The notes beneath the pieces are model-generated. The model worked only from the letters and a program-made list of their open reading frames with translations, searched no databases and was not told the origin of the DNA. Positions 1 to 64,000 of a stretch of 64,000 nucleotides of DNA are shown one piece after another (within the stretch, counting starts at the first letter, position 1; each line of letters opens with the position of its first letter). Source of the DNA: Arthrobacter sp. AQ5-05 (GTDB lineage: Bacteria > Actinomycetota > Actinomycetes > Actinomycetales > Micrococcaceae); NCBI RefSeq assembly GCF_003287975.1, contig NZ_QMKQ01000007.1, forward strand, positions 62,001 through 126,000, read 5' to 3'. The position numbers were made by a program, and so were the translations under genes.

Positions 1-492
1 GTAGTTCAGGATCTCGACGGCGGCGAAGGCCTGCTCCATGGTGTGCACGATGACGGACTTGGCGGACTCGGCACCGCAGCGCTCCACGACGCCCTTGAAC
101 TTCTCGCGGTCCTCGCCGAGCTCGATGGCCTCGATGTTCGCGCCGATCAGCTCGACGTTGTACTTGGCCAGCACGCCGGCCTTGTCCAGCGCGATGGCGG
201 TGTTCAACGCCGTCTGTCCGCCCAGGGTCGGCAGGATCGCGTCGGGGCGTTCCTTGGCGATGATCTTTTCCACGACCTCCGGGGTGATCGGCTCGACGTA
301 GGTGGCGTCGGCGAACTCCGGGTCGGTCATGATGGTGGCGGGGTTGGAGTTGACCAGGATGACCCGCAGGCCCTCCTCCTTGAGCACCCGCAGCGCCTGG
401 GTGCCGGAGTAGTCGAACTCGGCGGCCTGGCCAATGACGATCGGCCCGGAGCCGATGACCAGGACCGACTTGAGGTCTTCGCGCTTAGGCAT
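1..492 (-). CDS. carB: Carbamoyl-phosphate synthase large subunit (N-terminal part, cut by window edge)
   Basis: This is the first 164 residues of the ATP-grasp subunit that makes carbamoyl phosphate from bicarbonate, ammonia and two ATP for pyrimidine and arginine synthesis. The start [20 protein letters not shown] and the following [13 protein letters not shown] are diagnostic for CarB, and [10 protein letters not shown] and [11 protein letters not shown] follow as expected. The ATG at 492 immediately follows the carA stop codon (493-495), so the two subunits are translationally linked. The family is about 1,100 residues long, so roughly 85% lies outside the window. Identity is certain; nothing can be said about the missing part. 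Confidence 0.97.
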
Positions 493-1692
493 TTACTTCT
501 CTCCCTGGGTGGAATCTGCGGTGGTTGCTGCGGCGTTCTTGGCCGCCGCCATGTTGGTGATGAACCTGTCGAACAGGTGGGAGGCGTCGTGCGGACCGGA
601 GGCGGCCTCGGGGTGGTACTGCACCGAGAAGGCAGGCAGGTCCAGGCAGTTCAGGCCCTCGACGACGGAATCGTTCAGCGAGATGTGGGAGACCTCGACG
701 CGGCCGAAGCGTTCCAGCGGGGCGTTTGCCGCGCCCTCGCGCGGGGCGTCGACGGCGAAGCCGTGGTTCTGGCTGGTGATCTCCACCTTGCCGGTGGCCT
801 TGTCCAGCACCGGCTGGTTGATGCCGCGGTGCCCGAAGCGCAGCTTGTAGGTGCCGTAGCCCAGGGCACGGCCCAGGATCTGGTTGCCGAAGCAGATGCC
901 GAAGTACGGGATCTTCGCTTCGAGCACCTGGCGGACCAGCTCGACCTGCACGTTGGCGGTGGCGGGGTCGCCGGGGCCGTTGGAGAAGAACACGCCGTGG
1001 GCGCCGGTGGCGGTGACGTCCTCGAAGCTGGAGTCGTGCGGGAGCACGTGCACGCGCACCCCGCGCTCGGCGAAGCGCTGCGGGGTCATCATCTTGATGC
1101 CCAGGTCGATGGCCGCCACGGTGTACTTGACCTCGCCGGTGTAGCCGTGGTCCGCGGGCTCGACCGTGTAGGCCTCCTTGGTGGAGACCAGTTCGGAGAG
1201 GTTTGCGCCCTCCATGGACGGCTGCGCGTTGACGGCCGCCACCAGCTCCTCCACGGGGGCCTTTGCGGCCTCGCCGGAGAAGATGCCCGACTTCATGGCG
1301 CCGCGGTCGCGCAGGTGGCGGGTCAGCGCGCGGGTGTCGACCTGCTGGATGCCGACGATGCCGCCGGCAACCAGGTCTTCGTCGAGGGTGCGCTGGGCGC
1401 GCCAGTTCGAGGGGATGCGGGCGGCCTCGCGGACCACGTAGCCTGCGGCCCAGATGCGGGAGGATTCGGCGTCCTCGTCGTTGACCCCGGTGTTGCCGAT
1501 GTGCGGGAAGGTCTGCACGATGATCTGGCGTGCGTAGGAGGGGTCGGTGAGGGTCTCCTGGTAGCCGGACATGCCGGTGGAGAAGACCGCTTCGCCCAAT
1601 GCGGTTCCGATGGTGCCGTAGCTACGGCCGCGGAAAACCCGTCCGTCTTCGAGCACCAAGAGGGCTTGCTCGGTTCCCTGTACTGCTGTCAC
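493..1692 (-). CDS. carA: Carbamoyl-phosphate synthase small (glutaminase) subunit
   Basis: This 399-residue subunit hydrolyses glutamine and passes ammonia to CarB. The class I glutamine amidotransferase domain fills the C-terminal half, with the nucleophile cysteine in [12 protein letters not shown] near residue 266 and the His/Glu pair in [12 protein letters not shown] near residue 360. The N-terminal half has the CarA-specific [17 protein letters not shown]. The start is GTG at 1692, and its GTGA overlaps the stop of the upstream membrane protein by four bases. It is the penultimate visible gene of the pyr operon. Length is normal. Confidence 0.98.
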
Positions 1693-2249
1693 TGGTTTTC
1701 CTTTGTTTCGGCGGGTGGTTCTTCATTGTTGTCTGTTTCGGGACCGCCCGGCGCGGCGATGCGCGCGAGGATCCCGGGGAGTTCGGCGTGGTAGCGCGGG
1801 CGGAACCCGGTGTCCACGGCCTTGGTGCCCAGCATCCAGCTGATGACCAGCAGGCCGTCCTTCTCCACGAACTTCCCGGCCATGCCGCTGGAGCGGGACA
1901 CCCCGGTGATGGAGGCGGCGGGGATGAACACGTCGGGGGCGCCGTGGCGGGCCAGCAGCACGCCCTCGGGGTGGATGGACATATCGGCGTTGGTGCGGAT
2001 GCCCAGGTGGTGGGCGGCGATGCGGTCCAGCCAGTCCCCGGCGGTGGTGGTGCACACGTACACGCCCTGCGCCGGTTCCCCGATGAAGTCGCCCAGCTCC
2101 GGGTCCCCGTTGGCATCCAGCGGGATCTGCGGCGGCGCCGGCACGTCGGATTGCCGGCGCAGGCGGTTGCGCCAACCCAGCAGGATCAGCCCGGCGGCCA
2201 GCACGACGACCGCCAGGGTGATCAGGACCGCGCCGGTGTACTGGCCCAT
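1689..2249 (-). CDS. Small PH-like-domain membrane protein of the pyr operon
   Basis: This 186-residue protein has one N-terminal membrane segment (about residues 7-26, [20 protein letters not shown]), a positively charged stretch (RNRLRRQ), and a soluble beta-rich domain resembling bacterial PH-like folds. The tail is polar. It sits exactly between pyrC and carA, abutting the pyrC stop and overlapping carA by four bases. Actinobacteria keep an unassigned membrane protein at this operon position (Rv1382 in M. tuberculosis). No catalytic motif is visible, so the function is unknown. Fixed placement in the pyrimidine operon suggests a linked role, which is inference. Confidence 0.8.
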
Positions 2250-3581
2250 CTAGAAGGCCTCGGAGAGCCGCGGGGTGCCCAGCTTGCCGTCGCGCACCGT
2301 GGGGTGCCCGTGGAAGAACACGTGGGTGACCTTGCCCGGCAGTTCCAGTCCCTTGAACGGGGAGTTCCGGCCCTTGGTGGCCATCGCGTACGGGTCCACG
2401 ACCCAGCGGGCCTCGGCATCCACCAGTGTGATGTTTGCCGGTTCGCCCACGGCCAGCTCGCGGCCCTGGTCGGTGAGCCGGCCAATGGCCGCCGGGGCGG
2501 TGGAGGTGATGCGGGCAAAGTCGGCCCAGGTGATCAGCCCGGTCTCGACCATGGTGTGCTGCACGACCGAGAGCGCGGTTTCCAGCCCGGTCATGCCCAT
2601 GGCCGCCGCGGCCCATTCGCATTCCTTGGCCTCGGAGGGGTGCGGTGCGTGGTCGGTGCCGATGATGTCGATGGTGCCGTCTGCCAGTCCGGCACGCAGC
2701 GCCATCACGTCGGTCTCGGTGCGCAGCGGCGGGTTGACCTTGTAGACCGGGTCGTAGCTGGAGACCAGTTCGTCGGTCAGCAGCAGGTGGTGCGGGGTGA
2801 CCTCGGCGGTGACGTTGACGCCGCGGGACTTGGCCCAGCGGATGATCTCCACACTCCCGGCGGTCGAGACGTGGCAGATGTGCAGGCGGGAGCCCACGTG
2901 TTCCGCCAAGAGCACGTCGCGGGCGATGATCGATTCCTCGGCGACCGCCGGCCAGCCGGCCAGTCCGAGCACCGCGGAGACCTCGCCCTCGTTCATCTGG
3001 GCGCCCTCGGTCAGGCGCGGTTCCTGGGCGTGCTGGGCGATGACGCCGTCGAACGCCTTCACGTACTCCAGGGCGCGGCGCATGACCAACGGGTCGAAGA
3101 CGCAGATGCCGTCGTCGGAGAAGACCCGGACCTGTGCGCGGGAGTCGGCCATCGCGCCGATCTCGGACATCTGCTTGCCCTCAAGCCCGACGGTGACTGC
3201 GCCCACCGGGCGCACGTCGACCCAGCCCGAGCGCTTGCCCAGGGACCAGACCTGCTCGACGACCCCGGCGGTGTCCGCCACGGGGTTGGAGTTCGCCATG
3301 GCGTGCACGGCGGTAAACCCACCCAGGGCGGCGGCGCGGGTGCCGGTCTCCACGGTCTCGGCGTCCTCGCGGCCCGGTTCGCGCAGGTGGGTGTGCAAAT
3401 CGACCATGCCCGGCAGGGCGATCTGCCCGGCGGCCTCGATCACGGTGGCGTTGGCGGCAGCCGGGTGCGTTGCGGCGTCGGCGCCCAGGGCGGCGATGGT
3501 GCCGTCGTGGACCAGGATGTCGGTTCCCTGGTTGCCCAGCGGCTTGGCGCCGCGGATCAGGTAGGTGGTGTTGGTGCTCAT
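2250..3581 (-). CDS. pyrC: Dihydroorotase, type I
   Basis: This 443-residue zinc amidohydrolase cyclises carbamoyl-aspartate to dihydroorotate. The metal site HTHLREPG lies near residue 62, and the late IIGTDHAPHPSEAKE carries the catalytic aspartate near residue 308. GFTAVHAMANSNP is typical of the type I (PyrC/AllB-like) branch. The ATG at 3581 was chosen because MSTNTTYLIRGAKPL fits the family and the longer reading frame upstream runs antisense through pyrB. Its stop is directly followed by the next start at 2249. It lies 20 bases after pyrB, which fits one transcript from pyrR to carB. Confidence 0.97.
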   Translation of the reverse strand: MSTNTTYLIRGAKPLGNQGTDILVHDGTIAALGADAATHPAAANATVIEAAGQIALPGMVDLHTHLREPGREDAETVETGTRAAALGGFTAVHAMANSNPVADTAGVVEQVWSLGKRSGWVDVRPVGAVTVGLEGKQMSEIGAMADSRAQVRVFSDDGICVFDPLVMRRALEYVKAFDGVIAQHAQEPRLTEGAQMNEGEVSAVLGLAGWPAVAEESIIARDVLLAEHVGSRLHICHVSTAGSVEIIRWAKSRGVNVTAEVTPHHLLLTDELVSSYDPVYKVNPPLRTETDVMALRAGLADGTIDIIGTDHAPHPSEAKECEWAAAAMGMTGLETALSVVQHTMVETGLITWADFARITSTAPAAIGRLTDQGRELAVGEPANITLVDAEARWVVDPYAMATKGRNSPFKGLELPGKVTHVFFHGHPTVRDGKLGTPRLSEAF

Positions 3582-3601
3582 GAGGATTGACTCCCGTTTC
3601 T

Positions 3602-4606
3602 TTACAGGCCGGCCGGACGGGTGGCGTCCGAGGGTGCGGGACGCTGCTGGTCCCCCGATAGCAGTAGGTACAGCACGGCCATGCGCACCGCCACGCCGTT
3701 GGCCACCTGGGCCAGCACGGTGGAGCGGGGCGAGTCGGCGGCCGCGGAGGAGATTTCCAGGCCGCGGTTCATCGGGCCGGGGTGCATGATGATGGTTTCG
3801 CCGGTGTCGCGGGCGTCCAGTGCCGCCAGGCGTGCGTCGTCGAAGCCCCAGAGCCGCGAGTATTCGCGGGTGTTGGGGAAGAAGGAGTCGTGCATGCGTT
3901 CGCCCTGCACGCGCAGCATCATCACCGCGTCGATGCCGCCGGCCAGCGTGGCGTCGAGGTCGTAGCTGATGGTGCACGGCCACACCTTGGATCCGTGCGG
4001 CAGCAGCGTGGGAGGGGCGACCATGGTCACCTCGGCGCCCAGGGTGCGAAGCAGCCAGAGGTTGGAGCGGGCGACCCTCGAGTGCAGGATGTCCCCGACG
4101 ATGGCGACCTTCATGCCGGAAAGGTCCGAACCCAGCGAGGTGTGTCCATGCAGCGCGGACCAGTGGGTGCGCAGCGTGAACGCGTCCAGCAGCGCCTGGG
4201 TGGGGTGCTCGTGGGTGCCGTCCCCGGCGTTGACCACCGGGGCGTCGATCCAGTCGGTGGCTGCCAGGCGGGCCGGGGCCCCGGAGGCGCCGTGCCGGAT
4301 GACCACCGCGTCGGCGCCGATGGCCTGCAGGGTCTGCGCGGTGTCCTTGAGCGACTCGCCCTTGGAGACCGAGGAACCCTTGGCGGAGAAGTTGATGACA
4401 TCCGCGCTCAGCCGCTTGGCGGCGGCCTCGAAGGAGATTCGGGTGCGGGTCGAGTCCTCGAAGAAGAGGTTGACCACTGTCCGTCCGCGCAGCGCCGGGA
4501 GCTTCTTGACCTCGCGGGTGCCCACGGCGGCCATTTCCTCGGCGATGTCCAGGATGCGGATCGCATCGGCGCGCGAGAGATCGAGGGTGGAGAGCAGGTG
4601 CTTCAT
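3602..4606 (-). CDS. pyrB: Aspartate carbamoyltransferase catalytic subunit
   Basis: This 334-residue enzyme condenses carbamoyl phosphate with aspartate. The carbamoyl-phosphate loop [13 protein letters not shown] lies near residue 47, the SKGESLKDT loop follows, and [13 protein letters not shown] and the late [11 protein letters not shown] are all present. The ATG overlaps the pyrR stop by four bases (ATGA at 4603-4606). No pyrI is present, as is usual outside enterobacteria. Length is slightly above the usual 305-320 because of a polar C-terminal tail. Confidence 0.98.
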
Positions 4607-5193
4607 GCGTGGGCCTCGATGACGACCTCGTTGTTGTTGGCCCCGTCGACCTCGGAGAGGTGCACGCGCACCTTTTCGGTGGTGGCGGTGGGCAGGTTCT
4701 TGCCGACGTGGTCGGCGCGGATGGGAAGTTCGCGGTGGCCGCGGTCCACCAGCACCGCCAGGCGCACGATGCGGGGGCGGCCCAGGTCGGCGATGGCGTC
4801 AAGGGCGGCGCGGATGGTGCGCCCGGAGTAGAGCACGTCGTCCACCAGCACCACGACCTTGTCGTCGATGCCGGAGGCCGGAAGGCGGGTGGGCACGGGG
4901 GTGCGGGTGGTGGAGCGGCGCAGGTCGTCGCGGTACATCGTGACGTCGAGCTGTCCGGTGATGCAGGCGGGATCCAGGCCCGGGGTGGTGGCGGCGATGC
5001 GCTGCGCCAGGCGTTGGGCCAGCGGGAATCCGCGGGACGGGATGCCCAACAGCACCAGGTCCGCCACTCCCTTGTTGGCCTCGATGATCTCGTGGGCGAT
5101 GCGGGTGAGAACGCGTTCGATGTCCTCGCTGGAGAGGACTATCCGGGCACTGACGGGCGCGAGGGCACGGTCCCGGGTGGGCTCGTTGCTCAT
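4603..5193 (-). CDS. pyrR: Bifunctional pyr operon regulator / uracil phosphoribosyltransferase
   Basis: This 196-residue PyrR family protein is an RNA-binding regulator with UPRTase activity. The PRPP-binding signature [19 protein letters not shown] lies around residues 109-127, and [14 protein letters not shown] precedes it. MSNEPTRDR at 5193 was chosen because a strong AAGGAGG lies six bases upstream. As first gene of the operon it probably mediates UMP-dependent control of the genes downstream. Mycobacterial PyrR acts on translation. No classic attenuator hairpin is evident in the roughly 55-base leader, so the mechanism here is open. Confidence 0.95.
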
Positions 5194-5252
5194 GTGCGGC
5201 CTCCTTCCCCGCCTCACTGGACGGAATTTAAAGGTTGCTTGCTGGATCAAAA

Positions 5253-5283
5253 TTATCATAGGCCGTGCCGCACGTAGGATTTG
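5253..5283. promoter_or_regulatory. Overlapping divergent promoters of pyrR and prsW (putative)
   Basis: This AT-rich stretch separates divergent genes. On the minus strand TATGAT (5255-5260) could be the pyrR -10, with only a weak -35 about 17 bases upstream. On the plus strand TTATCA (5253-5258), a 16-base spacer and TAGGAT (5275-5280) fit a prsW promoter. The two elements overlap, so the promoters may compete. The plus-strand start would fall at or next to the prsW ATG, and no Shine-Dalgarno precedes it, which suggests a leaderless message. Confidence 0.4.
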
Positions 5284-5287
5284 AGTC

Positions 5288-6505
5288 ATGCGCGTTACCT
5301 CACACCCCCCGCAATCATCCCCGCACTCGGCCCCGCAGGACCCCTGGGCCTCCGCCGGTTCCCCCGCTTCCCCTGCGCTCCCGGGCCTGCCCGGGTCCGG
5401 TCCCCCGCCGGGGCACCGGCGCCGTTCCGGGTCCACTGCGGTGACCCTCGCGCTGGTGGCCTGCACCGCGGTGCTGCTGGGTGTGGGCTTCTTCCTGGCC
5501 GGGGTCTTCGGTTCCGGCACCGTGCTGTGGCTCGGCGCGCTGGCCATGGTGCCGCTGGCGCTGTGCCTGCTGGGGCTGCGCTGGGTGGATCGCTGGGACC
5601 CCGAGCCGCGCGCCCTGCTGGCGCTGGGGCTGCTCTGGGGCGCCGGTGCCTCGGTGGCCGGGGCCCTGCTGGTGGGGGACGTGTTCATGGAGCTGTTCTT
5701 CGACCCCGCGGGCCGTGTGGACCTTGACCTCTTCGGCGCGGTGGTGCAGGCCCCCATCGTGGAGGAACTGGCCAAGGGCGCCGGGGTGCTGCTGATCTTC
5801 TGGATCAACCGCTCCCACTTCGACGGTCCCATCGACGGGATCGTGTACGGCGGCATCGTCGGTGCCGGGTTCGCGTTCACCGAGAACATCTTGTACTTCG
5901 CCTCCAGCTACGTGGACCCGGGGGCCCCGGGCGAGCTGGTCTCGGTCTTCGTGCTGCGCGGGCTCTTCTCCCCCTTCGCCCACGTGATGTTCACCGCATG
6001 GACGGGTTTCGCGCTCGGTCTGTGTGCCGCGCGCGGCAAGCGCGGGCGCTGGCCGCTGTACCTGGTACTGGGCCTGCTGCCGGCGATGGTCGGCCACTTC
6101 CTGTGGAACGGCGGGGTCGGGATCTTCTTCGACAACTTCCTGAGCTTCTACTTCGTGCTGCAGGTGCCGTTGTTCGTTGCCTCGATCGTGGCCGTGGCGC
6201 TGCTGCAGCGCGGGGAGCGGAAGCTGGTCGAGCAGCGCCTGGACGAGTACCGGGCCGGCGGCTGGTTCACCGCCGCGGAGGTCCAGATGTTTGCCACACG
6301 TGCGGGCCGGCGCAATGCACGGCGCTGGGCGGCGGGCATCGGACGCAGCCGGCAGATGAAGGAATTCACCACCACCGCGATGAACCTGGCCGCGGTGCGC
6401 CAGCGAATCGTGGCCGGACACCCCGCGGGCACCGACTTCGCCCGGGAACTGGCGCTGCTGCACAAGTCGCACATGCAGCGGGCGCAGCTGCTCGCCCTGG
6501 CCTGA
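5288..6505 (+). CDS. PrsW-family intramembrane metalloprotease
   Basis: This 405-residue protein has a Pro/Ser-rich cytoplasmic N-terminus of about 50 residues and about eight membrane segments. The PrsW/CPBP-type zinc motifs are all present: VEELAKG near residue 159, FAFTEN near 195, [10 protein letters not shown] near 232 and GHFLWN near 269. In Bacillus, PrsW cuts an anti-sigma factor. No anti-sigma gene is nearby, so the substrate is unknown. The ATG at 5288 has no Shine-Dalgarno and lies 7 bases after a possible -10, so it may be leaderless. The C-terminal 90 residues are soluble and arginine-rich. It is convergent with the next gene across a strong hairpin. Confidence 0.9.
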
Positions 6506-6576
6506 GCCGGGCATTTGGCACGGGCGTTCGGCGTGTCGATATGCAACACGCCGAACGCCCACAGATCCTGCCCGGC
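6506..6576. terminator. Nested bidirectional terminator hairpin
   Basis: A perfect 15-bp stem (6522-6536 with 6546-6560, nine-base loop) sits inside an 8-bp outer stem (6506-6513 with 6569-6576). It starts right after the prsW stop and precedes the 3' end of the convergent small MFS gene, so it can serve both. There is no long T-run, as is common in high-GC actinobacteria. Confidence 0.75.
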
Positions 6577-6587
6577 AGCCGGTAGGG

Positions 6588-6749
6588 CTACTGGAAGAGC
6601 TGGCCGACCCTCGACAGGGTGGTGATGACCCCGTACGCCAGCGGGATCCCGACCAACAGCCAGCCGAAAACCAGCCGCCCGGTGGAGGGGTCCACCGGGA
6701 CGCCGGCGGGCCCTGCGGGATCAATGGCGTCATGTGGTTGCGCAGGCAT
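6588..6749 (-). CDS. Small single-span partner of the OFA-type MFS transporter
   Basis: This 53-residue protein begins MPAQPHDAIDPAGPAGVPVD and then has one hydrophobic span (LVFGWLLVGIPLAYGVITTL), ending VGQLFQ. The ATG at 6749 directly follows the transporter stop (6750-6752), so the pair is translationally coupled. Actinobacterial OFA/oxalate-type MFS genes are often followed by such a mini-protein, annotated as an MFS small subunit. Its role (stability, assembly or regulation) is not established by the sequence. The frame is short but coding is supported by tight coupling, membrane topology and a terminator directly after it. Confidence 0.75.
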   Translation of the reverse strand: MPAQPHDAIDPAGPAGVPVDPSTGRLVFGWLLVGIPLAYGVITTLSRVGQLFQ

Positions 6750-8144
6750 CTAGGATCCTTTCCTGGAGGAAGCGAGTGCTTCCTCCGGCTCGTGGTACTT
6801 CGCATCGACCGGGCGGATGAGCGTGCTGGCGACGAAGCCGATGACCAGCAGCCCCACCATGGTCAGCAACACCGGCAGGTAGTTGTGTGCGTTCATCGTT
6901 CCGGGCTTGCCCTGGGCGTCCAACAGCCCGTTGACGATCAACGGCCCGGCAATGCCGGCGGCGGACCACGCGGTCAGCAGGCGGCCGTGGATCGCCCCGA
7001 CCTGGAAGGTGCCGAAGAGGTCCTTGAGGTACGCCGGGGCGGTGGCGAAGGAGCCGCCGTAGAAGCTGATGATGACCACGGCCATCGCCACGAAGAGAAG
7101 CATCGAGCTGCCGCCGAAGAAGGCCAGCACCACATAGAAGAGCGCGCCGGCTCCGAGGTAGACCATGTAGATGCGCTTGCGACCGATCAGATCCGAGGCG
7201 CTGGACCAGATGAAGCGTCCCGCCATGTTGCCGATCGAGAGCATGCCCACGAATCCGGCGGCCACCGCGGCATTGACAGCGGAGTTCCCGTCGGCGCCGC
7301 GGAAGAAGTCCTGGATCATCGGGGATGCCTGTTCCAGGATGCCGATGCCGGCGGTGACGTTGAGGAACAGGACGGCCCACACCAGCCAGAAACTGCGGGT
7401 CTTGATCGCGTTGGCCGCCGAGACCTGCTTGGTGGTGACCATCGCCGAGACCTTGGCCTTCGAAGGATCCCAGCCGCGCGGCATCCAGCCGGGGGCGGGC
7501 ACGCGGATGTTCAGCACCCCGTACATCATCACCGCGAAGTAGAGCACGCCCAGGGTCAGGAACAGCTTGCCGACCGAATTGCCCGAGGCGATCCAGTCGG
7601 CGCCGTCGGTTGCGGGGTTGAACCCGTCGAAGAACTTCAGCAGCGCGCTGGACATCGGGGAGGCGATCAGCGCCCCTCCCCCGAAGCCCATGATCGCCAT
7701 GCCGGTGGCCATGCCCGGGCGGTCCGGAAACCACTTCATGAGCGTGGAGACCGGGGAGATGTAGCCGATGCCCAGCCCGATGCCGCCAATGAACCCGTAG
7801 CCCAGGTAGACCAGCCAGAGCTGTGAGGTGAAGATGCCGGCGGCACCGACCAGGAAGCCGGCACCCCAGAAGGAGGCGGCGACGAACATCGACTTGCGCG
7901 GCCCGCTGCGTTCGACCCAGGTGCCCATGATGGCCGCGGAAAGGCCGAGCATCACGATCGCGATGGAGAAAATGATCCCGATGGCGGTCTGCGAGAGGCC
8001 GAAGTGGCCAATGAGCGCGGACTTGTACACGCTGGTGGCGTAGGCCTGGCCGATGCACAGGTGCACGGCCAGTGCGGCGGGCGGAATCAGCCAGCGGTTG
8101 AAGCCCGGCGGGGCGATGGAGCGGGAGCGGTCGAGCCAATTCAA
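6750..8144 (-). CDS. MFS transporter, oxalate/formate antiporter-like (OFA) family
   Basis: This 464-residue transporter has about 12 membrane segments. Family features include PPAALAVHLCIGQAYATSVYK near the N-terminus and GYGFIGGIGLGIGYISPVST, typical of OFA members that exchange organic acids such as oxalate and formate. The TTG at 8144 is preferred because GAGGAG lies about eight bases upstream and MNWLDRSRSIAPPG fits relatives. Longer starts run through a region without a ribosome site. The substrate cannot be read from sequence and no oxalate-metabolism gene is adjacent. It is co-transcribed with the 53-residue protein. Confidence 0.88.
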   Translation of the reverse strand: MNWLDRSRSIAPPGFNRWLIPPAALAVHLCIGQAYATSVYKSALIGHFGLSQTAIGIIFSIAIVMLGLSAAIMGTWVERSGPRKSMFVAASFWGAGFLVGAAGIFTSQLWLVYLGYGFIGGIGLGIGYISPVSTLMKWFPDRPGMATGMAIMGFGGGALIASPMSSALLKFFDGFNPATDGADWIASGNSVGKLFLTLGVLYFAVMMYGVLNIRVPAPGWMPRGWDPSKAKVSAMVTTKQVSAANAIKTRSFWLVWAVLFLNVTAGIGILEQASPMIQDFFRGADGNSAVNAAVAAGFVGMLSIGNMAGRFIWSSASDLIGRKRIYMVYLGAGALFYVVLAFFGGSSMLLFVAMAVVIISFYGGSFATAPAYLKDLFGTFQVGAIHGRLLTAWSAAGIAGPLIVNGLLDAQGKPGTMNAHNYLPVLLTMVGLLVIGFVASTLIRPVDAKYHEPEEALASSRKGS

Positions 8145-8453
8145 CGTGTTCTCCTCTGTTCTAGGGTGGGCGCGAGTATCACCGGGAACAGAAACCATGT
8201 GATTGCCGGATTCCGTGACCCAAGCACTCAGTGTGGCACGATTCACAGGCCGGGCCGCGGCCCCGCGCCGAGGAATGGCGACTTGCCGCCGCGATGGGTG
8301 CCGCGAGAAGATGCGAAATGGTCACGGCTTGCCCTGCCGGTCCGGCCGCCGGGTCGCTTGGGGACCGGCATGCCGGTCAACGCACCGCGGCCGGCGGGAT
8401 CCCGAAAAGTTCGGGTTCCCGCCGGCCGGCGGAGAGGTTCGTAGCGCGAGCCG
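8145..8453. other. Intergenic region between the MFS gene and nusB
   Basis: This 309-base stretch holds no convincing gene. It contains the upstream region of the MFS gene (no clear -35/-10 pair), a perfect 16-bp palindrome at 8363-8378 (half-site GACCGGCA) and the nusB terminator hairpin at 8389-8427. Reading frames here lack ribosome sites and family resemblance. Confidence 0.6.
8389..8427 (-). terminator. Terminator downstream of nusB
   Basis: An 18-bp stem with one mismatch (8389-8406 with 8410-8427) and a three-base loop lies 27 bases past the nusB stop. It closes the long alaS-to-nusB gene run. Confidence 0.7.
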
Positions 8454-8864
8454 CTAGGCCAGCAGTGTCGGCTTCATCTGCTGGATGCGTCCGAGCAGTC
8501 CGTTGACGAATTCCGGGGACTCGTCGGTGGACAGTTCGCGAACCAGCGAGACTGCCTCGGCCACGGCAACGCCGTCGGGAACGTCGTCGTTGAACAACAG
8601 CTCCCAGGTGCCGATGCGCAGCGCGGTGCGGTCCACAGTGGGCATGCGCTCGAGGGTCCAGCCCTTGGAGTAGGAGGAGAGGATCTCATCGATCCGGTCC
8701 AGCTCTCCCATGACGCCCTCGATGAGGGTCACGGTGTACTCGTTGATGGTGATGTCCGTGGCTTCACGGCGCAAACGCATGGCCGCCAGGGGCGAGACAT
8801 CGCGTTGTTCGGCTTCAAAAAGGATGTCAAGTGCCCGGCGGCGGGCCTTGGCGCGGGCGCTCAC
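8454..8864 (-). CDS. nusB: Transcription antitermination factor NusB
   Basis: This 136-residue all-helical RNA-binding protein works with NusE on boxA in rRNA antitermination. It has the family pattern: basic start (MSARAKARRRALDILFEAEQ), a middle LERMPTVDRTALRIGTWELLF and the C-terminal FVNGLLGRI. It starts with GTG at 8864, sharing one base with the efp stop (TAGTG). Co-translation with efp is a common actinobacterial arrangement. Confidence 0.97.
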   Translation of the reverse strand: MSARAKARRRALDILFEAEQRDVSPLAAMRLRREATDITINEYTVTLIEGVMGELDRIDEILSSYSKGWTLERMPTVDRTALRIGTWELLFNDDVPDGVAVAEAVSLVRELSTDESPEFVNGLLGRIQQMKPTLLA

Positions 8865-9424
8865 TAGGAGACACGCCCCAGGTAATCGCCGGTGCGGGTG
8901 TCGACCTTGACCTTGGTGTTCTGCTCGACGAACAGCGGCACCTGGATCTCCTTGCCGGTCTCCAGCGTGGCCGGCTTGGTGCCGGCCGAGGAGCGGTCGC
9001 CCTGCAGGCCCGGCTCGGTGTAGGTGATTTCCAGGACAACCGACGGGGGCAGCTCGACGTACAGCGGGGAACCCTCGTGCATCGCGATGGTGGCGTTCTG
9101 GCTCTCCAGCATGTAGCCGGCGGCGTCTCCCACGGTGGCACCGGCGACGGTGATCTGGTCGTAGTCGCTCAGGTCCATGAACACGAAGTCTTCGCCGTCC
9201 TGGTACAGGTACTGGTAGTCGCGGCGGTCAACGGTGGCGGTCTCGATCTTGGCGCCGGCGTTGTAGGTCTTCTCCAGGACGCGGCCGGTGATGACGTTGC
9301 GCATCTTGGTGCGCACGAAGGCGCCGCCCTTGCCGGGCTTGACGTGCTGGAAATCGATGATGGTCCAGAGCTGGCCCTCGATCTTGAGGACCTGTCCGTT
9401 CTTGATGTCGGTGGTTGATGCCAC
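8864..9424 (-). CDS. efp: Elongation factor P
   Basis: This 186-residue protein has the KOW-like domain and two OB domains of EF-P, which rescues ribosomes at polyproline stretches. The tip loop KPGKGGAF places a lysine at residue 32. Actinobacterial EF-P proteins carry such a lysine and at least some work without modification; no epmA/epmB genes are seen here. It starts with GTG at 9424 with GAAGAG upstream. Several proteins in this window have proline-rich tails (mltG product, PrsW, RarA), which are plausible clients. Confidence 0.97.
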
Positions 9425-9604
9425 GATCTACTCTTCTTCCGTATTTCGCCGCCGGCTCGCCCGGCGCGGAATCGCGCTGGCGGGCCCAGGCCGCCGCAAA
9501 GCGGCAACCCCGGGCGTGTTGTCAAAAATCCAAGATTCAGTTTAGCGCACCGGGGCGGTTGCCCGGGTAACTCCCGATGGTGATCTGCCGGACGTCGGCG
9601 CCCG

Positions 9605-9629
9605 GCCGGCACACGTGGTGTGTGCCGGC
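9605..9629 (-). terminator. Terminator downstream of the aroB-linked TPR gene
   Basis: A perfect 10-bp stem (9605-9614 with 9620-9629, five-base loop) lies just past the stop at 9640. It separates the aro genes from efp, whose own promoter should then lie in 9425-9600. Confidence 0.6.
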
Positions 9630-9639
9630 GGTGCCGTTG

Positions 9640-10239
9640 CTACTGCGCGGGGTGCTGGTGGGCCGGCGCGGCCACGGTTCCGGTGTGCTCGAGCACCGAG
9701 GCCAGGCAGGCGCGCGACGACTCGACCAGGTGGGCGTCGGCCCCTGCAGTGGTGCGCAGGTCAAGGGCCTTGCGGAAACGGTTGGTCGCGGCCAGCAGGT
9801 CCCCGGACTCCACGTAGGCGAAGCCCAGGTGCTGCTGCAGGATCGCCTCGTGCTCGGTGTCCTTGAACTCGGTCAGCAGCGCGCGCAGGCGGTTGATGGC
9901 CCTTGGCGCGTCGCCCGCGGCACGGGTCAGCGAGGTGTCAAGTACGCGCATGGCGAAGTCCTGCGGGTTTCTCAGGCGGGTCTCGGCGACCAGTTCGCTG
10001 GCGGCGCGCAGCTCGCCCTTGGCCAGCAGCACCACGACCTGCCAGGCGGCGGAACCGGTGCGCAGGGTTTCCTCGGCCAGGGCCGCGTCGGAAATCTCGT
10101 GGCGCATCAGCGACGGGTTCAACCGCACCCCGGGGATGCCCGATTCGATGTTTTGGCGCGGGGCACTGTCCAGTCCCCCGACGGGTACCTGCAGCAGCGC
10201 CTGGGTGTGGGTCAGGTCCCGATCCGGTGCGGTGATCAT
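9640..10239 (-). CDS. Uncharacterised TPR-like helical protein linked to aroB
   Basis: This 199-residue soluble protein is made of paired helices in its C-terminal two thirds (AAWQVVVLLAKGELRAASELV and HLGFAYVESGDLLAATNRFR), which look like tetratricopeptide repeats. There is no signal peptide or catalytic motif. The ATG overlaps the aroB stop by four bases, indicating translational coupling. TPR proteins usually hold partners together; which partner is unknown. It occupies a position often held by a peptidase gene in related aro-efp clusters. Confidence 0.7.
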   Translation of the reverse strand: MITAPDRDLTHTQALLQVPVGGLDSAPRQNIESGIPGVRLNPSLMRHEISDAALAEETLRTGSAAWQVVVLLAKGELRAASELVAETRLRNPQDFAMRVLDTSLTRAAGDAPRAINRLRALLTEFKDTEHEAILQQHLGFAYVESGDLLAATNRFRKALDLRTTAGADAHLVESSRACLASVLEHTGTVAAPAHQHPAQ

Positions 10240-11327
10240 TGTGCAATCTCCTGGTAGGCGGCGAACAAGAGGGAAGTGTCGGGCACATCGAGCATGCGCG
10301 GGCTGCCGATCGCATCGAGCACCACGAAGCGCAACAGGTCGCCACGGGTCTTCTTGTCCCGGCGCATCCCGTCGAGCAGGGCCTGCCAGCGGTCCCCGCG
10401 GTAGGTGGTGGGCAGTCCCAGGGACTTCAGGATGGCCAGGTGGCGGTCGGCGACCGCATCCGAGGTGCGTCCCACGCTGCGGCCCAGCTCGGCGGCGAAG
10501 GCCATGCCGATGGACACCGCGGCGCCGTGGCGCATCGAGTAGCGTTCGACCAGCTCGATGGCGTGGGCCAGGGTGTGCCCGTAGTTCAGGAACTCGCGCT
10601 CCCCGGATTCACGCAGGTCGTTGGAGACGACCTTGGCCTTGACGATGATGGCTCGTTCGATCAGTTCGCGCAGGCGGGCGGAGGTGGCGTCGGTGGCGTC
10701 GGCGGGGTCTTCCTCGATGAGCTCGAGGATGCGCTCGTCGGCGATGAAGCCGCACTTGACGACCTCGGCCATGCCGGTGACCAGCTCGTTCTTCGGCAGC
10801 GTGGCCAGGGTGTCCAGGTCCACCAGCACGCCGGCCGGCGGGTGGAAGGCGCCGACGAGGTTCTTGCCCTCGGCGGTGTTGATGCCGGTCTTGCCGCCGA
10901 GGGCGGCATCGACCATGCCCAGCAGCGAGGTGGGGATGTGGATGACCTTGGTTCCGCGCAGCCAGGTGGCGGCGACGAATCCGGCCAGGTCGGTCACGGC
11001 CCCGCCGCCCACCGCGACGATGGCGTCCGAGCGGGTGAAATCGTTCTTGCCCAGCACCTGCCAGCAGAAGGAGGCGACCTCGATGTGCTTGCCCTCTTCG
11101 GCGTCGGGGATCTCGGCGACCATCGCGGCGTAGCCGGCGGCCTCGAGGTCGGCCTTGACGATGTCACCGGTGGCGCGCAGGGCGCGCGGGTGGATGATCA
11201 GCACCTTCTTGACGCGCTCGCCCAGCAGGCCGGGCAGGCGCCCGAGCAGGCCGTTGCCGACGATCACCTCGTAGTTCTCGGCAGGAGCCGATCCGGTGAC
11301 GTTGATCGTCGTGGGTGCGGGGTTCAT
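10236..11327 (-). CDS. aroB: 3-dehydroquinate synthase
   Basis: This 363-residue NAD- and metal-dependent enzyme makes 3-dehydroquinate from DAHP, step two of the shikimate pathway. The Gly-rich segment AIVAVGGGAVTDLAGFVA lies near residues 99-116, HIPTSLLGMVDAALGGKTGI follows, and the metal-site region REFLNYGHTLAHAIE is intact. MNPAPTTINV at 11327 has GGAGG eight bases upstream, so longer readings were rejected. It overlaps the downstream TPR gene by four bases and is 194 bases from aroK. Confidence 0.97.
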   Translation of the reverse strand: MNPAPTTINVTGSAPAENYEVIVGNGLLGRLPGLLGERVKKVLIIHPRALRATGDIVKADLEAAGYAAMVAEIPDAEEGKHIEVASFCWQVLGKNDFTRSDAIVAVGGGAVTDLAGFVAATWLRGTKVIHIPTSLLGMVDAALGGKTGINTAEGKNLVGAFHPPAGVLVDLDTLATLPKNELVTGMAEVVKCGFIADERILELIEEDPADATDATSARLRELIERAIIVKAKVVSNDLRESGEREFLNYGHTLAHAIELVERYSMRHGAAVSIGMAFAAELGRSVGRTSDAVADRHLAILKSLGLPTTYRGDRWQALLDGMRRDKKTRGDLLRFVVLDAIGSPRMLDVPDTSLLFAAYQEIAQ

Positions 11328-11521
11328 CGTTGGATCCTCCATGTGCTGCGTGGCGCGCCGGTCCCCGGCACCGACCGGGTCGGTGCGGTTGGGGGCTTGG
11401 GCTCGTGGGTGAATACGCGTCAACCGATTCTTCGCCGGTGACCAATTAGCCGTGCGGCGGGCGCGCGGATGCGTCCGTTGCTTGGCTTAAGCCTACGCGT
11501 TTGGGCGTCCGAGTTGGGGTT

Positions 11522-12085
11522 TCAGTGTCCGGCATCACGGTATGCGGTGAGGATCGCCTCGGCGATTTCTGCCGCGGTCCTCCCCCGGGTGTCGATGCAC
11601 AGCGTCGCTGTCGCCTCGTAGAGTTCGCTGCGTTCGGCGAAGATCCGGCTCCACGATTCCAGCGGGGTGGCGCCGAGCAGCGGCCGGGTGGTGTCCGTGC
11701 CGATGCGCGGGCCGACGGTGGCCGCATCGGTCAGCAGGTACACCGCGAAGCCCGTGGCGATCAGGTCCCGGTTCCCGGCCGCGAGCACCGAGCCTCCCCC
11801 GGTGGCCACGACCGCCGGGGCGCACCGGTCGGCCGGCGGCCCCGGGGTGGCGGTGCCGGATGCGGCCTTGGCCTGCGGGCGCACGGCATCGGCCAGCGCC
11901 TGGGACTCGAAGCGGCGGAATCCGGCCTCCCCGTGGGCGGCGAAGATCTCGGGGATCGTGCCGTGGGCCGCAACGACGCGGGCGTCGGTGTCGATCAGGG
12001 TGGTTCCCAGCAGGCGCGCCAGGATCGCCCCGACCGCACTCTTGCCGCTTGCCATCGGCCCGATCAGGAAGATCGGCGTGCTCAT
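11522..12085 (-). CDS. aroK: Shikimate kinase
   Basis: This 187-residue P-loop kinase phosphorylates shikimate at O3. The Walker A loop is GPMASGKS near residue 9, the shikimate site has DTDARVV, and the GGGSV loop is present. A Ala/Pro/Gly-rich insertion of about 12 residues ([14 protein letters not shown]) sits just before that GGG loop, which is longer than in most family members. The ATG overlaps the aroC stop by four bases. Function is secure; the effect of the insertion is unknown. Confidence 0.95.
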
Positions 12086-13284
12086 GGGGTGCGAACCGAC
12101 CCCAGGTTCCGCGGGATGGCCCCGAGATAGTTTTCCACGTTGCGCTTGACCTCGGTGATCGAGTCGCCGCCGAACTTCTCCAGCATGGCCTGGGCCAGCA
12201 CCAGGGCGACCATGGCCTCGGCGACGACGCCGGCGGCCGGGACCGCACAGACGTCCGAGCGCTGGTGGTGCGCGGTGGTCTCTTCGCCGGTGGCGGTGTC
12301 GATGGTGCGCAGCGCGCGCGGGACGGTGGCGATCGGCTTCATGGCCGCGCGCACGCGCAGCACGTCCCCGATGCTCATGCCGCCCTCGATGCCGCCGGCC
12401 TTGTTGCCGGAGCGGTCGATGACCCCGTCTTCGCCGCGCACGATCTCGTCGTGCGCGGCCGAACCGCGGCGCGAGGCGGTAAGGAAGCCATCTCCCACCT
12501 CCACGCCCTTGATGGCCTGGATGCCCATCAGCGCACCGGCCAGGCGCGCGTCGAGCCGGCGGTCCCAGTGCACGTAGGAGCCCAACCCGGGGGGAAGGTT
12601 GTAGGCCAGCACCTCGACGATGCCGCCGAGGGTTTCGCCCTCCTTGTGGGCGGCGTCGACCTCGGCGACCATGGCCGCGGAGGTCTCGGAGTCGAAGCAG
12701 CGCAGCGGGTCGGCATCAAGGGCACGCACGTCGGCGGCGGTGGGCAGCGCGGAATTCTCCGGGGAGGCAACGGTGCCGACCGAGACGGTGTGGGACACCA
12801 GCTGGACGCCGAGCTGGGCCAGGAAGTTTGCTGCCACCGAGCCCAGGGCGACGCGGGCGGCCGTTTCGCGGGCGGACGCGCGCTCAAGGACCGGGCGGGC
12901 GTCGTCGAACCCGTATTTCTGCATGCCGGTGAAATCGGCGTGACCGGGCCTCGGTCGGGTAAGCGGCGCGTTGCGCGCCATCGATGCCAGTTCCTCGGGG
13001 TCCACGGCGTCGGGATTCATGACCTTTTCCCACTTGGGCCATTCGGTGTTGCCGACCTCGATGGCCACCGGGCCGCCCTGGGTGAGCCCGTGGCGGACGC
13101 CGCCGATGAAGGACACCGCATCCTGCTCGAACTTCATCCTCGCGCCGCGGCCATAGCCGAGGCGGCGGCGTGCCAGGGCATCGCGCACATCCTGTGAAGA
13201 GATGGCAATGCCCGCGGGCAGTCCCTCGATAATTCCAACCAATGCGGGGCCGTGTGATTCGCCCGCCGTCAACCAACGCAACAT
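12082..13284 (-). CDS. aroC: Chorismate synthase
   Basis: This 400-residue FMN-dependent enzyme makes chorismate from EPSP. The signatures [28 protein letters not shown] and the late [11 protein letters not shown] are intact. MLRW at 13284 matches the family start, but an ATG three codons upstream (13293) is also possible; the GGAGGG between the two is only about two bases before MLRW. It overlaps aroK by four bases and follows aroE by 32 bases. Confidence 0.97.
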
Positions 13285-13316
13285 GCCCTCCATCTTGCCA
13301 TGTCCCGGGGCCGTGA

Positions 13317-14225
13317 TCAGGGCCGGGACAGCCCCACTGCGTCGCACATCACATTTGTGACGTGGTTCCAGTCCGCATGCTGGACACCGGAAAAGAGCTT
13401 GACCTGCTCCACTCCCTGGTAGAGCAGCATCGACAGCCCGCAGACGACGGTGCCGCCGGCGCGCTCCCAGGCGGTGGCGAGCACCGAGGGCCACGGGTCG
13501 TAGGCGACATCCAGCAGCACGGCGCCGGGGGCCAGGGCGCCGGGCACCGGGCCTCGTTCCGGGTCCAGACCCAGCGGGGCAACCAGGACGTCGGCGGCGT
13601 GCGCCGGGAGCGTGGAGATGACCGCCTCGTAGTGCGCCAGCCGCTGCCCGGCGACGGTGCTGTCGATCGCTTCGCATCCCAGCCCCAGGGATTGCGCCAG
13701 GTCCAGGGCGGCGGCGGCGCGCTGCGGGTTGCGCACCACCAGGTCCACCTGGGTGTGCCCGAGCTCGGCGCAGGCCTCCAGCGCGGCCAGCGCGGTGTTC
13801 CCGGCACCCAGGATCGCGGCACGGCGCGCGGGGCCCGGCGTGTCGCCGTGGCGGCGCGCGGGAAGCACACCGGCCATCGCCCCGACGATCCCGTCGACGT
13901 CGGTGTTGTGCCCGTACAGGTGCACGGCCCCGTCACGATGCTGGACCACCACGGTGTTCAGTGCCCCGAGCCGCTGCACGCGCTCGGAAAGTTCGTCCAG
14001 GTGCGGGATCAGCGCGTCCTTCATCGGCATGGTCACCGAGACCCCGACCCAGCCCGGTTCGGTGCGCAGGCGCTGGGCGAAGGCCGCGGCCTGCCCGGGG
14101 AGGGTGTCGATCGCGGTGTATTCGATGTCCACGCCCAGGGCGCGGTAGGCGCTCGAGTGCAGCAGCGGGGAACGTGAATGGGAGATCGGGTGGCCGAGCA
14201 CCGCCGCGCGGCGGGCCCCGGTCAC
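13317..14225 (-). CDS. aroE: Shikimate dehydrogenase
   Basis: This 302-residue NADP enzyme reduces 3-dehydroshikimate. The substrate loop [14 protein letters not shown] is near residue 10, the catalytic lysine sits in [21 protein letters not shown] carries the conserved aspartate, and the nucleotide loop is [13 protein letters not shown] at 14225 overlaps the mltG stop as GTGA; a second GTG two codons upstream is an alternative. It lies between mltG and aroC, completing aroE-C-K-B. No aroA or aroD is in the window. Confidence 0.95.
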
Positions 14226-16465
14226 TTGCACACGTCCGTGTTGGCGGCGCACCAGGAACGGAATTCGTTCTGGTACACGCGGTGTTCGGCGTAGGTCCTG
14301 GCGAACTTCGTTTCCCCGGTGTTGGTGTTCACGGTGACCCAGTAGTAGTAGTCGTTGGGCGTCGGGTTGGCCGCGGCCTTGATGGCCGGGTCCCCCGGGG
14401 AACCGATGGGGGTCGGCGGGAGCCCCTTGTGCACGTAGGTGTTGTACGGGTTGCTCGCGTCGACCTTCTCCGCCCCGCTGATCTGCAGGGTGTAGCGGTC
14501 CAGCCCGTAGATCACGGCCGAGTCGACCTGCAGCAGGCCGTTGGTCTCGGTGTTGTTTGGGTGCAGGCGGTTTTCCAGCGCCCCGGCCACGGTGGCGTAG
14601 TCGTCCTTGCGGGCTTCGGCCTGCAGGATCGAGGCGATCTTGAGCACGTGGTATTGCTGCCCCGGGTCGGTGATGCCGTTGGCCTTCAGCGTCTTGGCGG
14701 TGGCATCGACCATGGCCTTGAGCACCGTCTTGGCGTCGGCGTCCAGCGGGAAGCGGTATTCGCCCGGGTGCAGGTAGCCCTCGAGGTTTGGGGCCCCGGA
14801 ATTGATGCCGAAGGCCTTGGGATCCTCGGACAGGCCCTGGAGGTCCTCGAGTTTCAGGCCGGTGGACTTGGAGATTTCCTCGAGCACGCCGGACAGGCGG
14901 GTGTTTTGCTTGATGGCCACGTAGGAGACCTTGGCGGCGGGTTCGCCGATCAGGATCGTGGCGGCATCCAGGGCCGGCATCTCCTGGCGCAGGTCGTAGG
15001 TTCCGGGGTGGATTTCGCGGTTTTCGGCATCCACCAGTTGGATTGCTTCGAGGAAGAGCTTGTCGCTGGCGACGATGTCCCGGTTTTCCAGTTCTCGCCC
15101 GATTTGCTTCGGGCCCCAGCCGGACTTGACCTCGAAGGAGACGGCCGCGCCGCCGGGCGCCGGGAAGTCATGGGGGTTCAGGCGTTCCATGAGCCCCTGC
15201 AGGAAGAGAACAACGCCGAAGATGACGGCGCAGAATCCCAGCAGCACCGCCAGCACCACCCAGTTTCGGCGGCGGCGGCGGGTCTTGCGGGCCTTCGGGT
15301 CGGCGGCCATGGTGGTCAGGAACAGGTTTTCGCGTTCCAGCGACTCGTCGGGTTCCACCGTGTAGCCGCCGGTGCCGTCGTAGGGGGCCGCGGGCAGGTG
15401 TTCGACGTCGGGGTACCTGACGTCCCGGTGGCCCGCGTCGTAGTGGTCGGCGTCTTGATGGCCAACGTGGTGGGGATCGATGACGTGTTGGTCTGTGTCG
15501 TCGTTTCCCCTGCCGTGTGCCGCCGCGGATGCCTCGGGGTAGGCACGGGGGTCCTCGTGGCCCACCTGCCGCATTTCAACACCTGCGCCGTTGTCGCCCG
15601 GGACCTGCAGGCCTTCGGGGCCGCGGGCCGGGTAGGCGGAACCGGCTGCGTCGGTCTGCTCCTGGCGCGCCTCCCGGGTCTCCTGCTTCTGCACGGTCGG
15701 CGGGGTGGCCGGGCGGGCGGGGGGCCCCTGGGCGCCGGGCGTGGACAATGCCTGGGCCTGGGATGCCGCGGGATCCGCTACCGCCTCGGTGGCGCCGGTA
15801 CGGTGCCGCGACGCGTCCTGGTCGAACGGGCCGGCGGCGGCCGATGCGCCGGGGGCCGGGACGACGGGCTTGCCGGTGGACGGCGCGGCGCGCGATGAAT
15901 CGGGGGTGATGGCGCTTCGGGCCGCGGCGGACCTGTCACGCAACGGTGCGGCGTTGGCCCGCAGGGTCTGGCGCACGCGCTCGGCGGCGGCGCGCTGGGC
16001 CTCGATGGCTTCCTTGCGTGCCCGCTGCGCGCTTTGGGTCCGTGCCCGTTGCGCGGCGTCCAACGCCTTGGTGCGTTCCGAGGCCGCGGTCCGGGCTCGT
16101 TCCTCCGCAAGGACCTGGGCTGCCACTGCTGCCCTTGCGGCCTCTTCGCTGGCTGCGGTGGCGGCCGGCAACTCCAGGTTGCTCTCTTGGGACGCCGTCG
16201 CGGCGTCGGCCGGGGCTTGGTGCCCCGGGGCGGGCGCGGCATGGTGGTGGGCCGTGCCGTGGCGTGCGGGCAGTGGGTCACCGGCGGGGTTGCCGCCGGG
16301 AGCGGTTGCCGCCGCGGGGTCGGGGTCGGCGGACGGATCCCCCGCGGCCGGAGCCTGGGCCGCGGCGCGTTGGCGCTCGGCGTTTTCGCGCGCGGCGCGG
16401 GCGGCACGCCGGGGTGAAATCCCGGGTTCGTGGCGCGGAGAATCGTTGGACGATTCGTGTGTCAT
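14222..16465 (-). CDS. mltG: Endolytic murein transglycosylase MltG with a long disordered N-terminal tail
   Basis: This 747-residue protein cuts nascent peptidoglycan strands at the membrane. One membrane span (NWVVLAVLLGFCAVIFGVVL) lies near residues 402-424 and is followed by the YceG-like catalytic domain, with ILQAEARKDDYATVAGALEN (catalytic glutamate region), LLQVDSAVIYGL and the late GLPPTPIGSPG. About 400 residues before the span are Ala/Pro/Arg-rich and probably disordered in the cytoplasm, with a coiled-coil-like Arg/Ala/Glu section. Most MltG proteins have far shorter N-termini. The ATG at 16465 has GGGAGAA upstream. Confidence 0.93.
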   Translation of the reverse strand: MTHESSNDSPRHEPGISPRRAARAARENAERQRAAAQAPAAGDPSADPDPAAATAPGGNPAGDPLPARHGTAHHHAAPAPGHQAPADAATASQESNLELPAATAASEEAARAAVAAQVLAEERARTAASERTKALDAAQRARTQSAQRARKEAIEAQRAAAERVRQTLRANAAPLRDRSAAARSAITPDSSRAAPSTGKPVVPAPGASAAAGPFDQDASRHRTGATEAVADPAASQAQALSTPGAQGPPARPATPPTVQKQETREARQEQTDAAGSAYPARGPEGLQVPGDNGAGVEMRQVGHEDPRAYPEASAAAHGRGNDDTDQHVIDPHHVGHQDADHYDAGHRDVRYPDVEHLPAAPYDGTGGYTVEPDESLERENLFLTTMAADPKARKTRRRRRNWVVLAVLLGFCAVIFGVVLFLQGLMERLNPHDFPAPGGAAVSFEVKSGWGPKQIGRELENRDIVASDKLFLEAIQLVDAENREIHPGTYDLRQEMPALDAATILIGEPAAKVSYVAIKQNTRLSGVLEEISKSTGLKLEDLQGLSEDPKAFGINSGAPNLEGYLHPGEYRFPLDADAKTVLKAMVDATAKTLKANGITDPGQQYHVLKIASILQAEARKDDYATVAGALENRLHPNNTETNGLLQVDSAVIYGLDRYTLQISGAEKVDASNPYNTYVHKGLPPTPIGSPGDPAIKAAANPTPNDYYYWVTVNTNTGETKFARTYAEHRVYQNEFRSWCAANTDVCK

Positions 16466-16637
16466 GCGGTTTTCTCCCTTGCCCGCAGGCAACGTAGTAG
16501 CCGAGGGGCGACGCAGGCCCGTGTCTTCAGCCGAATGAGATGTTATGCGATCGTAACCCAAAGCGGGGTCTGCGGGCAGCACCCCGGGGGCAGCGCGGCG
16601 TGCGCTCCCCCGGTCGGCTCCGCTGGTTTGTCCCGGT

Positions 16638-17126
16638 TCAGCTGCCATCGCCCGGCCCGAGGGTTCGGCCGTCGGCAAGCTGCCCGGGCGAGTGCTGCCC
16701 GTGGCGGCGCATTTCAAGCACTTGCTGGAGAATCTCCACGGCGGCGACCTGGTCGACCACCGCCCGGTGCTTGCGCCCGTCCAGACCGGCTTCGTGCAGT
16801 GCACGGTGCGCACTGACGGTGGTCAGGCGCTCATCGACCAACCTGACTTCCGCGACCACGTGGGCTCGGGACAGGGCGTTAGCCAAGTCGCGTGCATAAT
16901 CGCGGGCCATGGTGGTGGAGGCCGTTTCCCCGCCGGACATCGACCGTGGCAGCCCGACAAAGATCTGGGCGACCTCGCGCTCGGCGGCCAGCTTGACCAG
17001 AGCCGAAATGTCGCTGGACTTCTTCAGGTCGCGCTTGAGCGTCTTGACGGGGGTGGCCAGCACCCCGTTGCGGTCTGACGCCGCGACGCCGACGCGGGCC
17101 ATGCCCACGTCGACGCCCAGCAGCAC
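16638..17126 (-). CDS. ruvX: Putative Holliday junction resolvase / pre-16S rRNA nuclease RuvX (YqgF)
   Basis: This 162-residue RNase H-fold protein starts LLGVDVGMARVGVAASD and keeps the acidic residues of the family, including FVGLPRSMSGGETAST, RLVDERLTTVSA and VDQVAAVEIL. In E. coli YqgF matures the 16S rRNA 5' end. GTG at 17126 is the only start in frame after the alaS stop; the ribosome site is weak. It sits 41 bases after alaS and before mltG, a conserved actinobacterial trio. Confidence 0.93.
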   Translation of the reverse strand: MLLGVDVGMARVGVAASDRNGVLATPVKTLKRDLKKSSDISALVKLAAEREVAQIFVGLPRSMSGGETASTTMARDYARDLANALSRAHVVAEVRLVDERLTTVSAHRALHEAGLDGRKHRAVVDQVAAVEILQQVLEMRRHGQHSPGQLADGRTLGPGDGS

Positions 17127-17167
17127 CCCGGCAACCCCGGAATGTGCGGTTTCACCTGGCGCCGAGG

Positions 17168-19849
17168 TTATGACAGTTCCCGGATCGAGCGGACCATGGC
17201 TTCCAGGGCCTCGGCGGTCCTGGAGACATCCTGGCCGCCGCCCTGTGCCACATCGTCCTTGCCGCCGCCGCCGCCGCCAAGGATCTTCGCGGCGGTGCGC
17301 ACCAGCGCCCCGGCCTTGGCGCCCTTGGCGCGGGCTTCCTCGTTGGTTGCAACCAGCACCAGCGGGCGTCCGTTGGACGCTCCGGTGAGGGCAACGGTGG
17401 ATGCCTCCGAGCCGAGGCGGTCGCGCAGGTCAAGGGCCAAGGTGCGCAGCGCTTCGGCCGAGGGAACCTCGCCGACGTCGTGCGCCAGGACCTTGATGCC
17501 GTTGACCGTGGCGGACTTTGCCGCCAGGGCACCGGCCTGGGCGGCCAGTTGGGCCCCCCGCAGCTTCTCGATTTCCTTTTCGGCGTGGCGCAGCTTCGCG
17601 ACGGTGTCGGAAATGCGTTCGTTCAGCTGTGCGGCAGGGACCTTGAACATCGCCGAGAGATCCGAAACCAGTGCACGTTCGGCGGCACCGTGGCGGAAGG
17701 CCTCCATGCCGACCAGGGCCTCCACGCGGCGGTTGCCCGAGCCCACGGAGGCTTCGCCCAGCAGGGTCAGCGAGCCGATTTGTGCGGTGGCGGCCACGTG
17801 GGTGCCGCCGCAGAGCTCGCGGCTCCAGGCGTCGTTGATCTCGACCATCCGCACGGTGTTGCCGTACTTCTCGCCGAACAGGCTCATGGCGCCGGCGGCG
17901 CGGGCCTCGGCCAGCGGCATGACGTTGGTGCGCACCTGGTGGTTGTTGCGGATGGCCAGGTTCACGACCTCTTCGATCTCATTGCGGGCCGCGGCCGACA
18001 GGGCCTCGGACCAGGAGAAGTCGAAGCGCAGGTAGCCGGCCTTGTTGAAGGAGCCGGACTGCAGGGCATCGGGGCCCAGGATCTCGTGCAGCGCCGCGTG
18101 GACCAGGTGGGTGGCGGAGTGCGCCTGTTCCCCGGAGTGGCGGCGGGTGCGGTCGACCTCGGCAAGCACCGAGGCGCCGGCGGGCAGTTCGCCCTCGCGC
18201 ACGATTGCCTGGTGGACGTTCAGCCCGCGGATCGGGGCCTGGACGTCCAGGACCTCGAGCACGAAGCCGTCGCCGGTGATCAGTCCGACGTCGCCGGCCT
18301 GTCCGCCGGCCTCGGCGTAGAACGGGGTCTCGTTGAGGACCAGTTCGATCTGTTGGCCCTGTTCGGCCACCTCGACCAATGAACCATTGTGCACGATGCC
18401 GCGCACGGTGGATTCGCTGGTGAGTTCCTCGTAGCCGGTGAAGATGACGTCGCCGCGCTCGTGCAGCTGGGTGAAGACGGTCAGGTCCGCGTGTCCGGCC
18501 TTCTTGGCCTTGGCGTCCTTCTGCGCGCGGGTGCGCTGCTCGTTCATCAGCTCGCGGAACTTGGTTTCGTCGACGGCCAGGCCGGCCTCGGCGGCGATTT
18601 CCAGGGTCAGGTCGATCGGGAAGCCGAAGGTGTCGTGCAGTGCGAAGGCGTCCTCGCCCGAGAGCGAACCGCCCTTGGACTTGGAGACCTTCAGTGCTTC
18701 TTCCAGGCGGGTGGTACCCGATGCGATGGTGCGCAGGAAGGCGCGCTCCTCGGCGTAGGCGATGCGGGCGATGCGCTCGAAGTCGGTTTCGACGATCGGG
18801 TAGACGCCCTTCATGGCGTCGCGGGAGGCCGGCAGCAGCTCGGGCAGCACCGCGGTTTCCACGCCCATCAGGCGCATGGCGCGCACGGCGCGGCGGATCA
18901 GGCGGCGCAGCACGTAGCCGCGGCCCTCGTTGCCAGGGGAGACGCCGTCGGAGATCAGCATCAGCGAGGAGCGGATATGGTCGGCGACCATGCGCATGCG
19001 CACGTCGTCCGCGTGGTTCGGGTCCTTCGGGTCCTCGGTGGAGGTGTAGGCCTTGCCGGCCAGCTCCGCCGCCTTGTCGAGCACGGGACGGACCTGGTCG
19101 GTCTCGTACATGTTCTCGACGCCCTGCAGGATCATGGCCAGGCGCTCAAGTCCGAGGCCGGTGTCGATGTTCTTCTTGGGCAGTTCGCCCAGGATCTCGA
19201 AGCTGTCCTTGCCGGTGCCCTCGCCGCGCTGGTACTGCATGAACACGAGGTTCCAGATTTCGATGTAACGGGTGTCGTCCGCCTCCGGGCCGCCCTCGAT
19301 GCCGTACTCCGGTCCGCGGTCGTAGAAGATCTCCGAGCAGGGGCCGGCCGGGCCGGGCTGGCCGGTGGACCAGTAGTTGTCCTCCATGCCCATCTTCTGG
19401 ATGCGCTCGGCCGGGATGCCGATCTTGTCGCGCCATATCTCCAGTGCCTCGGTGTCCTCGTGGAAGACCGTGATCCACAGCTTTTCCGGGTCCAGGCCGT
19501 AACCGCCGTCCTCCAGGGAGCTGGTCAGCAGCTCCCAGGCATAGGAGATGGCGCCTTCCTTGAAGTAGTCGCCGAAGGAGAAGTTGCCGGCCATCTGGAA
19601 GAAGGTGCCGTGGCGCACGGTCTTGCCGACTTCATCGATGTCGCCGGTGCGGATGCACTTCTGGACGGAGGTGGCGCGGTTGTACGGTGGTTCTTCGCGT
19701 GCGGTCAGGTACGGAATGAACGGCACCATGCCGGCGACGGTGAACAGCAACGACGGGTCGGAGGAGACCAGCGAGGCGCTGGGAACCGCGGTGTGGCCCT
19801 TCGACTCAAAGTAGTCGATCCACCGGCGTGCAATTTCCTGCGATTTCAT
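17168..19849 (-). CDS. alaS: Alanyl-tRNA synthetase
   Basis: This 893-residue class II synthetase has the start MKSQEIARRWIDYFESKGHT, the aminoacylation core, and the editing domain with HSATHLVHAAL near residue 575 and the zinc-site CGGTH near 677. The C-Ala domain ends with the glycine-rich stretch GGGGGGKDDVAQGGG, normal for the family. The ATG at 19849 follows GAGGAA. It heads the alaS-ruvX-mltG-aro gene run. Confidence 0.98.
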   Translation of the reverse strand: MKSQEIARRWIDYFESKGHTAVPSASLVSSDPSLLFTVAGMVPFIPYLTAREEPPYNRATSVQKCIRTGDIDEVGKTVRHGTFFQMAGNFSFGDYFKEGAISYAWELLTSSLEDGGYGLDPEKLWITVFHEDTEALEIWRDKIGIPAERIQKMGMEDNYWSTGQPGPAGPCSEIFYDRGPEYGIEGGPEADDTRYIEIWNLVFMQYQRGEGTGKDSFEILGELPKKNIDTGLGLERLAMILQGVENMYETDQVRPVLDKAAELAGKAYTSTEDPKDPNHADDVRMRMVADHIRSSLMLISDGVSPGNEGRGYVLRRLIRRAVRAMRLMGVETAVLPELLPASRDAMKGVYPIVETDFERIARIAYAEERAFLRTIASGTTRLEEALKVSKSKGGSLSGEDAFALHDTFGFPIDLTLEIAAEAGLAVDETKFRELMNEQRTRAQKDAKAKKAGHADLTVFTQLHERGDVIFTGYEELTSESTVRGIVHNGSLVEVAEQGQQIELVLNETPFYAEAGGQAGDVGLITGDGFVLEVLDVQAPIRGLNVHQAIVREGELPAGASVLAEVDRTRRHSGEQAHSATHLVHAALHEILGPDALQSGSFNKAGYLRFDFSWSEALSAAARNEIEEVVNLAIRNNHQVRTNVMPLAEARAAGAMSLFGEKYGNTVRMVEINDAWSRELCGGTHVAATAQIGSLTLLGEASVGSGNRRVEALVGMEAFRHGAAERALVSDLSAMFKVPAAQLNERISDTVAKLRHAEKEIEKLRGAQLAAQAGALAAKSATVNGIKVLAHDVGEVPSAEALRTLALDLRDRLGSEASTVALTGASNGRPLVLVATNEEARAKGAKAGALVRTAAKILGGGGGGKDDVAQGGGQDVSRTAEALEAMVRSIRELS

Positions 19850-19994
19850 CGTTCCTCTTCGATCCCTTCGTGCTTACGGGCGCTGTGCTTGGGTGTGGCT
19901 TCCATGTCCGCTTCCCCCGTGGCCGGTTGGCCGGGGAACGGCATGCTGCCGGGTCCGCCATGGCGGCGGGCGCCGGAGTTCCACGACAATAAGT

Positions 19995-20228
19995 TTAGTG
20001 GTGGCTTGCGCCGGTTGTTTCATCCAGGCCCAGGGCCTGGCGCAATTCCGTTTCGCGTTCATTCATGCCGGTGCGGAAGGCCTCGGCCACTTCGTGCAGC
20101 GAATCGCTCATGCGTCCCACGGTGCGGTTCAGTCCGTCCGCGCTGGCAAGGTCCCTGGCTGCGGAAAGCTTGCGGGCGGCCAGGACGCCTACGCCGATAC
20201 CGATGCCGACCCAGAATAGTTTCTTCAT
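19995..20228 (-). CDS. Small membrane protein, DUF6167-like
   Basis: This 77-residue protein starts MKKLFWVGIGIGVGVLAARKL, an N-terminal membrane span with a basic flank, and continues with a polar helix (SLHEVAEAFRTGMNERETEL). A GAGGAAA site precedes the ATG at 20228. Small proteins like this sit between a DUF948 protein and alaS in many actinobacteria, and this one resembles that group. The function is unknown. No catalytic residue is apparent. Confidence 0.72.
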   Translation of the reverse strand: MKKLFWVGIGIGVGVLAARKLSAARDLASADGLNRTVGRMSDSLHEVAEAFRTGMNERETELRQALGLDETTGASHH

Positions 20229-20361
20229 CTGCGGTTTCCTCGTTTCGTGGATGGTGGATCGTGCGCTGCACGGCATTTGACGGTTGCCGGCCGGCTCCGC
20301 TGCCCGATGTGAACGGGTGGATGGTTCCGGGGCGGCAGGCGCGGTGATGCCTCGGTGCTGG

Positions 20362-20733
20362 TCAGCGCGAGCGTCGGCCCTTGCCGGTCGGCCTGGTGCC
20401 AAGGGCCGAACGGACCCCGGCGGAGAAGGCGGCGACCTTGATCAAGGGACGGCCGACGGTGGCCGCGGTCAACGAGGACAGCGCGCTGATGTTGGCGGAC
20501 GCATCGGAGACGTGCGAGGTGATGCCATCGACCTTGCGCAGCTGGTCATTGGTGGTGGCCACGGTGTTGGTGACCTCGGAAAGCAACGGGGTGGTGCCGT
20601 CGGACACTTCCCGCACGGCGGCGCGCAGCTCGTCGAACACCTTTCCGAGCTTCCAGATGGGGATGGCGAGCAAGGCCACCAGTACGGCGAAGACGCCTGC
20701 CGCAATCAGTCCGGCGATATCCGACCCTGTCAT
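20362..20733 (-). CDS. DUF948-type membrane-anchored protein
   Basis: This 123-residue protein has an N-terminal membrane span (DIAGLIAAGVFAVLVALLAI) followed by a long heptad-like helix (VFDELRAAVREVSDGTTPLL and onward) and a basic C-terminus (RPTGKGRRSR). This layout matches DUF948, seen in Gram-positive stress and envelope proteins. The ATG at 20733 has GAGGAAAA upstream. It is followed by the DUF6167-like gene and alaS in the same direction. Its biochemical role is unknown. Confidence 0.78.
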   Translation of the reverse strand: MTGSDIAGLIAAGVFAVLVALLAIPIWKLGKVFDELRAAVREVSDGTTPLLSEVTNTVATTNDQLRKVDGITSHVSDASANISALSSLTAATVGRPLIKVAAFSAGVRSALGTRPTGKGRRSR

Positions 20734-20819
20734 GTGCTTTTCCTCTACCGTTGGTGACGTGTGCTTTTCCACCTTACCGAATGGTTGGCGGTAGCACGGA
20801 ACCGAAACGTCTTGGATAA

Positions 20820-20854
20820 CACGAAGCCCGCGGCGCAGGGCCACGGGCTTCGTG
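20820..20854 (-). terminator. Terminator downstream of rpsD
   Basis: An 11-bp perfect stem (20820-20830 with 20844-20854) lies 38 bases past the rpsD stop and separates it from the DUF948 gene. Confidence 0.65.
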
Positions 20855-20891
20855 TTGCAAACTGCATTCGTTGGGTGTGAACCCGGTGAAT

Positions 20892-21518
20892 TTAGCGTGC
20901 GTAGTACTCGACGACGAGGTTCTCTTCGCAGGTTACGGGAACCTCGGAGCGCTTCGGCTTGCGGACGAGCTTGGCCTGAAGGGCCTCGAGCTTGACGTCC
21001 AGGTAGGCCGGAACGGCGGGGAGAACATCGCGGTGGGCGCCTGCAGCGGCGATCTGGAACGGGCCCATCTTTTCGCTACGCTCGTGAACGTGGATCAGCT
21101 GACCCTCGGACACGCGGAAAGAGGGACGGTCCACGCGGGCACCGTTGACCATGATGTGGCGGTGCACAACCAGCTGGCGGGCCTGGGCGATGGTGCGGGC
21201 GAAGCCTGCACGCAGAACCAGGGCATCCAGACGCATTTCCAGCAGGGCAACCAGGTTTTCACCGGTCTGGCCTGCGGTGCGCTTGGCTTCCTCGAAGGCA
21301 CGGGTCATCTGTGCTTCGCGGATGCCGTACTGGGCGCGCAGACGCTGCTTTTCGCGCAGACGCACTGCGTAGTCGCTGTCCTGCTTCTTGCGGGCACGGC
21401 CGTGCTGGCCGGGACCGTACGGACGACGCTCCATGTACTTTTCAGCTTTGGGGGTCAGAGCAAGGCCGAGGGCTCGCGAGAGGCGAACCTTGCGGCGGGC
21501 ACGAGTGTTGTTAGCCAC
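20892..21518 (-). CDS. rpsD: 30S ribosomal protein S4
   Basis: This 208-residue S4 protein is a primary 16S rRNA binder. It has the basic start (ANNTRARRKVRLSRALG), the body MERRPYGPGQHG and the S4 RNA-binding domain RLDALVLRAGFARTIAQARQ. GTG at 21518 was chosen because ANNTRARRK is the family N-terminus; the frame runs 16 codons further upstream without family support. It is a single-gene unit here, apart from the main ribosomal operons, as in other Arthrobacter relatives. Confidence 0.97.
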   Translation of the reverse strand: MANNTRARRKVRLSRALGLALTPKAEKYMERRPYGPGQHGRARKKQDSDYAVRLREKQRLRAQYGIREAQMTRAFEEAKRTAGQTGENLVALLEMRLDALVLRAGFARTIAQARQLVVHRHIMVNGARVDRPSFRVSEGQLIHVHERSEKMGPFQIAAAGAHRDVLPAVPAYLDVKLEALQAKLVRKPKRSEVPVTCEENLVVEYYAR

Positions 21519-21758
21519 GAGTGTCCTTATCTTTTGTGAGCGGCTGTTATTGGGTCTGGCCTCCATGATGGAGAGTTGTGGGAAACCGCATCCCTAGTCA
21601 CTACAACTGCCACGGTGCGCACCGTCCGGAACCGAGGTTCCGGACGGTTTGCGGTTGGGCAGCTTGCCAGCCAAGGATCAATCCTACCACCGCACACAAA
21701 CCCAAAGTGCACGCCCGGTGGCGGCCTGCCACGTGGGATGCGTCGTCTTCGCGGCGGA

Positions 21759-23396
21759 TTACGGGCGTCGGCGGTCCTTGGCCCGGATGATGCCGCGAAT
21801 GCGTTCGACGCGTTCGCCGATCCCGCGCTCTGCGCCGTTGGCGGTGGGCTTGTAGTAGTCCACACCCAGCAGGTCGTCCGGCGCGTACTGCTGGGTGGCC
21901 ACCGAGTGCGGTGCATCGTGCGAATAGATGTACCCCTTGCCGTGGCCCAGCTGCTGGGCGCCGGCGTAGTGGGCGTCGCGCAGGTGCTTGGGCACGCCCC
22001 TGCCGCGGCCGGCCCTGACGTCGGCCACCGCGGCGTTGATGGCGTTGTAGGCGGCGTTGGATTTGGGCGCGGTGGCCAGGTGCACCACGGCGTGTCCCAG
22101 AATGAGCCGGGCTTCGGGCATGCCGATCAGCTGCACCGCCTGGGCGGCGGCCACGGCGGTTTGCAGTGCGGTGGGATCGGCCATGCCGATGTCTTCGGAG
22201 GCGCTGATCATGATGCGCCGGGCGATGAAGCGCGGGTCCTCGCCGGCCTCCAGCATCTTGGCAAGGTAATGCAGTGCGGCGTCCACGTCGGAACCGCGGA
22301 CCGACTTGATGAAGGCACTGATGATGTCGTAGTGCTGGTCGCCTGCCTTGTCGTAGCGCTGGACCGCGGCATCCATCGCGCGCTCGGTGTGCTCGATGGT
22401 GATGACGATCTGGCCGGTGCGAGTCAGCGCACCGGTGCCGTCGGCGTCGTCATCGACAGCATCGCTGTCCTGGGTTGCGCCGGTGTCCGGGGCCGCGGCA
22501 GGTGGGACTGCGTCCGCGGGTTCGGCGGCTTCTCCGTCCGCGGGATCCTCGTCGGACCGGGCCTCGGGTGGAGCCGGGGCCGGCATATCGACCGTGTCCT
22601 CGGCAGGGACTTCCGCTGTGTCTTCCGTGCGGGCGGCCTGCAGCAATTTGGCGCGCTTGGCCAGCAGTCCGTGGGCCTCGGCGGCGCTCCAGGCCACGCC
22701 TGCCGCCGCTTCCAGGGCCGTCAGCGCGCGGCGGGCATCGCCCCCGGCCATCCGTACGAGGTGGTCCAGGGCGCCCGGGTCCAGGACCAGCTCGTCGTTG
22801 AAGCCGCGCACGTCGGCAAGGGCGCGGGTGATCAGCGCGGCGATGTCTCCCTCTTCCAGGGGACGCAGCGTCAGGAGCAGGGAGCGCGAAAGCAACGGGG
22901 AGACGACCGAGAAGGACGGGTTTTCCGTGGTGGCGGCGACCAGCACGACCCAGCGGTTCTCCACCCCGGGAAGCAGCGCGTCCTGCTGTGCCTTGTTGAA
23001 GCGGTGGATCTCGTCGAGGAAGAGCACGGTGGTGAAGCCGCGCAGGTCGCGATCCTCGAGCGCCTGGTCCATGACGCGGCGGACGTCCTTGACGCCGGCG
23101 GTGATGGCGCTGAGCTCCACGAAGCGGCGGCCCGGGGACCGGGCGATCACGTGGGCGATGGTTGTCTTTCCGGTGCCGGGAGGGCCCCAGAGGATGATGC
23201 TGGAGGGGCCGGACGGGCCCGGCCCGTCGATGCCGGCCAGTTGCCGCAGCGGCGACCCCGCCTTGAGCAGGTGTTGCTGGCCGACGAGCTCCTCGACCGA
23301 GCGGGGGCGCATGCGCACGGCCAGGGGTGCGCGCGGACGCACATGTTCTTCGTCGTTTTCCTCGTCGTCACCCAAGGCACTGAGCAGATCGTTCAC
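21759..23396 (-). CDS. rarA: Replication-associated recombination protein A (MgsA/WRNIP1 family AAA+ ATPase)
   Basis: This 545-residue clamp-loader-like ATPase acts at stalled forks. Walker A is [10 protein letters not shown], Walker [12 protein letters not shown], and sensor 1 ATTENPSF. The C-terminal tetramerisation domain with [15 protein letters not shown] and [14 protein letters not shown] is intact. Between the lid and that domain is an insertion of roughly 80 residues rich in Glu, Asp, Ala and Pro, which makes it about 100 residues longer than E. coli RarA (447). The start is GTG at 23396 with GGGGGA immediately before it, so spacing is unusually tight. Confidence 0.95.
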
Positions 23397-23666
23397 TCCC
23401 CCAGCCTAGTTGAGCATCCGGGTGCCTGCTTCCAGTGTTGCCGACGCGGTAGTTTGCCGCTTCGCCGACGCGCCCGGACACCGTCTCGGCGTGCCAGTAC
23501 TGCGGGCCCGTGTCTCGGCGGTTCACCCGCGGGTCGGGTCATCGGAGCGCGGCCGGAATGATGGTGGCCCGGGTGCTGTCGTGGTGTCGAGCCGTTGGGG
23601 CATGGGGGCGACCCCGCCGGCGGGAAGACAGCACCCGGGAGCTTGGTGTGGGACTGCGGGCTGGTT

Positions 23667-25601
23667 CTAGCAACGGCGTGTTCCTGGCGCCACCTCGAAG
23701 AGCGGCGCTTGGTAGCCTGCGGTGCGCAGCTCGGGGTGCCAGTAAAGGTTTCGTTGCGGTGCGCCGTGTGGCTGACCGGCTATTTCAACGACGTACGGCA
23801 CGCCATTGATCGATCTGAGTTTGATCAGCCCGGCATGCACCTGCAAATGATGGTACTCACAGAGCATTGCCGAATTTTCCACGCTTGTTGGGCCGCCTTC
23901 GCTCCAGGGAATCACATGGTGGCATTCGGACATGGACGCCGGATGCTTGCACCCGGGGATGATGCAGCCGCGATCACGGATGGCGATGGCCCGGCGCTGG
24001 GCCCTGGTGAAGCCGCGGAGCTCGCGGCCCAGGTCCAGGACGGCGCCTTCGTCTCCCATGACCGCCGGCAGGATGTCTCCGTTGCAGGCGAGCCTCCGGA
24101 CGTTGGCCGCTGAGATGGGCCGGTTGTGGTCGGTCAGTCCGGCTTCCTCGCATTGCCCGAGCAGGCTGCGGTAGCCGATCAGCACACCGATCTTCACGCG
24201 CATCCCGCCGGATGCGGCGATGTCGGTTCCGTTCATGGCCCCTGCACATGCAGCGATCAGCGCATCGAGCAATATCTGGGGGCTGGTGCGTGGATCTTGG
24301 CTGGTGAGCTGTTCCAGGCCCGAACCGTCCGGAGGCAGGCCGCAGGCGAACTCGCTGAGCGGAATTTGTGAGCCACTGGCACCCGCTGGCGTGGCCCATT
24401 CCGGGGCGGGGGTCCCGGCCGGGGAAAAGGTCGGAGTTCCGGAGGGCGAAGGGTAGAAGGTCCCTGGCTGCCGGGTTTCGCCTGTGGTGCCTTCACCGGC
24501 GGCTGCGCTCGGCGGGGCTTCCGTCGCCGGGTCCGGGTCCGGGTTTGCGGGAACCTTGGACGGGGTTCCGTCGCTGGTGTCGGGATCCAGCTCCTCGGGA
24601 CACTGCTCCTGGCCTGCTTCGGGCCGGGGATCGCCTGCCGGATCTTGGCCGTCGACGGGGCCGGTCGGCACGCTCGGCATGGTCGGGAACCCGCCGGACG
24701 GGGGCCGATGGGTGGTGGAGGCGGAGAACGGTGGGGACTTCGTCGAGCGTGGATTGGTCCAAGCCTCGCAGAAGGAGAAGAGCACCTCGGAGTCCTCGGG
24801 GTCGCAGCGCAGCAGGTACTCGTCACTGCCGTCGCGGAAGCCGCGGTAGAACAATCCGCGCCGGGCACGGATTTCCTCGTCGCTGATGGGTGTGCCGTTT
24901 TCGGCCAGGAAGCCGCCCCAGTCACGCAGTGCCTGGCCGCAGGTCTTCGGGTCTCCGGTCCTGGCTTCGTGGGCCAGGGAGCCCTCGATGGCGGTGTTCA
25001 CGTTTTCGGCGTCGGGCCGGGTCTTGATGCGTGGCTGCATGGACTCGAGCTGCCCTGCCATCGAGGCGAGGTTGGCGACGTCCGCGCTTCCGTCGGATGC
25101 CGCCTTGGCGAGGATCGGGTAGCTGGGGGCCGGTGGTGCTTCGTCGCTGCCCGCAGCGGGCGAGGCTACCAAGAGCTTGGATCCGTTGATCCGTCGGCGG
25201 GCTTCGCTGGTGGAAATGTGCAAGTGGGCCTGCATGTAGGCCTGGGTGTTGCGATGCGGGGCCATGCCCTGGCGCAGTTCCCCGGCTGGGATGCCCGCGG
25301 TTCCGTCGGCCAACGGGCCGGGCTGCGCGACGAGTTGGTCGATGTGCTGGGCGGTGACCGGGTCCAGCCGGTGGACCTCGGCCGCGTCGGCTCGCCGGGT
25401 GATGAGCAGTTGGGCGTAGGCGATGGCCCGGTGGCTGCGCTCAACCAGGCCCATCATGGCCGCGGCCGCGGCTGCATCCAGCGGCACCAAGGCCAGCTGC
25501 CCGGTGGCGGCGGACAGGGCAAGAGCCGCGGCGGCCAGTTGCTGGCCAAGTTCCGCGGTGCCCATCTGCCCTGTCCGGGGCGCGGATAGTGATGTGCCCA
25601 T
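23667..25601 (-). CDS. DUF222 domain protein with C-terminal HNH nuclease motif
   Basis: This 644-residue protein has a DUF222 region in roughly the first 300 residues, a Pro/Ser/Gly-rich low-complexity middle (about residues 300-430), and a C-terminal HNH site: DRGCIIPGCKHPASMSECHH, then VIPWSEGGPTSVENSAMLC and YHH. These DUF222-HNH proteins are abundant in Micrococcaceae and mycobacteria, often in many copies per genome, and some are tied to 13E12-type repeat families. The function is not established. ATG at 25601 is one option; GTG two codons earlier and an ATG at 25561 are others, and none has a good ribosome site. It is divergent from dtd. Confidence 0.85.
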   Translation of the reverse strand: MGTSLSAPRTGQMGTAELGQQLAAAALALSAATGQLALVPLDAAAAAAMMGLVERSHRAIAYAQLLITRRADAAEVHRLDPVTAQHIDQLVAQPGPLADGTAGIPAGELRQGMAPHRNTQAYMQAHLHISTSEARRRINGSKLLVASPAAGSDEAPPAPSYPILAKAASDGSADVANLASMAGQLESMQPRIKTRPDAENVNTAIEGSLAHEARTGDPKTCGQALRDWGGFLAENGTPISDEEIRARRGLFYRGFRDGSDEYLLRCDPEDSEVLFSFCEAWTNPRSTKSPPFSASTTHRPPSGGFPTMPSVPTGPVDGQDPAGDPRPEAGQEQCPEELDPDTSDGTPSKVPANPDPDPATEAPPSAAAGEGTTGETRQPGTFYPSPSGTPTFSPAGTPAPEWATPAGASGSQIPLSEFACGLPPDGSGLEQLTSQDPRTSPQILLDALIAACAGAMNGTDIAASGGMRVKIGVLIGYRSLLGQCEEAGLTDHNRPISAANVRRLACNGDILPAVMGDEGAVLDLGRELRGFTRAQRRAIAIRDRGCIIPGCKHPASMSECHHVIPWSEGGPTSVENSAMLCEYHHLQVHAGLIKLRSINGVPYVVEIAGQPHGAPQRNLYWHPELRTAGYQAPLFEVAPGTRRC

Positions 25602-25817
25602 GTGCACGAGTCTGCGCCTTGGGGGGTGCTTCCGCCTCCGAAAGGCGCCAATTGTGCGGGGAAGTGGGCGGGTGTCCCCAGGCCGGTCTCAAATGGGTGG
25701 ACGGGGGCGCGAATCGGTAGAGTCGATACGTCCGTGCTCGAGCGGGTGGCACATGGTGCCGCCGTGGCGGGCCCTGACGTGAAGAACCAAAAGACGTGAA
25801 GAAGCAAAGGTGGATGC

Positions 25818-26258
25818 ATGAAGGCAGTGTTGCAGGTGGTTTCCCGGGCCTCGGTCGAGGTCGAGGGATCGGTCGTCGGGAAGATCGACGGGCCCGGCCT
25901 GGTGGTGTTGCTGGGCGTGACCCATGGCGACTCCCCGGCACTGGCGGCGAAGCTGGCCGCGAAGGTGTGGCGGCTGCGGATGCTCGAGGGCGAGAAGTCG
26001 TGCGAGGACCTGGCCGCCCCGCTGCTGGTGGTCAGCCAGTTCACGCTCTACGGGGATGTGCGCAAGGGGCGCCGGCCGGGATGGACGAATGCGGCTCCGG
26101 GCGCGGTGAGCGAGCCGCTATATGAGGAGTTCATGGCGCAGCTGCGCGCGCTGGGTGCGCACGTGGAGTCGGGCGTGTTCGGGGCGATGATGGAGCTGTC
26201 GCTGGTGAACTCGGGTCCGTACACGCTCATCGTCGACACCGACGAGCTGCCGGGCTAG
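25818..26258 (+). CDS. dtd: D-aminoacyl-tRNA deacylase
   Basis: This 146-residue enzyme removes D-amino acids, and glycine from mischarged tRNA-Ala, by RNA-assisted catalysis. The cross-subunit motifs are present: SQFTLYGD at residues 73-80 and NSGPYT near 131 (family pattern NxGPxT). MKAVLQVVSRASVEV is a typical start; GGTGG lies about five bases upstream. It faces the DUF222 gene divergently and converges with the next membrane protein gene. Confidence 0.95.
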   Translation: MKAVLQVVSRASVEVEGSVVGKIDGPGLVVLLGVTHGDSPALAAKLAAKVWRLRMLEGEKSCEDLAAPLLVVSQFTLYGDVRKGRRPGWTNAAPGAVSEPLYEEFMAQLRALGAHVESGVFGAMMELSLVNSGPYTLIVDTDELPG

Positions 26259-26287
26259 GTTTCGCCGGGCGACCCGTTGGCAAACGA

Positions 26288-27400
26288 TCAGTCCTCGTCG
26301 TTGCCGGCCAGGGTGCGGGCATCGGCGCGGCGTTCGTGCTGGCGCGCGGTGGCTTCGGCATTGATCCGGGTCGGGCGCCAGGAAAACACCACCATGACGG
26401 CCAGGCAAAGCCACATCGCGGACTGGATGAGAAGCCAGGCGGTGACCGGGCCCTCGAGGTAGGCGGCACCGATGGTGAACCCGAAAAACGCAACAATCAG
26501 GCTGAATCCGGCACGGCGCAACAGGATTCCGCGCTTGGGGACCGTGCGTTCGGCCGCGGCAAGCTGCGCGGCAAAAAGCTCAACGTTGCCGAACTCCTCC
26601 GAGGCGGTCCCGGAGGTGGATTGGGCGCGGTGTCCCCTGGCCTCGGCCAGGGCCCGCGCGGCTTGGTCGCGGGTGAAGAGGTAGCGGCCGCGGAGCAGGT
26701 TTGAGGCGCGGGTGAAGTACCGCTCGTCATCCCAGACGGCATCGTCGACCAGCTCCCGGTCCTTGCCCTGGGGCAGCTTGAACCCGATGGCCCCGAGGAC
26801 CAGGCCAGCGATCGGCATCGCCCAGTTGGGCGGTCCCTCCGGCTCGAAACCGCCCAGGAACACCATCAACGCGATGGTTCCGGCGACCCCGGCCAGGACT
26901 CCCGCCCAGATCGCCCACGGCGCCCGCAGGTTTCCGCGGGTGCGCAGCAGCCAACCCCAGACCCCGATGGCCGTGAGCACGAAGAGCAAGGGGAAGAGCA
27001 GCAGGACCGGGCCCGCGAAGCTGTCTTCGCCCCAGCCGTCGGCGAATCCGGTCCAGATCCCGAGCACCACCAGCAGCATTCCCAGGCCGGCGAGCAGGGC
27101 CGTGAATGCACCGGCGGCATTGCGGAAGGGCAGGGCGCCTTCCAGCACCTGGGTCGCGGCGCGGTTGCGCCGACCCACGCCACGCCCGTAGTCGACGGGG
27201 CCGCCGAAGAGCTCTTCGGCGCCTTGCCCGCTGGAGGCCATGGACTCGCGCACCAGCGCCAGCTCCTTGGTGATGGCGGCCTCCGGTGCATCGGCGAAGA
27301 ACATGGCTCCCGCTGCGAGGTTGGCCCAGTCGCGCTGGGATTCGGGCCAGAGCTCGACCTCTGCGCCCCAAGCGGTGTCGTTGCCGTGCGTTGCGCTCAT
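26288..27400 (-). CDS. Multi-pass membrane protein co-transcribed with a PadR regulator
   Basis: This 370-residue protein has a soluble N-terminal helix bundle (WANLAAGAMFFADAPEAAIT and onward), then about four spans in its middle, a polar loop, and two more spans near the C-terminus. The N-terminal part, with an EL-type helix ending near ELFGGP, loosely resembles HAAS/DUF1700 signalling domains that accompany PadR regulators. The ATG at 27400 has GGAGGA nearby. It starts 70 bases after the PadR gene, the usual order for a PadR-controlled membrane protein. No transport or enzymatic motif is seen. Confidence 0.6.
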   Translation of the reverse strand: MSATHGNDTAWGAEVELWPESQRDWANLAAGAMFFADAPEAAITKELALVRESMASSGQGAEELFGGPVDYGRGVGRRNRAATQVLEGALPFRNAAGAFTALLAGLGMLLVVLGIWTGFADGWGEDSFAGPVLLLFPLLFVLTAIGVWGWLLRTRGNLRAPWAIWAGVLAGVAGTIALMVFLGGFEPEGPPNWAMPIAGLVLGAIGFKLPQGKDRELVDDAVWDDERYFTRASNLLRGRYLFTRDQAARALAEARGHRAQSTSGTASEEFGNVELFAAQLAAAERTVPKRGILLRRAGFSLIVAFFGFTIGAAYLEGPVTAWLLIQSAMWLCLAVMVVFSWRPTRINAEATARQHERRADARTLAGNDED

Positions 27401-27470
27401 GCCGGTCCTCCATCGTCGATTCCTGCGTTTTTTCCGGATCCCGTCGTGGATCCCGGGCGGGTTGGCCGGA

Positions 27471-27797
27471 TCATGCGCGCAGCACCGCTTCCTGGAAGAA
27501 GGCCCAGAGCTCGCGCTGGGATGCCAGGTGGCCGCGGCCGGTTCCGGTGAGCGTGTAGACCTTGCGCCCCGGTGCCCCGTCGCCGTCCTCCCAGGTGCTC
27601 TCCATGTACCCGGCGGCCTCAAGCTTGACCAGGGCAGGGTAGAGCGTGGCGCCCTTGATGGGCGAGAACCCGCGGGCCTCCAGGATCTGGCCGAGGGCGT
27701 AGCCGTGGTTGGGGCCCGCCTCCAGCGCGTCGAGCAGGCTCAGCGGCAGCAGCGCGCGTTGCCAGGTGCCGGGGAATTCCTTGCCGCCCCCTAGCAT
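27471..27797 (-). CDS. PadR-family transcriptional regulator
   Basis: This 108-residue winged-helix protein shows the PadR pattern: LPLSLLDALEAGPNHGYALG, then SPIKGATLYPALVKLEAAGY (recognition helix and wing) and RKVYTLTGTGRGHL. PadR proteins repress nearby membrane or efflux genes and release DNA on ligand binding. It precedes the 370-residue membrane protein and probably controls that pair. The ATG at 27797 has GGGGGAG upstream. An AT-rich stretch about 150-210 bases upstream could hold its promoter. Confidence 0.88.
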   Translation of the reverse strand: MLGGGKEFPGTWQRALLPLSLLDALEAGPNHGYALGQILEARGFSPIKGATLYPALVKLEAAGYMESTWEDGDGAPGRKVYTLTGTGRGHLASQRELWAFFQEAVLRA

Positions 27798-28293
27798 GGC
27801 CGCTCCCCCGTTTCCGGGAGGCGCCGGTGGCCCGGGCGGGACGTCGGGTGGCCGCCGTGCGGCTGGTTTGGGGTCGTGATGTCGTGGCCTTCCCTGAAGG
27901 GTGCGTATCGTGGGGAACGCACGTCGCGAAAATCCGGACTAAGTCAAAAATCGATCTAGATATAAAACAATACCAAGGTTGTGCACATTTGGCGAAGTTT
28001 TTCTACGATCGGTTTGTGGCCAACGCCACGCGCCCGAATCCCGGCGGCCGCGACCTACCTGCCGACAGGCCCAGCCCTGGGTCGGTTCCCGGCGGGCGGG
28101 CCAGCGACACAGCGGACGCAAGGCTGTTGCAGGATGGCGCCGGTGCGCGCGTCCCCTCCCAGCTCCCCCGGACCAAGACTTGGGCGGGGCCCCTCGGGCC
28201 GGCACATGGGACTTGGCACCGGACATGCACATGGGGGCGCCCACCGGGAATGGTGGACGCCCCCATGAAACCGCCCGAAGGCGGTGGGTGGAA
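27798..28293. other. Intergenic region between the PadR gene and aspS
   Basis: No gene is supported in these 496 bases. They hold an AT-rich island at about 27930-28015, unusual for this genome and the likely promoter area for the PadR gene, which includes the palindrome ATCTAGAT. The aspS terminator is at 28230-28267. Reading frames spanning the rest have no ribosome site or family match. Confidence 0.55.
28230..28267 (-). terminator. Terminator downstream of aspS
   Basis: A 16-bp stem with one mismatch (28230-28245 with 28252-28267) and a six-base loop lies 27 bases past the aspS stop. Confidence 0.8.
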
Positions 28294-30096
28294 CTACTTC
28301 GCGTCGGCAGTGGCCGGCTCGTTGGACTCGGCCTTCTTGGGCTCGGGCTTCGAGTCGACTCCGGCTTCCTTGCGCTGCTGCGCGGTGATCGGCGCCGGGG
28401 CACTGGTCAGCGGGTCGAAGCCGCCGCCGGTCTTCGGGAAGGCGATGACGTCGCGGATCGAGTCCGAGCCGGTGAGCAGCTGCAGCACGCGGTCCCAGCC
28501 GAAGGCGATGCCTCCGTGCGGCGGGGCGCCGTACTTGAAGCCCTCGAGCAGGAAGCCGAACTTCTCCTGGGCGGCTTCCTCGTCGATGCCCATCATCTTG
28601 AACACGCGCTGCTGCAGCTCGGCCTGGTGGATACGGATCGAGCCGCCACCGATTTCGTTGCCGTTGCACACGATGTCGTAGGCGTAGGCCAGCGCATTTT
28701 CCGGATCCGTGTCGAAGGTGTCCATGAATTCGGGCTTCGGGGAGGTGAACGCGTGGTGCACGGCGGTCCATGCGCCGGTGCCCACGGCCACGTCGCCCGA
28801 GGCTACCGCCGCGGCGGCGGGCTCGAACATCGGTGCGTCGACGACCCACACGAAGGCCCAGTCGCCGTCCTTGATCAAGCCGGTGCGGTGGCCGATTTCC
28901 ACGCGGGCGGCACCGAGCAGGGCACGGGCCTCGCTCTTGGCACCCGCGGCAAAGAAGATGCAGTCGCCCGGCTTGGCTCCGGTGGCCTCGGCCAGGCCGG
29001 CGCGCTCGGCATCGGTCAGGTTCTTGGCGACCGGGCCGGCGAGCTCGCCGTCCTCCTTGTAGAGCACGTACGCCAGTCCCTTGTGCCCGCGCTGCTTGGC
29101 GAATTCCTGCCAGCCATCCAGGGTGCGGCGCGGCTGGGAGGCGCCTCCGGGCATGACCACGGCACCGACGTGCGGGGCCTTGAAGACACCGAAGCCGGTG
29201 TCCTTGAAGAACTCGGTCATGTCGGTCAGCTCGAGGCCGAAGCGCATATCCGGCTTGTCCGAACCGTACTTGGCCATGGCCTCGTGGTAGGTGATGCGGG
29301 CGATCGGCGTGGGGATCTCGACGTCGATCAGCCTCCACAATTCCTTCACCAGGGCTTCGCCCAGGGCGATGATGTCATCCTGCTCGACGAAGGACGCCTC
29401 GATGTCCAGCTGGGTGAATTCCGGCTGGCGGTCGGCGCGGAAGTCCTCGTCGCGGTAGCAGCGGGCGATCTGGTAGTACTTCTCGAACCCGCCGACCTGC
29501 AAAAGCTGCTTGAACAGCTGCGGGGACTGCGGCAGCGCGTACCAGGAACCCGGTGCCAGACGTGCCGGAACCAGGAAGTCGCGGGCGCCCTCCGGGGTGG
29601 AGCGGGTCAGCGTCGGGGTCTCGATCTCGCAGTAGCCGTCCTCGTGCAGCAGGTTGCGGGCCACGCGGTTTGCCTCGGAGCGCAGGCGGATGTTGCGGTT
29701 CGGGGTGGGGCGGCGCAAGTCGAGGTAGCGGTGGCGTAGGCGCGCCTCCTCGCCGACCTCGACGTGCTCGTCGATCTGGAAGGGCAGCGGCGCGGCGGTG
29801 TTCAGCACCACCACGGTCTCGGCGATGACCTCGATCTGCCCGGTGGCCAGTGCGGGGTTCTCGTTGCCCTCGGGGCGGCGTTCGACCTTGCCGGTGATCT
29901 GCAGGACGAATTCGTTGCGCAGCGGGTGGAAGACTTCTTCCTCGCGCACCACGACCTGGGCGAAGCCCGAGGCGTCGCGCAGGTCAAGGAAGGCGACCCC
30001 GCCGTGGTCGCGGCGGCGTGCCACCCAACCGGTGAGGGTAACGGTTTCTCCGATGTGCTCGGCGTTCAAGGTGCCGAGCTGATGAGTGCGTAGCAC
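28294..30096 (-). CDS. aspS: Aspartyl-tRNA synthetase
   Basis: This 600-residue class IIb synthetase has an N-terminal OB anticodon domain ([20 protein letters not shown]), class II motif 2 ([20 protein letters not shown]), the GAD-type insert and motif 3 ([12 protein letters not shown]). A Lys/Glu-rich tail of about 20 residues ends it. The start is GTG at 30096, with AAAGGA at good spacing. Whether it is discriminating or also charges tRNA-Asn cannot be told from this window. hisS lies 210 bases upstream in the same direction. Confidence 0.97.
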
Positions 30097-30306
30097 TGCA
30101 TTCCTTTCTACAAAGGTGCGAATTTCCGCGGGTGTCCCGAAGGCTGTGTGACGCCGGTGGCGCGTGGGGTTTCGGTGCGGAAAAGGGAAGAATCTATGTG
30201 CGAGTTTACCGGCAGCGGTGCACCCGCGGCACCGGAACCCCCGCGGTTGTGCCCTGACTCACGTGCGGGGCGCGCCGGGAAGGGATCCGGTGGCGTGTTT
30301 TGGCCG

Positions 30307-31641
30307 TTAGCCGGCGGCGGTGACGCGGTTTGTGAGGTCGGCTGCGTCGGGCATCCAGCCGGCCGGGTCCGCGGAAACCTGCTCCCCGCTGCGGATGTCC
30401 TTGACCTCGTGGGTGCCGTCCTCGGAAGTGAACCAGACGAAGGGGATGCCGCGCTTGTCCGCGTACTTGATCTGCTTGCCGAACTTCTCCGCCTTGGCGG
30501 CGACCTCGCAGGCGATGCCGCGGGCGCGCAGCGCGGCGGCGACGTCCTGCGCCTCGTTCCAGGAGTCGTCGTTGGCCAGGGTCACCAGCACCGCGGAGGG
30601 CACGGTGCGTGCGGCGGTGGCCGATTCCTCGGCGAGCATCCGCGAAACCAGCCGGGTGACGCCGATGGACAGGCCAACGCCCGGGTAGTTCTTCTTGCCG
30701 GTGGATGCCAGCGACTCGTAGCGTCCGCCGGAGCAGATCGAGCCCAGCGATTCGTGGCCCACCAGCACGGTCTCGTACACGGTGCCGGTGTAGTAGTCCA
30801 GGCCGCGGGCGATGGACAGGTCGGCGACGACCTTGCCCGGGGCGCGGCGCACGGCGGCCTCGATGACCTGGGCGAGCTCGTCCAGGCCCTCCTCCATCAG
30901 CGGGTGGGTGACGCCCAGGGCGCGCACCTGCTCGACGAAGGAGGTGTCGTCGGTGCAGATCTGCGCCAGGGCCAGGGCCGCCGCGGCCTGCTGGGCGGTG
31001 GCGCCGAGTTCGGTCTGCAGCAGTTCGGCGACCTTTTCCGCGCCGATCTTTTCCAGCTTGTCGATGGAGCGCAGCACCCCGGCGGTGTCGGACAGGCCCA
31101 GGCCAAGGTAGAAGCCCTCGGCGAGCTTGCGGTTGTTCACGCGCAGGCGGAAATCCCCGATCGGCAGGGCCGTCAGGGCCTCGGCGATGACCAGGGCGAG
31201 TTCCACGTCGTAGCGGAAGGGCAGCGTGCCGTCTCCCACCACGTCGATGTCGGCCTGCGTGAACTCGCGAAAGCGGCCGTCCTGCGGGCGCTCGCCGCGC
31301 CAGACCTTCTGCATCTGGTAGCGCCGGAACGGGAAGGGCAGGTGCCCGGCGTTTTCGACCACATAGCGGGCGAAGGGGACGGTCAGATCGAAGTGCAGGG
31401 CCAGCGCGTTCGGGTCGGACTTGGCCGACTCCTCGGCTGCCAGGCGGGAAAGGCCGTAGACCTCCTTGTCGATCTCGCCCTTGCGCAGCAGCTGCCCGAC
31501 GGTTTCCACGGCGCGGGTCTCGATGTTGGCGAACCCATGCAGCTCGAAGATCCGACGCAGCGTGTCCAGTACATGCTGCTCCACCGCACGCTCCTGCGGG
31601 AGCCATTCGGGGAAGCCGGATAGTGAGGCCTTGCGTGCCAT
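30307..31641 (-). CDS. hisS: Histidyl-tRNA synthetase
   Basis: This 444-residue class II synthetase has FRRYQMQKVWRGERPQDGRF (motif 2), the histidine-binding segment IARGLDYYTGTVYE and GLSIGVTRLVSRML (motif 3 area). The anticodon domain follows. MARKASLSGFPEWLP at 31641 was chosen as the start, with GGAG about ten bases upstream; the frame extends further without support. It is divergent from the DUF349 gene. Confidence 0.97.
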   Translation of the reverse strand: MARKASLSGFPEWLPQERAVEQHVLDTLRRIFELHGFANIETRAVETVGQLLRKGEIDKEVYGLSRLAAEESAKSDPNALALHFDLTVPFARYVVENAGHLPFPFRRYQMQKVWRGERPQDGRFREFTQADIDVVGDGTLPFRYDVELALVIAEALTALPIGDFRLRVNNRKLAEGFYLGLGLSDTAGVLRSIDKLEKIGAEKVAELLQTELGATAQQAAAALALAQICTDDTSFVEQVRALGVTHPLMEEGLDELAQVIEAAVRRAPGKVVADLSIARGLDYYTGTVYETVLVGHESLGSICSGGRYESLASTGKKNYPGVGLSIGVTRLVSRMLAEESATAARTVPSAVLVTLANDDSWNEAQDVAAALRARGIACEVAAKAEKFGKQIKYADKRGIPFVWFTSEDGTHEVKDIRSGEQVSADPAGWMPDAADLTNRVTAAG

Positions 31642-31855
31642 GAAGTCTGTACTCCTGTATGAAAGGGGAAAAGCGATGGTGGTTGCCACGTCCCTGGCAG
31701 CGGCGGGCCCGCCAGAGGCGGGTGCCGCGCCCAGCGGGCACGTAGGGAACCAAGTCTACTGGCGTGCCGGTGCGCCGAGGGCGAAACGACGCGAATGCGT
31801 CGCCGAATCGGGGCGGCAGAGTACCGGTGGGCGGGCCATGGCGGGTAAAGTGGCG

Positions 31856-31884
31856 GTGACAGTTGTGTCCTGAGCGCATAGTCT
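31856..31884 (+). promoter_or_regulatory. Putative promoter of the DUF349 gene
   Basis: GTGACA (31856-31861), a 17-base spacer and TAGTCT (31879-31884) resemble a housekeeping promoter and lie about 33 bases before the chosen GTG start. Confidence 0.4.
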
Positions 31885-31916
31885 CTGGGCCGATCCTTAG
31901 CGAAAGAGTTTCAGCG

Positions 31917-33563
31917 GTGACCACCAGTCAGCAATCCGACGACAATCTCCAGCCAGCAGCAGTGGCCGAGGAGCAGCAAACCGAAGGCACCCCGGCGCCG
32001 GTTAAGGCGCCAGTTGCGCCGGCAACCGACGCGGCACCTGTAACCGAGGCCGCCGAAGCCACCGAGCAGCCGGCCGAAGCGGCAACCGAGGCACCCTCGG
32101 CCGAAGCGCCCGCAGCCGAAGAGGCGCCGGTCGCCGAAACAGCGGCAACCGAGGCCAAGGCCGAGGAAGCAACTCCCGCCGCAGTGCCGAGCCCGGCAGC
32201 AGTGCCGACCCCGGCCGCCATGGCCCCGTCGCCCGGCGCACCGCGCCCGACCGGCAGGCACGCCGCCAAGGCCGCCGCACCGATTGCAGCTCCCCCGACC
32301 TTCACCACCCCGCTGGAGGAAGCCGCGAAGATCAGCCGCGTTTCCGAGGACGGCCACGTGTTTGTCATCATCGACGGCACCGAGCACCCGGTGGGCCAGT
32401 ACCCCGATGCCACCGCCGAGGAGGCCCTGGCCTACTTCGTGCGCAAGCACGACGAGGTCGTCTCCTCCCTGATGCTGCTCGAGCAGCGCGTTGTGGCCAA
32501 GGCACCGAGCTCGGACATGAACAAGACCCTGGACCACCTGGCCGCAACCGTGGCCGAACGCGCCATGGTCGGCGACATCCCGGCCCTTGAGGCCCGCATC
32601 GCGTCCGCACGCGCTGCCGTCGCCGAACTGGTTGCCGTCGAGCGCAAGGCCGGCGAGGAGCTGCGCGCCACCGAGCTTGCCGCCCGCGAGGCCATCGTCG
32701 CCGAGGCCGAGGCCCTTGCAGCGTTGGACCCGACCACCGTGCAGTGGAAGCAGGGCTCCAACCGCATGAACGACCTCTTTGATGCCTGGAAGGCAGCACA
32801 GAAGTCGGGCGTGCGCCTGGGCCGTTCCACCGAGGATTCGCTCTGGAAGCGTTTCCGCGGGGCCCGGACCACCTTCGACCGCCACCGCCGCGCCTACTTC
32901 TCGCAGCTGGATGCCACCAATGCCGAGGCCAAGAGCGCCAAGGAAGCGTTGATCGCCCGTGCCGAGGAGCTCTCGCGGTCCACCGACTGGGGAGCAACGG
33001 CCGGTGAATACCGCCGCCTGATGGACGAGTGGAAGGCCTCCAAGCGTGCCTCGCGCAAGGACGACGACGCACTGTGGGCACGCTTCCGCGCCGCCCAGGA
33101 CGTGTTCTTCGAGGCACGCTCCTCTGCCAACGCCGCCATCGACGAGGAGTTCGGCGCGAACCTCATCGTCAAGGAGGCGCTGCTTCTCGAGGCCAAGGCG
33201 CTGTTGCCGATCAAGGACCTGGCCACGGCCAAGCGCCTGCTGGATTCGATCCGCGACCGCTGGGAGTCCGCGGGCAAGGTTCCGCGCGCCGACATGCAGC
33301 GCGTGGAATCCTCGCTGCGCCAGGTCGAGGATGCCGTTCGTTCGGCGGAAGACGACCAGTGGCGCCGGTCCAACCCGGAGACCAAGGCACGGTCGAACTC
33401 GATGCTGACCCAGCTCGAGGACGCCATTGCCGGACTCGAGGACGACCTGGCCAAGGCGAAGGCCAAGGGCGTGGAGTCCAAGATCAAGGCTGCCCAGGAA
33501 GCCCTGGACGCCCGCCGCCTGTGGCTCGAGACCCTGCAGAAGTCCTCGGCCGACTTCCAGTAA
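31917..33563 (+). CDS. DUF349-repeat coiled-coil protein
   Basis: This 548-residue protein starts with a low-complexity Ala/Glu/Pro tract of about 120 residues. The rest is helical, with repeated DUF349 modules recognisable by LWKRFRGARTTFDRHRRAYF, ALWARFRAAQDVFFEARSSA and RDRWESAGKVPRADMQR. There is no signal peptide or membrane span. GTG at 31917 (TTSQQSDD) was preferred over an upstream TTG at 31863 because it follows AAAGAG and a possible promoter. DUF349 proteins are widespread in actinobacteria near hisS and rel but have no settled function. A strong terminator follows. Confidence 0.82.
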   Translation: MTTSQQSDDNLQPAAVAEEQQTEGTPAPVKAPVAPATDAAPVTEAAEATEQPAEAATEAPSAEAPAAEEAPVAETAATEAKAEEATPAAVPSPAAVPTPAAMAPSPGAPRPTGRHAAKAAAPIAAPPTFTTPLEEAAKISRVSEDGHVFVIIDGTEHPVGQYPDATAEEALAYFVRKHDEVVSSLMLLEQRVVAKAPSSDMNKTLDHLAATVAERAMVGDIPALEARIASARAAVAELVAVERKAGEELRATELAAREAIVAEAEALAALDPTTVQWKQGSNRMNDLFDAWKAAQKSGVRLGRSTEDSLWKRFRGARTTFDRHRRAYFSQLDATNAEAKSAKEALIARAEELSRSTDWGATAGEYRRLMDEWKASKRASRKDDDALWARFRAAQDVFFEARSSANAAIDEEFGANLIVKEALLLEAKALLPIKDLATAKRLLDSIRDRWESAGKVPRADMQRVESSLRQVEDAVRSAEDDQWRRSNPETKARSNSMLTQLEDAIAGLEDDLAKAKAKGVESKIKAAQEALDARRLWLETLQKSSADFQ

Positions 33564-33583
33564 CAGGTCGCACGGCAGCACGG

Positions 33584-33632
33584 GCGCCGGGCGGGTGCGG
33601 TTCGCAAGAACCGCAACCGCCCGGCGCTTTTT
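33584..33632 (+). terminator. Intrinsic terminator after the DUF349 gene
   Basis: A 20-bp stem with one mismatch (33584-33603 with 33608-33627), a GCAA tetraloop and five Ts (33628-33632) make this the most classical intrinsic terminator in the window. Confidence 0.92.
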
Positions 33633-33722
33633 GCTGCGCTGGGTGTTGGGCGCGGGCGCAGTTATCCACAATTTGGGCCTCTCCCCTGCCGCTGGGGCAC
33701 CGTGGCCTGTGAGAGTGGAGGG

Positions 33723-34385
33723 ATGGAAAGCACAGACATTGGCCGCAATCCGGCCCCAATCCCCGCAGCGCCGGCCGCAACACCGCAGTTTCCGCCCCGG
33801 GCCCGCGGGGGCCCGCGGGTGGTCCTGGTCGACGAGCCGTTCACGCTCAACGAGCTGCAGGCGCTGCGGCTGCGCGGGTCGTTGCGGGAGGTGCTGCCCG
33901 GGGCCTACATCGCCGCCGTGCATCCGGAAAACCCGGTGACCCGGGCGCAGGTGGCCGCCGCGGTGGCCGGGGAACAGTTGCTGCCCGGCAGGGCCCTGTG
34001 CAAGGGCACCGCCGCATGGGTGTATGGCTGTGCGCCGATGCCGCGCGAACTGGACATCGTGGTCCCGCGCTACCACCGGCCGTGCGCCCCGACGGCCCGG
34101 ATGCTGCTGCGGCTTAGCGAGGGCGTGCTTGACGAAGAGCAGATCTGCACCGTGGGAGGCGTGGCGGTGACCTCGCCGCTGCGCACCGCGATGGACATCG
34201 CCTTCAATTCCGAGTGGCGTGAATCGCTGCCGGTGCTCGCGGCCATCGACGCCTCGCCGCGCCTGCGCTGCGGGTACCGGCAGATGCTGGATTCGATCAA
34301 CGAGCAGGTGCGCCGCCCCGGACGGCGCCGGGCGCTGGGCGCGGTCACCCGGCTGATGGAGGCACCCCTGCCCGCAGCGGCCTGA
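33723..34385 (+). CDS. AbiEi-antitoxin-like / DUF559-related protein
   Basis: This 220-residue soluble protein has a flexible Pro/Ala-rich start, then a winged-helix-like part (FTLNELQALRLRGSLREVLP, GAYIAAVHPENPVTRAQVAA) and a domain with GRALCKGTAAWVYGCAPMP and VTSPLRTAMDIAF. Actinobacteria have many such proteins, annotated as type IV AbiEi-family antitoxin domain or DUF559-related; the DUF559 nuclease end is absent here. No AbiEii toxin gene is adjacent, so a toxin-antitoxin role is unsupported. ATG at 33723 directly follows GGAGGG; a GTG at 33702 is an alternative. It converges with rel. Confidence 0.6.
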   Translation: MESTDIGRNPAPIPAAPAATPQFPPRARGGPRVVLVDEPFTLNELQALRLRGSLREVLPGAYIAAVHPENPVTRAQVAAAVAGEQLLPGRALCKGTAAWVYGCAPMPRELDIVVPRYHRPCAPTARMLLRLSEGVLDEEQICTVGGVAVTSPLRTAMDIAFNSEWRESLPVLAAIDASPRLRCGYRQMLDSINEQVRRPGRRRALGAVTRLMEAPLPAAA

Positions 34386-34410
34386 GCACCGCCGCAGCTG
34401 CGCCCCGCAG

Positions 34411-34444
34411 GGGGGAAACCGCCCTAGGTGCGGCGGTTTCCCCC
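34411..34444. terminator. Bidirectional terminator overlapping the rel stop codon
   Basis: A perfect 13-bp stem (34411-34423 with 34432-34444) has an eight-base loop that contains the rel stop codon (34424-34426). One arm is within the last rel codons. It serves both the rel gene and the convergent AbiEi-like gene. Confidence 0.8.
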
Positions 34445-36715
34445 GGAGGTGCGGTACACGTCGTACACCCCGTCGATGCGCCGCACGGAATTCAGCACGT
34501 GGTTGAGGTACTTCGGGTCGCCCATCTCGAAGGCAAAGCGGGAGAAGGCCACCCGGTCCCGGGAGGTGGACACGCTCGCTGCCAGGATGTTCACGTGGTT
34601 CTCCGAGAGCACCCGGGTCACGTCCGAGAGCAGCGACTTGCGGTCAAGGGCCTCGACCAGGATCTCCACCAGGAAGACACTGGACTTGGTCGGCGCCCAC
34701 TGCACCTCGACCAGGCGGTCGGGCTGCAGCTCGAGCTCCTTGAGGTTCACGCAGTCGGTGCGGTGCACCGAGACGCCGGAGCCGCGTGTGACAAAGCCGC
34801 GGATCGGGTCCGGCGGCACCGGGGTGCAGCAGCGTGCCAGCTTCGCCAGCACCTCTCCGGCACCCGGAACGATGACCCCGGCGTCGGAGTCGGCGGGCCG
34901 ACTGGGCACCGCGTAGATGGGGGTTTCCTCCAGCACCTCCGCGACGGAGCCGTTTTCCCCGCCGACCAGCGCGGTGAGGTGCTCGATGACGTTCTGGGCG
35001 GAGGTGTGTCCGTCGCCGACGGCGGCGTAGAGCGCGGAGATGTCGTGGTGGCGCAGCTCCTGGGCGACGGCGGAGAGCACGTCGTGGGTCATGAGCTTTT
35101 GCAGCGGAAGGTTGTTCTTCCGCAGCGCCTTGGTCAGCTGCTCCTTGCCCTTCTCAATGGCTTCCTCGCGGCGTTCCTTGGTGAACCACTGGCGGATCTT
35201 GTTCCGCGCGCGCGCGGACTTGACGAAGCCGGCCCAGTCCTGTGACGGGCCTGCGTTCTCGGCCTTGGAGGTGAAGACCTCCACCATGTCGCCGTGGTGC
35301 AGTTCCGAGTTCAGCGGGACCAGCTTGCCGTTCACCCGGGCGCCGATGGTGCGGTGCCCCACGTCGGTGTGCACCGAGTAGGCGAAGTCCACCGGGGTGG
35401 AGCCCACCGGCAGGGACATGATCTGGCCCTTGGGGGTGAAGACGAAGACCTCGGCGGTGTTGATCTCGTAGCGCAGGGAATCCAGGAACTCGTTGGAGTC
35501 GGAAGTTTCCTTCTGCCAGTCCATGAGGCTGCGCAGCCAGTCCATGTCCTGTTCCTCGACCGAGCGGGAGTCCCCGCCGTTGCCGTGCTTGTACTTGAAG
35601 TGCGCCGCCACGCCGTACTCGGCGCGCTGGTGCATGTCGTGGGTGCGGATCTGGATCTCCACCGGCTTGCCGCCGGGGCCGATCACGGTGGTGTGCAGCG
35701 ACTGGTACAGGTTGAACTTGGGCAGCGCGATGTAGTCCTTGAAGCGCCCCGGCAGCGGGGTCCAGCGCGCATGCATGAGCCCCAGCACCGCGTAGCAGTC
35801 CTTGACGGTGTCAACCAGGACCCGCACGCCCATCAGGTCGTGGATGTCGTCGAAGTCCTTGCCGCGCACGATCATCTTCTGGTAGATCGAGTAGTAGTGC
35901 TTGGGCCGGCCGCTGATGGTGGCCTTGAGGCGTGCGGCGGTGATGTCCTCGGAGATGGCGGAGCGCACCGTGGCCAGGTACTTCTCGCGCTCCGGGGTGC
36001 GCTCCCCCACCATCCGCACGATCTCCTCGTAGACCTTGGGGTGCAGGGCGGCGAAGGAGAGGTCCTCGAGCTCCCACTTGACGGTGTTCATGCCCAGGCG
36101 GTGGGCCAGCGGGGCGAAGATCTCCAGGGTCTCGCGGGCCTTCTTGGCGCTGGACTCCGGGGAGACGTAGCGCCAGGTGCGGGCGTTGTGCAGGCGGTCG
36201 GCCAGCTTGATCAGCAGCACCCGGATGTCCTTGGACATCGCGATGACCATCTTGCGCACGGTCTCGGCTTGCGCTGCCTCCCCGAACTGGACCTTGTCCA
36301 GCTTGGTGACCCCGTCGACCAGCTTCGCGATCTCGCTCCCGAACTCGGCGGTGAGCTGTTCCAGGGAATAGTCGGTGTCCTCGACGGTGTCGTGCAGCAG
36401 CGCGGCGGCAAGGATCGCCCCGGTCATGCCCATCTCGGCCAGGATGGTGGCCACGGCGACCGGGTGGGTGATGTACGGGTCCCCGCTCTTGCGTTTCTGG
36501 CCCTCGTGGTGGTGCTCGGCGACCGCGTACGCGCGCGCCAGCAGGTCGATGTCGGCCTTGGGGTTCTGCGCGCGCACTGTGCGCAGCAGCGGTTCCAGGG
36601 TCGGGGGCTGGGCGGTGGAGCCGCGGCCGGCCAGGCGGACCAGCCGGGAGATGGTCCCGCGCTTGGGTGCGGGATTCGGGGCCCCGGGCATCATGACACC
36701 GTGGTTCTCTGCCAT
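34424..36715 (-). CDS. rel: Bifunctional (p)ppGpp synthetase/hydrolase Rel
   Basis: This 763-residue long RSH protein controls the stringent response. The hydrolase HD domain is intact ([26 protein letters not shown]), so hydrolysis should work. The synthetase domain has [18 protein letters not shown] and [20 protein letters not shown], followed by TGS ([20 protein letters not shown]), the conserved-cysteine domain ([20 protein letters not shown]) and a C-terminal ACT domain. MAENHGVMM at 36715 has an ideal GGAGG. The longer frame upstream is antisense to secF. It sits downstream of the sec genes as in other actinobacteria. Confidence 0.97.
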
Positions 36716-36877
36716 CGGGTGCCTCCTATCGATCGGGATCCGTCGCGTGGGCGCGTGGCGCGCCGTTTGGGGTGGCCGTGGAGCGCGGCACCTGCCCCGA
36801 GGGGACCAGGCACCGCCGGGACTTTCACCACGCCCAAGTTCCTCTTGCAAGGTTATAGCACTTCGTGCCCAAAGGCA

Positions 36878-36918
36878 GACGGCGGGGACCCGGAGTTCAC
36901 ACCCGGGTCCCCGCCGTC
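36878..36918 (-). terminator. Terminator downstream of secF
   Basis: A perfect 16-bp stem (36878-36893 with 36903-36918) and nine-base loop lie 36 bases after the secF stop. It separates the sec genes from rel. Confidence 0.8.
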
Positions 36919-36954
36919 GCCGTGCCCGCAAATACCCCGGGCTTCGGCACATGC

Positions 36955-37938
36955 CTAGGCGTTGGCCAGGCGGTGCGCCGCGATCTTCTTGTTGTGCCGC
37001 TCGATCTCCGCTTCGCCGTCGCGCAGCAGCGAGTACAGCGGAGCCTGGACGAACAGCGTCGACAGCGCCGAGACGATGATGCCGATGAACAATGCCAGCG
37101 ACAGGTCCTTGAGCGTTCCGGCACCCAGCAGGTAGGAACCGATGAACAGGATCGAGGCCACCGGAAGCACCGCCACCACCGAGGTGTTGATCGAACGCAC
37201 CAGCGTCTGGTTGATGCCCAGGTTCACCAGTTCCTCGAAGGTCCGCTTGTTCTGGTCCTGGAACCCGGCGGTGTTCTCGCGCACCTTGTCGAAGACCACC
37301 ACGGTGTCGTACAGCGAGTAGCTCAGGATGGTGAGGAACCCGATGATCGCCGAGGGGGTGACCTCGAAGCCGGACAGCGCGTAGATCCCGGCGGTGACGA
37401 TCACGACCTGCAGCAGCCCGATGATTGCCGCCAGCGACATCTTCCAGGTGCGGAAGTATGCGGCCATCAGCAGCGAAACCAGCACCACGAACACGACCAG
37501 GCCGATCAGTGCCTGCTTGGAGACGTCGGCGCCCCAGGTCGGTCCGACGAAGGTCGAGGTGACCTCGGACTTGGTCACCCCGTACGCGGTGGCCAGTGCC
37601 TCGGCGACCGACAGCGTCTGGTCGTCGGTCAGCTTGTCGGTCTGAACGCGCATGGTGTTCGGCGCGATGTTGGTGACCCGTGGGTGGTGGTCCGGGGCGA
37701 TCGCCACCACGGTCTTCTCGCCGGTGGGGACATCGACGTGCTCGACCTTGGAGATGGTGAATTCGGATCCGCCGCGGAACTCGATGCCGAGGTTGAACCC
37801 GCCCTTGACGACGGGGACCAGGAGGGCGAGCAGGACCAGGGCCGCGGAGATGGACAGCCACAGCTTGCGCTTGCCCGTGAACGGGTAGGACCGCTTGCCG
37901 GTGTAGAGCTCATTGCCCCAGGTTGCGAGACTAGCCAT
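36955..37938 (-). CDS. secF: Protein translocase subunit SecF
   Basis: This 327-residue membrane protein works with SecD to use the proton gradient late in protein export. It has six spans, a periplasmic loop after the first span starting [10 protein letters not shown], and the core [20 protein letters not shown] and [16 protein letters not shown]. The ATG at 37938 overlaps the secD end by eight bases, ensuring coupled synthesis. The cytoplasmic C-terminus is short. Confidence 0.97.
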
Positions 37939-39664
37939 TTGATGAATCCTTATCCACGCGTTCGTCCGACTTGGTGGGCGCCGCGGAGGTGGCCGCGGCC
38001 TTGCGTCGCTCGGCGATGGTCTGCCGGCGTTCGGCCTCGCTGGCCGCCTTGGCGTTCTTCTTGCCGCGGGCGGCCTCCGCCTCGGTGCTGAAGCTGCGGA
38101 TCTTGCCCGCGCCCTGGTACAGCGGCACCGCGCCGAGAAGCGAGGGATCGAGCCCGGAGAACCGGTGCCCCTCGCCGAAGAACCTGGTCTTGCCCAGCAG
38201 CTGCAGGGTCGGGTGGGTGAGCAGGAAGACCACCACGATGTCGACCACCGCGGTCAGCCCCAGGGTGAAGGCGAAGCCCCGCACGTTGCCCACGGCCACG
38301 ATGTACAGCACGATGGCGGCAAGGATGTTCACGGCCTTGGACGCCAGGATGGTGCGCTTGGCGCGCTTCCAGCCGATTTCCACGGCCGAGTGCAGCGGGC
38401 GCCCGTCGCGCAATTCGTCACGGATGCGTTCGAAGTAGACGATGAACGAGTCGGCGATCAGGCCGATGGACACAATCAGGCCCGCAACACCTGCCAGCGA
38501 GAGCCGGTAGTTCATCGACCAGCCCAGCAGCACCAGCGCGAGGTAGGTCAGCACGCCGGAAACCAGCAGCGAGACGATGGTGACCAGGCCCAGCAGGCGG
38601 TACTGGAAGATCGAGTAGATCGCCACCAGGCCCATGCCGATGAGCCCGGCGATCAATCCGCTGCGCAGCTGGTCCGAACCCAGGGTTGCGGAAATCTGCT
38701 GCTCGGACTGGATCTCGAAGCTGATCGGCAGTGCACCGAACTTCAGCTGGTCCGCCAGCGCTTTGGCCGATTGCTCGGTGAAGCTGCCGGTGATTTCGGC
38801 GCGCCCGTCGGCGATCACCGCGTTGGACCGCGGTGCGGAGATCACGGTGCCGTCAAGCACGATCGCGAACTGGTTCTGCGAACCTTGCATGGGGGTGATT
38901 CGCTTGGTGACCTCGGCGAACTTCGCCTTGCCGTCCGCGTTGAATTCCAGGGTCACGCCCCACTGCCCGGTGACCGCGCCCTGCTGGCCGCGGGACATCC
39001 CGAAGGAGGCATCGGTGATGTCGGAACCCGGAACCTCGACCGGGCCCAGGATGTATTTGGCGCCCGTATCCGGTTCGCAGGAGATCATCGGCTTGGCCGG
39101 GTCGTGGAGTTCTTCGGCACCCTGTCCGAGTTCCGTCGGGCAGTCGTAGGCCTCGAACTTCTGGTACAGGGCCGCGTCGATCCAGTTCATGTCCGAGGCA
39201 TTCTCGGGCTTGGCGCTCGGCTTGGGCAGATCGGCCTTGGCCAGACGCTGTTCCTTGGGAACGGCCGTGTACGGGCCGGCCAGGATGACCGGGCGGAACT
39301 CCATGTTCGCCGAGGCCTGGATCAGCTCGCGGGTGCGGGCATCGGGGATGCCGGGCATGGAGACGACGACGTTTCGGCCGGACTGCGTGGTGATCTCGGC
39401 TTCCGAGACACCGGTGCCGTCCACGCGCTGGCGAATGATTTCCACGGCCTGGTCCAGCTGCTCCTGCGTTGCCGCAGCACCGCCCGCCACCCGTGGTGCC
39501 AAGATCATTTGGGTGCCACCCTCGAGGTCGAGGGCAAGCTTGGGGGCAAAAGCTGCTTTCCCGCTCAGCACGCCGGTAATCAGGATGGCTGCCGAAATGA
39601 GGAAGATAACGCCGAGCCACAGCAGGGATTTGCGCGCCTGCTTGATCGGACCAGTAGATGACAT
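37931..39664 (-). CDS. secD: Protein translocase subunit SecD
   Basis: This 577-residue subunit has a first span (LLWLGVIFLISAAILITGVL), the signature ALDLEGGTQMIL, a large external P1 domain, and five C-terminal spans including SIGLIADSFIVYFERIRDEL. The tail is Lys/Arg/Ala-rich. MSSTGPIKQ at 39664 fits the family, but MEQPESL at 39688 has a better GGGG-type ribosome site and remains possible. yajC lies 224 bases upstream in the same direction. Confidence 0.96.
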   Translation of the reverse strand: MSSTGPIKQARKSLLWLGVIFLISAAILITGVLSGKAAFAPKLALDLEGGTQMILAPRVAGGAAATQEQLDQAVEIIRQRVDGTGVSEAEITTQSGRNVVVSMPGIPDARTRELIQASANMEFRPVILAGPYTAVPKEQRLAKADLPKPSAKPENASDMNWIDAALYQKFEAYDCPTELGQGAEELHDPAKPMISCEPDTGAKYILGPVEVPGSDITDASFGMSRGQQGAVTGQWGVTLEFNADGKAKFAEVTKRITPMQGSQNQFAIVLDGTVISAPRSNAVIADGRAEITGSFTEQSAKALADQLKFGALPISFEIQSEQQISATLGSDQLRSGLIAGLIGMGLVAIYSIFQYRLLGLVTIVSLLVSGVLTYLALVLLGWSMNYRLSLAGVAGLIVSIGLIADSFIVYFERIRDELRDGRPLHSAVEIGWKRAKRTILASKAVNILAAIVLYIVAVGNVRGFAFTLGLTAVVDIVVVFLLTHPTLQLLGKTRFFGEGHRFSGLDPSLLGAVPLYQGAGKIRSFSTEAEAARGKKNAKAASEAERRQTIAERRKAAATSAAPTKSDERVDKDSSNG

Positions 39665-39797
39665 CGTGAGGCTTTCTGGTTGTTCCATCGCCCCTGGGGG
39701 ATGGAGATTCCGCGGAAAACCCGGAGCCTGCCTGCAACCGGCCCCTGCGGGGTGGGGGTTGGGGCTGCTCCGGGCCGCATGGTGAAGGTCAATCGAA

Positions 39798-39845
39798 AGC
39801 CGGATCGCTCACCGGCGGGTCTGTGTGGCCCGCGGAAATCCGGCT
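39798..39845 (-). terminator. Stem-loop between yajC and secD
   Basis: An outer 8-bp stem (39798-39805 with 39838-39845) encloses a GGCGGG/CCCGC inner stem about 45 bases after the yajC stop. It may attenuate read-through into secD or only stabilise the yajC message; the sequence does not decide. Confidence 0.4.
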
Positions 39846-39888
39846 GCCGTTCACTGCTGGGTTGGTGTGCCCGAAGGCGCCAAGCGGA

Positions 39889-40350
39889 TTAGGCCTTGGG
39901 GCCGTTGTCCTCGTTGTTCAGGCGGCGCAAGGTCTCTTCCGGGGTTTCGTTTTCCGATCCCGGGGCCTCTTCGGCGCTCTCGACGGAGGCCGAGGTCAGC
40001 GACGAGGCGTCGTCGGGGACCTGAACCGGTGCGTCGGCCTCTTCCGGGGCCACGACCTTGGCAACGACCTGGGAGTGGACGGTGACGAAGCTGCCCGGGG
40101 AGACCTCCAGGACGATCTTGTTTTCGTCGGTGTCGATGCTCGCAATGGTGCCAAAGAGACCGAACTGGGTCATCACCTCGGCGCCGACGGCAAGGTTGGA
40201 GCGGATCTGCTCCTGTGCCTTCGCGGCCTTCTTGCGGCCACGCATCATCATGAAGATCAGCAGGCCGAAGGCGGCGAGCATGATCAACATGGTCGGGTCG
40301 AATGGGGCCTTTTCGCCGGAAGCGGCTTGGGCCAAAACGTATTCGGTCAC
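39889..40350 (-). CDS. yajC: Preprotein translocase accessory subunit YajC
   Basis: This 153-residue protein has one N-terminal span (about residues 20-38, PTMLIMLAAFGLLIFMMMRG), a basic stretch, and the YajC core VGAEVMTQFGLFGTIASID. The acidic C-terminal third is longer than in E. coli (110 residues). It starts with GTG at 40350. It belongs to the SecDF-YajC complex and sits between ruvB and secD, the conserved actinobacterial order. Confidence 0.93.
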   Translation of the reverse strand: MTEYVLAQAASGEKAPFDPTMLIMLAAFGLLIFMMMRGRKKAAKAQEQIRSNLAVGAEVMTQFGLFGTIASIDTDENKIVLEVSPGSFVTVHSQVVAKVVAPEEADAPVQVPDDASSLTSASVESAEEAPGSENETPEETLRRLNNEDNGPKA

Positions 40351-40525
40351 GTGTGGATACCTGTTCCTAAGTCATTGTCAACGGCGCGCACAATCGCAAT
40401 TGCGCAGCCGGTGGGCCTATCCATACTATAGGGAGATCCTGTCCAAACCCCGACCACAACGCAGTTTTGGCCTGCGAATGTCCTTGGAATGTGCCGGAGT
40501 GCCGCCAAGGTGGGTGACCTGCCGG

Positions 40526-41584
40526 CTATTCCGCTTCTTCGTCGTCAACCCCAAGGCCGGACCGGCCTGCGAAGATGGCATCGGCCGGCATGCGAAGCCC
40601 CAGGTGGTTCCAGGCCTCCGCGGTGGCGATCCGGCCGCGCGGGGTGCGCCCCAGCAGCCCCTCACGGACCAGGAACGGTTCGGCGACGGTCTCCACGGTC
40701 TCGGGTTCCTCCCCCACCGCAATGGCCAGGGTTGACAGGCCCACCGGTCCCCCGCCGAACTTGGTGCACAGGGCGTGCAGCACCGCGCGGTCCAGCCGGT
40801 CCAGTCCGCGGACGTCGACCTCATACATGTCCAGGGCCGCGGAGGCTGCACGCGCGTCGATGCTTTCAAGCCGGTGCACCAGTGCCCAGTCGCGCACGCG
40901 GCGCAGCAGCCGGTTGGCGATGCGGGGGGTGCCACGCGAACGCGAGGCAATTTCACTGAAGGCCGCGGAGTTGACCTTCAGGGAGAGCATCATGGCCGAG
41001 CGACGCAACACCAGTTCGAGTTCCTCCACGCTGTAGAACTCCAGGTGCCCGGTGAAACCGAACCTGTCGCGCAGCGGGCCCGGCAGCAGCCCGGCGCGGG
41101 TGGTGGCACCGACCAGCGTGAAGGGGGGAATTTCCAGCGGGATGGCGGTGGCACCGGCGCCCTTGCCCACGATGATGTCGACGCGGAAGTCCTCCATGGC
41201 CATGTACAGCATTTCCTCGGCAGGGCGGCTCATCCGGTGGATTTCGTCCAGGAAGAGCACCTCGCCCTCGGTGAGGGAGGAGAGGATCGCGGCCAGGTCC
41301 CCGGCGTGCTGGATGGCCGGGCCGGAGCTGATGCGCAGCGGCGCGTTCATTTCGGCGGCGATGATCATCGACAGCGTGGTCTTGCCCAGGCCCGGAGGGC
41401 CCGAGAGCAGCACGTGGTCGGCGGTCCGCTCACGGATCTTGGAGGCCTCGAGCACCAGTGAGAGCTGTTGGCGCACCCGGTGCTGTCCGACGAAGTCGTC
41501 CAGGTTCTTCGGGCGCAGCGCCGCTTCGAGCACGCGTTCCTCGGGTTCGGGTCCCGCGTTGGTCAGCTCGCCGGTTTCTGTCAT
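40526..41584 (-). CDS. ruvB: Holliday junction branch migration ATPase RuvB
   Basis: This 352-residue AAA+ motor has Walker [12 protein letters not shown], Walker [13 protein letters not shown], sensor [18 protein letters not shown] and the C-terminal winged helix with [15 protein letters not shown]. The ATG at 41584 has GGAG upstream and follows ruvA by nine bases. It forms a hexameric ring on DNA with RuvA. Confidence 0.98.
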
Positions 41585-41593
41585 GTCGAACTC

Positions 41594-42211
41594 CTAGTTT
41601 CCGGGCCGGTTCCCGCGCCCCAGGGAACGCAGCACCGCCCGCAGGATTTCCGGGACGCTGCCGGTGGCAACGATTTCCGGGTCGTTCTTGGCCAGGGCTT
41701 CCAGTGCCTTGTTCGCGTCCTTCTCGGTCCAGCCCAGGCCGGTGAGGGCCTCGAGGACCTGGGGTTCCCAGGTGGGCGCCGTGGGGCTTCCGGCTGGAAC
41801 CGGTCCGCCGGTGGGGACAAGCTTTCCGTTGAGCTCGAGCACGATGCGCTGGGCTCCCTTGGGCCCGATGCCCGAGACCTTGGTGAAGGCCTTGGTGTCC
41901 TTGGTGCTGGCGGCGATGCGGACTTCCTCAGGGGTGTGCACCGAAAGGATGGCCAGGCCGGTGCGCGGCCCGATGCCCGAGACCCCGGTGAGGACCTCGA
42001 AGACTTCGCGTTCGTCCCCGGAGGCGAAGCAGAAAAGCGTCATGGAGTCCTCGCGCACCACCATGGAGGTGTGCACGAGCGCTTCGCGGCCCACCTGCAA
42101 GGTGGACAGCGTCTGCGGGGTTGCCTGGACCAGCATGCCGAAGCCGCCGACCTCGATGACCGCGTTGTTCAGGTTGACCTGTTGAGGCACTCCTCGCAGC
42201 GTACTGATCAT
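41594..42211 (-). CDS. ruvA: Holliday junction DNA-binding subunit RuvA
   Basis: This 205-residue protein has an OB domain, two helix-hairpin-helix motifs (TGVSGIGPRTGLAILS and TKVSGIGPKGAQRIVLEL) and the C-terminal domain III (LTGLGWTEKDANKALEAL) that contacts RuvB. It lies 150 bases after ruvC. That gap includes an AT-rich TATATT element on the minus strand near 42275 that could be a ruvAB promoter. No SOS box is recognised. Confidence 0.97.
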   Translation of the reverse strand: MISTLRGVPQQVNLNNAVIEVGGFGMLVQATPQTLSTLQVGREALVHTSMVVREDSMTLFCFASGDEREVFEVLTGVSGIGPRTGLAILSVHTPEEVRIAASTKDTKAFTKVSGIGPKGAQRIVLELNGKLVPTGGPVPAGSPTAPTWEPQVLEALTGLGWTEKDANKALEALAKNDPEIVATGSVPEILRAVLRSLGRGNRPGN

Positions 42212-42361
42212 GGGGGTGTTCCTCCGTGGTGCCGGGCCGCGCCGGTGGTACCCGAAACACGCAAGCCATACGAATATATCTACGAACAGCTTACAGGCTC
42301 CTTGGCCCGCACCCGCGGATGCAGGCAGCTCAGGACGTCAGGGGCAGGTTCCCTTCGGCCC

Positions 42362-42970
42362 CTAGCGTGCCTTGACCGCTCGGGCCTTGGCCTCGGCAGC
42401 GATCCAGGCGCGCTGGGCGGGCGTCAACCCCGAGGATCCGCCGGCGGGCCGCGGGGCGGAGGCCGAGGCGGCGGCACCGGCGGCGCCAAATGCGGCGCCG
42501 CGCCAGCCGTGGGTGATGGCCAGCGCCGCGGCGTCGGCGGCGTCGGCCGGGGATGGCGGGGCGTCCAGGCGCAGGATCTTGGCGACCATCTTGCCCACGG
42601 CCAGCTTGTTGGCGGTTCCCGAGCCCGTCACCGCGGCCTTGACTTCGGTGGGGGTGTGCAGCGCCACCGGGATGTTCCGGCGGGCAGCGGAAACGATCAC
42701 CACGCCCGAGGCCTGCGCGGTGCCCATCACCGTGCTGACGTTCAGTTGGCTGAAGACCCGTTCCAGGGCGACAACGTCGGGTTTGTGCTCATCAAGCCAC
42801 GCATCGATGCCGTCGGCGATGGCCAGCAGTCGCTGGTCCAGCGGGGTCCCGGGCGGGGTCCCCACCACCGAGACATCGATGAGCGTGGCCCGGCGGTTGG
42901 GCTCGACATCGACCACGGCCAGGCCGCAACGGGTCAGGCCCGGGTCGACGCCCACCACTCGCAAGGGCAT
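42362..42970 (-). CDS. ruvC: Crossover junction endodeoxyribonuclease RuvC
   Basis: This 202-residue resolvase cuts Holliday junctions. The four acidic residues of the RNase H-fold site are visible: GVDPG (Asp9), [11 protein letters not shown], and the paired aspartates in [14 protein letters not shown]. The C-terminus is extended by about 25 Ala/Pro/Lys-rich residues. The ATG at 42970 has no good Shine-Dalgarno and lies seven bases after the yebC stop, so it probably depends on coupling. Confidence 0.96.
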
Positions 42971-42977
42971 GTGGTGG

Positions 42978-43733
42978 CTAGTCCTCTTCGAGTTCTGCCA
43001 TGACCTCGGCGCTGATGTCCGCGTTGGAATAGACGTTCTGCACGTCGTCCAGCTCCTCGAGCGCGTCGGCAAGCTTCAGGAACTTGCGGGCCGCTGCTGC
43101 ATCGAGCTGGACCTGCATCGAGGGCACGAATTCGACTTCGTCGGTTTCGTACTCGATCCCGGCCTCCTCGAGAGCGGCAACAACCGCACGCAGGTCGGTC
43201 GGGTCCGAATGGATCTCGAAGCTGTCCCCGGATTCCTTGACCTCGTCGGCCCCGGCATCCAGCACCGCCATGAGCAGGTCGTCTTCGGTCAGGTCCTTCT
43301 TGGGCAGGCCGACGACTCCCCGGCGGGAGAACAGGTATGCGACCGAACCGGGGTCCGCGACGGTGCCGCCGTTTCGGGTGATGCCCAGGCGCACCTCGGA
43401 GGCCGCACGGTTCTTGTTGTCGGTCAGGCACTCGATCAGCAGGGCGGAGCCCTGCGGTCCGCGCGCCTCGTAAATGATCTCGGTGTAGTCGATGACCTCG
43501 CCGGTCAGGCCGGCACCGCGCTTGACCGCGCGGTCGATGTTGTCGTTAGGCACCGAAGTCTTCTTGGCCTTGGAGACAGCGACCTCAAGGGCCGGGTTTC
43601 CGGCCAGGTCGGCGCCGCCTGCGCGCGCCGCAACCTCGATGTTCTTGATCAGCTTGGCGAACGCCTTGGCGCGCCTGCTGTCGAGGATTGCCTTCTTGTG
43701 TTTCGTGGTTGCCCATTTGGAGTGGCCGGACAT
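42978..43733 (-). CDS. yebC: YebC/PmpR-family protein
   Basis: This 251-residue three-domain protein starts [20 protein letters not shown], the family hallmark. YebC-type proteins bind DNA as regulators and, in recent work, also help ribosomes at proline stretches; which applies here is unknown. GGAGA lies upstream of the ATG. It sits between pdxT (two bases away) and ruvC, as in most actinobacteria. Confidence 0.95.
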
Positions 43734-43735
43734 GC

Positions 43736-44407
43736 TTACGCGTCTCCTCTGATCATTTGAATGAAAAGTTCATGGATCCGGCGCTCCCCGGCCACCTCGG
43801 GGTGGAAGGAAGTCGCCAATAATTTTCCAGAACGTACTGCAACAATTCTAGCCACCCTTGTCCCGTCCACGCCCAAGGGCGTGTTTTCGGCGGGGATGGT
43901 GGCCAGTACCTCTACGGACTCCCCCACGCTTTCCACCCAGGGTGCGCGGATGAATGCCGCGCGGACCGGCTCGGTGGCACGGTCCGGGTCCTGGCTGGGA
44001 AGGGTGTCCAGTCCCTTGATCGCAAGGTCGACCTCGAACGAATCGACCTGTCGCCCGAAGGCATTGCGCTTCACCACCATATCGATTCCCCCGAAGCTTT
44101 GCTGGGGTTCACCCTTCATGTTGGTGGTCGGGTCGGCAATGGTGTCGGCCAAGAGGATCATTCCGGCGCACGATCCATAGACCGGGAACCCGTCTGCGAT
44201 CCTGGCCTTGAGCGCCTCGGCCACCCCGTACATGCGGGCTAGCTTGTCGATCACCGTTGACTCCCCGCCGGGAATGACCAAGCCGTCCAGGTCCGCCAGT
44301 GCACCCGGTGTTTTCACCGGCAGCGCAAGGGCACCCAGTGATTCGAGTGCTTGCAGGTGTTCGCGTACATCCCCTTGCAGGGCAAGGACTCCAATTCGTG
44401 GCGCCAA
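43736..44407 (-). CDS. pdxT: Pyridoxal 5'-phosphate synthase glutaminase subunit
   Basis: This 223-residue class I amidotransferase supplies ammonia to PdxS for vitamin B6 synthesis. The triad region is intact: PGGEST, the nucleophile Cys80 in [10 protein letters not shown], and [16 protein letters not shown] at 44407 is the only start after an in-frame stop, and its ribosome site is weak. Normally pdxT directly follows pdxS; here pdxS lies at 49654-50568 with four genes between, so pdxT must be expressed from another promoter. Confidence 0.95.
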
Positions 44408-44544
44408 GGTGGATCACTTTCTAGTCTCGTGGAACGGATCATGCATGCCGCGCGCACCGCGATGAAGTACGTGGACAGCTCAGAATAAACCCGTGCACCC
44501 CGTTGGGAATATTTTCGTGACACGCCCGGATTCCCGGATGCCGG

Positions 44545-45798
44545 TCAGCGGCTCCCCAGCGTCCACATCTTCGCGCCGTTTGCCTTGGCGTTCATGGAGT
44601 TCACGGTGTCGGTGGTGCGTTTGAGCGAGGCGGCATCCTTGGCATCGGTGGTGCACGGGGCCGACGCTGCGGCGGGCAGCGCGCACCAGCGCAACGGGGA
44701 TGGTTTCATGATGTGCGGCGCCCACACCAGGTCCCCGGATTTCCAGGTGTTTCCGGTGCGCACGAACTGCATTTTCACCGTGAGCCCCTCCTTGTTCAGC
44801 GCGGTCTTGGTTGCGTGCTTGGCCACGGAGTTGCCCAGCCCGTACACGATCCAGGTGCCCCGGTGCTTTTCGATCGGCAGCACCGAGTGGGTGTGGTGGG
44901 AGTAGATGAAGTCGAACTCGCCGCTGGCCGCCAGCGAACGGTAGAGTGCCAGCTGGGCGGCGGTGGGGGTGCTGGTGTATTCGGCACCGTCGTGGATCGC
45001 GGCGAGCACGATGTCCGCCCCGGCCGCGCGTGCCGCCTTGGCCCGGGCCACCAGCGAGGCCTTCTCGATGTCGTCGACCCGCCACGGCACGTCTTCCTTC
45101 ATCCCGTTCAGCGAGTAGGTGCCGGCGATGACCGCGACCTTGGCGCTGCCCACCGGAACCAGCAGCGGCCTTTGGGCCTCGGCCTTGCTGCGGTAGGAGC
45201 CGGTGGAAACCATCCCGGCCGCCGCCAGCGCGTCCAGGGTCCGTTTGACCCCGGCCACGCCGGCGTCCATGGAATGGTTGCTGGCGGTGGTGCAGCCGTC
45301 ATAGCCGGCCTTCTTCAAGGCCGGGATGATCTGTGGGGGGACGTTGAACATCGGATATCCGCCGAATGGCCCGTTCGGGGCCGCAACCGGGGTTTCCAGG
45401 TTGCACAGGGCCAGGTCGCTTTGGTCCAGGTAGGGGGCGATGCCCGCCAGCAGGGGGTCGAAGTCGTATTTCCCCTTCCCGTCCAGCTCGGCCTGGGCCC
45501 ACAATGCCGGGTGCAGCAGGATGTCCCCGGCCACCGCGACCTCGATGCACTCGTCCCCCGGGCACGACGGGTCCGCGGTGTCCCCGTCGGCTTTGGTGGC
45601 GCTCGGAGACGGGGTGGCCGAGGCCGTCGGGGTTTCGGGGCTCGCGGCCGACGGCGCGGTGAGCACCGGCATGCTGGCCGAGGCGGGACCCGGCGGCGGG
45701 GCGGGGGTGCAGGCCGCCAGGGATGCGGCCAGGAGCAGCGCGGCGCCGAAGGCTGCACGTTTCCGGGCCCCGGGCCCATGCACGATTCGATCAAACAT
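44545..45798 (-). CDS. CapA/PgsA-family lipoprotein (metallophosphatase-like)
   Basis: This 417-residue protein has a lipoprotein signal ending LLLAASLAAC with the lipidated cysteine at residue 30, then a Pro/Ser/Thr-rich linker to about residue 75. The CapA domain follows: VAGDILLH, CNLETPV, ASNHSMDAG, AIHDGAEY, SHHTHSVLPIE and YGLGNSV, all residues typical of its metal site. Family members act in poly-gamma-glutamate capsule work, but no capB/capC is present, so the substrate is unknown. It lies between pdxT and the M3 peptidase. Confidence 0.88.
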   Translation of the reverse strand: MFDRIVHGPGARKRAAFGAALLLAASLAACTPAPPPGPASASMPVLTAPSAASPETPTASATPSPSATKADGDTADPSCPGDECIEVAVAGDILLHPALWAQAELDGKGKYDFDPLLAGIAPYLDQSDLALCNLETPVAAPNGPFGGYPMFNVPPQIIPALKKAGYDGCTTASNHSMDAGVAGVKRTLDALAAAGMVSTGSYRSKAEAQRPLLVPVGSAKVAVIAGTYSLNGMKEDVPWRVDDIEKASLVARAKAARAAGADIVLAAIHDGAEYTSTPTAAQLALYRSLAASGEFDFIYSHHTHSVLPIEKHRGTWIVYGLGNSVAKHATKTALNKEGLTVKMQFVRTGNTWKSGDLVWAPHIMKPSPLRWCALPAAASAPCTTDAKDAASLKRTTDTVNSMNAKANGAKMWTLGSR

Positions 45799-45877
45799 GC
45801 TAAGAGCCTAACCTTTGCCGCGTGCATTCCGGCGCGGGAAACCCACAGCGCCGCGGGCTTATGACAGGGTTAACAGC

Positions 45878-47899
45878 ATGCATAATCCGTTGCTTGAGCG
45901 AAGCACCTTGCCGTTTGAATTCCCAGATTATTCAGCCCTGGAGGCAGCCCACTACCTGGATGCCGTCCAGCAGGGCGTGGCTGGGCACCTGGAAGAACTT
46001 CGGGCCATCGCGCAAAACACGCAGGTCCCCACGTTCGAGAACACCTTTGTGGCCATGGAACGCAGCGGTGCACTGCTGCGGCGCGCCGTGATGGCGTACT
46101 GGACGGTGTTCTCCGCCCATGGCACCGACGAACTGCGCGAGATCGACCCGCAGATCCAGTCGCTGGTTTCCGGCCACCAGGATGCCATCCACCTCGACGG
46201 CGCACTCTTTGCCCGCCTGGCTTCCCTGGACGCCGGCGCACTGGACGGCGAGGACAAGCGGCTGGTCTCGGAGACGCTGCGCACCTTCCGTGCGGCCGGT
46301 GCCGAACTCGATGCTGGGCGCAAGAAGCAGTTGCGTACGCTGAACAGCGAGATCACGGACCTGTCCAGCGAATACTCGCGCAGGCTCCTGGGCGCGATGA
46401 ACGAGGCCGCCGTCCACTTTGCCGAGCCGGGCGAACTGGCCGGGCTCAGCGACGGGGACCTGGCATCCGCCGCGGATGCCGCACGAGCCGCCGGACACAC
46501 CGACGGCTACCTGCTGACCCTGGTGCTGCCCACCGGGCAGCCATTGCTCGAGCGGCTCGAACTTTCCGCATCCCGCCGCCGTCTTTTCGAGGCCTCGGTG
46601 AACCGCGGCCAGAAGGGCGAGAACCGGACCCTGGACCTGGGTGCACGGATGGCGTCGCTGCGCTCGAAGCGTGCGGCGCTGTTGGGCTTTGCCACGCACG
46701 CCGATGTGGTGCTGCAGGAGGCCACCGCCCCGGACCTGGCTGCGGTGCGCGGGCGCCTGGCCGAGCTCATCCCGGCGGCCGTGGCCAACGCCCGGGCCGA
46801 GGCCAAGGAACTTGAGAAGATTTCCGGTTCCCCCATCGAGCCCTGGGACTGGGCGTTCTACTCCGCCGCCGTGGCGCGCGAACGCCACGCGCTGGACCGC
46901 GGGGCGTTGCGCGAATACTTCGAGCTCGATGCCGTGCTCGAGCGCGGCGTGTTTGCCGCGGCATCCCGCCTCTACGGGCTGGGTTTCACCGAGCGTTTCG
47001 ACTTCCCGCTCTACCACCCCGATGTGCGCACCTGGGAGGTCTTCAACGAGGACGGCTCCACACTGGGTCTGTTCGTGGGCGACTTCTTTGCCAGGTCCAC
47101 CAAGGCCGGGGGTGCGTGGATGAACTCCATCCGCGAATCCGTGTCCCTGCTGGGCGAGCGTCCCGTGGTGACCAACACCCTGAACATCCCCAAGCCCGCG
47201 GAGGGCGAACCGGCGCTGGTGTCCCTGGACGAGGTCAACACGCTGTTCCATGAGTTCGGGCACGCGCTGCATGGGCTGTTCTCCGCCGGGACCTACCCGT
47301 CGCTGGCCGGCACTTCCGTGCCGCGCGACTTCGTGGAGTACCCCTCGCAGGTCAACGAGATGTGGGCCCTGCACGCCGAGGTGCTGCCCGGCTATGCCGC
47401 GCACACGCGCACCGGGGAGCCGCTGCCGGCCGGCACGGTCCAGGTCCTGGAGGCCGCTGCGCTGTGGGGCGAGGGATTCGCCACCACCGAGTACCTCACC
47501 GCCGCCGTCCTTGACCTGGCCTGGCACTCGCTGGCCGACGGGGAACTGGTTTCCGATCCGCTGGCCTTCGAGCAGCGGGTGCTCGCCGAGGCCGGGCTGA
47601 TCCCGGAGCTGGTGCCCTCGCGCTACCGCACCGGCTACTTCAAGCACATTTTCGACGGCGGGTACTCGGCCGGCTACTACTCCTACATCTGGTCCGAGGT
47701 GCTGGACGCCGACACCGTCGAGTGGTTCACCGAAAACGGCGGGCTGAAGCGGGAAAACGGCGAACGGTTCCGCACCGAGCTGCTCTCGCGCGGCAACACC
47801 CGCGACCCGCTTGAATCCTACGAGATCTTCCGCGGCAGGGAAGCACGGATCGAACCGCTGCTGGTGCGCCGCGGACTGGCAAGGAGCACGAACGCGTGA
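45878..47899 (+). CDS. M3-family oligopeptidase (Dcp/OpdA-like)
   Basis: This 673-residue cytoplasmic zinc peptidase degrades short peptides. The HEFGH zinc motif lies at residues 458-462 in NTLFHEFGHALHGLFSAG, and the downstream YPSQVNEMWALH and the late DGGYSAGYYSYIWSEVLDAD are typical of the M3A group. MHNPLLERSTLPFEFPDY at 45878 matches the family start. No signal peptide is seen. Its stop overlaps the GNAT gene by four bases. Confidence 0.94.
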   Translation: MHNPLLERSTLPFEFPDYSALEAAHYLDAVQQGVAGHLEELRAIAQNTQVPTFENTFVAMERSGALLRRAVMAYWTVFSAHGTDELREIDPQIQSLVSGHQDAIHLDGALFARLASLDAGALDGEDKRLVSETLRTFRAAGAELDAGRKKQLRTLNSEITDLSSEYSRRLLGAMNEAAVHFAEPGELAGLSDGDLASAADAARAAGHTDGYLLTLVLPTGQPLLERLELSASRRRLFEASVNRGQKGENRTLDLGARMASLRSKRAALLGFATHADVVLQEATAPDLAAVRGRLAELIPAAVANARAEAKELEKISGSPIEPWDWAFYSAAVARERHALDRGALREYFELDAVLERGVFAAASRLYGLGFTERFDFPLYHPDVRTWEVFNEDGSTLGLFVGDFFARSTKAGGAWMNSIRESVSLLGERPVVTNTLNIPKPAEGEPALVSLDEVNTLFHEFGHALHGLFSAGTYPSLAGTSVPRDFVEYPSQVNEMWALHAEVLPGYAAHTRTGEPLPAGTVQVLEAAALWGEGFATTEYLTAAVLDLAWHSLADGELVSDPLAFEQRVLAEAGLIPELVPSRYRTGYFKHIFDGGYSAGYYSYIWSEVLDADTVEWFTENGGLKRENGERFRTELLSRGNTRDPLESYEIFRGREARIEPLLVRRGLARSTNA

Positions 47900-48654
47900 C
47901 AACGATTGGTTTTGCGCAGGACGCGCTCTCGCACTGGCACCAGGCCATGGCGATCGCCACCGGCGGCAAGCTCTTCACGACCCACGGCTGCTCGTGGGCC
48001 TGGCAGCCGGCCAGGGGCCGGCTGGTGCTGCTTTTCCCCGCCCACGCGCAGGAGGCCGGGCTGCGCCCGGGCCTGGCCGAAGGCACGCGCCTGGGTGTGC
48101 GCCGGATCGAGGCCTGGGTCAATTCCGGTGCGCCCTCCGGCCCGCTGGAGGCCGCCGGGTTCTCCGATGCCGCACAGATCTCCTGGCATGCCGGCGAACT
48201 GGTGGGCCCCGAGGAACCGTGGGACGGGCGCGTGCGCCTGGGCACGGAGATCCCCGAGGCCCGGGGCGCCGACGCGAAGGAACTGCAGGTCGCCAATCTC
48301 TGGCGCGATCCGGCCGCTGCCGGGCTGAGCGCCGGGCACCCGGCGTTGCGCCGCATCGAGCAGGCCACCGCGCGCACCCTTGAGGGCGAGCTGGTGGGCC
48401 GCGCCTTTGCCCAGCAGGCCCTGGGCGGCCAGCTGGCCATCCACGGCCTGGCCGTCGCCTCGGCACAGCGCCGGACGGGCGTGGGCTCGGCCCTGCTCAA
48501 CGGGCTGGCCCGCGGCATGGTCAATCCGCTGGGGCTGGAGGAGGACACGCCCATCGAACTGATTGCCGCCGCCTCCCCGAGCTCGGCACCGTTCTTCGAG
48601 GCCAACGGGATGCGTTTGCTGGGTCGCGGCCGGCACCTGGTGCTGCGCCAGTAG
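47896..48654 (+). CDS. GNAT-like N-acetyltransferase
   Basis: This 252-residue protein has a weak N-terminal half and a C-terminal GNAT fold, with the acetyl-CoA loop AQRRTGVGSALLNGLARGM near residues 194-212 and FFEANGMRLLGRGRHLVL at the end. It starts at a GTG overlapping the peptidase stop (GTGA), so the two are co-translated. The N-terminal half (HGCSWAWQPARGRLVLLFPA) may be a second, degenerate GNAT domain. The substrate is unknown. Confidence 0.8.
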   Translation: MTTIGFAQDALSHWHQAMAIATGGKLFTTHGCSWAWQPARGRLVLLFPAHAQEAGLRPGLAEGTRLGVRRIEAWVNSGAPSGPLEAAGFSDAAQISWHAGELVGPEEPWDGRVRLGTEIPEARGADAKELQVANLWRDPAAAGLSAGHPALRRIEQATARTLEGELVGRAFAQQALGGQLAIHGLAVASAQRRTGVGSALLNGLARGMVNPLGLEEDTPIELIAAASPSSAPFFEANGMRLLGRGRHLVLRQ

Positions 48655-48758
48655 CCACCCGGGGCCACCACTCCCGGCACACCGGATTTGCGACCCGAGC
48701 TGCGCCGTTCTCCACGCTGTTCATGAACCACAGCCGCTGTTACCGGGAGGCAACCCCC

Positions 48759-49503
48759 ATGACAGGCAAGACCGCACTGGTCACCGGGGCATCCTCGGGA
48801 ATCGGGGAAGCCACAGCCCGGAAGCTGCAGGCCATGGGCTTCACCGTCTACGCGGCGGCCCGACGCCTCGAGCGGATGCAGGTCCTCGCGGCGGACGGCA
48901 TTGCCGTGATGGGGATGGATGTCACCGACGACGCCTCCATGCGGGCCGGGATCGAGCGGATCATCGCCGAGTCCGGCCGCATCGATGTGCTGGCCAACAA
49001 CGCCGGCTACGGTTCCCACGATGCCCTGGAGGACGTGGAGATCGACGAGCGGCGCCGGCAGTTCGAGGTCACCGTGTTCGGGGCGATCAGGCTCGCGCAG
49101 CTGGTGCCGCCCCCCATGCGCGCCAGCGGGGCGGGCACCATCGTGAACATCAGCTCAACGGGAGGGAATACCCACACGCCGCCGGGCGGCTGGTACCACG
49201 GCACGAAGTCTGCCCTCGAGGCGCTCAGCGATTGCCTGCGCCTGGAAGTCAGGCCATTCGGCATCGACGTCGTCGTGATCGAACCCGGCGGCATTGCCGC
49301 CGCGCGGGGAAACCGCCGTTGGGCGCAACTCCCCTCCGCGGGTGGTGGCCGACGCGGTCGGAAGGGCCGTGCGTGCATCCAGGCCCAAGACCCGGTACGC
49401 CGTGGGCTTCGGTGCCAAGCCGCTGTTCCTGGCGCGCAGCTTCCTTGGCGACCGGCTGTTCGATGCGCTGATCACCTGGGCCACGGGCATGCCCCGGCGC
49501 TGA
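48759..49503 (+). pseudogene. Short-chain dehydrogenase/reductase, frameshifted with internal deletion
   Basis: The first 180 codons are a normal classical SDR: KTALVTGASSGIGEA (NAD(P) site), NNAGYGSHDALEDV, NISSTGG and the YHGTK active site. After VVIEPGG near 49300 the original frame continues as non-homologous sequence, while the expected C-terminus (PPRVVADAVGRAVRASRPKT, RYAVGFGAKPLFLARSFLGD) appears one frame over and stops at 49503. Comparison with the SDR pattern suggests about 30 residues were lost together with the frame. The ATG at 48759 has an ideal GGGAGG. It lies about 100 bases after the GNAT gene. Confidence 0.82.
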
Positions 49504-49552
49504 TACCGGGGTTCAGGAGAGCAGCAACGCTCCCGCCGGCCGGGAACGACAA

Positions 49553-49628
49553 ACGGGCCGGGTGCCTTCCGGATCCGCCTTCCCCCGTTTAATGAAGGGG
49601 AATCCTGGATCCGGCGCACCCGGCCCGT
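49553..49628. terminator. Three-tier nested inverted repeat between the SDR pseudogene and pdxS
   Basis: A perfect 13-bp basal stem (49553-49565 with 49616-49628) encloses an 8-bp palindromic tier (49569-49576 with 49607-49614, CCGGATCC/GGATCCGG) and a 6-bp apical stem (49580-49585 with 49597-49602). It lies 26 bases after the pdxS stop and likely terminates both convergent units. Its size is unusual for a simple terminator. Confidence 0.65.
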
Positions 49629-49653
49629 TGCCTGTCCGGCTGTGGCCCGGGAC

Positions 49654-50568
49654 CTACCAGCCGCGCTCGGCCAGGCGGTGCGGTGCCGGGATGTCGGCGA
49701 CGTTGATGCCGACCATGGCTTCGCCCAGGCCGCGGGAGATCTTGGCCAGCTCGTCCGGGTCGTTGAAGAAGGTGGTTGCCTTCACGACGGCTGCGGCACG
49801 CTGTGCCGGGTTGCCGGACTTGAAGATGCCCGAGCCCACGAAGACGCCGTCGGCGCCCAGCTGCATCATCATCGCGGCGTCGGCCGGGGTGGCGATGCCG
49901 CCGGCGGTGAAGAGCACGACCGGCAGCTTGCCGGTGGCGGCAACTTCCTTGACCAGCTCGTACGGGGCCTGCAACTCCTTGGCTGCAACGTACAGCTCGT
50001 CCTTCGGAAGCGCCGCGAGCTTGGCGATCTCGGAGCGGATCTTGCGCATGTGGCCGGTGGCGTTGGAAACGTCGCCGGTGCCGGCCTCGCCCTTGGAGCG
50101 GATCATCGCAGCACCCTCGTTGATGCGGCGCAGGGCCTCACCGAGGTTGGTGGCGCCGCAGACGAAGGGAACCTTGAAGTTCCACTTGTCGATGTGGTGC
50201 TCGTAGTCGGCCGGGGACAGGACCTCGGACTCGTCGACGTAGTCCACGCCGAGGGACTGCAGGATCTGCGCCTCGACGAAGTGTCCGATACGGGCCTTGG
50301 CCATCACCGGGATGGAAACCGCGGCGATGATGCTGTCGATCATGTCCGGGTCGCTGGCGCGCGAAACGCCTCCCTGGGCACGGATATCGGCCGGAACGCG
50401 CTCGAGGGCCATGACGGCAACGGCGCCGGCATCTTCGGCGATGCGTGCCTGTTCCGCCGTGACAACATCCATGATGACGCCGCCCTTGAGCATGTCGGCC
50501 ATGCCCCGCTTGACGCGGTCGCTACCTACGGTGGTTGCGGGGGTGGGGACGCCTTGGTTTTCAGACAC
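49654..50568 (-). CDS. pdxS: Pyridoxal 5'-phosphate synthase lyase subunit
   Basis: This 304-residue TIM-barrel enzyme makes PLP from ribose 5-phosphate, glyceraldehyde 3-phosphate and ammonia. It has [49 protein letters not shown] and [23 protein letters not shown] at 50568 (SENQGVPTP) has AAAGGA about nine bases upstream. Its partner pdxT is unusually distant. The upstream region carries a dyad that may be an operator. Confidence 0.97.
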
Positions 50569-50662
50569 CTTGGGGGTTCCTTTCAATAAGGTGAGCAGTA
50601 CGCGAATCATCGTAGGTCCGCCGCGTCACAAAGACCGCGGGTGTGTCGTCACAATTCAAAAC

Positions 50663-50680
50663 TAGGTGCAAATACACCTA
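50663..50680. promoter_or_regulatory. Dyad upstream of pdxS, possible operator
   Basis: TAGGTG and CACCTA form a perfect 6-bp dyad with a six-base spacer in an AT-richer patch about 95 bases before the pdxS start. A regulator of B6 synthesis, for example a MocR-type PdxR encoded elsewhere, could bind it. This is inferred from symmetry and position only. Confidence 0.35.
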
Positions 50681-51016
50681 CTGTCCAGCGCGGAAAGCGG
50701 CAGGGAAAATGCTGCGAAAACTCGACCGTTATCGCAAAACCTCCTAGTGGGAGCCTCAATTTAGGATTGCACACCGTTTTCCGTCCACGCCCCGGATCTC
50801 GATGGCGAAAGACACGGAAAATCAAATGCCGCCCTGACCTCTGGGCCCCATTCGGGCAACAGGGCGCCCGACTTTTCCACGCTCGCGCCGGAATCCCTGT
50901 CCCCTCGGTTCGCTGCACCCGCACACGCCCGATCCGTTCCCCGGGGCCGCAGGCGGCAAGCGCAAGGAGTGGCACTGGCCGAAGCATCGTCGGCGATGCC
51001 TGCTTGCATATTAAAC

Positions 51017-51052
51017 GGATTGGCCGCCGGGGTCATCCCCGACGGCCAATCC
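51017..51052 (-). terminator. Terminator downstream of the HIT gene
   Basis: A 16-bp stem with one mismatch (51017-51032 with 51037-51052) and a TCAT loop is followed on the minus strand by GTTTAATAT. It ends the thrS-HIT unit. Confidence 0.85.
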
Positions 51053-51070
51053 ATGAAGTGCCATGTCGTT

Positions 51071-51679
51071 TTAGTCGATGTCCGCCCAGCCGGCGGCAAG
51101 GTCCACGCGGATGTCGCTGAGCGTTGCCGGGATGGCTTTGGTCTCGGCAATGATCGGGAAGAAGTTTCCGTCCCCCGCCCAGCGCGGGACCACGTGCTGG
51201 TGCAGGTGAGCGGCAATCCCCGCACCTCCGGTGACGCCTTGGTTCATGCCCAGGTTGAAACCGGTGGGACGCGAGACGTGCCGCAGCACGCGCATGGCCT
51301 TTTGGGCCAGCGCTGCCATCTCAGCGGTTTCCTCCGCCGTGATGTCGGTGTAGTCCGGCACGTGGCGGTACGGGCAGATCAGCAGGTGGCCCGGGTTGTA
51401 CGGGAAGAGGTTCAGGATCACGTAGGCGGTCTTGCCGCGGTGGATGATCAGCGAATCCTCGTCGCTGCGGGTCGGCCCGGCGCAGAAGGGACAGGATTCC
51501 TCGTCCTTGACCTGGTCCTGGCCGGCCTTGATGTAGGCCATCCGGTAGGGAGTCCACAGGCGCTGGAACGAATCGGGCACCCCGGCGAGTTCGAAGTCGT
51601 CGGTGATGGCGGCATCGGCTGCTTCCTGGGACGCGCCACCCGGATGGGTGGATGCGTAGACGTTCGTGGACTCCCCCAT
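51071..51679 (-). CDS. HIT-family nucleotide hydrolase/phosphorylase
   Basis: This 202-residue protein has a zinc-like CPFC near residue 64 and the histidine triad HLHQHVVPRW. It matches the actinobacterial group that includes mycobacterial AP4A phosphorylase (Rv2613c), so it probably splits diadenosine tetraphosphate. It is five bases downstream of thrS; synthetases make AP4A as a by-product, which fits the pairing. The ATG at 51679 has a poor ribosome site and relies on coupling. Confidence 0.9.
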   Translation of the reverse strand: MGESTNVYASTHPGGASQEAADAAITDDFELAGVPDSFQRLWTPYRMAYIKAGQDQVKDEESCPFCAGPTRSDEDSLIIHRGKTAYVILNLFPYNPGHLLICPYRHVPDYTDITAEETAEMAALAQKAMRVLRHVSRPTGFNLGMNQGVTGGAGIAAHLHQHVVPRWAGDGNFFPIIAETKAIPATLSDIRVDLAAGWADID

Positions 51680-51683
51680 GGAT

Positions 51684-53687
51684 CTAGGCTTCCCGGTTCT
51701 TCACGGCCGCGACGATGCGCGCGACGGCCTCGTCGACCGGCACGCCGTTGTCGGTGCTGCCATCGCGGAAGCGGAAGGACACCGCCCCGGCCTCGGCATC
51801 CTCGCCGCCGGCGATGAGCACGAACGGGACCTTTTCCTTCGACGCGGTGCGGATCTTCTTCGGGAACCGGTCCGAGGAGATGTCCGCCTCGGCACGGATG
51901 CCCGCGGCCTTGAGCTTGTCGATGACATCGAACATGTACTCGTTGAAGGCCTCGGCCACCGGGATGCCCACAACCTGGACCGGGGAGAGCCAGGCCGGGA
52001 AGGCGCCGGCGTAGTGCTCGGTGAGCACGCCCATGAAGCGTTCCACGGAACCGAACAGGGCGCGGTGGATCATCACCGGGCGCTGGCGGGTGCCATCGGC
52101 GGCCTGGTACTCGAGCTCGAAGCGCTCGGGCAGGTTGAAGTCCAGCTGGATGGTGGACATCTGCCAGGTGCGGCCCAGCGCGTCCTTGGCCTGCACGGAG
52201 ATCTTCGGGCCGTAGAAGGCGGCTCCTCCCGGGTCCGGGACCAGCTCCAGGCCCGAGGCCTCGGCGACCTCGGCCAGGGTGCGGGTCGCTTCCTCCCAGA
52301 CGTCGTCGTCGCCGACGAACTTCTCCGGGTTCTTGGTGGAGAGCTCCAGGTAGAAGTCATCCAGCCCGTAGTCCTTGAGCAGCCCGAGCACGAAGTTCAG
52401 TGTTTCGGTCAGCTCGTCCTTCATCTGCTCCTTGGTGCAGTAGATGTGGGCGTCGTCCTGTGTCATGCCGCGCACGCGGGTCAGGCCGTGGACCACGCCG
52501 GACTTCTCGTAGCGGTAGACCGAGCCGAATTCGAACAAACGCAGCGGCAGTTCGCGGTAGGACCGTCCGCGCGAGCGGAAGATCAGGTTGTGCATGGGGC
52601 AGTTCATGGGCTTGAGGTAGTAGTCCTGGCCGGGCTTGCGCACCGTGCCGTCCTCGTTGAGCTCCGCGTCCACGTGCATCGGCGGGAACATGCCGTCCTT
52701 GTACCAGTCAAGGTGCCCGGAGACCTCGTAGAGGTGGCCCTTGGTGATGTGCGGGGTGTAGACGAACTCGTAGCCGGCCTCGACGTGGCGGGCACGCGAG
52801 TAGTCTTCCATTTCCTTGCGGATGATGCCGCCGCGCGGGTGGAACACCGGCAGGCCGGAACCCAGCTCGTCGGGGAAGGAGAAGAGGTCGAGTTCGACGC
52901 CGAGCTTGCGGTGGTCGCGGCGTTCGGCCTCGGCGATGCGCTCCTGGTAGGCCTTCAGGGCGTCCTTGGTCGGCCAGGCCGTGCCGTAGATGCGCTGCAG
53001 CTGCTGGTTGTCTTGGTTGCCCAGCCAGTAGGCGGCCGAGGTGCGGGTCAGCGCGAAGGCGTTGGAGATCAGCTTGGTGTTGGGCAGGTGCGGGCCGCGG
53101 CACAAATCGCACCAGACGGTCTCGCCGGACTTGCGGTCGACGTTGTCGTAGACGGTGATTTCGCCGGCGCCGACCTCGACGTTGACGCCCTCGCCGGCCG
53201 AGTCGGCTTCGTTGGCCTTCTTCAGCAGCTCGAGCTTGTAGGGTTCGTTGGCCATGGCCTTGCGGGCCTCGTCCTCTGTGACGACGCGGCGGGCGAACTT
53301 CTGGTTCTGGTTCACGATCTTGAGCATCATCTTCTCGAGGGTCTTCAAGTCCTCGGGAGTGAACGGCTCGGCGACGTCGAAGTCGAAGTAGAAGCCGTCG
53401 GTGATGTACGGGCCGATGCCCAGCTTGGCATCCGGGCGCAGCTGCTGCACGGCCTGGGCCATGACGTGCGCGGTGGAGTGGCGCAGCACCTCGAGCCCGG
53501 CGGGGGAATCGATGGTGACGCGTTCGACGGTGGTTCCGGCCTCCAGCGGGCGGGAAAGGTCGCGCAGCACGCCATCGACGTGCATGACGACGACCTCGCG
53601 GTCGTCAAAGTACAGCTCGGCCCCGGTAGTGCCGGCATTCACCTCGCGTTGTTCGCCATCGACGGTCAGTGTGATTTGCTCAAGCAC
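51684..53687 (-). CDS. thrS: Threonyl-tRNA synthetase
   Basis: This 667-residue class II synthetase has an N-terminal TGS domain ([20 protein letters not shown]), the editing domain with [15 protein letters not shown], and the catalytic core with zinc-site [13 protein letters not shown] and [15 protein letters not shown]. The anticodon domain ends it. The start is GTG at 53687 with GAGGAG five bases upstream. It forms an operon with the HIT gene. Confidence 0.98.
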
Positions 53688-53843
53688 TACGGCTCCTCGT
53701 TTCGTGGTTCGGCTTCATGGCTTGTGGCGTACGGTGGCCACAACCAGCCAACTACCAGCTTAACCGACGCCCGCCGGTGCCAACCAATCGAAAACCACGC
53801 ATGTCATCACGGCCCGGGCCCCGATGGTCCCAATAGGCCCAGG

Positions 53844-54491
53844 CTATGCGTGCTCCGGGTACTTGAGCACCGCCAGCACCCGTCGCTGGTCGCCCCCGGA
53901 TGGCTCGAGGCCCAGCTTGGAGAAGATCGCGGTGATGTTCTTCTCCACCGCCCCGGCGGAGAGGATGAGCTCCGCGCAGATCCCCGCGTTGGTGCGCCCC
54001 TGCGCTATGAGTTCGAGCACCGATTGCTCCCGCGGGGTCAGCATCTCCAGCCCCGCGGCCCGGTTCGAGACGCTCATGAGCTGGCGGACGACCTCCGGGT
54101 CGAGCACGGTTTCCCCGGCGGCAATCCGTGCCAGCGCCTCGATGAACGAGCCCACCCGCCACCCGGTCCTTGAGCAGGTATCCGGTCCCCGAGGGCTGTC
54201 CGGCAAAAAACCGGGATACGTAGCGCGTCTCCGCGTATAGGGAGAGCCCCCAGCACCCCGACGCTGGGGTCGGTGGTGCGCAGGGCCAGGGCAGCGCGGA
54301 TGCCCTCGTTGGTGTGGGTCGGCGGCATCCGGTTGTCCAGGATCACCACGTCGGGAGCGTCGGTGGCCAGGGAGGCGAGCAGGTCCTCGGCGTTGTCCAC
54401 CGCGGCAACCACCTGATGCCCGCGGCCGGTCAGCAACTCGGTGAGCCCGGCAGCCCGGCAGGGCAGAATCCTCGGCAATGGAAATCCCCAT
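53844..54491 (-). pseudogene. NarL/LuxR-type response regulator, broken by several frameshifts
   Basis: The remains of a roughly 215-residue regulator can be pieced together from three frames: ISIAEDSAL, then LTELLTGRGHQVVAAVDNAE and PDVVILDNRMPPTHTNEG (phospho-acceptor Asp present), then TRYVSRFFAGQPSGTGYLLK, and finally an intact LuxR HTH (LTPREQSVLELIAQGRTNAG). Frame changes lie near 54441-54462, 54232-54245 and 54156-54162. It resembles the intact regulator at 57279, so they are probably paralogs. The ATG at 54491 has no clear ribosome site. Confidence 0.85.
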
Positions 54492-54494
54492 GCC

Positions 54495-55222
54495 CCAGTT
54501 TCCCCCGGCTCCTTCCCGTCCAAGAAAGCGGCAGCCTGAGAGTGACCTCGTGGACCCTCCCCGGGGCGAGGAAATGTCCAATGTCCCGTCAACGTTCGTG
54601 GCACGGGCTTTGAGTCCCTCGATGCCGCTTCCGGTTGCCGGGTCCACTCCCCCCGATGCCGTCGTCAAGCACGCTGAGCACCAGCTGCTTCCCGATCCCT
54701 GCGGTGGCGACCTTCATGGTGATGCGTGTGCCTCCGGAGTGCTTGGCCGCGTTGTTCAGCAGTTCCGCGGTGCAGAAGTACGCGATGGCCTCGATCGCCG
54801 GGCTGGGGCGGGAAGCCGGCGAATAGGTCAGGGACACGGGCATCGGGCCGCCGCAACCAGCGATTCCAGCGCCGTGTCCAGGTCATCGTTGATGGCGGCG
54901 GGCCGGATGACGCTGGCCAGGCCGCGCAGGTGGTTCAACGCATCGGTTGCCGCTCCTTGTCGGCAATGCTCAGCCCGATGACTGTCACCAGGAGGGATGC
55001 ACCCAGCGAGATCATCAGGATGGCATGGGTGAATCCGAAAGGAGCATGGAACAGCATGGCCCAGTGGTAGGCAAAGGCTCGCCAGGTTTTCTTCTTGAAG
55101 AATGCCGGCACGAACTTTTGGTCCTTTACTACCGCGAAACGAGGGTCAGCATGGGTTTCGATTGCGGCCAGGGGCGACCCTGTGGGGATGATTTCCTGCT
55201 CCGATGCGAATGAATTGCCATT
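54495..55222 (-). pseudogene. Sensor histidine kinase, internally deleted and frameshifted
   Basis: The N-terminus (MNGNSFASEQEIIPTGSPLA, then a membrane stretch including FGFTHAILMISLGASLLVTV) looks like the putative-sensor domain of actinobacterial kinases. It is joined near 54940 to a dimerisation remnant (DALNHLRGLASVIRPAAIND) and a HATPase piece (AELLNNAAKHSGGTRITMKV, VLDDGIGG), with frame changes near 54940, 54840, 54650 and 54560. Most of the sensor and dimerisation regions are gone. It was the partner of the broken regulator directly downstream. The 3' end is approximate. Confidence 0.78.
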
Positions 55223-55531
55223 CATGCTTCCTGGCATTCTACGGAAAAGCCCCGCTGGACATGGGGAAAGCCACCGGGACACCCGGGGGTTGTCCCCCGA
55301 GTATCCATCGTTCCGCACATCACCGTTTCCATTAGGGCCCCAAGGATTCACCTAGGGTTAGGGCCTTAACCTTGGGCAACGGAGGCTTTGCCCAAGGTTA
55401 AGGCTCTAACCTTGGATAAGGATCCGATAAACCAAGGTTAAGTACCTAACCTTGGATAAGATAAGAATCGGCCAAAGTTACGGACCCCTGCTTTTGGCAA
55501 AGGATGCGTACACCAAACGTTAGGAATGCGG
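55223..55531. other. Intergenic region upstream of the Fic gene
   Basis: These 309 bases hold no gene. The second half contains the 40-bp-periodic dyad array (55352-55511). The first half (55223-55351) has only short GC-rich palindromic runs. Base composition drops from the flanking high GC towards the Fic gene. Confidence 0.7.
55352..55511. repeat. Four-unit, 40-bp-periodic array of CCAAGGTTA-N6-TAACCTTGG dyads
   Basis: Units begin at 55352, 55392, 55432 and 55472, exactly 40 bases apart. Each has a left arm, a six-base variable centre and a right arm, then a 16-base spacer. Units two and three are perfect (9-bp arms). Unit one differs at two arm positions, both leaving G-T pairs. Unit four is more diverged (left arm CCAAAGTTA, right end CTTTTGG). 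A partial fifth left arm (CCAAACGTTA) is at 55513-55522. Adjacent units also pair: TAACCTTGGGCAA (55367-55379) with TTGCCCAAGGTTA (55388-55400). The array ends at the Fic start. Confidence 0.85.
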
Positions 55532-56776
55532 ATGCAAACGCTGTGGCCAATCCACGGAACGGAGCACCAAACCTGGAGTCCAAGCGGGCAGGGACCCAAG
55601 GAAGACCGAATCTTTTCCGTCTTTCAAGCCAGCATTCCACCTTTCATCGCCAACACGGATTGGGTTCCCACAGCGGAACTCTCCACTCTGTGTGAAACTG
55701 CTGTCATTGCCATCACCCGGCTGGATGCCAAGGCAGGTTTGCTGCTATCACCATTGACAGCGTTTTTGCTGCGCAACGAAGCAGAGTCCTCTTCGAAAAT
55801 CGAATCCGTCGAAGCCCCCCAAATCGACCTCGCGCGAGCTGCGCTCGGCATAAGATCCAGCGACCATGCCAAGTCCACTGTTGCTGCTGCCGATGCAATC
55901 GAGGATCTCATCCTTGCCGCCGAGAACCGAAACCCTGCCGACGAAGAAGCCTTGACGGACGCACACCGGATCCTCATGAAGAATGATCCGACGGAAATGA
56001 AACATGCCGGCACGTTCCGGGACGTCCAAAACTGGATCGGCGGTTCCGACTACTCCCCGAGGAACGCGGTGCACGTTCCTCCGGCACCTGCTCGCGTTGG
56101 ATCGTTGATGGACGACCTGCACGTTTTTTGTTCCCGCACCGACCTACCAGTCCTAGCGCAAGCCGCACTCGCGCATGGCCAATTTGAAAATATCCACCCT
56201 TTTACCGACGGCAACGGCCGCATCGGCCGGGCACTGATCAACGCCATTCTTCGCCATCGGGGCCTCACTCAATCTGCCGTCATTCCGATTGCTTCGGCCT
56301 TCGCCGCACGACGGGACTGGTATTTCGAAGTGGTCAGCGCCTACCGTGCCGGGCAGGCCTCACTGCTGGTGGAGTTCCTTGCCAGCAGCGCAATCGTAGT
56401 GTGCATGGAAGCGGAGGCCTCGGCGCTCACCCTCGCCGAGCTGCCTGAGCAATGGCGCGAAAAGGCCAAGCCGCGTGGCGGTTCAGCCGCAGCACTATTG
56501 ATCGATTCGCTGCTGGCAACTCCACTGATCACGGTTGAATCCGCCGCATGGCGTCTGGGGCTGAGCGAAACTGCCGCCAACTCCGGGATCCAGAAACTCG
56601 TTGAGACGGGAGTGCTCAAATTCGTGGGCCGCGGGAAACGCGATCAAGCGTGGAGTGCATCCGACGTCACCGACGAGGCGGAGGGCCTGGTGCAGCGCAT
56701 CGGCGAACATCGCGAATACCTGTTGACACCGAATGTACGGGCCCATCTGTCCAAACGCGGGCTGCTGGGCTCCTGA
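55532..56776 (+). CDS. Fic/DOC-family protein (AMPylase-like) with N-terminal Fic_N and C-terminal winged helix
   Basis: This 414-residue protein has a Fic_N-type helical start, the inhibitory-helix region SSSKIES near residues 86-92, and the catalytic motif HPFTDGNGRIGR from residue 222, matching HPFxxGNGRxxR. The C-terminal 110 residues resemble a winged helix (ESAAWRLGLSETAANSGIQK). Such enzymes transfer AMP to proteins. ATG at 55532 is preferred over 55526 because AGGA lies six bases upstream. GC content is visibly lower than the flanks, suggesting acquisition. It follows the dyad array, which the winged helix might bind (inference). No antitoxin partner gene is present. Confidence 0.9.
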   Translation: MQTLWPIHGTEHQTWSPSGQGPKEDRIFSVFQASIPPFIANTDWVPTAELSTLCETAVIAITRLDAKAGLLLSPLTAFLLRNEAESSSKIESVEAPQIDLARAALGIRSSDHAKSTVAAADAIEDLILAAENRNPADEEALTDAHRILMKNDPTEMKHAGTFRDVQNWIGGSDYSPRNAVHVPPAPARVGSLMDDLHVFCSRTDLPVLAQAALAHGQFENIHPFTDGNGRIGRALINAILRHRGLTQSAVIPIASAFAARRDWYFEVVSAYRAGQASLLVEFLASSAIVVCMEAEASALTLAELPEQWREKAKPRGGSAAALLIDSLLATPLITVESAAWRLGLSETAANSGIQKLVETGVLKFVGRGKRDQAWSASDVTDEAEGLVQRIGEHREYLLTPNVRAHLSKRGLLGS

Positions 56777-56829
56777 GACCGGCTGTCACCCCCTAGCTAC
56801 TTGTCAGCCAGCCGGGCTAGCATCTAGTC

Positions 56830-57282
56830 ATGGAACCCAGGGTGAATCTCAGCAAGTCCGATCCTGCTGCGTATGCGGCGCTGTTGGCCATGAACAAGGC
56901 CGCCAGCGATTCTGCCGATGCCGCAGGAATTGATCCCAAGCTTCGCGAGCTGCTCAAGGTGCGGGCCTCGCAAATCAATGGCTGCACCTATTGCCTGCGC
57001 ATGCATACCCGCGATGCCCTGAAACTCGGTGAGAGCACCGATCGCCTGGCGCTGGTCTCCGCGTGGGCCGACTCCGAATACTTCACGGCCGTCGAACGCG
57101 CGGCCTTGGCATTGTGCGAGTCCATCACCATGGTCTCGGTGGACCACGTCCCGCATGGGGTGTACACCATGGCCCGGGCGGTGCTTTCCGACGAGCAGAT
57201 CTCAGCCGTCGCCTGGCTGAGCGCGGCCATCAACATGTTCAACCGGGTCGCGATCACTTCCCGCTACCCGGTCAAGCCCTAG
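56830..57282 (+). CDS. Carboxymuconolactone decarboxylase / AhpD-like protein
   Basis: This 150-residue helical protein has the AhpD-type redox motif CTYCLRMH, with Cys52, Cys55 and His59, in SQINGCTYCLRMHTRDALKL. Members of this branch reduce peroxides or act as general thiol peroxidases; the alternative decarboxylase role needs different residues. The ATG at 56830 has no visible ribosome site. It overlaps the convergent response regulator by four bases at the shared CTAG. Confidence 0.87.
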   Translation: MEPRVNLSKSDPAAYAALLAMNKAASDSADAAGIDPKLRELLKVRASQINGCTYCLRMHTRDALKLGESTDRLALVSAWADSEYFTAVERAALALCESITMVSVDHVPHGVYTMARAVLSDEQISAVAWLSAAINMFNRVAITSRYPVKP

Positions 57283-57929
57283 TTGCTTCCCTGCGACTGC
57301 AGGTAGGTGACGACCGCCAGGACCCTGCGGTGGTCCTGCGGGGCCACGGGCAGCTCGAACTTGGCCAGGATGTTTCCCCCGTGCGTCTCCACGGTGCGTT
57401 CGGTCAGCCACAGGAGTTGGGCAATGCCCAGGTTGGTGCGGCCCTCGGCCATCAGCGCCAGCACCTCGCGCTCGCGCAGGGTCAGCGCCTCGACACGGCG
57501 GTTGCTGCGTGCGGCTCCGATGAGTTCAACAACCGTTTCCGGGTCCAGTGCCGTTCCGCCCTCGCGCACCCGGTTCAGGGTCTCGAGGAATTCGTTCACC
57601 TCCAGCACCCGGTCCTTGAGCAGGTACGCGAAGTACCCGCCGGGGACCAGCCGGGCGGTATGTGCGGTTTCCACGTGCTGGGACAGCAGCACGATGCCCA
57701 TCCGCGGGAATTCGCCGCGCAGCAACACCGCCGCACGCGCCCCGTCATCGGTGAGGCCCGGGGGCATGGGCACGACGCAGACCAGCACGTCCGGTTCCAG
57801 GGCCCGCGTCCGCGCCAATGCGGCCTCGGCATTCCCGACCGCAGCAACCACCTCGTGCCCCGGATCCTCCAAAAGGTTCGAGAGCCCCTGGCGAAAGAGC
57901 GCGGAATCCTCGGCGATGATTATGCGCAT
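57279..57929 (-). CDS. NarL/LuxR-type response regulator lacking the phospho-acceptor Asp
   Basis: This 216-residue regulator has a receiver domain (MRIIIAEDSALFRQGLSNLL, then YFAYLLKDRV with the conserved lysine) and a C-terminal LuxR HTH (ALTLREREVLALMAEGRTNL). At the position of the phosphorylated aspartate the sequence reads PDVLVCVVPMPP, with Val52 where the paralog at 53844 has Asp (PDVVILDNRMPP). It is therefore probably not controlled by phosphorylation, or is an early pseudogene. ATG at 57929 overlaps the kinase remnant's stop. The reading frame is otherwise complete. Confidence 0.88.
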   Translation of the reverse strand: MRIIIAEDSALFRQGLSNLLEDPGHEVVAAVGNAEAALARTRALEPDVLVCVVPMPPGLTDDGARAAVLLRGEFPRMGIVLLSQHVETAHTARLVPGGYFAYLLKDRVLEVNEFLETLNRVREGGTALDPETVVELIGAARSNRRVEALTLREREVLALMAEGRTNLGIAQLLWLTERTVETHGGNILAKFELPVAPQDHRRVLAVVTYLQSQGSN

Positions 57930-58290
57930 GGCAGCACCGCCTCGATGAGGGTTCCGCGGCCGTCTTGGCTGCGCACGTTCATTGATCCGCCCAACGCCCC
58001 GACCCTGTCGGCCGGGCCCGCCAGTCCCCCCACCCGGGGTGCACGTGGCCCCGCCGCGGCCATCGCCGCTCACGCTCAAGCGGACTGATTCACCTTCCCG
58101 CCCCAGCCTGACGGTGATATGCCGGGCCCCTGCATGCTTGACGGCGTTGTGCACCGCTTCGGCGGCCACGAAATAGGCGTTGGCTCCCACGATCTCCGGG
58201 ACGAGGCCCAAGGAATCGCCGATCCGCAGCTGCACCGGCGTCGGGGAACGGCCGCTGAGCTGCCGCAGCGCGGCGAGGTCCACCGAGGCC
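57920..58290 (-). pseudogene. C-terminal remnant of a histidine kinase, fused in frame to hipA
   Basis: Only the end of the kinase survives: SGRSPTPVQLRIGDSLGLVP, an N-box-like AAEAVHNAVKHAGARHITVR and the late GALGGSMNVRSQDGRGTLIE, ending VLPCA with the stop overlapping the regulator start. A frame change lies near 58030. Upstream of about 58290 the same reading frame continues into hipA sequence, with no start codon or gap between. The kinase was the likely partner of the adjacent regulator. Confidence 0.75.
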
Positions 58291-59299
58291 GCGGCCCTGG
58301 GCGGCAGGCCGAGGGCGTCGGCAAATTCCGTCCAATGCCGGGCCTTGAGGTTCTTGAGTTTTCCCGCGATCGGCAGCGCCATGGTTTCATCGCCGTACAG
58401 CAGGGTGCAGGGCAGGTCACAGAGGGGCGAGATCTCGAAACCGCCGCCCTGCCTGCCCAGCACGGAGAGGTTCTTGGCATGAAGGTCATCGTTGCCGGCC
58501 AGCCGGGCAAAGGCGAATTGCAGGTACAGGTTGCCGCCGGCCACCACGGGGGCGATGCACAAGCGGGCCAGGGCCGACACAACGTCTTCGGCCGCCAAGC
58601 CGTACTTCGCGGCCGGGGCAGGCCCCTGGCCTGTGTCCCGTCCTCGAGGGCCATCCGGTGCCTGCGGCCAGCGGCACCCGGCCGCCGCGAACCTCTGGAC
58701 CAGCAGGCCGGCCAAGCCGTGCCTGTCATGGATGATCCGGTTGCCCGCCACCGTGAGGTTCAGGTTCCTTGCCCGGCCAGGTGTGCGGCCTCGTTGGCCA
58801 CCAGATGGGGGTTCTGCGCGGGATCGAGCTTGAGCGGATCGTGCAGGCCCCGCGTCACCAGGGGCATGGGGAGCATCGAGGCGCTGGCCTTGTCCTGTAC
58901 GCCGGGAAGTGCGTGCAGGTCCACCGAGTTCGCCAGCACGGCGAAGTCCAGGTCCTCCGGTGTGGAGGTGTCGCCCGGGGCATCGGCCCCCACGGCCAGC
59001 GGCAAGGTCAGTTCGTCGTCGAAGCCGGTCTTGGTCGCATTCATCAACCCCGTCGGCCGGCGTCCCTCGGGAAGCAGCCCCGCAAAGAACGCGGGAAGGG
59101 CATCGTTTGGCGTTTCCACCGCGGCGTTTTCCAGCCGGAGGGAAAACGCCACCGGTGCCTTGCCGCCGGCCAGGTAGCTGGCCAGGTAGCCGAAGCGGAT
59201 GCCCCCGGCGGCCGTCCTGGATAAAGTGCCCGCGTGGCTCCCGTTCTTGTAGCCGTAGGCTCGCTCGATGAACCCGAGTCGTTGGAGGTCCGGCGTCAT
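58291..59299 (-). pseudogene. HipA-like serine/threonine kinase toxin, frameshifted
   Basis: The N-terminal 179 codons (58760-59299) are intact HipA: GTLSRTAAGGIRFGYLASYL, LPAFFAGLLPEGRR, LPGVQDKASASMLP, LKLDPAQNPHLVANEAAHLA. The frame then breaks near 58765, and the rest continues in another frame with VAGNRIIHDRHGLAGLLVQR, a scrambled section near 58630-58690, and the catalytic loop GNDDLHAKNLSVL with ISPLCDLPCT. It ends by running into the kinase remnant. HipA toxins phosphorylate a tRNA synthetase; this copy should be inactive. Confidence 0.82.
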
Positions 59300-59308
59300 C
59301 GCCCGACG

Positions 59309-59554
59309 TCAAGCTGAGCCCAAGACATTGAGGACCGAGGCCAGGACGCGCAGGGACGGATTGCCGGTGGCGGTTTCCAGTGCGTGCACGGTCCGTTCGG
59401 AGATCTCGGCCAGGGCGGCCGGTTCCCCCTGGGTCGACCCGGCGCCCTTGCGGGCCCGGCGGATCTCCAGCCCCAGTGCCGATTCGGTATCCAAGCCAGT
59501 CCTAGCGCCGGCAAACCGATGCCGTTCTTGATGCTTCCTCATCCCATGGGCCAT
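59309..59554 (-). CDS. HipB-like Xre-family antitoxin/repressor
   Basis: This 81-residue protein has a Xre helix-turn-helix (LGLEIRRARKGAGSTQGEPA, then LAEISERTVHALETATGNPS), the HipB pattern. It ends LNVLGSA, slightly short of some relatives. ATG at 59554 or 59542 is possible; ribosome sites are poor. It directly precedes the broken hipA and lies just downstream of two matching dyads that look like its operators. With the toxin dead, it may persist only as a small repressor, or be decaying too. Confidence 0.7.
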   Translation of the reverse strand: MAHGMRKHQERHRFAGARTGLDTESALGLEIRRARKGAGSTQGEPAALAEISERTVHALETATGNPSLRVLASVLNVLGSA

Positions 59555-59568
59555 GGAAAACCCGCTTT

Positions 59569-59645
59569 CGGCAAGATCTTGCCGGAAGCGGGTTTCTGGA
59601 CGGGTCGCACCCGCTGCAAGTCGGCTGGTCGGCAACTTGTTGCCG
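59569..59645. promoter_or_regulatory. Two CGGCAA-N4-TTGCCG dyads upstream of hipB (putative HipB operators)
   Basis: Two 16-bp dyads share the arms CGGCAA and TTGCCG: 59569-59584 (centre GATC) and 59630-59645 (centre CTTG), 61 bases centre to centre. The first is embedded in a longer near-palindrome (59559-59595) with arms extending over about 18 bases and one mismatch. Paired operators of this kind control hipBA modules. The pair lies between the VOC gene and hipB. Confidence 0.55.
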
Positions 59646-59654
59646 GTTGAGTGG

Positions 59655-60032
59655 TTATCCGTTCGGTCGCTGCGGCAGGTACTGCACCGCCCACTTGTTG
59701 CCGTCCGGATCGGCGAAGTACACGAAGTGCCCCCACGGCTGGATGTCGACGTCGCTGACGTCCACGCCGTTGGCCTTGAGCTGGTCGTGGGCCTCGTGGA
59801 TGTCGCTGACCACCATCTGCAGGCTCGGCGCCGTCCCGGGGGCCGCGTCGTTCAGGCCCTCGCCGATGGTGATGGAGCAGGCGGAACCCGGCGGGGTCAG
59901 CTGGACGAAGCGGATCGATTCGGTGGGCCGCTCGTCGTAGTCGGCGTTGAACCCGACCTTGTTGACGTAAAAATCCTTGGCACGGTCCACATCGGACACG
60001 GGGACAAACACAAGTTCAAGTTTCCAGTCCAT
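59655..60032 (-). CDS. VOC-family (glyoxalase/bleomycin resistance-like) protein
   Basis: This 125-residue protein has the paired beta-alpha-beta modules of the vicinal-oxygen-chelate fold, ELVFVPVSDVDRAKDFYVNK and the late WGHFVYFADPDGNKWAVQYL. Family enzymes include glyoxalase I and ring-cleaving dioxygenases; small single-domain copies like this one often have unknown substrates. The ATG at 60032 (MDWKLELVF) fits the fold. It lies between the ABC exporter and hipB in the same direction. Confidence 0.85.
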   Translation of the reverse strand: MDWKLELVFVPVSDVDRAKDFYVNKVGFNADYDERPTESIRFVQLTPPGSACSITIGEGLNDAAPGTAPSLQMVVSDIHEAHDQLKANGVDVSDVDIQPWGHFVYFADPDGNKWAVQYLPQRPNG

Positions 60033-60122
60033 GCCGCCCACGCTACTGCCGCAACAAAACCCGTGTAAAGGGGTTGCGGGGGGCTGCGCACCGCCCGGGG
60101 CGAACCCCTGCAAAGGGGGAAG

Positions 60123-60138
60123 CGGGGCACATGCCCCG
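60123..60138 (-). terminator. Short terminator hairpin after the ABC permease
   Basis: A perfect 7-bp GC stem (60123-60129 with 60132-60138) lies six bases past the permease stop and separates it from the VOC gene. Confidence 0.5.
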
Positions 60139-60143
60139 GTCCG

Positions 60144-61784
60144 TTATTCGGGCATCAGGTCCCTGGCCCGGAAGCGCCAGAACCCGATCGTGGCCAGCAC
60201 CAGGGCGATGACACCCAGGACCACCAGGGGCAGCAGGGCGAAGTCCTCGGCCGGGAGCCGCGGGACCGCGCCGAACGGGGTTGCCTTGATGACGTTCTCG
60301 GACAGGGAAAACAATCCGCCGAACATCGCGGCCATGACCGAGAACCCGTAGACGGCCCACGCGATGCCGGTGCTGGGCCGCGGGATGAACCCCTGGCAGA
60401 AGAGCAACACCCCGAGCATCAGCAGCACCGCCGGCCAGTAGGCGAACGAGGCGGCTGCCATGGCCCCGCCGGTCGCCGCTCCCTGGGAGGATGCCCCGGT
60501 GAGGTAGCCGCCGAGAAGCAGCATCACCGCGGAGCCGACCCCTGCCACCAGGACATGCGCCCACAGCCAGCTGAAGCGTGAGAGCGATCCGGCCAGCTGG
60601 CTCTCCAGCCGCCCGCTTTCCTCCTCGCTGCGTGCCCCGGCCAGCGCCTGCACGGAAAACGCCCCGGCCAGCAGCCCGTTGAACAGCACGAAGATGCCCA
60701 TCACCCCGTCAAGCAGGTCGTGCCCGGTGCCCACGAAGGACTTGGCAAACGGGTTGTTGGGGTCCAGCACGGAGGTCATGGCCCTGGCGACCGAACCGAA
60801 GAAGAGCCCGGCAACCACCGCGCCAAGGAACCAGCCCAGAAGCGAGCCGCGTTGCAGCCGCAGCACCAGGCCCAGCGGGTTGGCCAGCAGCGCCGAGGCG
60901 GTTGCCGGGCCGCCGCGCTCGGGCAGGATGCCGGCACCCAGGTCGCGCAGGGTTTCCAGGCGCAGCGCGAGCGCGCAGCCAAGCACCGCCAGACCCAGCA
61001 GAGCCGGCAGCGGCCACCAGTTGTCCTGGCCGAAGGAGCGCATGTTCTGTGCCCAGCCAATGGGCGAGAACCAGCTCAGTGCGCTCGGGTTTGTGCCGTT
61101 GGCCTGCAGGTCGGCACCGGCACGGATGAAATAGAAGAGCGCCAGCAGCGCCACGGCCAGCGAGTTCGCCCCGCGGCTGGTGGTCGCCAGCTGGCCGCAG
61201 ATCGCCGAGATCGCCACGAACGCCAACCCGGTGCCGGCGATGGAGGCGCCCATGGTCCACGATCCGCCGGTCGGCAGCTTCAGGCCCAGGCAGAGCAGGG
61301 AGATCAGCAACCCGGTGACGACGGACAGCGATCCGGCCACCAGGTAGTTGGCCACCGGGTAGGCGTGCCGCCCCAGGGCGGCCGAACGCAGCAGCTCGGT
61401 GCGCCCGGTTTCCTCCTCGGCCCGCCCGTTGCGGGTGACCAGGAAGATCGAGGCGAAGCCCAGTGCGACGGCCAGCGTCATCCAGATCTTGATGACCAGG
61501 ATGCCGCCGAGCGAGCCTGCCGCGTAGGGCAGGCCGGTCATGGCCGCCACGGCCGGGGTGTTGGCCACCTGGGCGTAGGCGTCGCGGGCCGCCTGGGTCG
61601 GGAAGGCCTCCTGCTGGGAGCCGTAGACGATCGGGATCATCACGGCCAGCACCGCCGCCCAGATGGCCAGCCGCAGCCAGTTGCGGCGCAGGATGAATTT
61701 CACGGCCATCCCCACCCCGGACAGGGAACCGGTGGAGGCCACGGTGCCGCGGGAGGCGCGGCCCGGGGCTGTCGCGCTGCTCAT
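60144..61784 (-). CDS. ABC-2-type exporter permease (polyketide/antibiotic exporter-like)
   Basis: This 546-residue protein has about 12 membrane segments in two halves, with [20 protein letters not shown] at the start, the exporter-specific [20 protein letters not shown] and its second-half counterpart [20 protein letters not shown]. These repeated EExGR elements are typical of permeases annotated as polyketide or anthracycline exporters. The ATG overlaps the ATPase stop by four bases. It is regulated with the upstream ATPase and TetR genes. Confidence 0.88.
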
Positions 61785-62737
61785 CGCGCACCGCCCGCAT
61801 GTGCGTGGGCGCGGCGCCCGGGCTTGGCGGCCGCCGGATCCAGCGGCAGTCCGCCGTAGTGGCGCAGGAACAGGTCCTCGAGCGACGGCGGGGTCGAAAC
61901 CAGGGAACGGGGCGAGTACCTGGAAAGCGCCTCGAGCACGTCCCCCAGGTCTTCCTCGCCGACGGTGAAGGTGGCCTTGGGCCCGTCGAGGACCAGGTCG
62001 TTGATGCCCGGGACCGAGGCAAGCGCGGAGGTGCTTCCGGCCAGCAGCACCGAGACGGTGGTGCGGTGCAGGTGGCGCAGCGCATCGAGGCGTCCGGCCT
62101 CCACGGTCTGGCCCTCGCGGATGATGGTGACTGTGTCGCAGAGCTTTTCGACCTCGGCGAAGATGTGGCTGGAGAGCAGCACGCTGCGGCCCTCCGCCTT
62201 CACCTCGCGGATGCAGGCGGTGAAGACCTGCTCCATCAGCGGGTCAAGGCCGGATGTCGGCTCGTCCAGCAGCAGCAGCTCGGCGTCCGAGGCCAGGGCC
62301 GCGACCAGGGCGACCTTCTGCCGGTTGCCCTTGGAGTAGCTGCGGGCCTTCTTGGTGGGGTCCAGGTCGAAGCGTTCGAGCAGCCCATCGCGCTTGGCTT
62401 CATCCACTCCCCCGCGCAGGGCCGCCAGGATGCCGATGGCCTGGCCGCCGGTGAGATTGGGCCACAGGGCCACCTCTCCGGGCACGTAGGCGATGCGCCG
62501 GTGCAGTGCAACGGCATCGTCCCACGGGTCACCGCCAAGCATCTTCACGCTGCCCGAATCGGCTCGCAGCAACCCGAGCAGGATGCGGATGGTGGTCGAC
62601 TTGCCCGAACCGTTGGGCCCGAGGAATCCGGCGACCTCTCCGGCCTCGACATGCAGATCCAGTCCCGCCAGGGCCGCGGTGCGCCCGAAATGCTTGTGCA
62701 GGTCGGTCACCGAGATGGCCTGGGTGTTGGTGGACAT
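61781..62737 (-). CDS. ABC transporter ATP-binding protein (DrrA-type)
   Basis: This 318-residue ATPase has Walker [10 protein letters not shown] at residues 40-48, a variant signature SYSKGNRQK at 133-141 and Walker [14 protein letters not shown] with Asp158 and Glu159. After residue 220 there is an accessory domain typical of drug exporters. It couples to the following permease by a four-base overlap. The cargo is unknown; drug, peptide or lipid export are all possible. Confidence 0.92.
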
Positions 62738-62747
62738 GGATTTCTCC

Positions 62748-63422
62748 TTACCGTTTCACGGTTTCTCCCGCGAGGCCCGCGGGCGGGTTCCTGGTTCCGG
62801 CCAGGAAGGCCAGGTATTCATCGAGGTACTCCCGGCTGGTGAACAGCCCCTCGGTGTACAGCTCGAGGGTCGGCAGCACGGCCTCGGTGTAGTAGCGCTC
62901 CATCACCGCACCGAAGTCGTCCAGCGGCAGCTCGGGACGCATGGCGAAGCCGACCACCATGGCGCCGATCGATTGCTGGACCAGGAAGCGCACGCGCGCC
63001 TCCTCGTCGCGGCTGGGAACGATGATTCCCCGTTCCACGGCGTCGCGGGAGAATTCCAGGGCCTCGGCGACCATGTGATCGATGAAGTCCTTTCCCGCGT
63101 CCCCTCCCTCGCGGACCGAGCGCAGGATGTAGACCAGCAGGATCCCTCCCTCGCGCGAGGACGGGAACTGGGCGAAGAGCTGCCGGGGCGAGGTATTGAG
63201 GCTTTCGTTCTTCAGTGCGCGGTAGCGGGCAAGCACCGTGGCATCGCATTCGGCGCGCAGCGCTTCCTTGGACCCGAAGTGGTGGCGGACCAGGCCCGCG
63301 CTGACCTGGGCCCGGGCGGCAATGGCACGCAGGGATTCATCGAACCCGTGCGCTGCGAAGCCCTCGATGGCGGCGTCGCGCAGCCGGGCCCGTCCGGTCA
63401 GGTCTTCACGGGCTGTACTCAT
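62748..63422 (-). CDS. TetR-family transcriptional regulator
   Basis: This 224-residue regulator has a TetR HTH near residues 27-46 ([20 protein letters not shown], then [10 protein letters not shown]) and a ligand-binding helical domain. It precedes the ABC exporter by ten bases and surely controls it. ATG at 63422 was chosen; it lacks a ribosome site and sits at the predicted transcription start of the promoter just upstream, so the message may be leaderless. Longer frames run through the promoter. Confidence 0.9.
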
Positions 63423-63429
63423 GTGCAGG

Positions 63430-63458
63430 ACGCTACTCGCGTGTATAGCGCTCGGCAA
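63430..63458 (-). promoter_or_regulatory. Promoter and operator of the TetR-ABC exporter unit
   Basis: On the minus strand TTGCCG (63453-63458), a 17-base spacer and TAGCGT (63430-63435) form a plausible promoter. The dyad CGCTA-N10-TAGCG (63431-63450) covers the spacer and -10, a normal place for TetR autorepression. The expected start coincides with the tetR ATG. Confidence 0.5.
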
Positions 63459-63511
63459 GAGGTCCAAGGTCCCGATTTTTCAGGGCAGGAACAACCGGCC
63501 GGAAACCCCGT

Positions 63512-63700
63512 TCAGGCAGTGGCTTCGGCCTCGTTGGCCAAGGTCCCGGCGACGCGGTTGGCTTCCCGCCCGGAGAGCACCGGGAAGGCCGCAGCGACCA
63601 GGTAACCGGCACCGGTGAGCGTGAAGGCCACGGCAAACCACCCGGGGAGGCAGAGCAGCGCGGCAGCTTCTGCTCCCTGACCATCGGGGCCAAGACCCAA
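63512..63700 (-). pseudogene. C-terminal remnant of a membrane protein (transporter-like)
   Basis: About 60 codons encode a hydrophobic segment (FAVAFTLTGAGYLVAAAFPV) followed by a polar tail (LSGREANRVAGTLANEAEAT). It looks like the last span and tail of a transporter, possibly MFS. A short upstream piece in another frame (MELVGVLPLMIG, near 63737-63700) could belong to it, implying a frameshift. No start codon with a ribosome site is visible. Confidence 0.35.
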
Positions 63701-63900
63701 TCATGAGGGGAAGCACTCCCACCAATTCCATGTCCGCCTCCAGCTGCCGTTTTCCGTCCGCCCGAGTCAACCAGCGCTCGCATCCCCGGCCAAATCCCCG
63801 CTGCCGGGGAATCGACGCAGCGCCCCGGTTGCGATGTGAATGGGTGTGAAAAGTGTTTATGGATGCTTTTCGCATCATTTCAGGGGTTGTCCCGGGGCGT

Positions 63901-64000
63901 TCAGGCACCCAGGTAGCCGCGGGTGTCCAGGTCCTCGGCGGCCATGCGCGCCGCCAGCGACCGCTCGGCCTCCCGCACCGGCCTGGCGGCGGAGGAGCCG
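63901..64000 (-). CDS. 3' end of an unidentified gene (cut by window edge)
   Basis: The final 32 codons on the minus strand read GSSAARPVREAERSLAARMA, then AEDLDTRGYLGA and a stop at 63901. The codon choice and helical, charged pattern look coding. Too little is present to name the protein. Confidence 0.45.
   Translation of the reverse strand, partial: GSSAARPVREAERSLAARMAAEDLDTRGYLGA

Follow-up and report, generated by a model that had tools for sequence, protein, structure and literature searches.

A half-site array adjoins a Fic gene

Why does an array of inverted repeats, recurring every 40 bp, stand directly before a Fic gene in Arthrobacter sp. AQ5-05, and what reads it? We analysed the array in a window of 64,000 nucleotides (the whole stretch of DNA under study), where it sits between a divergent short open reading frame (ORF) at 54935–55351 on the minus strand and the gene for a Fic protein of 416 amino acids at 55526–56776 on the plus strand. 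The original prediction placed four units at 40-bp steps, and these starts (55352, 55392, 55432 and 55472) were correct, but its description of every unit as a dyad held only in part. Unit 2 (55392–55415; CCAAGGTTA-AGGCTC-TAACCTTGG) and unit 3 (55432–55455; CCAAGGTTA-AGTACC-TAACCTTGG) have two perfect arms, and unit 1 (55352–55375; CTAGGGTTA-GGGCCT-TAACCTTGG) combines a left arm with two mismatches and a perfect right arm, whereas unit 4 (55472–55497) has a left half-site with one mismatch, CCAAAGTTA, and a right arm, CCTGCTTTTGG, that is degenerate and shifted. A last weak left half-site, CCAAACGTTA (55513–55522, plus strand), lies 41 bp past the left arm of unit 4 and adjoins the start codon. 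The geometry is one of 9-bp arms separated by gaps of 6 and 16 bp.

Searching for the dyad CCAAGGTTA-N6-TAACCTTGG with up to three mismatches returned three matches in the window, all in the array (55352, 55392 and 55432, with two, zero and zero mismatches, respectively); unit 4 was not recovered as a dyad at this threshold, and no match arose when the window was dinucleotide-shuffled 100 times. Throughout the organism's own genome (4.65 Mb in 116 contigs), the dyad at up to three mismatches marked this single locus. We therefore rejected a dispersed repeat, a MITE or a CRISPR as the identity of the array, and the dispersed repeat family that had been raised as a reading opposed to an operator was not found in this genome. 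Twelve units from eight genomes of the genus gave mean information of 1.77 bits for the arms, 0.97 for the centre and 0.54 for the spacer, in line with the claim that arms are kept while centres and spacers vary; these units were picked by eye and broken ones were excluded, a bias that favours the arms.

Units 1 and 2, together with the spacer between them (GGGCAA-N8-TTGCCC), make up one near-perfect 28-bp hairpin (55352–55420). This exceeds the symmetry that an operator needs, and inverted template switching may be how the array expanded. No sigma-70-like promoter was detected in 55200–55600. The divergent short ORF looks like a cut-down sensor protein with no clear family; its start region is kept in three genomes of the genus (G022, G094 and G126) and absent in three others (G156, G180 and G190), in which the flank reads into what we take to be thrS.

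As predicted, the array ends at the Fic start region. The start codon is either the ATG at 55526 or an alternative at 55532, which is better spaced from the AGGA at 55522. The encoded protein matched PF02661 (E 2.6e-18) and carries the Fic motif HPFTDGNGR. In class II (N-terminally inhibited) Fic proteins, the inhibitory helix reads (S/T)xxxE(G/N). The likely counterpart here is S89xxxE93, in which S89, S90 and the glutamate E93 were invariant in 26 sequences, and the residue after E93 is S rather than G or N. The catalytic motif, defined as HXFX(D/E)GNGRXXR (PMC9755527), is present as HPFTDGNGRIGR, with most core residues invariant across the same number of sequences. A putative winged helix is assigned to the C terminus from a weak Pfam match to HTH_24 (E 0.097, under the family cut-off), from an alignment to PDB 7cb8 that spans residues 1–393 and so includes the C-terminal region (E 5e-98), and from the names of relatives. 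PDB 7cb8, a ‘Fic-domain containing protein’, is the closest solved relative by sequence, and we found no paper mentioning both this code and Fic in the literature searched. The best PADLOC match was SoFic (E 3.6e-59), and no obvious antitoxin partner lies next to the gene among ORFs of at least 80 amino acids. The next gene, at 56830–57282 on the plus strand, encodes an AhpD-like protein; it was found in all 15 genomes of the genus and served as a syntenic anchor outside the operator model.

The lattice recurs before related Fic genes

Fic matches were present in 71 of 197 genomes of the family and in 92 of 396 of the phylum. We used 83 of the 92 family matches, excluding nine that were partial, broken or remnants. 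Because we placed the expected starts by the ends of alignments, some upstream windows are misplaced. Within −150 to +30 of the expected start, 50 of the 83 genes had an inverted repeat scoring at least 10, compared with 7 of 83 control segments at −500 to −320 and 0.8% of 664 dinucleotide shuffles. The arms of these repeats vary between loci (CATACCAAAGGCTA-N6-TAGCCTTTGGTATG, ATTTTCCCATTA-N7-TAATGGGAAAAT, AAGTGATAGT...ACTATCACTT and others).

Spacing was the common feature. Ten-mers repeated in the same orientation at 39–41 bp with at most one mismatch occurred at 35 of the 83 loci, 48 loci having none at that threshold; each of six other distance triplets yielded direct 10-mer repeats at only 1–3 of the 83. 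For this count only, near-duplicates were collapsed by joining loci with a common 15-mer, and 29 of the resulting 57 non-redundant clusters carried the repeat. By distance, same-way ten-mers lay 39, 40, 41 and 42 bp apart at 10, 12, 18 and 4 loci, respectively. Single-base shuffles served as the control for three further measures. Direct repeats at 38–42 bp numbered 44 versus 1.8 in shuffles; symmetry axes were spaced 19.5–20.5 bp apart in 24 counts at 21 loci, where shuffles gave 0.2 and the background was 0.11 per half-step; and chains scoring at least 4 were found at 42 of 83 loci versus 25 of 249 shuffles. With weak half-sites counted, the longest chain among the 83 loci is that of the Arthrobacter sp. 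AQ5-05 genome (G000), with a score of 8. As for genomic controls, tiles of the window (n = 244, mostly coding) gave 19, 0 and 3 repeats at 39, 40 and 41 bp, the excess at 39 bp probably being a codon effect; 83 coding starts gave 1, 0 and 0; and 83 distal control segments gave 2, 4, 1 and 4 at 39, 40, 41 and 42 bp.

Seventeen genomes encode two or more Fic paralogues, and in 16 of them the best inverted repeats of the paralogues differ, which agrees with each Fic protein reading its own operator. The exception is G151, whose two paralogues share one repeat, and in several multi-Fic genomes one paralogue has no clear repeat. Upstream of the closest Fic gene of another genus (L005; 60–61% identical), the inverted repeat is weak, with a score of 5.

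The same spacing appeared farther afield. Among 114 phylum rows we took 29 new loci (one more lacked upstream DNA) and then 39 of the other 84, setting aside a 40th stretch, L156, which repeats L127. The 29 loci had repeats at 40 bp in eight cases and at 41 bp in four, with counts of 0–3 at other distances; the 39 more distant loci had them at 40 bp in five and at 41 bp in eight, with counts of 0–2 at distances of 30–38 and 43–49 bp. Some of these loci, such as that of G709 (CCAAGGTT...AACCTTGG), carry a nearly identical half-site. By contrast with these lattices, 20 short Fic genes, taken from 24 rows whose open frames have fewer than 300 codons and presumed to have no winged helix, showed no inverted repeat scoring at least 10 and no repeat at 39–41 bp when the most upstream ATG or GTG was taken as the start; two of them had a 42-bp repeat. 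The prediction of a cooperative operator for the Fic winged helix thus gained support from comparison of these upstream regions.

We also examined 16 plasmid loci (12 outside Actinomycetota and 4 actinobacterial), drawn from 60 listed of 284 records. Outside Actinomycetota, a Rhodoferax locus had a 40-bp repeat and axes 20 bp apart and a Sinorhizobium locus a 41-bp repeat, Rhizobium and Agrobacterium repeated at 31 bp, one Thermus at 30 bp and Picosynechococcus at 51 bp, and the other six of the 12 loci had no exact 8-mer repeat; this is a mixed picture from too few loci to judge. In the four actinobacterial plasmid loci, no 8-mer recurred exactly at a distance of 40 or 41 bp, and one of them (L231) had axes 20.5 bp apart. 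At three loci on Thermus and Synechocystis plasmids (L221, L227 and L228), the Fic gene adjoins helicase/DUF1156 genes or a restriction S subunit, in a setting like that of a defence island.

DNA has a helical repeat of 10.5 bp per turn. A 40-bp step therefore corresponds to 3.8 turns and a 41-bp step to 3.9, so that successive bound units would face almost the same way, their angle shifting slowly along the array. The proposal that a spacing of four turns places bound proteins on one face is roughly correct, but 40 bp is four turns only approximately. As far as comparison of these loci can tell, the conserved feature is an alternating lattice of half-sites, about 20 bp each, rather than a given sequence.

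Arrays persist where the adjacent Fic gene is lost or a remnant

Across the genus, nine of the 15 genomes have at least three half-sites at the syntenic place. In eight of these the array lies upstream of the AhpD-like gene (G000, G022, G094, G126, G156, G168, G180 and G190), and in the ninth, G197, it lies ahead of a Fic start whose upstream flank we recognised, presumably correctly, as the same thrS side. Only traces were seen in G141 and G074, no array was recognised in G050, G111 or G198, and the contig of G199 stops short of the place. The unit step within the genus is 40 bp, except that G156 has a single 41-bp step and G168 has lost part of its middle unit by deletion.

A whole copy of the Arthrobacter sp. 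AQ5-05 Fic gene exists, among the 15 genomes, only in that strain. Seven array genomes (G022, G094, G126, G156, G168, G180 and G190) have lost this Fic gene or keep a remnant of it. A remnant of the 3′ part adjoining the array is common to G156, G168 and G141, a shorter one occurs in G022, G094 and G126, and none of this Fic gene was detected at E 1e-4 in G180 or G190. In G156 (L045) and G168 (L044), the array has come, through a deletion, to adjoin an open frame of 90 codons that corresponds to only the C-terminal part of Fic. We considered this frame as a stand-alone winged-helix repressor and rejected that identity, because the two copies differ by 16 non-synonymous and only 3 synonymous changes, a pattern that suggests a pseudogene. 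In one unit of G022 (L049), CCAAGGGTA...TACCCTTGG, the two arms have changed in a matching way. G180 (L055) keeps three perfect half-sites in 40-bp register, and a search of its whole genome gave no match to Fic at a threshold of E 1e-4; this is a case that the operator model leaves unexplained.

The array of G197 reads TAACCTTGG-N16-CCAAGGTTG-N6-TAACCTTGG-N16-CCAAGGTTA, followed by 11 bases and an ATG, and thus consists of four half-sites with exact 16/6/16 spacing. The first piece of the Fic gene behind it is 60% identical to that of Arthrobacter sp. AQ5-05 over residues 3–119. The gene lies in pieces at contig ends and may also be broken, because the piece next to AhpD looks internally shortened. 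From the position of this array before an ATG, and from the Fic remnants and losses elsewhere in the genus, our guess is that the ancestral state was a four-half-site operator adjoining Fic, with growth in G000 and repeated loss of Fic elsewhere.

Lattices also stand beyond the genus. In the genome collection, the exact array pattern occurred in three contigs of the genus and in one contig of a metagenome-assembled Propionibacteriaceae genome (L042), and it was absent from the viral contigs searched. The L042 array (3158–3203; CCAAGG-N12-CCTTGG-N16-CCAAGG) is the same core array, and no Fic gene was found in the 8.0 kb searched there (26 Fic queries, E 0.01). An array scan at the level of the order matched 5 of 396 genomes, namely the organism's own and four others at two mismatches; three of the latter (L058, L060 and L061) look like chance, and the fourth (L059, in G422) is a genuine lattice of 40-bp step whose neighbouring gene is not Fic. 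There, at L236:5259–5330, a dyad CCAAGGATA-N5-TATCCTTGG is followed 40 bp on by a second, and more AGTGGGAAGTTAAGTGGGAA-type repeats lie ahead of the likely ATG of an ORF (L236:5278–6936) that we take, by eye, to encode an AlbA_2-type ATPase ending in a winged helix. In the 10.5 kb searched at this lattice we found no Fic gene, and the sole Fic-like match of G422 (E 6.5e-13) is on another contig. The lattice geometry is not exclusive to Fic, because neither the L042 nor the G422 lattice adjoins a Fic gene. It may be common to a wider set of winged-helix self-regulators, a question that two cases do not decide. The expectation that such arrays always precede Fic genes therefore failed, both in these two genomes and in the seven sister genomes in which Fic is lost or a remnant.

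Weighing other explanations for the array

The lattices without a Fic neighbour in L042 and G422, and the seven sister genomes in which the array outlives Fic, would suit an operator for a different regulator, one that acts on the Fic gene and also on a neighbouring gene in sister genomes. We regard this as distinctly unlikely. A shared regulator would keep the arm sequence, yet arms differ between Fic paralogues of the same cell, and Fic clades change arms while keeping the 40-bp lattice; such a regulator is also hard to reconcile with a dyad that marks one locus in its own genome and that matched, at one mismatch among 197 genomes, at most one other place per genome. The Fic-less arrays, moreover, show relic-like decay, the remnant in G156 and G168 changing freely and the middle unit of G168 being partly lost. 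That decay bears as well on a second, Fic-independent use, such as an insulator or a decoy, for which the array would be kept. Mismatches or losses affect most Fic-less arrays and G141 retains a trace only, so we consider such a use quite improbable, even if the three perfect half-sites of G180 and the paired arm changes in the G022 unit speak for it.

We consider it very improbable that the array works in the fic mRNA as an attenuator or structured leader, and this was unsupported as its main role. The predicted fold is stable (−86.6 versus −54.1 kcal/mol in shuffles, z −7.9), mostly owing to the 28-bp hairpin of units 1 and 2, but any inverted repeats would give foldability, and the inner half-sites are complementary to both neighbours and therefore cannot all pair together. 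We found no terminator and no matching Rfam family, and a constant spacing of 39–41 bp over unrelated sequences suits DNA geometry better. Nor does a recombination, partition or mobile repeat element, which we judge extremely improbable, fit a pattern that occupies a single locus in its own genome, that was found exactly in three contigs of the genus, one Propionibacteriaceae contig and no viral contigs, and whose lattices track Fic genes; what favours this early guess of recombination or partition is the resemblance of fixed-spacing repeated dyads to such sites.

A candidate self-operator

In our view the array probably is an operator for the Fic gene next to it, and its reader would be the putative winged helix at the C terminus of that same Fic protein. 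Self-reading is favoured because arms drift while spacing stays; the arms may drift with the helix that reads them, and the protein's own dimensions would fix the spacing. The recognised unit would then be a half-site of about 9–11 bp (ATCCAAGGTTA) in alternating orientation, rather than the 24-bp dyad alone. Such alternation would place two-fold axes at 20-bp intervals and half-sites of like orientation at 40-bp intervals. Adjacent half-sites may be occupied by Fic dimers that sit on about the same side of the helix, with contacts across both kinds of axis, and the bound dimers would cover the promoter and turn fic off. The basic operator may consist of four half-sites, as in G197, and in Arthrobacter sp. 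AQ5-05 it would have grown to about eight, for tighter or more switch-like repression.

Known Fic proteins provide partial precedents. Yersinia pseudotuberculosis has a Fic-HTH autorepressor, CccR, which acts via inverted repeats and binds AGATAATCAT-N26-ATGATAATCT in its own promoter (PMC9755527). Our locus resembles it in the Fic domain, the putative C-terminal HTH and the inverted repeats before its own gene, and the dimer binding and negative autoregulation reported for CccR are proposed likewise here by analogy. CccR differs in having just two 10-bp repeats, separated by 26 bp, whereas here about eight half-sites alternate with gaps of 6 and 16 bp and a 40-bp repeat. CbFic2 of Coxiella burnetii has a DUF4172-Fic-wHTH architecture, and DNA binding alters its dimerisation and activity; short DNA duplexes were used in that work, and the accessible text of the report describes no promoter operator (PMC10628234). 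SoFic, the best PADLOC match, and EcSofic are similar in being dimeric Fic proteins with a C-terminal domain, but EcSofic has a downstream antitoxin, AS1, its toxicity needs dimerisation, and an operator is not described in the part of the report that could be accessed (PMC12249575). The view that the array is unlike any described element was therefore half right: we saw no description of a 40-bp array in the literature searched, outside which most subscription journals lay, but self-repression through inverted repeats is known from CccR.

A bolder version of this model, which we consider unlikely, is that the alternating strip is a DNA scaffold on which Fic oligomerises via two two-fold contacts, such that the gene is silenced and the enzyme is held inactive or deAMPylating, as by a DNA-encoded antitoxin. 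The amount of toxin that can be held would then depend on array length, and Actinomycetota Fic-wHTH proteins, perhaps along with other winged-helix self-regulators, would share the 20-bp axis spacing as a structural hallmark. The enzymatic part finds support in CbFic2, which dimerises on DNA and then deAMPylates (PMC10628234), and is disfavoured by the dimer requirement of EcSofic toxicity (PMC12249575) and by the position of the CccR authors, in the accessible text, that regulatory and toxic activities are independent (PMC9755527).

As a self-operator, the array would belong to a kind already known from CccR, and the chain of about eight half-sites on a 40-bp lattice would be a new variant of it. 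Fic relatives are common in this family and phylum, and among Fic proteins we noticed a mapped self-operator for CccR alone in the same, mostly non-subscription, literature. A lattice with 20-bp axes whose letters change predicts binding positions, cooperativity and the spacing of DNA-binding domains, and it makes both the self-control of the toxin and the control of enzyme activity by DNA binding directly testable.
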